From the NCBI GenBank assembly GCA_022385805.1, contig MU277675.1, forward strand, positions 112,037-159,190: a stretch of 47,154 nt of DNA, in the 5' to 3' direction. The translations under genes were made by a program, and so were the position numbers. The notes under the pieces are model-generated. The model was given only the letters and a program-made list of their open reading frames with translations. It did not search any database and was not told the DNA's origin. The stretch is from Pilatotrama ljubarskyi. Its lineage: Eukaryota; Basidiomycota; Agaricomycetes; Polyporales; Polyporaceae. Shown one piece after another: positions 1 to 47,154 of this stretch; the first letter of the stretch is position 1, and each line of letters starts with the position of its first letter.

Positions 1-334
1 CATTCGGGCTTAGTTAGCCTGGCAGGCGGGGTAAGTCTGCCAAGCTAACGTGATCATTTAATCGTGATGTCTAGGTGCCTTCGGCGTCGTACATACAGTT
101 CAGTTCCGACATAGACTTTATTTGTATCTGCTATCAATACCATATGCGTGATATCGCGCAGATGAGGGGAGAGGATCGTCGTGAGCGGAAGCAGAGTGCG
201 CCGAGCCACCGCCTTGTCCAATCACAGCGCGGCAATCGCCGTGGTCGCCCATCGTGATATAGCACACACTCTCTGTCCTCATCTCCATCCAGCGTACTTG
301 TTCCTCTACCACATCCCATCCCCACTTTGCAGAC

Positions 335-1072
335 ATGGTACGTCTCCTATCTGTCCGCCCATGCCGACCATGATCACTAACGCGTGCCGCGGCGATCTGA
401 CAGGCCTCCGGAGTCGGCGTCAACCCCGAGTGTCTCGAGGCGTACCAAGAGCTGAAGCTCGGAAAGAAGACCAAGTACATCATCTTCACGCTCAACAAGG
501 ACAACACGGAAATTGTGGTCGAGAAGAAGAGCCCGCCGACGAGCACGTACGACGACTTCCTTGGGGACCTCCCGGAGGGCGAGTGCCGGTGGGCGGTGTA
601 CGACTTCGACTTTGAGAAGGAGGACGGCGGGAAGCGGAGCAAGATCACGTTCTACTCCTGGTGTGTATCCCGCCATCTACCCTCCCCGTTGTTGCCCCTC
701 CCCATCCTCTAAACCTTCTTCGTCTCCGCGTATCCGTATGACGGAGCGAAGGTAATGTGCGCTGTGGAGGGACGGCGGTGGCTGCTCGCAAGATCTGACG
801 GATATCGCTGACGGCTGCTTGCTTTACGACGCGTATGATCGCGCCGATCAGGTCGCCCGACGACTCGAAAGTGAAGCAGAAGATGTTGTTCGCGTCGTCC
901 AAGGACGCGCTGCGACGTTCGCTCGTCGGCATCGCCGCGGAGATCCAGGGAACGGACTATAGCGAGGTTGCGCATGAGAATGGTATGTCAGCTCTGACGA
1001 TCTGTTCTAGTTCCGATATTGACGTCGTCGTTGCATCACGCAGTGCTGGACAAGGTCTCTCGAGGCCACTGA
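335..1072 (+). CDS. COF1: Cofilin / actin-depolymerising factor
   Basis: Small cytosolic protein that binds and severs actin filaments. Four exons read as one frame: 335-337, 404-660, 852-982 and 1044-1072, giving 139 residues, the normal cofilin length. The first coding exon is only the ATG, followed at once by a GTACGT donor; a start-codon-only exon is also known from animal cofilin genes. The protein begins [15 protein letters not shown] and contains the [10 protein letters not shown] strand, the acidic [13 protein letters not shown] segment and the conserved [20 protein letters not shown] actin-binding helix region, then [13 protein letters not shown] near the C-terminus. All three introns keep phase (0, 2 and 2). 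The next gene on the same strand starts 500 bp downstream. I am confident in the family and in the exon borders. Confidence 0.95.
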
Positions 1073-1571
1073 TTCCCCGCTACACTCACTCACGCGACGT
1101 CGACTTCCCGCTCTTGTTGTTTATTGACGAGACGAGACCGCGCTTCGGATGGCTGCCGGCTGGTGGCGGCATCTAGTCACCTCATAAACGTCCAAACTCG
1201 CTGTGCCCGCTCGAGCTGAAGAAGTGTTGTAGAGTTGTACAAATGCATATCAATATCATGATCTCGGATGGATCCATTTTCTGCGGTGTCTATGAGACTC
1301 TAAGAGCTAGTAATACGCCTGGGCCAGACGGGACTCTGCAATCTGGATTCAAGATTGTATGGCGAGGAACGGGCCGCATGTGCGTAGTGCCGTTTGGTAT
1401 TAAGTACAGCCTCTGGACGGGCGCTCTGCAGGTTGGCTATGACGCTGCGGCTGCGGTCCCCGTCCTGCAAACCTGCTTAAGCGTTGCAACTTACCTTCCA
1501 CGCCCAGGCTGGTGCACTTGGCTCCATAAAGGCGTACAGTTGCTAGAAAGACCCCTATCGTGAGTTGCAAG
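1073..1571. other. Intergenic space, cofilin to EI24-like gene
   Basis: About 500 bp holding the cofilin 3' UTR and the promoter of the next gene. An open frame at 1243-1563 has no recognisable protein and sits directly before the start of the EI24-like gene, so I take it as chance. No repeat or RNA gene seen. Confidence 0.5.
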
Positions 1572-2954
1572 ATGTCTGTCGTACCCGCCGAGGAGAAGGC
1601 CGTTGCACCAGCTGTGCCAGGCGCATATATCGGGGACCCTCCCCCTCCGTACACCGAAGACGTACCCGAGAACCTGCGACGTGCGGTGTCTAGGCTGCAG
1701 TTTCCTCCATCTTATGTGGTCGTCGGGTTCTATAGGTTGGTGACGGACAGGAACCTCTATGTGCCTGCGTGGCAGAAGTGCAAGCATGGCTTCGTCAGGG
1801 GAGCTGCAGTCGCCATCGTATGGGTGAGTCGAGCATGTACTATCCTTGCAATTGCGTGTGTGCGGATAGCTCATGCAGATTGGCTACGTGTAGGCTGTTG
1901 GGACCTTCAAGATACAGCGGAAGTTCGTCGAAATCTTCCTCATCAAGTAAGCCTTTTCGTACCGGTACAGTGTCGTCTCTCAGATCATATGTGCTGCTTT
2001 CAGGTCCCCCAGCGTGACTGGTCTCTCGCGGGACTCCATCTTCGGCATACCCATGCCCTTCGATCTCCCAACATGTATGTCGCCCCGCTGCCCTTCTTGA
2101 CTAGCCCATGTGTGCTTACGCCATATAGACGCGACCCTCTTTTTTCTCTCTAGCCAAGTCTCTGCGGTCATCTATTACTTCCTCTCCCGCAACATCCGCA
2201 TTGCGCGTGAGCGCGCGTATGACCAGACAATCGCCTCGCGAGGCAAAGGCGCGGATTGGTGGCGCCCGTACGTCGAGGAATGGGATAACCCTCCGCGCGT
2301 CAAGAGCTCGGGCTGGGGCCTCGGTGCATTTATGAGCGGGTCGGTGGGTAGGATAGTTAGCAGGCGTGAGTGGTCCTAATAAGGCTCAATAATGCGGAGA
2401 AGCGATTCTGATCGCAATTTGACACTAGTATTGATGATCCCGCTGCACTTCGTGCCGTTCGCGGGTATGTTCATCGCGGCATGGTTCCGTGCGTTGGGGA
2501 CAGCGCGATACCTCCACCAGCCCGTGAGTGTGTCAACCTGCACCAGGGACCGATTGGACTAAGTTACATCACCGTAGTATTTCAAAGCGAAGGGCATGAC
2601 GCCTGAGCAAGTCTCGACGTTCATCGAGGAGCGGAAATGGGACTATCGATGTGCGCTGTCCAGCACTCCCTACGCTGTTCACCGCTGACTTGATAACCTC
2701 CTTCCCTTAACGCAGCCTTCGGCTTTGCTGCGGCGCTCGTAGAACGGCTCCCTCTTGTCGGGCTCATCTTCTCGATCTCAAACCGCATCGGGGCGGCGAT
2801 GTGGGCACACGGTAACTTCCTACATGCAACGGTGAGAGGATCTGTCTAACGCACTTCCTGCTGCTCCCCGTAAGACCTCGAGAAACGGCAACACTACGTG
2901 GCGGCAGTCAAGGCGGGCCTTGTTCCAGGGGAGACGAAGCCGAAGGCAGAGTGA
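1572..2954 (+). CDS. EI24-like multi-pass membrane protein
   Basis: Eight exons fit one frame: 1572-1823, 1894-1946, 2004-2074, 2129-2365, 2429-2523, 2578-2650, 2716-2811 and 2875-2954. The N-terminus is polar with a PPPPY motif; the rest alternates hydrophobic stretches (for example ATLFFLSSQVSAVIYYFL, LLMIPLHFVPFAGMFIAAWF and the segment after RLPLVGLIFSIS) with short charged loops such as RNIRIARERAYDQTIASRGK. The end reads NRIGAAMWAHDLEKRQHYV, a pattern I associate with fungal EI24/Lds-type proteins of the ER or lipid-droplet membranes. Family membership is from memory of this C-terminal pattern and is moderate; the exact function cannot be inferred. The donor of intron 6 (GTGCGC) is weak but keeps the frame. 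An unrelated polytopic membrane family is the main alternative. Confidence 0.65.
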
Positions 2955-3561
2955 TCACTTTTTCCAAGCAGACGTTCGGCGTGTGCAGCGCAAACATGCC
3001 GGACGCTAGTTGCATGTGCGCATGTATGCGAGTTGCGGTTTCAGCGATCTCAGGACGCCATCCTATAGGTGCTAGTGTCGGTGTTCGCTTGTTTTGCACT
3101 CTTTCATCGCGCTCATGATGGCCCCCGCTTCACTTGTACTGTGTACGTATACGAAGGCGCGATGGGGTAGAGCCCCGTCTGGTATTCCAGAGTGCTACAG
3201 ACTCCTGAGCCATGTACCCTGGCACGGGGACGACCCTGATACCTGGGGATGCAACGGTGCCCGAACACTTCTGCCATGAGACTTCTTGCCAGTACTGTCC
3301 CTTCACATACGGTGTGCCCGCTGCTCGTCGTCCTCGTAAGGGATTCGCGCTACCCACAATAGTCAGCATCGGTGAGTAACCCACGGATAGTAGGCCGACG
3401 TGTCCACGACGCGAGCCAAGTCCCACTCCTATCTCCGATAGCTATTTAGTCGCCAGCCAGCGACACTTGGTCCCCCTTGTGCTTGGTCTTGGCACGGCTG
3501 CCAGAGCGCTCCCCTTCCGGCTCTCGCCCAGTACTGCGCGCCTCACTCGTCGACGCAAAGC
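2955..3561. other. Intergenic space without recognised feature
   Basis: About 600 bp between two same-strand genes; it must hold the 3' end of the EI24-like gene and the promoter of the hydrolase. Short open frames on both strands show no family pattern. Confidence 0.5.
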
Positions 3562-4479
3562 ATGTCCTGCCCCGAGTGCGTCAGCGGCGCGCTGCATTCC
3601 GGCACGCCCAGGGGCACAGAGACAAAGGTCGGGGGCATCGACGCGTACGTCGTCGGCGATGAGGCATCCAAACGCATCATCGTGATCGGGACGGACGTTT
3701 TTGGGTGGAAGTTCGTGAACACGCGCCTCCTTGCGGACGAGTACGCCGCGCGCGGGTTCAGGGTCGTCGTGCCCGACCTTTTTGGCGGTACGTCTCCCCG
3801 TAAACAAAAGAGAATTCTCTGCTAAGGGGACGGGAATCGTCCGCGCGCAGGCTGGCAAGTCCCGACATGGAGCCTGGAAGCGCACGACCCCGCGAACACG
3901 CACAAATCGCTCTTCACGCGCTTCGTCGTCGCGCCCGCCTCGCTCTTCCTCCTCGTCCCCTTCGTCCTGCGCAACCTCCCCCGCCAAGTGTCCACCATCG
4001 CCGCGGTGACCTCCGCCCTCCGTGCCTCCCGCCCGGACGCGAAGATCGGGTTCGTCGGGTTCTGCTGGGGCGGGCGCTTCGCGATCTCGCAGAACGCGCG
4101 GTTCGACGCGAGCGTGGCGGCGCACCCGTCGCTCGTGAAGTTCCCCGCGGAACTCGAGGGCGTAAAGGGGCCGTTCAGCCTGGCGGTCGCGGCGGACGAC
4201 AAGGGGTACGACCGGACGCGCGCGGAGGAGACGGAGAAGATCTTGAGAGGAAAAGGGTTGGAGGATGTGGAGGTGAGGGTGTATGAGGGCGTGCAGCATG
4301 GGTGGACGACGAGGGCGGATCTGAAGGACGAAAAGCAGAAGAAGGCGAGGGACGACGCGGTGGAGCAGGTCGTGGGCTGGTTTGAGAAGTACTTGAAGGA
4401 GGACGCGGTCCCCCCCGCTGCAAGTGCTGACCCTGCCGCTACTAGCGAGGCTGCACCCGCAGCTGCTGTGGCCGCTTGA
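3562..4479 (+). CDS. Dienelactone hydrolase family protein
   Basis: An alpha/beta hydrolase of 284 residues in two exons, 3562-3787 and 3851-4479. The family opens dienelactones in chlorocatechol breakdown in bacteria; fungal members are often of unknown substrate. The start MSCPECVSGALHSGTP is typical of fungal members. The nucleophile elbow is GFCWGG, with Cys at about residue 147; the probable acid is in VAADD (about 191-192) and the His is in GVQHGW (about 225), so the Cys-Asp-His triad is complete. Residues after about 265 form an Ala/Pro-rich tail (PAASADPAATSEAAP) absent from bacterial enzymes. Long open frames on the opposite strand here are GC-rich shadows. The gene converges on the minus-strand gene ending at 4667, leaving 187 bp between stops. 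Confidence 0.9.
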
Positions 4480-4666
4480 GAGTTTGTGACCAGTCCCATG
4501 TATGCTGCATATACCCATTCTGCAATGCCATGCACATATACGTACTGGCCATGTGCCCCGCGCGAGTATCGAAGCCTTGATGGCTCTGCGCGCGAGCGAA
4601 AGCAAATCCAACGTCCATTTTCTGGCGAACAGTTAGATACATGCACCAAGTCCATTTAGCACAAGC

Positions 4667-5838
4667 TCAGTCCTGTGAAGCCTGCTTGGGTGCCTCCTTC
4701 GACTGCACGTTCACACCTGTCAGCCACCCGCTCATCCAAGATGCATTGGATAGGCACCACTCACTGTCGCCTTGGCGCGCGCGTCGCCCATGTTCGTCGG
4801 GCCGCTATCGTCGTCGCTCTGGAGGGTGCCGGTGTGCGGGCGGCCGGGGTGCTCCTCCTGGTCGGGCTTGCCCTCCGCCTCCGCGGTCTGGCCGGGCGCG
4901 CCCTCGGCGTACTTCGAGTCTTCTGCTTCGGCGCGCATGGCGTCCTCAGGCATGTTCGCCTTCTACTCATCGTGCCCCGCGGGGTTCACGGTCAGCATAA
5001 ACATGACGAATACGCGTGATCGGAGAGGGAGAAGGGGTACGCACGAACGCCTGCTTCATGGACGCGTCGATCTCCTCGGCGGACGCGGTGTTGCCCTCGG
5101 AGTCGGTCATGGCGGGAGCGCCATGGACCTTGCCGTCGTCAGACTCAGACGCGGACTGGGACTGGGACTCGGGCTGCGGCGGGAGGGCAGGACCACAGTC
5201 AACGTCAGCGTATGTCAGGGCGAGACCTAGGCGGGGGGCCTAGACCGTGCGAGAGCACTCACTCCCTCCTGGACGAACTCGTCCTTCGGCGACTCCTACG
5301 AGATGTGCATGAGTTCTGACTCTGGCGATTGGTACGGTGAAGGACTATGCGTACCTCAGCGGGGGCGGAGGTCTCGCCTGAGGTGGACAGAGTGCCCTCC
5401 TGGATGAGCGGCTCGGACGGGGAGTGGGCCTTGCCAGCCTTGGCGTGGTGCACGTCGGCGGCATGGTGGCCCTTTTGCTTTCCTGAGGATGTGAGGAGGT
5501 ACACGCCCTATAGGATGAAAAATGCGCCATGACAAGGCAAGGCGGTCAGTACGCCGGGGTCGCGTGCGACGTCATCAGGGCGCGCAGGCGCGTACAACAT
5601 ACCAGAGGGCCGAAGACGAGCGCAGAGCCAATCTACACGTCCAAAATGGTCAGTTCTGTTCATCTTTTCGATGCTGGGAAGGGCGTACGATCCAGGGCAT
5701 GTCGCTACTCTGCTTCGCGCCGTGCGCGACATCTGAGCTGGCGAACCGCCTGCCCGCCGCGGGGGCGGGGCGGGGGGCGGCAGCGCGTGCGCGAAGGGAC
5801 TGGGCGAGGATGCGGCGGGAGAAAGCACGAGAGGCCAT
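4667..5838 (-). CDS. Predicted mitochondrial single-pass protein with acidic tail
   Basis: About 242 residues in seven exons (minus strand): 5838-5689, 5632-5603 (uncertain 3' edge), 5507-5355, 5295-5263, 5173-5045, 4962-4765 and 4702-4667. The N-terminus MASRAFSRRILAQSLRARAA followed by GRRFASS looks like a mitochondrial targeting peptide with an R-x-F/A-S cleavage site. Next comes one membrane segment (PWIIGSALVFGPSGVYLL), then a long hydrophilic, acidic and low-complexity region (ESQSQSQSASESDDG, EEIDASMKQAF, EGKPDQEEH) ending KEAPKQASQD. I do not recognise a named family; similar small inner-membrane proteins are found in many fungi. Exon 2 to exon 3 does not keep phase with a GT donor: the frame asks for a cut before GGTATG. 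An ATG two codons upstream (5844) is also possible. Confidence 0.65.
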
Positions 5839-6063
5839 CGTCAAACAGTGAAGAAGACGGTGAGTAGCTCGAGAAGAACAGTCTGAAGGGGGAGAGGTCG
5901 GGCCTGGGAGGGAATGGCGCGGGGGCGGCAGCGCTCGTTCGGACGGGATCGGTCTGCCCGGTCGGCGTCATTCGATGACGTTGTGGACCTGTGGTTCATT
6001 TTGGCCGGTTATGGGGGGTCAATGCGGGTCGGCACTTGTTGCTCTACGGAAGAAGTACAGCAA

Positions 6064-6159
6064 GCCCGCCTAGCTCAATCGGATAGAGCGTGAGACTTTT
6101 ACGGCCTCTAGGACGGCGGGTAAATCTCAAGGCTGCGGGTTCGACCCCCGCGGTGGGCT
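6064..6159 (+). tRNA. tRNA-Lys: tRNA-Lys (UUU) with a 22-nt intron
   Basis: A full cloverleaf can be drawn: acceptor stem 6064-6070 with 6152-6158 (one G-U pair), D stem GCTC/GAGC, anticodon stem TGAGA/TCTCA, variable AGGCT, T stem GCGGG/CCCGC with loop TTCGACC. The anticodon loop is CTTTTA plus A; the anticodon TTT is at 6098-6100. An intron at 6102-6123 lies between positions 37 and 38, the standard place for eukaryotic nuclear tRNAs. Internal A box (TAGCTCAATCGG) and B box (GGTTCGACCCC) are present. CCA is not encoded, as expected. Confidence 0.95.
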
Positions 6160-6165
6160 AATAGC

Positions 6166-6178
6166 TTTTTTTCTTTTT
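6166..6178 (+). terminator. RNA polymerase III terminator
   Basis: A run of seven T, one C, then five T starts seven bases after the tRNA-Lys 3' end. This is the expected stop signal for Pol III. Confidence 0.85.
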
Positions 6179-7215
6179 GCTTTCTCCCTGTTCGACCTTG
6201 CGAACTTCGCAGGTCCCGGAAGACGTCCGCAGTGCCGGCGCGTGCAGTATAGTTCTAGGCTCACCTCCCTGGTGTGTGCGCAGGAGGGTCTGGGTGATGG
6301 ACACCTAGACCCCTCGCATATGTCGCGGAACGCTCAAGAAAGCCGTCCACATAGCTGCATGTCGTTCAAGAAGATCATTGGCAACAGAAGTATCCTCACC
6401 GAGAGGGGGGGGGGGGGGGGGTAGGTGGGAGGCTCGGGAAAACATCGGTGTGCAACTGCGGTGGTCCTGCAGTACTGAGTTTGAGGCGACTCGCCGAAAT
6501 CGGATCCATGCACGCAATATACACTACGCGACGATGTGTGCAGACCGTCCGTGGGTGTCTGGTTCTGTCTCGGATTCGTATGCCGAACGAGATAGAGAGA
6601 GGAATGAGACATGCTCTTTGACTTGTGACGGGTGAGACCGACAGTGAACACAGAGCAGAGACAAGCCAATTCACAGACACAACGGCGAGTGCAATCAGAA
6701 CTTGCTGGGCAGTCTGCGAGCCTGGAGGAGCGTTCCGACTGCCTACAAAGAGACACGGCAGGTCTTCTGTGCTGTAGCTCGGTTCCGAAGTGTGAACGGA
6801 TCGGGGCCGATCCTGCTGCGACGTCCGTCACTCCCTCGCATCAGGCTTTGTGCAGCACCTCTCCGACAGTCTGTCCCCGAGCGTATCCGTTGGACGACCT
6901 GTCTGTCGACACACCCGAGCTGAGGACAGGGTAGAGCGAGACCTTGTTTGGGCGGTTCTGCTGGAAATGGCAGGCGACGACACGGTGGCGTGAGCTGTGC
7001 CTGGGGGGACGCGTCGACGCGACGCGCCGCGCGCCTGGTGCGTGTTAGGCGAGCTTCGCTTCTCACGCCCATGTTCGACTCGCATCCTAACCGAGCCGTT
7101 CAACGCGACTGATGCTCGTCTACCCTCGTCCTCCTCCCCCAGTCCCACAAGAGGACCCCGCCTGTCTCTTCTCCCTTCTCCGTCCTGTAGTTCTATCCTC
7201 CCGCCGCCGTTCCTC
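6179..7215. other. Long intergenic region before the kinase gene
   Basis: About 1 kb with open frames on both strands but no protein I recognise. It includes a G17 run at 6405-6421. The last 200 bp are pyrimidine-rich (CCCTCGTCCTCCTCCCCC and similar), as often seen just upstream of basidiomycete start sites, and are probably the kinase promoter and 5' UTR. Confidence 0.5.
6405..6421 (+). repeat. Homopolymer G17
   Basis: Seventeen consecutive G residues, preceded by GAGA and followed by TAGG. It lies in a non-coding stretch between the tRNA and the kinase. Length may vary between strains or be misread. Confidence 0.9.
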
Positions 7216-10200
7216 ATGATCCCTCCACCACAACCGCCCCAGGAGGCGACCGACATCTTCTCCATCTCTGACCAGGTTCTAGCCGACAGACTCCAGTTCA
7301 TCGAGGAAGTCAGTACTTCTCGCCCGGTAGGTGTTTGAGGCGCACCCCAGCTGAACGCGTCGTTCTCCTCCTCGCAGATTGGCTTCGGTAACTGGGGCAG
7401 CGTCTGGCTATGTCGCCCAAAGTCGTCATCCGGCGAGCAGCTACGCGAGAGCAAGATCGCCGTCAAGCTCGTCCACAGGTCAAAGACGTCCACCACAGCC
7501 GCACGAGTCAGGTCACTGTACGCTGTCTTTCCTCTATATATGCGCATATAAGTATGTACAGTAGCTGACGGACGACACGCTTCGCCCGCGCACAGATGGA
7601 ACGAAATGAAAGTCGTCCGCTCCCTCAAACACGAACCGCACCCGTCCATCATCCCCTTCTACTCCTTCATCATCACGCCTTCCTACGCACTCATCACCAT
7701 GTAAGTAACGTGTCCGTCGTTGGCCTTTCGTTCCATCTCGCCTTGCATCAGCTAGAAGCCCGTCTGACCCGCTTGTTCGGCACAGGGCGTATCACCCCCG
7801 TCTCATCACCGTCGAGGTCTCCGAGCCGCACGCCAAGGAATGGTTCCGCTCGCTCCTGTCAGGCGTCGAGTTCCTGCATAAGCGCGGCGTCGTGCACAAC
7901 GACATCAAGTAGGCCGCATTCGTGTGCCGCATACACGAACGCATGACACTGATGTATGGATAGGCCTGCAAATATTCTGCTCTCTGACGAGGACGTGCCA
8001 GTCCTCGTCGACTTTGGGTTTGCTGAGCGATATGACGTCGATGCGCCAGACGCGTTCCACAGCAACCTGTCATACGGCACGCCAGAGGTCGGCACATTTC
8101 CTGCCCAATTTAGATCCAAAATGCTGACATTCCGCACATTCGACTCACTTATATGCGCGATTCGACTTCACAGTACCTCTCTCCCGAACGCGCCCGCGGC
8201 CTCCCGCACGACACGCGCAAATCGGACGTCTGGTCGCTCGGCGTGACCTTCTTCGAGATCCTCGTCGGCCGCACGCCGTTCGAGCACTCGGACGGTGAGA
8301 CATTCGCGTCCAAGGACGACCTCGAGCGCTACTGGGCGCGCACCCTCCGTGGCAAGTGGGTCGGCTCGTGGCGCATGTCCAAAGGAGCGGAGAGGCTCCT
8401 GAGGAGGATGATTTTGCCAAATGCGGATCTGCGGTGCACGGCGAACGAGGCGATGGCAGACCCGTATTGGACCGCGGGCGCGGAGAGTGTCGCGTCGAGC
8501 CATCGTGAGTGTTGTTGTTTCTGCTATGTGGGTGCGTACGAGATACTGACGTGGGGTGGACAGGGAAATCGGCGAGCGTGTCGCATTCGCGTTCACCGTC
8601 CCTCGTGCTGGATGAAGGCGTCTCGAAGCTGCTCGATGTCATACCGCCATGGGCCTCGCGTGCCAACAAAGACAAGAACAACGACAAGAACCGCGACAAG
8701 GGCAAGGGCAACCAGCCCACGAAGGAGAAGGCAGACAATGAGAATGATAGGGACAGCAAGGTCAAGTTCGCAACCGTGTCCGGGAAGGAGAACAACACCC
8801 GTGCGCCTGCCGCGGCTGCGGCGCGCTCCGGCCATACGCGCTCTCAATCGCAGCCTAAGCTTCAGGTGCCTGACGGTACGCATGCTCATTTCGGCTTTCC
8901 ACTTCATCGCACGAGACTGACGCGCGACCTTTCTGGTCAGAATCCGCGTCTGCGCGCGGCGTTACACAGACCAAACGGCAGCACGCTGTCCCCTCCGTCT
9001 TCTCCGCCCTCTCCCCCGTCAAACACTCCCCTCCCGCACCCACGCCCACACTCTCCGCGTCTGCCGCTGCAGCCAAGGAGAATGCCCCGCAAGCCGCCCA
9101 GAAGACGGGACGGACGACGCGAAAGCCGCTCGGCCCGCGTGCACCCACCCCGCCGACGTCGCCTGCGCTCTTGCACGAGGCGGCGGCGCTGGCGCTTGCA
9201 CCAACCCTGGTGCAGGCGCAGGCGTCGAAGGAGAACGTGCACCGCGAGAAGCAGTATCTCGGCACCAGCGCTCATGGCAGGGAGGCGAGCGGGAAGGACA
9301 AGCGCCGCAGCCAGATATTGCGCGACGTGACGAGCGTGCGGAAGCAGGACGAGAACGTCTCGCCCGGCCTTGGCGCGCCTGCGATAGGGAAGCGCGGCGA
9401 TTACAGCCACAACAAAGGCTTGAAGAGCGACAGGAGCGCAAGGGATGTTAAGGCGGACACGAGCAGGGAGAGCGCGAAGGTGGTGGCGGATACGAGCCGG
9501 GATTCGGTGAGGAACCGCATGAAGGAGTGGGAGCGTGAACGTGAGCGGCTGAAGGAGATGGAGCGCGTGAAGGAGCGGATGCGCGAGGCGGAGGAGGAGA
9601 GGGAGCGAGAGCGAGAGGAGAGGGAGCACGAACGCGAGTTTGCGATCGAGAGGGAGCAGGCAAGGCAGGCTAGTGTGGAGCGCGAGACTCGCGAAAGGGA
9701 GAGGTCGACGTCCCGGGAGAGGGAGAGAGAGCGCGAGCGTGAACCGGTGTTCTTCCTCCCGAAGATCAGTGTCGGTCCGCCGCTGTCACCTACGGCGAGC
9801 GCGATGCCAATCTCGCCGCTCAGCCCGCTGTTCGAAGGTGCGTAGGCGTCCTCCCTGCGGGAAATTATACGCGCTGACATGATCTGCATGCAGAGCCGTC
9901 GCAAATGGTCGAGTCTCCGACAGAGATGAGCCCTAATGCGGGCGCGAACGAGTCTGGAATCAGCGCCCTGAAGCAGAGTCTTCGTATGTCAATCGGTATG
10001 TCGTTCATCTTGTGAATGCTCGGAAGACTGCTGAAGAAGACGCTTCCGTCCAGGCGGGGCCGTGCGCCTGTACAAGTCCTCGACGCAGTTGCTCGGCCGG
10101 TCCACCCCCGCTCTGACGCTCGCTTCGGACAACGCAGACGAGGAAGATGACTCGCGCATGAGCCTCAGCGCGCGCGCGTCCTGGGAGGACGACAAGCTCG

Positions 10201-11766
10201 TTTCCAAGGGTGAGTACATCTCTCTCCTGCCACGATGCCGGATCTCGCGCTCGCAGACGGCGGTGGCTTACAGCTGTTGTACTTCTTCGCGGGTAGCTAA
10301 ATCGTCCTTCCCGACTATGCGCCATGCAGTACGGAACGAGCAGGTTGCGGCGGAGAACAAGCTCGACCGGATGACGATCTGGATCCAGAACGTCGAGAGT
10401 GAGTCTCCTCTCGCCTATATCGGTGCGCCGGACTGACCGGCGTTGCAGAGGTCGTCGACGAGGCGCGCCAGAACTTTGCCGCCTCCACGAGCTCGGCGCC
10501 CATCCCGCCCCTCCCGCTCGCACCCGTCTCCCGGCGCTCGTCCTACACCAACACCTGCACCAACGCGAATCGCTCGGGGCGCGGAAACCGCGTTCCGCGC
10601 AGGATCCTGCCCGCCAACCAGATCTTCCTGGAGGGATATGAGCCGAGCACGTACGACCGCAGCGGCACCATGTCCTCGTCGATGATGGGGTCGCCGCTCC
10701 CCAGCCCGTCGTTCTTGAATACGATGAACTTTGCGGAGCATAGCCTGCCGACGATCCCGTCGGAGCTGCCGAGTCGCGTCTCGCACGAGCCTGAGCCCGA
10801 GGAGGAGCACGAGAAGTCGCGGTCCTATAACCCTGTAGAGGCCGAGGCCGAAGGAGCGAACACGTGCGGAGGTGCACTTGCGGTCCCGGAGACACCGTCG
10901 AGGAAGCGCCGAAGGGCGACGGTGGTGACGCGCTCGCCTGAGATGAAGCGCAATGCGCGGCCGAGCTTGGAGATCGACACGTCGCCTTCGAAGCGGCGGG
11001 AGAAGTCCAAGTCGCACAGCGACCTTGTCCGTCCGATCACTCCGATTACGAAGCTCGAGTTCGAGCTGGAGCGTCGTACGCATCACGGTCATACTCTTGT
11101 GTGAGGGTGGTATACTGATATTCCGTTGCAGTCGCCCAGCCCACACCGACGCCGAGGCTGTCTGCTGTGGTGGACAAGAACCTGTTCATCGCGAGGACCC
11201 CGTCTCAGAGGGTCACTATCGAGGAGTCGCTTTCGACACCGCCGAGGGAAAAGGACGATCTGACAGCTTCACCGCTGCATGTCGAGCCTTACCCGGCCAG
11301 GCCGAGGACGGCTATTACGCTCGATACTCCGGCAAAGCGTCACCTTGAGGGCGTGTACGATAGGTATGTTCACCTTGCAGTCAGGATAGGTGTACGTCTC
11401 TGCTCACCGGTTCTACTTAGATTTCTCATGTCCACCACTGGCGTCAAGCGCAACGGCAAAGGCTACCAGTCCGACAACGTCGGGCCCGTCGGGAACGTGG
11501 CCCGGCCGCACTCGTCCATGGCGAAGCGCAGCCAGAAGTTCTTCAACTCGACGCGCCGCCCGATGCCGCCGCCGGTGTCGAGCGACGACCTGCGCCGCTC
11601 GTCGTCCGTCGACGAGTTCGGCACGTTCTGCCCGTCGAAGAGCACCCCCGCGGCGCCGCAGTCGGGCGAGCAGAACAAGAACACGATCGCCGTCGTGCGC
11701 AAGGCGTTCAAGGCGATCGTCACCGGCAAGCCTGCAGCGCGCGGCGCGAAGCCGGTCTGGGTTTGA
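7216..11766 (+). CDS. Serine/threonine protein kinase with long disordered tail
   Basis: Fourteen exons read in one frame to 1,220 residues (7216-7308, 7378-7511, 7596-7700, 7786-7908, 7964-8087, 8174-8504, 8564-8875, 8941-9837, 9894-9995, 10054-10209, 10330-10398, 10449-11087, 11132-11363, 11421-11766). The kinase domain occupies about the first 300 residues: Gly loop [10 protein letters not shown], Lys in IAVKLVH, catalytic loop VVHNDIKPANILL, metal-binding DFG in [18 protein letters not shown], and [17 protein letters not shown]. The usual HRD is HND, so it is a non-RD kinase, but the catalytic Asp is kept. The C-terminal 900 residues are low-complexity, with an Arg/Glu-rich coiled coil (about 9510-9750) and many Ser-Pro/Thr-Pro sites suited to phosphorylation. 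The donor of intron 12 (GTCATA) is weak. I do not know the yeast orthologue. Confidence 0.88.
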
Positions 11767-12354
11767 CATCCGACCTTGCGCGCTGTCTGACTTTGCTGCA
11801 TGGCTTCGTTTGCTCTCATCTCCCTTTCGGACTCGTCAGTTGAACGCATCTCATTATTGCAGATATCAATTCCGACTTCGTCTCCTCCTTCGACTTTGTT
11901 GCATATATCTTGGCTTCATCTCGTTTACATTCCTGCATCCCGTTTTGCCCTCATCAATCCTCTCCAACCTGTCTTGTGCCCCGCTGGCATCCTAACCTCT
12001 CTTCCCTCCTCCTGAATCTGCATCTCCCGTCGTCGCTATCTATGTCTCGTCAGTGCTTTCGCGTTATTCCAGTATCTATCGACGCTCCCCCATCGCACGA
12101 TCCGTCACGGACCTCACGACTGGCACTTGCTCCTCGTCTTACGCTCTGCTCACGTTTACGCTCATGTAGTTAACGATACTTCCCACCAATACGAAGTGTT
12201 TCGCGGTCTGTGACCAATCATCAGGCTACGTTCGATCGAGTCCGGTACTGGAAGTATTGATTGGTACAGCGGCAGCCAAGAGAAGATGCACAATAAAAAT
12301 ACAATGGAAGGTACGAGTGTGATACGAACGGGACAGCGACATGCGAGCGATCTA
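11767..12354. other. Convergent 3' space, kinase and TPR genes
   Basis: About 590 bp between two stop codons facing each other. It is T/C-rich over 11790-12150 and carries no recognisable gene; it should hold the two 3' UTRs and polyadenylation sites. Confidence 0.5.
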
Positions 12355-15300
12355 CTACGGTGGTGGGGGGACACGGTCTCGACGGAGCTGCACGGGCTTA
12401 GCGCCCTCGCCTTGCTTCTGACGCTTCGCCGCGGCGTCGTCTCCAGCGGCGTCGCCGTCTCGAGCACGCTTCGCAGCACCAGCAGCAGCAGCATTGGGCG
12501 CGTTGCCTGCAGCTGCGGCGGCGGCAGCTACAGCAGCGCCGGCTCCTCGGCCAATGCCGCCCGGTGCAGCGCCTCTGATGTTCAGCCCTCTGCCAGGGGC
12601 GGCGCCACGCCCACGTGCGGCGCCGGGTGCTCCTCGAGCTGCGGGAGGCCTTGCGGGAAGACCAGCTTTACCAGGAGCAGCAGCAGCGGGGGCTGCTGCA
12701 GGAGGAGCACTCGTAGACGCAGACGGCGCGGAGCCGCCGTCCGTTGATGGGGCCGTCGTAGCAGCAGGGGTAGCCGTAGGAGAGGTAGCCGCCGCAGGTG
12801 CAGGGGCGGCAGGAGTTGCGGCGGCAGCAGTAGCAGCAGGGGCGGCGGCGTTCTCGTACTGCAAGAGCTTAGCCTCGAGGTCCTTGACCCTGGCCTGCGT
12901 CCGGACGAGTTGCTGGTCCTTGAGCTTGAAGCGCGCGGCCGCCTCTTTCCGCCCCCGCTCGACAGCGTCAGCGATCTCCCTGGCGCGCTCCTCCTCCAAT
13001 TGCTTCTTGTAGGCCTCGAGCGCAGCATCAATCGCGGACTGGGTGTCTGAAGGAACCGCAGCGGCACCGGCGGTCTTGGCAGCAGCTTCGACAGCAGCCT
13101 TGAGCTCCTCTTCGTGCTTCTTGACCAGGCGCTCCTCCAGAGCACGGAGCTCTTCAGCATGCTTGCGGATGATCTCTTCGGAAGCGGCCGCAGACGAGGA
13201 CGCTTGCAGCTCTTGACGAAGCTTCTCGACAGCTTCGGCTACGGCTGCACGCTGTTCTTCCGCTGCACGTTCGGTGTCCGCCAGGCGGGCCTTTGATATC
13301 TCTTGTATGCGGGCCTGGTATTTGTCCTGGAGACGATGTTAATATAGATGGCGCCGAACATTCGAGAGGGTATACGTACGCTAGCCAGGCGGATATTTCT
13401 GATCTCCTCATTTGCCTTTGCCACCTCTTCCTTCAATGCCTGCACGGATACGCATCAACAGACTATTCTTGCAGGCATGATTTGGCTTCACATACCTCAG
13501 CGCGTGCGGTAGCCTCCTCACGAGCTCTCAAGAGGTCTGCCTTCTCCGCTTCCCATTGACTCTGGGCGGCGGCCACGTCTGCAGGGACCTCACCTCCGGT
13601 TGCAGTCCAAGTAGCCTTCTCCGACAGAAGACGGTCACGCTCGCCACGGAGTTCGTCCTGACATTGGAAATCAATGCAAGCCTCCGGATCTATCGCGCCA
13701 ACTTACCAGTGCGGCGGTCTGTTCACCTACTCGTGAGGATACAGCCAGATGGGCGGCCTTCTCTTGAGCTAGCAGCAATTCCAGGTTGGCTTTCTCGGTA
13801 CGCAGGGCCTCCAACTCTTGCGCGAATTGCGGATCGACAGGGGCGCCGTTTGCGGCAGCTTCTGCAGAATGTGTTTTGGCCTCATCAAGCTCCTTCGTCA
13901 GAGTGTCTACCCGAGCCTCCAGCTCCGCGACGAGCTGCGTGAGTCGCTTAATCTCTGCACCTTCACGTTCGAAGCGAGCTTTGGCCTTCTGGTTGTTGTC
14001 CCTGTTGATGGTCTTGAGCTTGGAATGAGCCTCGTCGAGCACATGGATCTGGACGACACATCAATATATCATGAAGACGCTGCGAGGGATCCGGACACAC
14101 CCGCTCTAGGTGTGCTGCAATCTCCGCTTTCTGCTTCTCGATAGTCTCCTCCAACTCAGTATTCCTGGCTTGCAGCTGAGCGATCTCATCCTTGAGCGAC
14201 TGCATTTCCGCTGGGTCGATACGATCGTACTGGATGCGCTATGAGATCAAAGTAGGAGACTCATGTAGGCGAGGCATACCTTGGTGAGGAGCTGCGCATT
14301 CCGCTCCTGCCAGCGTCGGCTCTCATTCTCGAGAAGCTTGATCTGCTGCTCTTTGGCCTCGATCTCAGCTTGTGCAACTCGGAGCTGCTCCTTGGTCGGT
14401 TCCAGCTCTGATGAGACTTGGCGAAGCTCAGCCTCGAGCTGCCGGGCACGCTTCGCATATGCGTCACAGTCACTACGGAGCGTAGCGTTGCTCTCGCGGA
14501 GGATGGCGACTTGGTTGATCCTTTCCGCCAGCTGGCTGTGCTGAGCTTCAGATGCAGCGGCTTGGACGGCGCGTTCCCGCTCCTATAGGAAGAATTCGAT
14601 ACGGTTTCTTGATGCACGTGTAGTGGTACTTACCTCTGAGAGAGCTCTGCGAGTCTCATCCAGGCTCTGCGATAGGTGGTCAATCTGTGTCTTGAGTCGA
14701 GTATTCTCCTGCTTGCTGAGCTCAAGCTGTAACTCGATGATCTCCTTCTCCTTCCGCAAATAGGTGACCAGGGACCGCAGTTCGGTGAGTTTGGTGTCCG
14801 CATCGTCAGATGCCTCCACGTCGCCCGAGTCGGCTACCTCTGAGCTGGCAGCTTGCTTGATTCGAGTAGCGTGCGTGCTGACGGATTCCAAGTGTTGATG
14901 GAGGATGTTGTTCTGTTCGTTGAGGTCCTTGCACCTGATGATAATGAGCTTCGAATGAGGGTGCAAAGCGCCAAAATTCTACCTTGCTTTGAGGTCTGCA
15001 ATTTCCTTGTCTAGGGCTTCGCGCTGCTGCTGCCAGCTTGCCTCGGAAGCGGCGAGCTTCGCCTGAGCAGTTTCAGCAGCCGCAAGCCTTTCCCTTGCCA
15101 AAGTTTGGGCTTTCGACAACTGCTGCTTGAGTTCTTCGACCGACTTGATGGATTCTGCATGAGCCAGAACCTCCCTAGAGTAGCGTTCCTCGGCAGCCTA
15201 TGCTTGATCGTCAGCGGGACATCAGAAGGTGAGGCGTATGATGCACCTTGGCGCGCTCCTCTTGCTGGTGGATCTCGACTTCCCAAGAAGTGCGGTCGCT

Positions 15301-18300
15301 CTGCGTATGCTGAGCAGAAGTGGACATATCCACTATGGTCTCCTCCAGGGTCCTCTTGTCGTTAGCCCATGCGATACGCTCATTGTCGAGCTTCTGCTGG
15401 AGCTCTGAATTGGCTTGAGAAAGCTCAGCAATCCGTTCCTCGGTTGCCTTCAGCTTCTCCTGCAGAGCCTCGATCTCAGACTGCGGCGCAGAAGGAAAGT
15501 TAGACGCTGACGGAAACATGAAGCTACAAATACTGACTTGTCGCTTCGCAAGCTCCGCATCGGTTGCCGCCTTGTACTCATCGTGCGAAGCATTCAAGGT
15601 GGCAAGAGCAGCCTCATTAGCCTGGCTAATGTCCTGGAACTGCTGCACGTGGCTCCTCGCCGAGGCAAGATCGACCTCGGCCACCTTGAGGGCAGACCTG
15701 GTCCAATTCGAGTCAACAACAAGTTACCTCAAGGAAGCAAGTCGTATACGCACCGGAGTTCCGCCACCTCAGCCTCAAGCTGCTGCTCACGGGACATGTC
15801 CTCGTCCGTGCGCGGGGTAATGCCATTGACCCCGCTTGCTCTCCGCTCATACACGGCAAGCTTCTCCTCATTGCCCTGGAGCTGTCTCGTCAATTGCTCG
15901 ACGCGCTCCTCGAGATGCTTCTTGCTCGTCTCGGCAGCAACGAGGGACTCCCGCGTCTTGCTAAGCTCCTGTGACTGGGAGAACGTCAACTAAGATATAA
16001 GCCGTAGACATTGCCCACTTACAGCTTTCTCGAGCCTGTTCTGTAACTCCTTCAGATCAATCTCCCTTTGCAGGGTCAGGCGCCGGACCGACTCGCGCTC
16101 TTGGCTGAGCTGTGTTCGTAAGTCTTGGCTACAGCGTGTCGTGAGCATGCTGTGGTGCCGAGGCAAGCCGATTCATCTAGACGTACTTTTGGTCTTCCAG
16201 TAGCTTGATCTGACTCTCCATTCGGCGACGGTCGTTCTCGCCTGAACGCTCCAGGTCATTGTGCATGCGTTGGACGTTAGCCATCAAGTCCGCGAGATGT
16301 GAGCGCTCCATAGCCAAAGTCTTGTTCTCCTCGACCAGGCGGCCCTGTACACTCTGCAGACTATGATGAGTAATCTGCAACTGCCAATATGATGAGGCAC
16401 GCACCTCCCAGATCTTCTTCTCTGCACGCAAGTTAGCACACTCGTTGCGCAGTTGCTCCAGGAGACTATTGCTCGCGAGGAGGTCTTCCGACATGCGGTT
16501 GCACTCAATATCAATGCGAGTGTACTGGTCGTAGAGGTGCTGGTTCCGCTTCTGCAAGTCCTCGTTCTCCCGCTTCTGTATGATGATCTGCTCCTGGACC
16601 ATACGATGACGCTCTGGCAGAGACGTTAGTGAGGTGGCAAAGTCCGAGTATCACCCGAAGCGCACTCACCGGCAAGGACCTCAATCTGGGCGTTGGCCTT
16701 GGCTAGGGCAGTTCCTAGTCTCGTAGCCTCTCGTTGTGCGGACAGCGCTTCCTCACGCAGACGTGATGAGTCCATGCCCATCTCAGTGCGGTATGTCTCG
16801 AACTGCTTCTGCACTTCCTCGAGCTCCTTGGCTATGTCGGAAGACGCATCCGCCAGCTGGAGATCACCGTTGACCTGACCGTTGCTGATGCGGGCGGGTG
16901 CCGCACCTGACTGCTGCTGCCTCTCAAGTAGGCTGCGCAGAGTGTCGCGCTCCTTCATGTACGCCTGGATGGTGACCTCACTGCTGCGCTTGTGGCTCTC
17001 GAGCTGCTCCTGAAGCTGCTTGATAGCCTCATGGGCTTCGCGAACAGCTTCGCCCTGCTCGCGTTCGAGCGCTTCCCTGTACTCCTTCTCCTCCGACTCG
17101 AGCTTGGCACCAAGCTCGCGGACGATCTTCAGCAGCTTCTGGTTCTGTTCCTGCAGTTGAGGTATTGAACGGAAGAGGACGAGGTTGTTCGTGATGACTG
17201 CCTCAATGTTCTCTGCGGGCCGTGTCGTGTCATCCTGCTCGAGCTCTTCGTCAGACGGTAACGACGGATCCTGGTGCCGCCCGAGTTCCTTGAGTAGTGT
17301 GCGAAGTTGACGACCAAGGTCCTCCAATTGTTTCTCCAGAAGCTCGTTCTCGCGAGTGCTCTTCGCTAGCTTCTGCGCGTTCTCCTCTGCTGCGGTAGCA
17401 AGCGCATCACGTTCAGACAGGGCTTGCGCGAGCTGAGATGCCAGCTGAGAAGCCTCCGACTGCAGCCGTTCATACTCAGCACGCTGCTGTGAGAGGATGG
17501 GCGCCTGCAAACAACGTCAGGTTCCTACTGATGACTCTGAAGTGCAGGGTACGAACCCTCTCCTCGATCTGGGCCAGCACAGCGGAAAGCGTTCTGTCCA
17601 TATGGTCATATTCCGCACACTTTCTAGCGTAATCCTCCTGAAGCTTGATGTAGTCGGAGTAGACTTCCGTGAACGACTTCCCGCCCCTCTGCGCGCGGCT
17701 TGCCATAGCCACAGTCGGGCTGAGGCCAAGCATACCCTGAGTGAGGATATCCGACGGCGTGCCGTTACGAGCTGGAGTAGATAGACCGCGAGCAGGAGTA
17801 CCAGGGGCACCAGGGGAGCCAGCGAAAGCAGGAATAGGGAATTCGCCGCGGTCCATTCTATCCAGCACCGCCTGCAACTCTTCGACCCTCCTCTCCGCCT
17901 CTTCCGCCCGCTGCTTCTGGTTCTCGATCTCCTCGCGCAAGACGGCTTCTCGCCTCTCTGCCCTGTCACCGACACCAGCGAAGTCCTTCTCGAGACTGTC
18001 CACGATGGCCTTCGCTTGCGCCTCACGCTCCTCCATCATTGAAATGAGACGGCGAAGACCAGCCGCTTCGCTCGAGTACGTCGCTTCTTGCTCAGCCAGC
18101 TGGCCTTTCAGGTCCTGAATGCGGGTCAAGGCTTGTGTGAGCTGATGCGATTGAGCGGTGTGCGCCGACTGAAGAGCCTTCAACGTGCTCTCTGTCGATG
18201 CGTGCGTCTGGGCAAGAGAATCATGGGCCGCCTGCAGCTGGGTGAGCTCTGCGTGCTTCGTACGCCGGTACTTCGCAAACTCCTCAGTCTTGGCGGCGAG

Positions 18301-19274
18301 CTCAGCGGCAGTGCGTTCAGCCTCGCTTCGAGCAAGCTCCAACTGCTGGGTCAATGACTCAAGTTTGAACTGGAGACGGGTCAATTGACTGAGGGGATGC
18401 TCGGGAAAAGACGGGTACATACCTTCGTTGACGTTTCAGAAGAAGTGAGCTCCCGAACCCTGCGCTCCAGGTTTTGCTGGTCTTGCCGAGCTTGCTTGAG
18501 GTCTGCGCGAAGCGTTTGGATTTCGGCTACAAAGTGACCACGGTCAATCCGGGTCACCCAGCAGCATGAAACCTGCCTCACCATCCCGTTGCGCCGCATC
18601 CTCTTGCAGCCGGCTGACTACGCCCACGAGGTCGCGCTTCTCGCGTTCCGTCTCCTCGACACGTTGCTTCAAGGACAGGACTTCGGCAGACGAGGAGGTT
18701 TGAGTGTTTGAGACAGTGTCGAGACGTTCTTGAAGCTTGGCGCGTTCCGCAGCTATAAGCACAAGACACCGTGAGCAGCATAGTGGGATGCAGGACGCCA
18801 CGACAGACCTAGAGCATCCCTCTCTTCCTTCACATGTGCCAGCTCCTTCTGAACGCTCTCCACAGTTGATTCCAGCTCAGAAGTGGCTGTTTCGCGATCC
18901 TGCAGTGCCTGGTCCAACTCGACATCCTTGCGTTGGATCTCCGCACGTGCCTCCTCGAGTTCTCTCTGTGTAGCCTCCGACTCTGAAGCTTGGGCAAGGA
19001 GCACTCTGTAGAGAGAAACAATGGTTTCAGGCGTTGGGGAGGTGAGATTCACGTCGGGAAGCAGGTTAGACAAGGCGTCGAAGTCGATGTCCTCAGGAAT
19101 GTTGACAGTAAGGGTGGCAGCGGGGGCGGGAGAGTTCTCGCGCGTCGCGGTGTCTTGACTCTGCTCAGCAGCGGCCGCTGCTGCGGCCGCCTTGCTTTTT
19201 CTGCGAGTTTTCATCATGTCGGGTCGTGGACCCGGCGAAGGGGAGGTGGTGGCGAATGACGCGCCACCGGCCAT
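12355..19274 (-). CDS. Nucleoporin TPR / Mlp1-like giant coiled-coil protein
   Basis: A chain of minus-strand exons covers 6.9 kb with short introns (about 50-70 bp) and would give roughly 2,000 residues (my estimate). The family forms the nuclear-basket filaments of the pore and acts in mRNA quality control and spindle checkpoint tethering. The N-terminus (MAGGASFATTSPSPGPRP, then an Ala run, then NIPEDIDFDALSNLLPDV) leads into continuous heptad-rich coiled coil through most of the length (for example RLQSEASQLASQLAQALSER and EHLESVSTH-type segments). The last 200 residues turn Ala/Pro/Thr-rich and then basic (PAKR- and KRQKQGEGAKP-like), ending RRDRVPPPP, which is like the acidic/low-complexity tails of Mlp proteins but here Ala-rich. 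Length, all-coil structure and N-terminal pattern support TPR; a kinesin-free golgin is the main alternative. The start at 19274 lies 227 bp from the divergent MOB gene. Confidence 0.8.
12500..12860 (-). repeat. Ala-codon low-complexity stretch in TPR tail
   Basis: GCT/GCA/GCC-rich coding repeat giving runs such as AAAPAATAAAATPAAPAPAA and AAAVAAAAAAAGNAPNAAAAG. It is imperfect trinucleotide sequence and likely to vary in length between strains. Confidence 0.75.
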
Positions 19275-19501
19275 TGTGCCCCAGGCGGTTGTTTCCTAAT
19301 GTTTGGCAACGGCCTCTGAATCTAACACGGCAAAACAGATCGACTACCACTTCCATCACGTGCGGAACATTGCTATAGAGCACTCCCGCGTCGCGACCGC
19401 CGTCTCCAGCTCACTCGCGCTCATCATTCACCTCGCCCGCCTTCTCTTGACCTGTTCTCGTCGTCCCGTGGGTGCTCAGTTGCTTGTGTAGCTAGGCTGT
19501 C
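19275..19501. promoter_or_regulatory. Short divergent promoter, TPR (-) and MOB (+)
   Basis: Only 227 bp separate the two start codons, so both promoters and 5' UTRs must share this interval. No clear TATA box is seen; the right half is C/T-rich toward the MOB start. Confidence 0.6.
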
Positions 19502-20496
19502 ATGTCATTCTTCAACTCTATCGGGTGAGAGTTCTAGACAAGCAATGCTCTTCATCGATGCTCATCGCTGTGGTGAAGGCGTTCTATGCAACGCGCCCCG
19601 CGCCCGCCAAGGCGATCGACCACACCGACTTCAGCTACCTTTCCGTCTACGGATTCGCTCCCGCCGTCTACGCCGACGACTTCGTCGGCTCCGAAACCGC
19701 TCTACTTGTGCAGCCCATTTGTGGAGGCAGCCCTAGTAAAGGGTAACTTCAAAACCATCGTCATGCTGCCGAAGTACGCGGACGTGATGGAGTGGGTAGC
19801 TGTGAACAGTGCGTTCCTCTGTATCTAGCTGTATAGCTTCCTTGTGCCAACTGACTGGGCGTACTGCGCATCTTCGCTCGTCATGCAGTATTCGACTTCT
19901 ACCAGAACCTGAACCAGTTTTACGGGGTGCTCGCTGAGTGTTGCACGCAACAGTCGTGCCCGACGATGGCTGCGGGACCCAAGTACGCAAGTCCTTCTGC
20001 CTTCCATGTTCCTTGCCTTAATGTTCCTCTATGCAGCCTGAACTATACGTGGATCAACCAGGATCGCAAGAGTGTTCAGCTGCCAGCTCCCACCTATATC
20101 GACTACGTGATGACCTGGGTGCAGAACCTGCTTGACGACGAGACCGTTTTCCCGACCAAGTCTGGTGCGCTTCTCACGTTGATTTAGCTCTCTCTTTTCG
20201 CTGACGACTGATCACCGATGTCAGGTCGAGACTTCTCGTCTAACTTCCCATCCACCGTGAAGCATGTCTACCGTCAGCTTCTCAGGGTGTTTGCGCACCT
20301 CTACCATGCGCACTACCCACAGATCCTGCACCTACGCAGCGAAGGGCACTTCAACTCACTGTTTGCGCACTTCCTGGCGTTTGGCAAGGAATATGAGCTG
20401 CTGGAGGTGAAGGACATCAAAGGGCAACCGGGCGCGGTAGTTGGTGTCGGCGCTCTCTGGGAGAAGTGGAAGGAGATGGGTATTCTGGAGTCATGA
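19502..20496 (+). CDS. MOB family kinase activator (Mob2-like)
   Basis: Adaptor that binds and activates NDR/LATS kinases; fungal Mob2 works with Cbk1/Orb6 in polarity and morphogenesis. Five exons: 19502-19524, 19579-19808, 19889-19982, 20037-20164 and 20225-20496. The N-terminus MSFFNSIGRSMQRAPR is followed by a Ser/Thr/Pro-rich linker of about 40 residues, then the Mob/phocein fold: KPLYLCSPFVEAALVKGNF, LPKYADVMEWVAVNIFDFY, NLNQFYGVLAECCT, SCPTMAAGP, NYTWINQDRK, and ending with the kinase-facing helix (FAHLYHAHYPQI) and the conserved core around HFNSLFAHFLAFGKEYEL. The LVKGNF and EWVAVN blocks fit Mob2 better than Mob1, but I give only moderate weight to the subtype. Intron 1 uses an AAG acceptor. 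The gene converges on the DCAF4-like gene, 206 bp between stops. Confidence 0.88.
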
Positions 20497-20702
20497 GCTG
20501 TTGGTATGACTTATCATGTTTGTGACGGGGGAGGTTAGGTCTAAGGGGTGCGATCTGGGATTGGAGACGACCGGTTCGTCATATACCACATACACAGTGA
20601 TGCTCTTAGCTTGCTCTGAGTCTGTAACATACATCCCTTCGATTGACTGGGCCCGTGGTATATGACGCGAGCGATGGCAATACATGCAAGGACTGGCGAA
20701 AT

Positions 20703-22543
20703 TTAGCGTAATATGCCATTCGGACCTAGCTGTATACGGTGTAGGTGCGTATGAGAACCCAACCACAGCGACGTATTCTCCTGTCCCGGGACAATCTCTA
20801 TAGCGCGGATAGGGCGGGGATATGTGGTACGGAAAGGATTAGACCCTGCCAAGAAATTCAGACTTCCAGTACTGCTGTGAAATGCCCGTCCGGTGCGAAG
20901 AGACCATGCGCGGAGACGACAATCACCACCCCCTGCGAATAGGAAGTCTTCGGCCGTATCAATGGTGAAGCCCTGCAGAGCGAACGTTGATCTTGCTACC
21001 TTGAATAAAGGCAAGTGTCTTCCATACTCACTAGCTTATGCTCGTAACTGGAAACGTGGCCTTCCAGTTCCAGGAGCGGAGTTGCACCTCGCAGATATCG
21101 TAGATCATGAATTTCAAGCTGTGAAGATATCACCTCTGTCAGCAGTGTAAGCAGTATGTTGCTGCGAGCTCTATCACTCACGTCTCCGCGCATCGTCTCT
21201 ACGAGCAGCCCATATTGGTGAATAAGACGTAAGTGCTGTACCGGTGCGCCCCCGGTACCGCCCTTTTTCTCAGATATGTTGACGATAGAGTTCGGTGGAT
21301 TAGTGGGCTGCCGTAGATCCCATCTCTCGATAGCGCCGTTCCGCATGCCAATGTACATGAGGTCCTGGGAACCGTCAATCCTGAACTAGTGCGCCATGGA
21401 GAGTGCCAGGCGCACCTCGTTCTGAAAGCGTACTGAGAAGACGTCGCTCTGACATCGCAGACGAACATACTGGTCATGCTCCGCGTCGAGGAAGCATACG
21501 GCGCCTCGTCTGCCGCCTTTGAAGATATGAGGTGTCTCCGACATAGGGCAAATAGGTCGACTCACCTATAACAACTGTACGACCATACACATGACCACAC
21601 CACGCATCATCGCACATGTTTGGAGGAAATTCGCGTAGAAGCCAGAGCCTATGTTGCAACATGGATAAGAGGATTGCGTATAAGAATAGTGAACCTACCC
21701 GAGCGTCTGATCCCGGGTGATGAGCGCACGGGCTGGAGAACCTAGCGATGTCACTCTGCATAGAGATGAGTGAGCTGCGACTTGGTACCGAATAGCCTGA
21801 CTAAACGCACAGAGTAGTGAGACCCGATCGTGTAATTGAAGTGATCTATGCAGAGCTTCTCAATTCGCTGAACGAGTCACAGGAAACACCCTCCAGAAAC
21901 GCACCTGCGTCCCCAAGAAGAATTCTCGCCATTTACTGTCGGGGTCCTGGGTGTTCACGGAGTATAGCCAGCCTGAACCATCCCCGACCCATATGTTATT
22001 ATCTTCGATATCGTCACTCTATAGTGTTACGTGAGTGAGTTCTCGAAGATCAAGGTATTGCCTGCAGCTTCACCCTGGTGGATGTGGCGGTCACTATGTC
22101 GCCCAGATCCAGAGGGAGACCGCCATGACTACCGGACGAGTCGGACTCGATCGCGCGTGCGGACAAATACGATGCCTGAATGTGGCTGGATTTTCAGTCG
22201 TATCTTGCATAACACACTCTGTTTCGAGCGCTTACTGTATGCACCGTCTCCAGCTCGTGCCAGAAGGTGACTCTCTCATAACATTGAACGATGGCCAGAG
22301 CCCGGGAGCGTTGTCAAATGTATGCCCATCGCGACAAACAGGAGGACTCTCCAAGTCGGGCTCCCTGAGCTTCCGCTTGCGACGTCGCTTCGGTTGCGTC
22401 GCCCATTGTGTTTCTGCCGCAGCTGGAGGGGCACTAGGCCGTGCTACCTGTGCTGATCCTCCAGTGCCGGCTGGTTTGGATGAAAGCGGGAAGTACCGCT
22501 GTCTTTCCTCATCCCAATACATTCCAGGAAGATCCCGAGGCAT
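20703..22543 (-). CDS. DCAF4-like WD-repeat protein (CUL4-DDB1 substrate receptor)
   Basis: Minus-strand multi-exon gene. The start MPRDLPGMYWDEERQRYFPL at 22543 is the N-terminal motif (LPGFYYDxExxRYF) typical of DCAF4/WDR21, and a basic segment (PKRRRKRKLRE) follows. Downstream coding blocks, each in an open minus frame, form WD-like strands: NNIWVGDGSGWLYSV (near 21960), NMCDDAWCGHVYGRTVVIG (near 21600), LMYIGMRNGAIERWDLRQP (near 21330), LEIHDLRYLRGATPLLELEG (near 21080), and FLFAGGGDCRLRAWSLRTG (near 20920). The end, near 20703, carries SLWLGSHTHLHRIQLGP. Blocks between 21700 and 22230 are less sure, and I did not fix every intron. Known members recruit substrates to CUL4-DDB1 ubiquitin ligase in the nucleus. 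No break was noticed. Confidence 0.75.
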
Positions 22544-23604
22544 CTTCGCTGTACTGTATATGTGTGCGTAGTGAATCAGCAATGCATCATCGACGCGAAG
22601 TAGCGTGCACATACACGAGACAGTCCAGCGTGGATTCACGAGCAGCCGCTGAGAGTCTGCATCAACGCTGCCACAAAAGCCTGCTGCCTGAAAGGGCATT
22701 GACGACATCATGTACAAACAGCCCCAAACCCACTCCTCCGCGTCGACTGCCGCCAACTGACCCCGTCCAAGTCTACACCGTTTCCAGACTTGGTCGGTCA
22801 CCGGTCACTGACAGTACTTGCATACGATATCATTTCCACCCTGCCAGCACGGGTAAGCCAGTGATAGCGCCCGGATACTGAAGGACTCCCCGTACGCCGA
22901 GGGGCGGCCAAGGCTCGGTCCGAGTCTGGCGACATGGAGCGGAGACTCGTCGTATCCAGCTTCTTTCTGATCGCCCTCAATCATCTCCCAAATCGAAGGA
23001 TCATCGGCCATACATCCTGCGCTTACACCTCATATCGAAACACCGAACGTCCTGCCATGCAGAGTGGCGGCTAGTACAAGCTAACCGATGTTTGCTTCTT
23101 CCCTCGGGAAGCCAACGCGATCGATCCATGCGGCATGGTCGGGTCCGTGTTGCATGAGCTGTCACCTCAAGTCGCTTGTTCTCCAAGACGAACTCGAGCA
23201 GGCAGGTGCGACCCCATATACAGCACGGCTGTTCAAACGATACATTAACGCTTAGAATTCCCTTCGTTGGCCCAACCAGCTGATCTCCTGCCTTCTAGAG
23301 TACTTTGCTGTCAGCGTCTAAAGCGCGAGCCTTACGTTTGAGACGCGAGCTGATGAATTTTATGGACAGCATGACTTCTGGCCCGGGAGCACGATCCCAC
23401 GATGCGTCATGTGCGCCATGGCCGCATACGGCCGTCGGGTGGTAGGCATGGCTATATCCTCCGTTTGCAGTAACTTTCGCTGCGATCAACCTCCGCACAT
23501 GACAGGCGCGTGCCGTATATAACACTCAACTCTCGTCAGGATAGGTCTTCCACGTATCCGTCGCTCAGGGGTTACATCCGTGGACTTGCTAGCGGCTGGA
23601 GGTC
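22544..23604. other. Intergenic space between DCAF4-like gene and first P450
   Basis: About 1 kb, probably holding both promoters since the genes diverge. A minus-strand 68-codon frame at 22805-23011 begins MADDPSIWEMIEGDQ and could be an exon of an unrecognised gene or a 5' exon of the DCAF4-like gene; I cannot support either. No repeat seen. Confidence 0.45.
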
Positions 23605-25750
23605 ATGTCCGAACCGTCACTGAACGCCTCTCTACTTCAGGAGACCTCAGAGGTTCTGGAGTCCCTAGGCGGTCGGATCCCTCGCCTCAGCTTTCCCATC
23701 ACAGGTGTTGCCCTGCTGCTCGCCTTGTATTATCTCCAGCAATACGTGACGTGGAACGCCCGTAGCCAGGGACGACCGCTTCCCCCAGGACCATGGAATG
23801 CGCCCATCATAGGAAATGTTGCCCGCATGACCAAGCCTAATCTATGGGTGGCTCATCGCGAACTCTGCGAGACCTACGGTATGGGATCCTCTGTGCCATG
23901 GCACACGGTCAGCCTCATTATTGACTTCCACCTCCAGGCGACATTGTGTATATAAAGGTCCTGGGAATGCGGATGGTCATCCTTGGTAGCCCAAGGGCTA
24001 TCTTCGGCATGATGGAAAAGCGATCTGCCATCACTTCCGACAGACAGCAGTTCCCGTTGACCCCACTGTAAGTGTCTCGGGGTCCATACAGATACAAAGC
24101 GTCAATCGCTCACCTGATCACCCGGCGGTTCGCAGGGCAGGACAGGAGTTCAACATATCTCTATTTCCATACAACGACGTGTGGAGGGTCCATCGACGAG
24201 CGCTTTGGCAAGGGTTCTATCCCAAAGCGATTGGGCGTTACCTGCCTATGCAGCGAGAGGTCGCTCGGCAATTCCTTCAAATGCTACTGAATGATCCCCA
24301 GCGTTATCGAGAGCACATACGATAGTGAGTGTTGTTCTTACTCACAATGCGTACCGGATAGTGACCCTCCACCGCCTCCAATTTTAGTACCTTCGCGGCT
24401 GCAGTATTCAAAGGTGATATACGGAATCAACGTCACGGAATCGGACGATCAGCGCATCGCGCTTTTCGAAACGGTCCTGGAGTCTTTTGACGCATTCACC
24501 CCGGGCAGGTTCGCTGTGTCGTTCTTCCCATTCCTCGCGTACCTCCCGGAATGGATGCCCGGCGCTGGGTTTCAGAAGATCTTGGCGCACTGGCGATCCG
24601 CCGCACATCGAGCAAAGGATGAGTACTTCGCAGAGACCATGGACGCATTGGTGAGGCTATCCAGCCTGCTTACTGTCGTCGGAGTGTGCTCAGATATATT
24701 CTCGACAGAAACAAGGCTGCGCCCCAGTTTGCGTTGTATCTGATCTAATGGAGAGGTTCACGGAAAATGCATCTGGAGTTCCGCCGGAGCAGATGGAGAT
24801 TGTCAAGAACGTCGGACTCACTGCTTTCGAAGGTTCGCGTTCATGACCCCTTGTTATCGTCTGTCGTTGGTCTGACGTTGCAAGCAGGCGGTTCTGATAC
24901 TGTGAGACGATATTCTGAGGCCAAAGAATGCTCCATTAACAGCTTGATGTGCTCAGACCTTTTCCACGCTGCAATCGTTCTTTTTGGCGATGTCCCTATA
25001 TCCTGACGTGCAACAGCGAGCGCAAGAAGAACTCGATGCTGTCGTGGGTCCGGACCGTCTGCCTGATCATGGAGACAAGGACGCGCTCCCATACGTGAAC
25101 GCGATCATCAAGGAATCTCTACGATGGCAGAACGTGCTACCCCTTGCTCTTCCGCATGTCACCACTGAAGATCAGGAATATGAGGGATACTTCATCCCCT
25201 CGGGAACGATACTCGTAGCTAATACTTGGTGAGGTCGTCGGCTTACCAGCATCACCCCACCTCAACTCAAGAGTGTTAATATACAGGGCGTGTCTCCATG
25301 ATCCGGAAGTGTATCCGGAGCCGGAGCGCTTCAATCCTGACCGTTTCATCCGGGGTGGAAAGCTGGCCCGAGATGTCCCAGATCCCGGGGCGTTTGCGTT
25401 CGGATACGGAAGAAGGTACGTTGTGTGGCCAGCTTCGAACGAGTTCTCTCAGCGTGGCACAACACCGTCACAGGATCTGTCCAGGCAGGCATTTCGCGGA
25501 AGCCTCTCTGTTCATCAACATTGCTATGGTTCTTCACGTCTTCAACATAGAACCTCCGCTTGACGACAACGGTCGGCCCATTGCTGTAGAACCTCGGATG
25601 TCTGATGGTATCATGTCGTGAGTAGACTAGTCTCCACTACGAGCAGCCTCAGTTAACGCCCTATCATGCTGCAGGTATCCGGAGGACTGCAGATGCAGCA
25701 TACGACCGCGCTCGCAGGACAGGGCGGCGTTGGTCATGATGTCCAGCTGA
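23605..25750 (+). CDS. Cytochrome P450 monooxygenase, upstream tandem copy (possible frameshift)
   Basis: Ten-exon P450: 23605-23878, 23938-24067, 24136-24324, exon 4 to 24650, 24694-24832, 24888-24901, 24957-25228, 25287-25415, 25474-25617 and 25675-25750. An N-terminal membrane anchor (ITGVALLLALYYL) precedes RPLPPGPWNAPIIGN. The I-helix threonine motif is EGGSDT, with the GSDT part in a 14-nt exon; ExxR is in KESLRW; the heme loop is FGYGRRICPGRHFAEA. The clan resembles the O-methylsterigmatocystin-oxidoreductase type (CYP64-like), often involved in secondary metabolism or aromatic breakdown; substrate unknown. At 24390-24425 the reading frame required before (TFAAAVFK) and after (VIYGINVTE) differs by one base. 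An acceptor at 24356-24358 would keep the frame but replace TFAAAVFK with a proline-rich stretch. So the gene may be damaged, misread or respliced. Confidence 0.85.
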
Positions 25751-26809
25751 GGCCACGGCTCCCTGAGGAGAGCGTCCGAAGCTTCACTTATCGTTCGCGG
25801 CATTTCATTGACTATGATAGGACGAGCATGTCCCCTCCTCGCTACAGTGCCTATATTTCCTACGCCTTGGAGATTGGTTCTCCCGCATCCTCGGAACCGA
25901 TGTCAAGTAGGCGCGGATGACAATTCGAGAAGAGAAGCCCTGGTACGTGCGGTTGCCCATGCAAGTCGCGAGGGATGGCATAGAGGCACCGGTATCGCCA
26001 GGAGCAGGGTATCCAGTGCATGCCGCAGCATGTCCCGTGTCAGATCCGTCCCACCCCGTGTGCAATCCTGCGCTGAAAGGAGTGATTCCGGCATGCCGGC
26101 CTTCAGTATCAGATCCCACCAATTCAATGTGGTGCGCCTTTCAGCGCCCAACTCGCGCATTATACCAAACCGCGACCCCAGCGCAGCTGGCGTCAATTTT
26201 TACTGAATGGGAACCACCATGACCATCCTAGTTCCGCATTGTCCGCCGACTTATCAGTCTTCAAATTGTCAAGACCCTACTGAACAGCTACCGGTGTGAC
26301 GCGCAGCATCAGCTGAGTCCCCGGTAGGGAAAGCTCAGACTCTAAGGTACGTCTCGCGGCGCTCGGCCCCACTGCGAACGCTGAATCATCATGCGTGCCA
26401 GTTCTACGCCGGCGCAGCGCTCGAATGCACTGCGTCACTATGCAGAGTAGCTTGACCAGGACCGTGTCTGGGGAGGAGTTCAAGTGGGCGAGAGAGCACG
26501 CAACGATCGTCAATGTTCCGTGGTGCAAACTCACTCGATGCCAGTCTGGAGAGCTGTCACTTAGGCTTTCGTTAGTCTTCCCTGTCCCGTTCCACTACCG
26601 ACTGACAGAGGTACACTGACCGCGCTGCGCTCAAGGGGCTTTGTGCGGTGTATACGGAAGCAGCCCTTACATCACCGCTTGGCGTCCTCCATAGCAAACC
26701 TTGTGCTAGGGCGTCCGAGTTACAGATCACAATGCACCAACGCCCTGCTCGAGAGGGAGGATAAGAAGGAGGAGGGTAGGTAGTTCGGCGGCTGCCAGTT
26801 CCCTGCAAC
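25751..26809. other. Intergenic space between the two P450 genes
   Basis: About 1.06 kb with several short open frames on both strands and no recognisable protein. It holds the promoter of the second P450. I see no direct repeats of the P450 coding sequence that would mark the duplication edges. Confidence 0.45.
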
Positions 26810-28904
26810 ATGCCTGATCTTCTCTCCCCCACTTTCACCCTGCTCGCCATAGGTCTTGCGTCTTTCATTTTCATCCGCTATGTGCTGTCTATGCTCAGCT
26901 GGGAGGCTCGAAGCTGTGGCCGGCCGCTCCCGCCTGGTCCTCCGTCCCTCCCCATTGTAGGGAACATCTTCTCCATGCCAAAGACATTGGCGTGGGAAGG
27001 ATATCGCGACATGTCCTTGAGATACGGTGCGTGCTTCTCCTTCGCAAGGAAATGAGACTGACTCTCTGCTTGCAAGGCCCTGTCATCTCCTTCCAGCTGC
27101 TTGGACAAAGGTTGATGATCCTTGGGACCGCAGACGCGGCACTTGAGCTACTCGAGAAGCGTTCTGCCAACTACTCGGACAGGCCGGTCTCACCGATGAT
27201 TGAACTGTACGTGCTCGCATGTCGCACGTAGGTGGATTCTAATCGGGTATGCATGACAGAATTGGCTGGGAGTGGGACTTTGGCTTCATGCCGTACGGCC
27301 AGCCGTGGAGGCGACACAGACGCCTGTTTTGGCAGCATTTCCACCCGGGCGTGGTGTCGAAGTATCATCCCATTCAGCGCGACGCTTCCTCCAGGTTCCT
27401 GAGGAAGCTCTTGGCGAATCCGGCGCGGATCGAGGATCATATTCGGTAGTACGTGACATTCTGCTATTGACCATGACGTCCATCCGCTCATCCTGCCGCT
27501 ACGCTCCACGAGCAGTACCTTCGCTTCCAGCGTGCTGAAGACCGTGTATGGCATCGAGGTTGCCGAACGAGGCGACAGAATAGTGGATACGGTCGAAATC
27601 GCCATGGAAGGCGTCGCGGCAGGTCTCACGCCGGGTGCTTTCCTAGTCGAGTATCTTCCTTTCCTTCGACACATCCCCGAGTGGTTCCCCGGAGCCGGAT
27701 TCCAGAAGAAGCTTACCCGATGGAGGGATGCGTCCCACCTCATGGTCGACCTGCCGTTCGAAGAGGCGAAGGTTGCGATGGTGTGTACAGGTACAGCTTC
27801 GCGGCTTGGGTTCGGTCCTGACGTAGCGGCAGAAGCGAAGCGATCCTCGGTCCTCCGTCGTTGGCACCATTCTCTCGACCGCTGGCTCCTCGGAGCCAGA
27901 CGAAGAGCTCACCAAGAATGTCGCTGCGATTGCCTACGCAGGTATGCACCATATGTCAGGACGTCTGTATGCTCCTTCTGATCGTCCGTCGTTCTATAGG
28001 TGGTGCGGATACGGTGAGCGTAGATGCCTTTCAACTATGCTCATGCGTGACATTGACAGTGCCGTCAGACAATATCCACTTTCCAGACCTTCTTCCTCGC
28101 CATGTCACTGCACCCGAAAGTGCAGCACAGAGCTCGCGCTGAGCTGCTCGCTGCCATTGGCCCGGACCGCCTCCCCGAACTATCCGACCGCGATGCGCTC
28201 CCCTTCATCGACGCGATCATCAAGGAGTGTCTCCGGTGGCAGAACGCTGCGCCTATCGGCCTGCCACACCGGGTCGTCGAGGACGACGAGTACAACGGAT
28301 ACTTCATTCCTGCGGGCACCGTGATATTCCCGAACGCATGGTAAGGCCCCCGTTTCTTGGCATCTAGGCGTCTTCCAGGCTGACACTAGATAACGCCCTG
28401 TCCAGGGCTATCCTGCATAACCCGGACGACTACCCAGAGCCGGATAGCTTCCTTCCCGAGCGGTTCATCAAGGATGGGAGGCTGAACCCTGACGTCAGGG
28501 ATCCCGCGACGATTGCATTTGGCTTCGGGCGGAGGTACGTCTACCAGACTCTACGCGCGCTCGCCTTCTGACAAGGATGGCATGCTCCGTGTTCGTGTAG
28601 GATCTGTCCAGGGAGATACTTCGCAGACGCGGCGCTCTTCCTGAACATCGCTCGCGTGCTGCACGTCTTCGATATCGCTCCGCCGCTCGACGCGAGCGGA
28701 CGGCCCATCCGCGTCGAGCCGAAGATGAAGGACGGCTTCCTCTCGTGAGTGTCCTCCGCCTGCCGTTACCGCTTTCGGAGGACATTGAGTAGACGACGTG
28801 GAATGCATAGCTATCCCGAGGACTGCCGTTGCACCATCAAGCCGCTGTCCGCGAAGACAGAGGCTTTGATCCTCGCTGCCGGCGAAGCTCGCCCGGAGAC
28901 GTAA
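26810..28904 (+). CDS. Cytochrome P450 monooxygenase, downstream tandem copy (intact)
   Basis: Ten exons: 26810-27026, 27077-27206, 27260-27448, 27526-27780, 27827-27941, 28000-28013, 28069-28340, 28406-28534, 28601-28744 and 28811-28904. Features in order: membrane anchor (LLAIGLASFIFIRYVL), RPLPPGPPSLPIVGNIF, the FMPYGQPWRRHRRLFWQHF C-helix, TFASSVLKTVYGIEV, the PEWFPGAGFQKKL block, I-helix AYAGGADT (14-nt exon 28000-28013), KECLRW ExxR, and heme loop FGFGRRICPGRYFADA. All intron positions and phases match those of the upstream P450, so the two are tandem duplicates; sequence identity by eye is moderate, so the duplication is not recent. Reaction: NADPH-P450-reductase-dependent hydroxylation at the ER; substrate unknown. 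Confidence 0.92.
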
Positions 28905-29668
28905 GGTTCGCTGGACCAGGATACATGCGCTTACCGGGCGGACGTCAGCTTGTGCCGTGGCATACACGGCTCCGGTCTTCTCAGTCTTCTGCGCACGCTC
29001 GTGTACCGATACAGTGACTGCCCCGGGGTCTCTGCAAGCGACATTGGAGGCTGGTATGATCTGACTCGGAACTTGGAAGGATGTTTGTTTCCTGCTTGTT
29101 ATGAATTCTAATCTCATCTTGTGAACCGTGCTATACATGTGCTTGGGCCCAGGGCTATGAGGAGTACGCATGTCTTCGAAGGGCTCTCTGTAGACGATTG
29201 CCACGCAGCTTTGCGAAGAATGTTCGGTTTCGGTACGACGGGTCCGGGGTCTGATACCGGGCGTTCCCGGCTGTCCCTTCCGGAATCCGACTGAGAGGCG
29301 CCTGTCAGTGTAAGTAAGTAACTTGACCAAGGCAACTGACCATACCCTGGCCACCTGCAGTCCCTCCCTGGCGAAATCTTACTGGAAGTCTGGAACCGGG
29401 TTGCGGAACTGTCCTCGCCAGAGGAAGAACACTGCAACCGTCGCACGGCCGCGGGATGCATCGAGCGGAAAGCAATCGTCGACTATACAAATACAGTACA
29501 CAAAGACAACAACTACAGGTCATCAAAGGTCATGTCTCATGTAGCAACAGCAGCGACAGCCCCCTGCAACAAACCGCAGCAGAGCCGCCTCGGCTCGGTA
29601 TCCCATATCCCACAGCACTCCAAGCGGGCTCGCGAAAGCCAGCGGTGTCCAGCGGCCGAATATGTACC
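28905..29668. other. Convergent 3' space, P450 and carboxylate transporter
   Basis: About 760 bp between two facing genes. Short frames only; nothing recognised. Confidence 0.45.
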
Positions 29669-32088
29669 TCACGAGCGCAGGCGGTCGAACCACCGCCCAA
29701 CACCGCGCTTCTCGTGGTCGACCGACGCCGGCGCGGACGCAGGCTCGGGCGTTGCGCGCTTCTCCTCGTCGACCTGCACGCTCGTCGGGCGCGAGCCGGC
29801 GTTCGACGCCTCGACGTCGTCGTCGTCGCCCGCGGGCGCGTCTTCCTCGCCCGCGCCTTCCTCGAACGCGGCGCGGCTCTTCTCGAAGTGCGAGCCGTAG
29901 TTCCTGTGTGCGCGAGTCAGCGACAATTCCGACTCCAAGGGGTGGGGGGCGGGGGGCGGTTTACTTACTCGGGGCCGAAGATGGTGACGATGAGGACGAA
30001 GGCGGCGACAACGCCGATGAGGATGGCTTGCACGGTTGCGTAGTCGGACACGACCTTCGGCTTGCCGTTGTGGTCGATCACCGTCGTGTGGAGGTTCGCG
30101 GCTCCAGCTGATTACGCGCATGTGAGGTCAGTGCCCGCACAAACGGTCACTCTATAGGGCGAGTGCTCACTGGCTTCGATCTGCGCAGACGCAGAAGAGA
30201 CCATCTGCATCACGCGGCGTGCAGATCGTCAGTAAGCGTGCTACAGAGAGGCGGATAGCTGAAGAAGAGAGGGAACTCACGTTACCAAGTTGGTAGGCGA
30301 CACCGGGGAAGGTGGCGCGGAAAGCCGGCGGCGAGATCTCGGCGAGCTGGATGGGGATCTACGCGTGCGGATCGTCAGCATACCGGTACAGGTACGGGCA
30401 GCGTGGAGGTCACGACTCACAACTCCCCAAGCACCCTGGACACCGAACTGGATGCAGAACGCGCCAGCGGCGAGGGCCCCGAAGCTCGACGGCAAGATCC
30501 ATAGCGGGATGAACGCTGCCACAAATGTGAGTAAACGTTCCCGTGTTGTGTGATAAAAGGAGTCATGCTAACCGCCTATGAGTAGGACGAAGATGCTATT
30601 CACGACGACACGACGTCAGCTGAAGCCGGCCAGGGAACAAGACTCTGGAGAAACCCACATGATAGTAAGACGGCGTCCGATGTACTGGCTCAGCCATCCG
30701 GCGATCGCGCCTCCGCTGTTCCGTCCCCACAAAGTCCGTCAGTCTTCGTTCCCTGGACTTCGACAAGCTCAAGCTCAAGCAGAGCAAAACTCACGCGATC
30801 GCACCCTGCACGAGACAAAAATGCAGTCAGCCACGCATCCGTGCACGAGGGTCCGGCTCGCACTCACGCAGTTGCCAATAATAGTCGCGACCGTCGCATT
30901 GTGGTCGCTGAAGAGCTTCGCGTTTGTCAGGTATGTGGGGTACAGGTCCTGCGAGCCGTGCGACAGGAAGTTGAAGCCTGCGAACGCGCGCGTCCCGGGT
31001 CAGCGATGCCGTCCCGCTCGCGCGGGAATAAACGTAAATCGCCTCGGCGGCGGCGTACCTGTCATGAGCAGAATTGCATAGATGCAGAGGGCCCAGTGGC
31101 GCCTAAGCATGACCCCGGTTTCGTGGAGGAAGATCTTGGTCTTGTTCCGGGTGGAGCCGCCGCGCGCGCGCTCGGCGGCCTTTGCGCGGATGAAGATCTC
31201 GCTCTCCGGCAAGAGGAGGCGGACGAAGGCGGCGAATGCAGATATGCCCGAAGCGCACCAGAAGAGGCTGCGCCATGTCGTGGACGTCTCAGGGACGAGC
31301 GTGAGGTTGATGACGGCCGCGAGCAGGTACCCGACGGCGTATCCCTGCTGGAGGATTCCTGATGCGAGACCACGGACTTCGACGGGCAGGTTTTCGAGTG
31401 CGGTGGAGGCGGCGAGACCCCAGATGCCGCCCATGGCAATGCCGAAGAGCGAGCGGACAGCGAGGAATGCGGGGAACGTCTCGACAAAGCCAGAACCGAG
31501 CTCGAGGACAGAGATCATGAGGAGGTTGATGATGAGGGGCCATTTGCGGCCAAAGCGATCGGAGATGATACCAAAGATGACCTGGGACGCGCAACACGGG
31601 TAAGCGGATTCATTCTGCACGGGCGCGAACGAGAGCGGCGAGACTAACAGCTCCGGCGGAGCGGAACAGTAGAGTAAGCGTGATGGCGGTCGTCTGTCAT
31701 GGATTGTGTCACTTTCACACGGCGCTTTCGTGGTGTTGGGGAGTACGCACGATGTCATGAGTGCTCCTGCCAAATTGATCTTGAAGGCGGGTTACGCTGA
31801 GCGAGACGGAGAAGAAGTCGATCGCGTCGCAAGTCCATGCAAGCCAGCTGTGTACGTTGTGGGCGCATATGTGAGCACGCCAAGGGCAAGAAGTCAGCGA
31901 TCGGAGTGTATGAGGCGGCGCCGTGGCGGGAGCCAAGCGCGGGCTCGCGCTGTGCGGGAAAACACGCACCCAGACCAGAAGTGGCCCCACTGGACCCAGG
32001 TGAGGGTGCTGAGGACATGGAGGAGTGGCCGCCCATGTGCACGCTTCTCGCGACGGGGGACGAGGTTGGTGAGGAAGCGGGGGGCCAT
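29669..32088 (-). CDS. Jen1-type carboxylate:H+ symporter (MFS)
   Basis: Minus-strand gene with at least eight exons and a 12-TM major facilitator fold, plasma membrane. Start MAPRFLTNLVPRREKR at 32088; an upstream in-frame ATG at 32166 is possible. Order: WVQWGHFWSG and WLAWTCDAIDFFSVSLSVTRL (TM1, with the D-x-D-like carboxylate family motif), FGIISDRFGRKWPL (the GxxxDRxGRK loop of MFS), WGLAASTALENLP, LLPESEIF, KIFLHETGVMLRRHWALCIYAILLMTG, later IPLWILPSSFGALAAGAF and QFGVQGAWG, then FGPENYGSHFEKS and a hydrophilic acidic tail (GDDDDVEASNAG) ending RWFDRLRS. These blocks match fungal Jen1 lactate/pyruvate transporters (sialate:H+ symporter group). The long C-terminal tail has Lys/Asp and Ser/Thr suited to ubiquitin-linked turnover, as known for Jen1. 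Substrate is inferred from family only. Confidence 0.88.
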
Positions 32089-33063
32089 TGGGAGCGATGG
32101 CGGGGAGAGTGAGGGAGAGAAGGAGCGAGCTCGACCTTGCACGGCTGAGAGCGGCATTGACGCCAATACTTATATATTCTCGTCCACCGTTCGCGCCGGA
32201 GTATTAGGACAAGCGCCCGGTTATCTCCTCCATTGCGATCTGACTCTCTGTCTGATGGACGCGTACCTCGCCTCTCTGCGGGGTGTGGGGCCCCGCTCCG
32301 CCCGCCCCGGCCGACGCACACCCGACCCTTCGGACACCGCCGTCCACTCACATCCCGCCCGTTTGGCGTCCGACCCCCCGCCGTTCGAGAGCTCTCGACT
32401 CCATGCACAACGGAAGAGTGGTTCCGCGCACGAGTCAAAAGGCCACCAACCAGTCGTACACTGAACGCCGGATGACTTGCAACAGGAACGGGGGCGATCT
32501 GAGCTGGCCGGACAAACCTGCAGCCATCTGGCCAAGCCGGCGCCGGTGCGGATGACCGACACGCATATTTCAACGCCGCCGCCTAACGTCCCAAACCTTG
32601 CCTTCGCCTTTCCATTTCTTACCCCATCTTCTCACTGCTCAGGCGCGACGTCGCCACCGCGCAGCGGACAGACCGTATGACTCTCTCCGACCTCTTAGAG
32701 TACAGCCAACGGATGCGAATATCAAACGGCGGAACATAATGCAAGGATCTCGTTTACGACAAGTCTGCGTCGACGCGGATCCGGTCCGCATTCCGCGCGC
32801 ACAGGTAGAATCAGACAGGCGCCTCCCAAGAGCAGGGCAAACAGTTCATGTCCACGATGGCTGACCGACGACGCTCCAGCTGACCAGGAATCATCAAAAC
32901 ATCCTTCTTGGCGTGTAAGCTCAAAAAGATCTACCACAGCTCATCTCGTACCTAGTCCAGAGAGAAGAAATCCCCGCCCCTAGACCGCACTCAGCAACGC
33001 TCACATGTCAATCCCAGGACGCGTACCAGGCACCCGCACCCGCATCCGTATATACGGCTGAAA
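32089..33063. other. Intergenic space upstream of the transporter
   Basis: About 970 bp between the transporter start and the stop of the NAT10 gene, both on the minus strand. GC-rich near 32280-32400 with no recognised gene. It holds the transporter promoter. Confidence 0.45.
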
Positions 33064-36000
33064 CTACCGCTTGCTGGGCTTCTTCATGCTCCTCCGCGAT
33101 TTCTTCTCCGCGCCTTTACCCTCTCCCTGCCCCGCATCCTCCGCCTTCCGCTTCGTCCCCGCCGTCGCCGCGGTTTTCACCGACACCAGCGTTGACTTGC
33201 CCGCACCGCCTTCCGTGGCGATTTTCGCGACCTGTGCCTCTGCTGCACTCCAGTCCGCTGCCGCGTCGTTGATCGCGTATCTGCAACACCGGCGCCTGTC
33301 AGCTTTCCGTACTCGACAACATCGATCCAAGCGAGCACGTCGACAGAGAAGCAGCGCCCGACGTGCCGGCCAAGCGCGCCCAGCGAACCCCAAATGCGGG
33401 GCCCCGCGCGAGAAGCATCGACAACGCGCCAAGACCTCTACTGCCCCGCGACAGGCCAAGAATTGTCGCGAACCACGACGCCAAACCGCGCGGGGTTGGG
33501 TTCGTCCAGCACGCACACGCGAGAGCTGCGAAAAGCCGACGCACCCGGGTTCTCCCCAGAAAGGTGGCTGCCGACGGTATACTCACTTGCTGAGATCGAG
33601 CGCGTCGATCATCGCGCGCTGCTTCTCGCGCAGCGCGCGCGCCGCCTCGTCGCCCGCCTCCGCGAGCTCGTCCTCCAGGCTCGTCTCGAGCGGCTTCCAC
33701 TCCGCCTGCCGGCCCTCCGCGTCCGTGCGCGACGGGGCGGCGGCGCTCGCGTCAGGAATTTGGGCGCTGATGGCGGCCTTCTGGACGTCGAGCAGGCGCT
33801 TGCTGATCTTCTTGATCACCTTGACGAAGAGCGCGAGGGCTTGCGAGACGGGAAGCTGGAGCTCACTCTACGGGTAATCGCGGTATTTAGGGCGAGTGGA
33901 TGGAGGTTGCGTAGAGCGAGATGGACGTACCTCGATCTCCTCGATGGTCTTGCGCTGGAGGCCGAGCGCGAGGAGGATGGAGCTCTGGACGGCGCTGAGG
34001 CGCACATCGGGCCCTAGCCGCTTTTCAAAGTAGAACTGGGCGACGGTGGGAAGGAGGTCCATGATGACATGGTAGTCGAGCTGGTTGTTCGCGTACGAGT
34101 CTAAGCGCTTCAAGTCGAAAGGCGAGAGGAAGTACGAGAGTTCCTGGGATCCAAGTTCTGCGTAACGGACGCATCTGGTGAGGACATGCAGAATGGAGGG
34201 AGAATGGCGGTTGCGACATACCTCGCGATGGGTCCTCGTCCAGCTTCTTCACGCCCGCGTTCGCAGCCTCCAGAACGCTCAGCGCAGTCACGCTACCGAA
34301 CTCCCGGAACTTGAAAGAGAGCAGCGACAGGAATCGTCTCCGGAAATCTGCACAATCGAACGTATGTCGGGAAGTTGTCTCCCATCATGAATTGAACCAA
34401 CGTACCCTTTGCGAACTCCCCGAGCCACTCGAGCTCGCTCTCCGTCGACGAGTTCAGCCCGCGCACCATCACGCATGTGTGCTCGCCAGTGAGCTCGCTC
34501 TGCGTCTGCCGGAGATAGAGTGGGATGTATCCTGCCCGCTTCCAGAAGCTGTCCATTACCGTTGGTAAGCGCCTCTAGGTATGAATGTCATAACTCTTGA
34601 ACTCACCGAAGAAGCTGGGGTGTGAGGCCGTATGAGACACCGAGATAGTCTAATGTCTCCGGTCTCCGCTCAGTGAGACGCTGCAGGAGAGGAGGCATCG
34701 CGTTCGCAGACCGGACTTTGGGCTCGTCCGTGAGCAGGTTTGTCGACTACGAGAGGACGGTGAGTGATGCGGGTCTCACACGAGCGAGCGGTGACTCCAC
34801 AAACCTCGTCGAAGTTGGCAGGGTCAGGATACGATGGCTCCGCTTGCGGCGCCTCATCGACGTTGAAGTACTCTCCGCTGTAATACGAGTTCAAGGCCTG
34901 TAGCGCGCGCGCACCATAGCCCATGTTCGCATAGTCCGGATGCGTCGCTATCCGTACGATACGTGCCCCCGACAACAGCGCGAACTTGCTCTCCTGGAAC
35001 TGCTGTGAGATGAGCCAAGGGATCATGTCGCCACCAGCGCGGAAGCCTCGACTCAGGCCATCCATGATCGCCTGCTTGCTGATGTTGCCCTCGAGCGCCA
35101 CCTGGAGGACGACGAGCGGCTCCGGGAGGTGCGTCTCGTCGTCCTTGATAGGTGGGAGGAGGACGAAAAGGTGGTGCGCGGGCGCGTCAGAGAGCAGCTG
35201 CAGGTCGTTCGGCTGGTTCTTATAGTGGCTCGCGACGTAGAGCGCCATCATGCGCTGCAGGAAGACCTCCGACGCGGGGTGGTAGCTGAAGAGCGTGTCG
35301 CGGCTCACGTAGAACAGCTCGCACTTGCTCGGATGCGGCGTGCTCATGTGCGCCGAGCGCGGGAGGACCGTCGCGTCGAGGCAGAGCAGGCTGTTGAGCC
35401 ACTTCTCGACCTTGTCTCCCGAGGCGTACCGGATGGGCGTCTCGAGCTTGATCTCGCGCAGGGTGCGTGCTTTGGGCGGGGCTTTCGCTAGGGGCTTCTT
35501 AGAGGACGACGCAGCGACGGCGTCTTCGGAGGCGGCGGCATCCTTGGTAAGAGAAGGACGGGTGCTTTCACGGAGTTGTTGGATGAGCTTGAGGGAGAGA
35601 GAACGACCTGTGCCTTCGTAGCCGTTGATGGTGGACGCCATGAAGACGAGGTATGGGCCGATGAGGTTCCGTACGAGAGGTAGAGGGATGGCAGCCGCTT
35701 CATCAATGATCACAAGCTCGGCCTGGCCCAGAACATGCGCGTCTTGCGGTTGGATGTACTGGAGAGGTCCTAGTCAGAACGTAAAGGTCAGAAGGTTAAG
35801 ATACACGAAGCATACCTGGATAGTCTGTCTGTGATTGCGGAAGACGTTCACACGCACGATGGCCTTGTTAAAGTCTGGGTTCGTGCTCTGCACGATGTCA
35901 TAGTCCAGATGCTCCTCATAGCCCAGGGCGTCCATGCCCTTGAAGATAAAGTCAAAAAGCGTCTTCAAGTTCTCCGGGCTAGGACTCGTTACGAAGATAT

Positions 36001-37116
36001 TCGAGTAACCGTGAGCGAGCGCGGCAGCGATAGCCAGACCAAGAGCAGCAGACTTTCCACGACCACGAGCAGCAGTGAGCGTCACAGTCGAGGAAAGCGT
36101 CTTCTCCGCGATGGCGTCCACGAAGGTGAGAATGGCCTGTGCCTGGTCGATGGTCTTGGCCAGCTTGACAAGTTCGCCGATAGGCTTAGTGTCCGCAAGG
36201 CTCTCCTTCAGGTCCTTGAGTTCGGACTCTTCCTTACTCTTCCCCCTGTCCTCCTCTATAGGCTTGATGTCCTTCCCCCTCGAGATCGGCAGGACGTTCA
36301 GCTCATCGTCAAGGACCAGACAGTCTTCACAGGAACCCAGAGAGAGGATAAATCGCTCGTTGAAGCGAGCCACCACAGAGTCATGCGCGGACGTCCTGTA
36401 GCGTGCGTGGACGTCCTATGAAGTCGGCATTGAGCAGCTTGGCCCACAGGAGTAAGATGTGGAGAACGCACCATGGTCATGGTGTAGAGCTGCCTAAGCG
36501 ACTTCATCGTCTTCAACATGATGACGACGAGTCCGCCACCTTCCACCGTCTCAATGGTCCGGGCAAGCAGATTGGGCGTAATAGCCTCGAAGTCTTGCAG
36601 CACGCACATGCCGAACGTTTGACCGAGGATCTTGTGGGACTCCTTGTAGTAGCTGAATAGCAGATGAGAACAATTGTGATGATAGGCAAGCGTTCGTACT
36701 CACGTATAACGGATGTCGGTAACAGTGATGAAGATCTCGAAGGGGTCTTGCTCATTGGGCTCCCGGATACCTCGCTTGATCTCCCTTTTGATTTTGGCTT
36801 CCCGCTTCTTGCGGTGACTGGCACATAGTAAATAGGAGGCGCGGGTATCCAGAATAGCGGTTGTACGCACGTTGTGAAGCCCAGGTCCTTTTTGTAGCAC
36901 CATAGTACTGACGGCCGGGCGGAAACCCGCGCTTGCGAGAGCAAGAAGTGCAGGTTCACAATCTGTCCATTATAAGGTCCATGCCTACCGCCGAACAGCC
37001 GGTTAACATACCTGATCTTTTGCCCTGTCTCCAACCAGTACTATGAGCGAGCGGTGGTTCTTCTTGACATTATTGTTGATCAAAATGGGGATGCGGGGGT
37101 CGAGTTGTTTGCGCAT
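33064..37116 (-). CDS. NAT10: RNA cytidine acetyltransferase NAT10/Kre33
   Basis: ATP-dependent N4-acetylcytidine synthase for 18S rRNA and tRNA, in the nucleolus, also needed for small-subunit assembly. Starts at 37116 with MRKQLDPRIPILINNNVKKN, then a TmcA-like N-terminal domain, a RecD-type helicase domain with Walker A in TLTAARGRGKSAALG (near 36055), Walker B in ELVIIDEAAAIPLPL (near 35710), the GNAT acetyl-CoA site in RIVRIATHPDYANMGYGARAL (near 34930), and the C-terminal tRNA-binding part with FWKRAGYIPLYLRQ and FREFGSVTALSVLEAA. It ends in a Lys/Arg-rich tail (KKSRRSMKKPSKR), a likely nucleolar signal. Multi-exon with short introns; every motif expected for activity is present and the length, about 1,050 residues by estimate, fits the family. 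Confidence 0.95.
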
Positions 37117-37922
37117 GGAGGCCGTCAGTGATCAGACGCGGAGTCCAGTCGTAAGGCGTAATAAAGATAACTCCAAACGGAAGACAAGCCAGGCAGCCCA
37201 GGAGAGAAAGAGCAGCGAGGTAAGAGACAGGACCTGGAGAAGAGAACGCCTCAGCTGTGGCAGGAGACTGGCCAAGTCCACTCACTGTGGCAGACAACCG
37301 ATCATAAGCGCCGGAAAGTTTTGGCAGCGCCACCACGTGCGCTTCCTCGATAGGCGCTAGTTACGCAGGATCGCACACGGCGGCTCGAGACGACAACTGT
37401 ATTCTTTTACTGCAGCACCAGCATATGCGTACGACAGAGCGATGTCGCGTTTGCGTTCTTCAGGTGCGTCTTCTTGCATAACGAATGATCTGGTCGTATG
37501 GGTGGCGGACCGCAGAACAACATCATGATTCACAACAGACCGACCTGTGGACCTCTGACTCGTCTTCGAGATCATGCCATGCCCGTTGCCCAGCGGCTCC
37601 AACCATAATGATATTGCCTTTCCAATAGAATGTAATTCACATGTCTCCAGGAGAATGACGAGCAGCAACAGGTTGTAAGGCATGTGGATGGCGCTCAATG
37701 ACCGGCATTGTCCCTGAGTCCTGAGACTGCACTACAGCGCTTCGTGGCTATTGCTCGCTCCTGGCGCGCAATGCCTGCCTCACGACGGAATCTAGCTGAC
37801 ATCGTTCTCACCGGTGAGTGCACATATAGTATATATATATGGAAGTGAGAGGGCACCACCTCCACCCGATTACACTCCTGCACTCTTCCCTGATATTCGT
37901 CAGCTCAACCCATCCACTCACA
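37117..37922. other. Divergent space between NAT10 and a small unknown gene
   Basis: About 800 bp. It must contain the NAT10 promoter on the left and the core promoter of the 37923 gene on the right (see the TATA entry). No other gene recognised. Confidence 0.5.
37828..37841 (+). promoter_or_regulatory. TATA-like box of the 37923 gene
   Basis: An alternating TA stretch (GTATATATATAT) about 85-95 bp before the ATG at 37923, followed by a pyrimidine-rich leader. Inferred core promoter. Confidence 0.5.
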
Positions 37923-38467
37923 ATGTCCCCTCTACTGCGATTCCTTTGCTGCGGTCTTCTCCGCGGAAGTGAAGGGAGCTTTGAAGGCACAAGCTATGAC
38001 GGAAATGCCACTCTGAGGTTCGTGTATATGATACTTCGGGGCGGCGGTCCTTTTCATGAACACTCGCACACAGGCAAGCGGCCGCCATCGGTCTGCACGG
38101 CGATATTGCTCACTCGGGGCGCTTTGAAGAACAGTCGGTCCGTACAGTTAGGGATACCAGGGCAACAGTGAGCGTATCGCAGAAGCAGCGGAGCGGAGTT
38201 ACTGAAGCTATCCTGCAGGACATCCCTACAGTGTCCTCATCCGAGAAGAAACTTGAACCAAACCGAAGACCCCCGTCAATGTGTCTTGAACGTCCCGATT
38301 GTGGCGCAAATGAACGAAAACGACTCCCTGTATTTACCTACGCCTCCGCCCTGGCTCCTTCTGAGCCGTTCTCCACTCGTTTGTCTGCTTGCAGTGACAT
38401 GCGATTCCAACACGATTCTACGCCATTTGAGGTCCCTCACCCGGTTGACATAGGTCCTCCAACGTGA
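37923..38467 (+). CDS. Small protein of unknown function
   Basis: Two exons, 37923-38017 and 38074-38467, join in phase to give 162 residues. I do not recognise it. It begins MSPLLRFLCCGLLRGSEG; the CC pair near the N-terminus could be a lipid-modified or simply hydrophobic start. The rest is polar, with SEKKLEPNRRPPS and a few Cys (MCLERPDCG), and no membrane segment beyond the first 15 residues. The case for a gene rests on a TATA-like box and C/T-rich leader just upstream, on a GT-AG intron (38018-38073) that keeps a long frame, and on the absence of any other gene here. Lineage-specific or spurious are both possible. Confidence 0.45.
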
Positions 38468-38929
38468 GATCTACATTCAACGCCAAAGTTTCTGAAGCCT
38501 CTTCCAACTCCGCCATTGCGCGGGCTTGTTGAGAAGACCCGCCGGCCTCTTCCCGTACCACCATCAGCCTCTTCTGTATATGTATAGAAACTCAATCTGT
38601 GTCTGGTATAGTAGGATGGTGATGACTCCGCTGCCCTTCCATGTTGATTGATGCCTTCAGCCTACGACAGAACAACCCTGCAGGAGAGATCGTCAATCAG
38701 CGCTCGCAGGTTGCAATCGCAATCTAACCTACATTAGCAAGTCAACTCGTACACTGTACTGGTGAGTCCAGCACGCTGTCCGGTAGGTGACGAGCGAAAG
38801 GAGCACCTGCAACGTTCCGCATAACACTAACGGTACAGCCTTTCGGACTACACCACAAAGTGTGAGTATATATGGACGCATCATCGGGATCGCTTCGACC
38901 CTGCATCCTCTCCACCCTGACCTCTCCAG
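38468..38929. other. Space between two small unknown genes
   Basis: About 460 bp. A TATATAT element lies near 38866, about 65 bp before the ATG at 38930, followed by a C/T-rich leader ending CTCTCCAG. Nothing else recognised. Confidence 0.5.
38863..38875 (+). promoter_or_regulatory. TATA-like box of the 38930 gene
   Basis: GAGTATATATGG about 65 bp upstream of the start at 38930, with a pyrimidine-rich leader between. The layout mirrors that of the 37923 gene. Confidence 0.5.
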
Positions 38930-39997
38930 ATGAACACTTGTTCTCGTACCAGCATGTTCTTCTCCCTTCACGCAGACTTTTGCACAAACCCAGCTTGCAG
39001 CAAGAAGGGGGAACTCGCTGCTGAGGGTCTGTCTAATCATCGGTTTTGGTTTTGCTGCCGCGAATGCGAGGACATCGTGATGGGCGGCGTACGCTGGGAA
39101 GCACGATCACCAGCAAGGGCACCCACATGCGACCTAGAGAGCGCTGCTTTCTGCAGTATTGTCGAGCCCGACGCCTTCGCGTGGTGTAATGCGACCTGCG
39201 CAATGGCGCGCTCTTCCGGCAGCAACTTGAACAGCAGCGTCTCGGTACTGGCTAGCCGCTCCCAGACATCCCCTCATCTGGACTTTCCGCTAATGCAGGA
39301 GGCAAGTCAAGAGACCGGATCGTATGAACGCTTGCGTCAGAGGGTGGATTCGAGCGGCATCGCGGTGATGTTGACGTCTCATGCGCTGCTGGATCCTATG
39401 CAAGATCAGCGGACGCAAAGCACCTTGGGTTCTGTGCAGCGTCCCCGTGGTCTGCCACATTGGCAGCCTGGAGACGCAGAAGCGTGGTGGGGCAAGAATC
39501 TCTTTTCTGGCCCCGTACAGCGCACACCATCGCCGACGCCTGTCGATGGGGAGGGCAGCGCACGACCAGTAGTGCCGGCATTCCGCCCTGGTCACTCGAG
39601 CATGGGGTCAAGCCAACAACCTCACCAGGGCACGCCCGACCTTCATGGACAGACGAAGAGGACCAGAGACATATCCAGGATGACTGAACGTTCGGGCCAC
39701 AAGGCCATTGATGGTGGGCATGAAAATGACCATGCTCTAAGGATCCCGACCGAACCCCGGGATTTGAACGCGCAAACCCGCGCAGATGCATCTACGCCGT
39801 GCGACCGCAGGCACCCAAAGATGCCGATGAACCCTCGTCTGCAGATCTTGCCCGAGCTGCTGAAGGTGTGCAGAAACCTGGAGCAGAGTCCGGGGACGCC
39901 ACATCCCAAGGACAATGGGATACGATGCAACATGTACGGGCAGAGAGTACCCATCACCGAGAGTCGCCGCTATCCTGCGCAGCGCTCTCGCACTTGA
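38930..39997 (+). CDS. Cys-rich single-exon protein of unknown function
   Basis: An uninterrupted 355-codon frame, unusual here because nearly every other gene is cut by introns every 100-300 bp. The first 85 residues are Cys-rich: FCTNPACSKKG, then FWFCCRECEDIV, then FCSIVEPDAFAWCNATC, a spacing that could bind zinc. The remainder is polar and disordered-looking, with SQQPHQGTPDLHGQ and TPSPTP, and no membrane segment or signal peptide. I do not recognise a family. The promoter-like sequence just upstream argues for a real gene; the lack of introns and the overlap of other long frames on the opposite strand argue for chance or a decayed mobile sequence. Confidence 0.45.
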   Translation: MNTCSRTSMFFSLHADFCTNPACSKKGELAAEGLSNHRFWFCCRECEDIVMGGVRWEARSPARAPTCDLESAAFCSIVEPDAFAWCNATCAMARSSGSNLNSSVSVLASRSQTSPHLDFPLMQEASQETGSYERLRQRVDSSGIAVMLTSHALLDPMQDQRTQSTLGSVQRPRGLPHWQPGDAEAWWGKNLFSGPVQRTPSPTPVDGEGSARPVVPAFRPGHSSMGSSQQPHQGTPDLHGQTKRTRDISRMTERSGHKAIDGGHENDHALRIPTEPRDLNAQTRADASTPCDRRHPKMPMNPRLQILPELLKVCRNLEQSPGTPHPKDNGIRCNMYGQRVPITESRRYPAQRSRT

Positions 39998-40483
39998 CCG
40001 CTCAGCTTCATGCCATGTCTTCGTCAGGAACATGAGTCCGCGGCAGTAGGAGGTTGCGGATGTTCTGAATGATGACTCATAAGCATTCACATTGTCGTGT
40101 ACAAGTATGGATGCCAATTCCAGTGTCGTTATGTAGCACCCGCCTCAATGAACCTCTTCGAATTCCAAGTTCCACAACGCCTCTCCCAGTACATGCACAT
40201 GCATCTCCACAGTAGAGTCTAACATTCTGGTGAGAACGAGTAGTTCTTTCAGGGTGCTCAACATAACTACTGTAGCTCAGGTACGTCAACAATGTGCTGT
40301 GGTAGAAGTGCGGTTCAGGGCGCCTTCAATAAGTTCTGCATGGTATCTACCATTTGCATTTTCGAGGCAATTGCCATTGGTGTGCTTCCTGATCACCTGA
40401 GGCAAATACACGGCTCAACCCGGCTGCACGTTTGTACCGCCCAACTGTTACGTTGACCGAATGGTGAAGAGCCCATATGTGAA
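39998..40483. other. Intergenic space before the retroelement
   Basis: About 490 bp, more AT-rich than the flanks, with no GCGAA/TTCGC enrichment. The sharp change in composition near 40480 marks where the retroelement probably begins. Confidence 0.5.
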
Positions 40484-41423
40484 TGTCCTTACCAGGCTTG
40501 CACTACAGTCGCAGCATCGACGCTGATGCGACCCCACTCCGCACACGAGGCCGCGGAGCACCGAAGGCGCTCCCTTCGCGCATCTTCGTGCATCTTCGCA
40601 GTTCTTCGCGCATCTTCGCAGTTCTTCGCACAGGCCCGCAGGCCTTCACAGCTTCGCATCTTCGCGCATCTTCGCAGTTCTTCGCACAGACCCACAGGCC
40701 TTCGCAGCTTCGCAGCCTCCGCAACGGATCGCAAAGTCCCGCAAGGGACTCGGCGTGCAGCCATTGCGCAGAACCCGGTGGATGACCAGGCGTCTGGGGA
40801 GCGAAGTCCTTCGCACCAGCCTGCCCTGAAGATGCCCCCGGCGCTAGGTCCGTGCGTTCGCAGCCGGCTCGACAGCACGAAGGTCCAGTCCGGGGTCACA
40901 TGCGTAGCACGCCATTTTGGCACCGATGTAAAATACTCGCGCTTCGCAGCGCAGCAATCCAGATTCCGTTCCCCCTCTCGAGAGCAGAGATCTCACTGCG
41001 TTTACGCCCGCGTCCCTCTTGCGTTTACTACTTCGCCGCGTCGAGTTTTCTTACTGAGCATTGCGTCTTCCTCTTCACTGTTCGCATCTTACACCGAGTT
41101 GCTGTTGAATACTGCGTAGCTGCGAAGAATCACCGAGTCCCTCCGCGTCCACGTTGAGCCCGACGGGACTGCGAAGAGCGTAACGAGTACCCGCGAAGAC
41201 TCGCGAACGGTTGCGAACATCTGCGAAAAGCTTGCGAACACCTACGAAGAACTCCGTTCGCTCCAATCCGCCGCCGCTTCATGACGTTCGCCTCAAGGGC
41301 ACCCCGGCCGAACCGCTATATCTCCTGATCCCACCATCTACCCCAGCTCAGCTCGTCAGAGGCCTCGACCTACAAAGGCTCTCGGCCTCAACCTCACGGC
41401 TTTAGGGTAGATTTGGCACATCA
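40484..41423 (+). repeat. Candidate 5' LTR (single copy in window)
   Basis: Runs from TGTCCTTACC to a CA at 41422-41423, obeying the TG...CA rule. The downstream sequence TGGTGACCACC (41428-41438) could be a primer-binding site, with a TTTC spacer. Since the second LTR is outside the window, the borders are guesses from composition and TG/CA only. Confidence 0.4.
40591..40715 (+). repeat. Nested TTCGC-rich direct repeats in the LTR
   Basis: The 19-mer CATCTTCGCAGTTCTTCGC occurs at 40591, 40611 and 40667. A block of about 48 bp starting at 40611 (19-mer, then CACAGGCCCGCAGGCCTTC and CAGCTTCGCA) returns at 40667 with a few changes, a 56-bp period. Confidence 0.85.
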
Positions 41424-41452
41424 TTTCTGGTGACCACCGCAGGGGGGAACGA

Positions 41453-44431
41453 GTGAGTACTTCGAACTCACTCCGCCGGCTTCCTCCTTCGACGGCAACT
41501 TCGCCGTCCCCTTTCGCCATTCCACGAAGGCACCGAGCATCGTCGTCGCAGGCCAATCTTGCCATCGAAATTGCAGTTGCGCACTTCACCCACGTCCTTA
41601 AACGGATCCAAAACCGCGTCGACCACGACACACTTGCGGCGTTCATCGAGCCTGTCCTCGGCCTACTAGACCGTGGTTGCGAAGCCTTGCAAGACGACCC
41701 CGAAGCTATCGTCTGGTTCCGAAGCGCAGTTGAAGAAGTAGCTTCGCAACGCACGTCGCTCCGAGAAGACCCCACGAACATCGCCGAGGAGTCATTCCAT
41801 ATCTATACCACACCGCGAACGAGCCCGACGCCCATCCCGCGCGAACTATCCCCCCTCACAGAACTCTCCATCGAATCACCCCTCACCGCGTCTGCGCCTC
41901 CTCAAACTACAATGGCTGAGAACCGTCCCCCTATGCCAGCTCGCGGACACACGACAGCTCCGACCTTCGATCCTTCGCAGCCGTGAACGCTCCGCAGGTT
42001 CTTCCAAGACATCGAGACCCTCTTTGAGCGGAGTGGCGTCGAAACAGACCCTGCACGCAAGTCGTGGGTGGTTCGCTACCTCCCTATCGATGTCTCGGAC
42101 CTCTGTGAAAGCCTCCCGGAATACGCGAATGAGGACAAGACGTACGAAGACTTCAAGAAGGCCGTCATCGCGCTCTACCCGGGTGCGGGAGAGGATCGCA
42201 AGTTCGCGGTCGCGGATGTCGAGAATTTGGTGGCAAAGCGAGCGGCCGTACCCATCGCCAACATCTCGGAGCTCTCGGCGTACTATCGCGACTTCTTCTC
42301 GATGACATCGTACCTCATGAAGCACAATCGCCTCTCCGAGTCCGAGCAATCGCGGCTGTTCATCCGCGGAATCGCACCACCTCTTCGCGATCAGGTTTCG
42401 CAGCATTTGCAGCTGAAGCTACCCGACCACTACCCAGATGATCCGTATAAACTCGAGGAGATTTACGATGCCGCAAAGTTCGTCCTGCACGGGACCCAAC
42501 CCACGGTGGCGGAAGCAGGCCGAGGCGCGCCAGGGAGCGAAGGGCGCGAGGGCATCGTAAAAGTGGAAGAGATCGCACCCCTGTTACGTTTCCTGGCCCA
42601 GTCGGTCGGCGAAGGCTCTGCGAACGCGAACGCAAGCGGAAACACAAACCCGTTCGCAGGTAACCGCTACAACGCCGGCGCGCCTTCAGTCAACCGCTAC
42701 GGCGGCGGAGCGTATCCCCCACAAGACGCGCGTCTCCAGAACGGGTACTTCTGTCATTACTGCGGCGGACCCAACTGCCAGCTTCGCACCTGCCCCTTTA
42801 TCGAAGAAGACATGCGGGCGGGACGCGTCTTTCGCAACCAGGAGGGTCGGGTCGTCCTGCCCAACGGAAACTTCGTGCCCCGTCACCTACCCGGATATGA
42901 AGGGGTCACCATGCGTGATCGCGTCTATGAATGGCATCGTCGCAACCCTGGCGCGCTTCGTCCGCAGGGCCAGCAACCCCCGCAACGGCAGCAGCAAGGA
43001 GCGAACATGCAGGGCCAGGGAGGCGCAGCGAACCCGGCAGCACAGCTTTTCTTCGCGGTAGCAACGGACCCAGCAGCTGTCTCCGCCTTCCAGCTAAGTA
43101 CGGACGAGCGTATAGACCAGTTGGAAAGGGAGCTGTTCAACTTGCGGCAAGGAAGGACTCGCTTCGACAGAGTAGAGGTGCCGAGGAGGAGACCAAACCC
43201 TTCGCAGTCGCGAGGGACCTCGCAAGAACGTCACGACGCGCCACCGCACCTACCCACGTCCTCGAGCAACAATCCCTTCCGTGCGCAGCCGCGAGCAGCA
43301 GCACAGGCACCCCCAGCGTCACGCGAACACGTTGACGAGCCTTCGCGATTTGCACCGGTTGGAGGGCGATCCGAACAAGTCAAGCGATCGGGACAGGACA
43401 CGACGGTGGAGACGGCGAAGAAGACCGCGCCGACGAAGGAAGGCCCGCCCCGACCACCGACCCCTGTGCGGGCCCCACTGTCTGAGCAGGCAGCCGAGCA
43501 CCCTTTCGCGAAGGCAAGGGACGCCACATACGCCCCGCCGCGAGCCCGTAACTTCGGCGCCCCTCCCACGAAGCCCAAGGATGGAGAGCGAGAAACGGCG
43601 TACCGCACCCAGGCCCCTGTCCACGACGTCAAGTTCGCCGAGGAAATCTTCGCGAGGTCGATGAAGACGCCCGTGATTACTCTGTCGCCCGAGGAGCTGC
43701 TGTCCATCGCCCCGGAGGTTCGCGCGAAGTATCGCGAAGCAGTTACCCTGCGAAGGATCCCGAATGTGCGGAGTGTCAGCTTTGCGTCCATCGAGGAGGT
43801 GACCGACGAGGACAATGGTGATAGCGCGGAGCACTTCCTCGCAAGCGTGTCCTGTAGCGGCGAGCCCCTCGAACCGGGGGCCTCTGTATTGCCGGACCCG
43901 TACGAGGTCTACCTACGCGATGTGGCTGCGGACCGAGAGCCCTCTCCGCTAACGGTTGCGAAGGAGTCCTACGCGCTTCGCTCGATCGTTGGGCTAGTGG
44001 ACAACAAGGAGTACGTCGAGGCGATCATCGACCCTGGTTGTATGGTCATCGCGATGTCGGAGAACGTTTGCCATGCTCTCGGGATGTGGTACGACCCCAG
44101 CGTCCAACTGAGGATGATCTCTGCGAACGGCGAAGTGGACAGCTCCTTGGGCCTGGTTCGCAACGTGCCCTTTTGCGTAGCGGACATCGTCCTGTACCTG
44201 CAAGTTCACGTCATTTGCCACGCCGCCTACGACATGCTGCTCGGCCGGCCGTTCGACGTCCTGACGAAGAGCGTGGTCAAAAACTTCGCGAACGAAGACC
44301 AGACCATAACCATTCGCTGCCCCAACACCGGCCAGGTCGCGACCATTCCGACCATTCCTCGGGGACGGGCTCAGTTTCGCGAAGGCACAGCGACCCCCGC
44401 CTCCCGCTCCCTCGATCAGCGAGCTGATTGA
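41453..44431 (+). pseudogene. gag-pro: Retroelement gag-protease, one in-frame TGA
   Basis: One reading frame from about 41411 to 44431 with a single TGA at 41984-41986. The N-terminal part has helices around AHFTHVLKRIQNRVDHDTL and a DDPEAIVWF segment. The capsid part follows the TGA (LRRFFQDIETLFERSGV, YLPIDVSDLCESLPEYA, ELSAYYRDFFSMTSYLMKH), then a knuckle CHYCGGPNCQLRTC, which is C-X2-C-X4-C-X4-C with Cys where the usual knuckle has His. A Gln/Pro-rich and Arg/Pro-rich linker leads to the retroviral-type aspartic protease: EAIIDPGCMVIAMSE, LGLVRNVPF, DMLLGRPFDVL. The active site is DPG, not D-T/S-G. The frame lacks an ATG near its start (GTG at 41453; first good ATG about 41911), so the start is unsure. 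Related elements read through the position of the TGA. Confidence 0.85.
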
Positions 44432-46868
44432 GGACGGAACCGTCGGACTTGGCCTCGTCATCGAGACGGAGTACGGCGTGCCAACGATCCATGCATATAC
44501 CCAGATTCTAGAACCATCTCTCTCGATCCCAGCTCTCTATCTATCAGCCTGCGAAGAACTACCTCTAGCCGCGAACGCGCCCACCGAGGACAAAACATCA
44601 CAAAATGCGCGTACAGGCGGGCCCTCCACTGTCACGAGCAAAACCCCACAACGCGTACGTGTTCCCACCCATCTTAGACCCGAGTCTCTCTCACTTTCCT
44701 ACCAGTCGTCTCCGCTTGCTCGCGGCGAGCCCATACCCGCGGAGACACCTGTTCGCGATGCCGTTCGACAGGATTGCCTGCATGCGAACGACGCGAAGCC
44801 AGTTCAACCTGCCTTCGCAGATACCCATACCCTCGCGGACAGTTCGTGAACCCAGTTCGCGTTCACGTACGCGACAGCAGATGGATCCTATTTCGTCGCG
44901 CCGACGGGCGACCGCGAACCATCTGCCATACTACTCTCCGCGAAGAAGAAGTACAAGCCAGTCGCGAAGAAGGTGCGCGCAGCGTTGGGCACATGCCCTG
45001 AGAAGTTTCACATCGAACGCAACATCACTGGCGACCCGCTCGCGACCATGCCGGAGTTGAACCCAAACCTGCCGGAGTTCGCGCCCACTGGCCGTTATAC
45101 CAAAGACCGGAACATAGCGATGGACCGCGCGCACAGCGGAGACTTCCTATGGCCAGAAGAGCGAAAACTCCTGCACGACTTCGTTGCGAAGCACAACAAC
45201 GCCTTCGCATGGAACGACTCCGAGCGGGGGTGCTTCAAGCCGGAGTACTTTCCTCCGATTGAATTCCCCGTCCTGCCCCACACGCCATGGGTCGAGAAGA
45301 ACATCCCTATCCCACCCGGGCTGTACAAGGAAGTCTGCGAGATCCTGAAGAAGAAGATCACAGCGGGCGTGTACGAGCCCTCGAACTCCTTCTACCGTTC
45401 GCGATGGTTCTGTGTTCTCAAGAAGGACGGCAAATTGCTCCACATCGTGCACAGTCTGGAACCGCTCAACAAGGTCACGATCCAGCACTCGGGAGTCCTG
45501 CCGACACCAGACTACCTCGCAGAGCAGTTCGCAGGTCGCCCTTGCAGCGCGATCTTCGACCTGTACGTGGGCTACGACGAACGGCTCATCGCGGAGTCTT
45601 CGCGCGACCTCACCACCTTCCAAACGCCTTTCGGAGCACTACGGCACTGCACGCTACCCATGGGCTGGTCGAACTCAGTGCCCATCTTCCATGACGACGT
45701 AGCCTACATCCTGCGGCCGGAGATCCCAACTACCACTGTCCCCTACACCGATGATGTTCCTTGCAAAGGGCCTGAGTCGGACTATCGCAGGGCGGACGGG
45801 ACTTACGAGACCATCCCGGAGAACCACGGCATTCGTCGCTTCGTCTGGGAGCACTTCGCGAACATTAACCGAGTGGTACAGCGAATGAAATACGCTGGGG
45901 GGACCTTCTCTGGTACGAAGTCAATACTGTGCGCTCGCGAAATCATGGTTGTGGGCCATCGATGTACGCCGGAGGGACGTCTGCCCGACGAGTCCCGCGT
46001 AGCGGCCATCAAAAACTGGGGGCCCTGCAAGGACCTCTCCGAGGTTCGCGCTTTCCTAGGGACCATCGGGGTCGCGAGGATCTTCATTCGCAACTTCGCG
46101 AAGCGAGCGAACGCCCTGGTCCACCTCACGCGGAAGGACGTGCCCTTCGAGTTCGGCGAAGCGCAAATCAAGGCCATGGAAGACCTCAAGCAGGCTCTGC
46201 TCGAGTCGCCGGCCCTTCGCGCGATAGACTACGAGTCTCCTGCGCCCGTTATCCTCGCAGTCGACACCTCGTACATCGCCGTCGGCTACCACCTTGCGCA
46301 ATGCGACCGCGAAAAACCGCAGATCCGCTACTACAGTCGCTTCGGCTCCATCACGCTCAATGAACGCGAAGCACGTTTTTCTCAACCGAAGCTGGAGCTA
46401 TACGGTCTCTTCCGCGCGCTACAAGCGACCAAACTCTACCTCATCGGTGTTCGCAACCTCGTCATCGAAGTGGACGCCCGCTCCATCCGCGGAATGCTTA
46501 ACAACCCAGACCTGGCCCCCAGCGCAAGCATGAATAGATGGATCGTCACGATTCTCACCTTCCACTTCCACCTTGTACACGTTCCCGAGACTTTGCACGG
46601 ACCTGACGGACTATCGCGAAGACCTCCGCAACCGGGAGATGAGCCAGCGGAAGACCCGAGCGACTTCGAAGACTGGATCGACCGAGTACACGGGTTCCTG
46701 CACCAGATTTTGCCCCACCCGGCGTGCAGCGGTACCGCGCTGCACGACCCCACCCGTGTCTTCGCTATCGCAACTGCGACCGAGGACGGTCACGATCTCA
46801 GTGGGGGGGAGGACAGCGAGGCCGGCGAAGCGAAGGACAGGGACAGAGCCACGAGAACAGACCAGTGA
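44310..46868 (+). pseudogene. pol: Retroelement pol: reverse transcriptase and RNase H, broken by TGA
   Basis: The pol frame is one base ahead of gag-protease and overlaps it from about 44310 to 44431. It is open from there except for a TGA at 44847-44849, and a second TGA at 46866-46868. RT blocks: EPSNSFYRSRWFCVLKKDGK, FDLYVGYDERLIAE, FQTPFGALRHCTLPMGWSN, and the catalytic YTDDVP at 45744-45755, so the Asp pair is kept. Connection: VVGHRCTPEGRLPDE and LGTIGVARIFIRNFAKRAN. RNase H: ILAVDTS (first Asp), NEREARFSQPKLELYG (Glu), IEVDARSIRGML (Asp), then a chromo-less spacer rich in Asp/Glu. All catalytic residues I can place are present, so the decay looks recent. ATG at 44973 is an internal Met, not the natural start. 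Confidence 0.88.
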
Positions 46869-47154
46869 AGCGAGCGAGTGGCAGGACGAGCTGCGATCAG
46901 AATCGCAAGCGAGAACGAAGCCGCGACCATCGACGAGCCAGAGGGCGAAGTGGTCATGCCCTACTCAGAAGCTGCGAAGGCCGCATACGACAGGCTGCGA
47001 AGGACAGACGAGTGGCTGCGAACCCTCCAGCGACCAGCGGACATGAAGGACTCGGAGTACGCAAGCTTCATCCGCTACGCGCAGCATTTCTTTCGCGACA
47101 ACGAGAAACTCTGGCGAAAGGATCCGCAAGGGGCTCACAAGCTCGTCGTCTGGC
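46869..47154 (+). pseudogene. pol: Retroelement pol continuation (pre-integrase), cut by window end
   Basis: After the TGA at 46866 the same frame stays open to the window end. It contains VVMPYSEAAKAAYDRLRRTD and EYASFIRYAQHFFRDNEKLWR; the latter resembles the segment before the zinc-binding integrase N-domain of Ty3 elements (an LWR-type motif). The integrase catalytic core is not reached. Confidence 0.7.

What the first reader, a model, noticed from the sequence alone, without database searches (positions are those of the whole stretch)
40484..47154. Retroelement saturated with the pentamer GCGAA/TTCGC in all frames
Direct reading: GCGAA occurs six times in 41171-41238 alone (41171, 41193, 41203, 41213, 41223, 41234), a non-coding stretch. 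It is equally dense in gag and pol (for example 42610-42660, 44760-44830, 46970-47030), and appears in all codon phases (TTC GCG, T TCG C, TT CGC, G CGA A, GC GAA), so codon choice for one amino-acid pair does not explain it. The flanking 39998-40483 lacks it. Chance predicts about one GCGAA per kb per strand. Possible meanings (inference): a binding site repeated through the element (host factor, silencing or packaging signal), a mutation bias of reverse transcription, or selection on RNA structure. I know of no described case in fungal retroelements.
Basis: partly seen in the sequence, partly recalled or inferred. Interest (0 to 1): 0.8.

Follow-up and report, generated by a model that had tools for sequence, protein, structure and literature searches.

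The report
Retroelement saturated with one five-letter word
One family of jumping genes in a wood-decay mushroom carries a single exact five-letter DNA word far more often than chance in both its control regions and its genes, while two close sister families carry it only at background level, as if it were a private tag read by a DNA-binding protein that is still unknown.

Summary
In detail: GCGAA/TTCGC occurs 111 times in 40484-47154 (16.6/kb) against 118 in the other 40.5 kb (2.9/kb). The element is a Ty3/gypsy retrotransposon, LTR 40524-41423; the host is very probably Pilatotrama ljubarskyi.

Codon-preserving shuffles do not explain it: gag-PR 44 vs 21.9, RT-RNaseH 25 vs 10.8. The exact pentamer is raised; its 15 one-mismatch words lie near sister level. 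Four other copies have 13-15/kb, but two sister families in the same genome (66% protein identity, same G+C) have 3.0-3.5/kb. So host mutation bias or translation cannot explain it; the words arose by point substitution after the split.

Local RNA structure is not favoured, and private LTR mutations do not create the word in excess. Evidence of ongoing selection is weak and partly contrary. LTRs carry variable arrays, mostly 8-11 bp spaced.

Best reading, unproven: a family-private binding word for a sequence-specific DNA-binding protein, working like the Arabidopsis VANDAL/VANC motifs but extended into genes. The protein is not identified. Insertions use NCGN target sites (25 of 25).

The parts
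40520..40523 (+). ACGC, 5' target-site copy of this insertion (NCGN type)
   Evidence: Flank of the LTR; NCGN on at least one side in 25 of 25 insertions with a readable end
40524..41423 (+). 5' LTR (TGATG...CATCA), 26 words in 900 bp
   Evidence: Boundaries from alignment of copies, solo LTRs and 4-bp duplications; count
40573..40714 (+). TTCGC array in the LTR, units here spaced 8, 10, 20 or 28 bp; unit number differs between copies
41171..41238 (+). GCGAA array in the LTR, spacing 22,10,10,10,11; longer copies alternate 10/11 bp (21-bp unit)
41453..41986 (+). open frame at the start of gag (ends at an in-frame TGA), 7 words
42068..44431 (+). gag and aspartyl protease frame, 37 words
   Evidence: ORF; weak Pfam Asp_protease_2 and gag-asp_proteas, both below the curated cut-off; gag homologues in Trametes and relatives; count
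44432..44972 (+). stretch between the two long frames, 10 words
   Evidence: count; a 151-aa open frame overlaps it
44973..46868 (+). reverse transcriptase and RNase H frame, 25 words
   Evidence: Pfam RT_RNaseH_2 and RT_RNaseH; 120 of 1355 homologues listed; count
46869..47154 (+). probably the start of the integrase region, cut by the window end, 6 words
   Evidence: count; assignment inferred from homologues such as P0002 that carry integrase domains after RNase H

Best explanation
The word GCGAA/TTCGC is a family-private cis-acting tag of one Ty3/gypsy family. Shown: exact pentamer, both strands, LTR and genes alike, gained by point substitution since the split from sister families, in coding sequence beyond what amino acids and codon usage require, and present as variable arrays in the LTR with about 10-bp spacing. 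Inferred: a sequence-specific protein (encoded by the element, or a host factor that the element exploits) binds the word in double-stranded DNA, cooperatively at the LTR arrays, and along the element body. The density of sites lets it tell its own family from host DNA and sister elements. The likeliest benefit is opposition to silencing or activation of transcription, as VANC proteins do for VANDAL transposons. Selection acted on actively copying elements; inserted copies decay.
For: Codon shuffles: 44 vs 21.9 (sd 3.4, max 34 of 2000) in gag-PR and 25 vs 10.8 (sd 2.0, max 18 of 2000) in RT-RH; GCGAA has the highest z of all pentamers in both; a stricter shuffle that also keeps codon-junction dinucleotides gives 26.5 and 13.9 (100 runs each, max 34 and 19). 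Excess in 6 of 6 sub-blocks. Exactness: 14.8/kb in the body vs 3.2 in sisters and 2.8 in host, with 15 of 15 one-mismatch words at 0.3-6.1/kb. Private to the family: four further copies 13.0-15.0/kb; sisters L029 and L033 3.0 and 3.5/kb; 14 more distant gypsy stretches 0.5-5.2/kb. Of 22 words alignable to a sister, 2 (L029) and 4 (L033) are shared and none needs a gap. Non-coding: 26 LTR pieces, window included and several partial, at 19.9-45.2/kb; these were found through word-rich patterns, so the range is biased upward. The array-type pattern has 224 genome matches vs 2 for the reversed control. Arrays with 10/11-bp alternation. Selection sign: private non-CpG changes in words of coding copies 0 vs 5.6 expected (P 0.0037), CpG transitions 20 vs 19.6. 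Strand balance 46:39 in the body. Functional precedent: VANC21 binds a short motif private to VANDAL21, single-base changes strongly cut binding, density matters, motifs grow by tandem repeats (PMC5735166, 12 passages seen).
Against: No binding protein was found or tested. VANC motifs sit mainly in non-coding regions (PMC5735166); here coding sequence is filled too, which such a model does not require. Selection is weakly shown: in the LTR, private non-CpG changes that destroy words were 14 vs 7.1 expected, and by a second method non-CpG changes in LTR words were 15 vs 9.3 (10 vs 10.7 in the arrays, 3 vs 4.6 outside). Polymorphisms shared by several copies show no depletion at words (LTR 5 vs 5.4 and 9 vs 9.4; body 2 of 151 vs 28 of 1838 sites). 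The 15 of 22 words on changed amino acids are about what 66% identity gives, so they show no extra divergence. Words in the body are not evenly spaced (CV 0.89, P 0.20) and helix phasing there is not convincing. Flank preference in the body is slight, unusual for a long binding motif. The 3' part of the element is outside the window or reads N, so an extra ORF could not be looked for.
Confidence: 0.42

Rival explanations
1. Mutation bias: the element's own reverse transcription, or a modifying enzyme acting on it, turns neighbouring words into GCGAA, and the saturation is an equilibrium without function.
For: Both strands, all frames and non-coding parts are affected. LTR arrays differ in unit number between copies, so slippage does multiply words there. 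Sister families differ, so a family-specific enzyme is conceivable. Shared differences show no depletion at words.
Against: Private changes in LTR copies: 3 of 163 create the word (0 of 78 CpG-type, 3 of 85 other); 2.9 expected without bias; a fivefold bias on the non-CpG class would give about 11. One-mismatch words are not depleted overall relative to sisters. That RT errors are not known to be specific to five bases is recalled. Many private changes may postdate insertion and so miss the RT step.
Confidence: 0.15
2. RNA-level function: TTCGC and GCGAA pair with each other, giving compact or self-recognising genomic RNA for packaging or dimer formation.
For: Word and complement are equally frequent (54:57). 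In the LTR the TTCGC array faces a GCGAA array, and 5 of 8 GCGAA pair fully with a TTCGC in the predicted fold. Two words that could pair by wobble, GCAAA and ACGAA, are somewhat above the sisters (2.4 vs 0.9 and 3.1 vs 2.3/kb), though these are also CpG-decay products. A different family (L039) folds better than its shuffles (z -4.6).
Against: Native gag-PR and RT-RH are less stable than synonymous shuffles (z +2.9 and +1.5, 300-base windows, 40 shuffles each). The wobble-compatible words GCGGA, GCGAG and GTGAA are not clearly raised over the sisters (6.1 vs 5.6, 4.7 vs 7.0, 1.4 vs 1.9/kb). Long-range pairing was not tested.
Confidence: 0.12
3. The word sites are used by the host, for example as targets of a silencing factor that recognises this family.
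For: Would also need a family-private word; CpG transitions show that copies are mutated after insertion.
Against: A target for silencing should be lost, not gained and kept, by an active element; the body holds about 11 more words per kb than the sisters.
Confidence: 0.08
4. Composition and codon usage: an unusual but functionless mix of Ala GCG, Phe TTC, Ser TCG and CpG richness.
For: Codon usage is itself shifted to GCG (22 vs 9 codons in the sister L029), and a Markov model of order 3 expects 59.1 of the 85 words in the body and reaches 87 at most in 300 runs.
Against: Synonymous shuffles that keep this codon usage give half the count. The LTR is not coding and is denser (28.9/kb). Two sisters with the same G+C have host-level density.
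Confidence: 0.05

Closest known systems
VANDAL DNA transposons and VANC anti-silencing proteins, Arabidopsis (PMC5735166, 12 passages seen; PMC10398659, abstract and section list seen)
   Same: Short word private to one transposon family, rare in sister families and host, high local density, non-coding arrays that vary in number between copies.
   Different: Here a Ty3/gypsy retrotransposon of a basidiomycete, a 5-bp word, coding regions filled by point substitution, both orientations mixed in the body; no VANC-like protein was found or could be looked for in the unread 3' part.
Sirevirus LTR repeated motifs (RM boxes) (PMC2829016, abstract and section list seen)
   Same: Short motif with a CG-containing core in very high copy number within retrotransposon LTRs, upstream of the promoter.
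   Different: RM boxes are symmetric, belong to Ty1/copia elements, and are described in LTRs and by the envelope gene, not through gag and pol.
Basidiomycete Ty3/gypsy elements of the same clade (Trametes, Cubamyces, Lenzites, Meripilus proteins)
   Same: Same gag and RT-RNaseH proteins; 59-79% identity among the 120 listed of 1355 RT hits, 28-95% among 65 gag hits.
   Different: Two sister families in this genome have the word only at host level; the DNA of relatives in other species could not be read.

Membership tests
Ty3/gypsy LTR retrotransposon | RT with RNase H of the Ty3 type | tested here: met
   PF17919 47.2 bits and PF17917 41.5 bits, both over cut-off
Ty3/gypsy LTR retrotransposon | LTRs with TG...CA ends and short target duplication | tested here: met
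   TGATG...CATCA ends; 4-bp identical duplications in 7 of 11 insertions with both sides readable
Ty3/gypsy LTR retrotransposon | integrase downstream of RNase H | tested here: inconclusive
   Window ends at 47154 and the next 8961 bases of the contig read N; homologues carry it
VANC-type sequence-specific anti-silencing system | family-private short word at high density | tested here: met
VANC-type sequence-specific anti-silencing system | motif arrays of variable number in non-coding parts | tested here: met
VANC-type sequence-specific anti-silencing system | motif mainly confined to non-coding regions | tested here: not met
   13.1-15.7/kb in the gag, gag-PR and RT-RH frames
VANC-type sequence-specific anti-silencing system | element-encoded protein that binds the motif and removes methylation | not testable with these tools
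   No binding or methylation data; 3' part of the element not readable

The most novel reading that the evidence does not exclude
A retrotransposon family rewrote its whole readable genome, proteins included, around one exact pentamer that acts as a molecular self-tag for an element-specific DNA-binding protein, a recognition code that differs between families in the same genome.
Probability: 0.25. Interest if true: 0.9.

Novelty: new variant of a known kind. Interest (0 to 1): 0.7.

Why it matters
If a single five-base word can be driven into about 15 sites per kb of coding DNA, against codon choice, then a strong sequence-level pressure acts on a transposon that is not protein function, translation or host mutation. 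It would offer a clean system to find how transposable elements distinguish self from host and from sister elements. The prediction is sharp: a protein that reads exactly GCGAA.

Tried and rejected
Codon bias, host mutation bias, translation selection: rejected by shuffles and by sister families. Local RNA structure: not supported. DNA mini-hairpin GCGAAGC (recalled as unusually stable): 14 of 111 words in the element and 22 of 118 in the rest continue so, thus not specifically enriched. Cell-cycle box CRCGAAA (recalled): only 10% of 111 words are followed by A. Regular spacing in the body: none.

Protein-level signal: with the element's own codon usage the RT-RH sequence had more word potential than 117 of 120 homologues, but with sister codon usage GCGAA is only the third-listed word (z 2.9), so I rest nothing on it. 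Residues that encode words are slightly more often identical to homologues in RT-RH (mean +0.038; lower in 23 of 120) but not in gag (mean -0.011; lower in 35 of the 62 proteins with enough aligned residues, 3 of 65 dropped); the homologues are not independent. Trametes cingulata P0124: 48 of 50 word residues identical vs 372 of 427 others (Fisher P 0.07), a hint that its element may share the word.

An earlier substitution count (non-CpG 6 vs 16.7 expected, CpG 31 vs 22.1) was biased by choosing words in the window copy and was replaced. In one search the CpG expectation for the arrays (222) is meaningless because few outside sites match. Relatives in viral contigs: 12 pattern matches, none a relative.

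Literature: only two searches held GCGAA as a term and both returned no paper. Searches on related notions were seen as listings only, in part (for example 10 of 312), and no title or abstract start described such a case; passages of PMC12730594 did not bear on it. Most subscription journals are not held, so the absence is weak.

Full report
What was checked. The window lies in a 33.1-Mb genome of 173 contigs. A gag homologue, P0121, is named as Pilatotrama ljubarskyi and lies on a contig of 335,917 bases, the length of contig C27 here; so the host is very probably that polypore (Polyporaceae). Counting confirms the claim: 111 words in 40484-47154 and 118 in the preceding 40,483 bases. Of 100 host 1-kb bins the highest holds 8; six element bins hold 10 to 28. 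Orientation is balanced (54 and 57).

What it is. The saturated unit is a Ty3/gypsy LTR retrotransposon: RNase H domains over the Pfam cut-off, a protease match below it, LTR 40524-41423 with TGATG...CATCA ends. The gag frame has an in-frame stop at 41984-41986, and the two long frames, 42068-44431 and 44973-46868, are not in the same frame, so this copy may not be intact. The part beyond the window reads N for 8961 bases.

Is it more than composition? Synonymous shuffles that keep protein and codon usage give 21.9 (sd 3.4) for 44 observed in gag-PR and 10.8 (sd 2.0) for 25 in RT-RH; 2000 shuffles each never reached the observed value. A stricter shuffle that also keeps codon-junction dinucleotides gives 26.5 and 13.9 (100 runs each, maxima 34 and 19). 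GCGAA had the highest z of all pentamers in both. Of 6 coding sub-blocks 6 show excess, with P from 0.0255 down to 0 of 2000. In four other copies GCGAA is also the top word (z 4.4-6.2), while 11 host ORFs reach at most z 3.4 for any word counted six times or more. Markov models of order 1 and 2 expect 20.7 and 35.0 for 85 in the body; order 3, which holds the word's own tetramers, expects 59.1 and reaches 87 at most in 300 runs.

How sharp is it? In the body GCGAA stands at 14.8/kb; sisters have 3.2 and host 2.8. The 15 one-mismatch words are at 0.3-6.1/kb. Most are as in the sisters; GCAAA (2.4 vs 0.9), GCGTA (3.0 vs 1.2) and GCGAT (5.6 vs 3.5) are somewhat higher, and GCAAA is also what CpG decay makes of the word. 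Flanking bases in the coding part resemble those in shuffles, apart from fewer G at -1 (6 vs 14.4), fewer T at +6 (10 vs 18) and some more G at +5 (31 vs 24). In the LTR the array units fix the flanks (T at -1 in 17 of 26, G at +5 in 18 of 26).

Whose is it? Of 20 gypsy stretches fetched, 4 belong to this family (95-97% DNA identity) with 13.0-15.0/kb, 2 to sister families (66% protein identity, G+C 0.61) with 3.0 and 3.5/kb, and 14 to more distant families with 0.5-5.2/kb. In 26 LTR pieces, the window's included and several partial, density is 19.9-45.2/kb, median 27.6; they were found by word-rich patterns, which biases this upward. The triple-TTCGC pattern has 224 matches in the genome, overlapping ones counted, and 2 for the reversed pattern. 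Of 25 words in RT-RH, 22 lie in the part aligned to the sisters, gap-free; 2 and 4 are shared; 15 of 22 fall on changed amino acids in each comparison, about what 66% identity gives. They therefore arose by scattered substitution, not by insertion.

Is it kept by selection? Pairwise, words are intact in 446 of 532 cases (84%) against 72% for other CpG words and 75% for all words, but that set is biased by choosing words in the window copy, and other CpG words often hold two CpGs. The leave-one-out count is cleaner: in coding copies private CpG transitions fall on words as expected (20 vs 19.6), other private changes do not (0 vs 5.6, P 0.0037). In the LTR outside the arrays the figures are 5 vs 13.7 (CpG, P 0.007) and 3 vs 4.6. 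Against this stand 14 destroying non-CpG changes vs 7.1 expected in the whole LTR, 15 vs 9.3 by the second method, 10 vs 10.7 inside arrays, and no depletion among shared differences. Copies are related, so P values are guides.

Anatomy of the arrays. The LTR has a TTCGC array near its 5' end and a GCGAA array about 600 bp on. Spacing is mostly 8, 10 or 20 in the first and 10 or 11 in the second; long copies (L056, L058, L061) alternate 10 and 11, a 21-bp unit that averages 10.5 bp, close to one helical turn (the helical repeat is recalled knowledge). Unit number differs between copies.

Tests of mechanism. RNA: native gag-PR and RT-RH fold worse than shuffles (z +2.9, +1.5), in 300-base windows only. 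Mutation bias: 3 of 163 private LTR changes create the word, 2.9 expected. Both fall short, and a protein that reads the word in DNA remains the simplest account, though none was identified. The nearest described system is VANDAL/VANC; I saw 12 passages of PMC5735166 and the abstract and section list of PMC10398659. Here the word also fills coding DNA, so I do not file the element as a member of that system; I claim only that it may work like it.

A second result. Of 26 LTR pieces 25 have a readable end, and 25 of 25 show NCGN next to it on at least one side (5' side 19 of 21, 3' side 13 of 15; 7 of 11 with both sides readable are identical 4-bp duplications). NCGN makes up 9.0% of host tetranucleotides. 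The integrase thus appears to choose CpG-centred sites. The contexts used are mostly not those of the word (TCGC adjoins the LTR in one case, L019), so target choice does not explain the word.

Verdict. A real, sharp and family-private sequence pressure of unknown agent; most likely a binding word.

Noticed in passing
LTR ends: window 40520-40523 and LTR pieces in L011-L063: Target duplications of the form NCGN: CpG-centred integration on at least one side in 25 of 25 insertions with a readable end.
   Followed up: yes
L035, L038, L039, L049 (contigs C87, C49, C146): A distant gypsy family has its own raised words (ACTCC, CCGGA, CGGAG, GGAACTCC; ACTCC 50 vs 11.5 expected in 5.7 kb), less sharp, ACTCC strand-skewed (36 to 17), and the L039 frame folds better than synonymous shuffles (z -4.6).
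   Followed up: partly
L036, L051 (contig C17): Another gypsy family is raised in GTCGA (28 vs 7.7 expected in 2.3 kb), with raised neighbours.
   Followed up: no
L019 (contig C66:1-6127), 1898-2757: A solo LTR of the same family lies inside another copy of the element, in opposite orientation.
   Followed up: no
L017 and L029 (contig C46:244034-246764): An LTR of this family with an expanded TTCGC array (22 TTCGC in 509 bp) begins a few hundred bases downstream of a sister-family RT-RNaseH, perhaps an insertion into that element.
   Followed up: partly
window, gag frame 42068-44431: The zinc-knuckle-like stretch of gag reads CHYCGGPNCQLRTC, with Cys where the usual knuckle has His (motif recalled; translation).
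   Followed up: no
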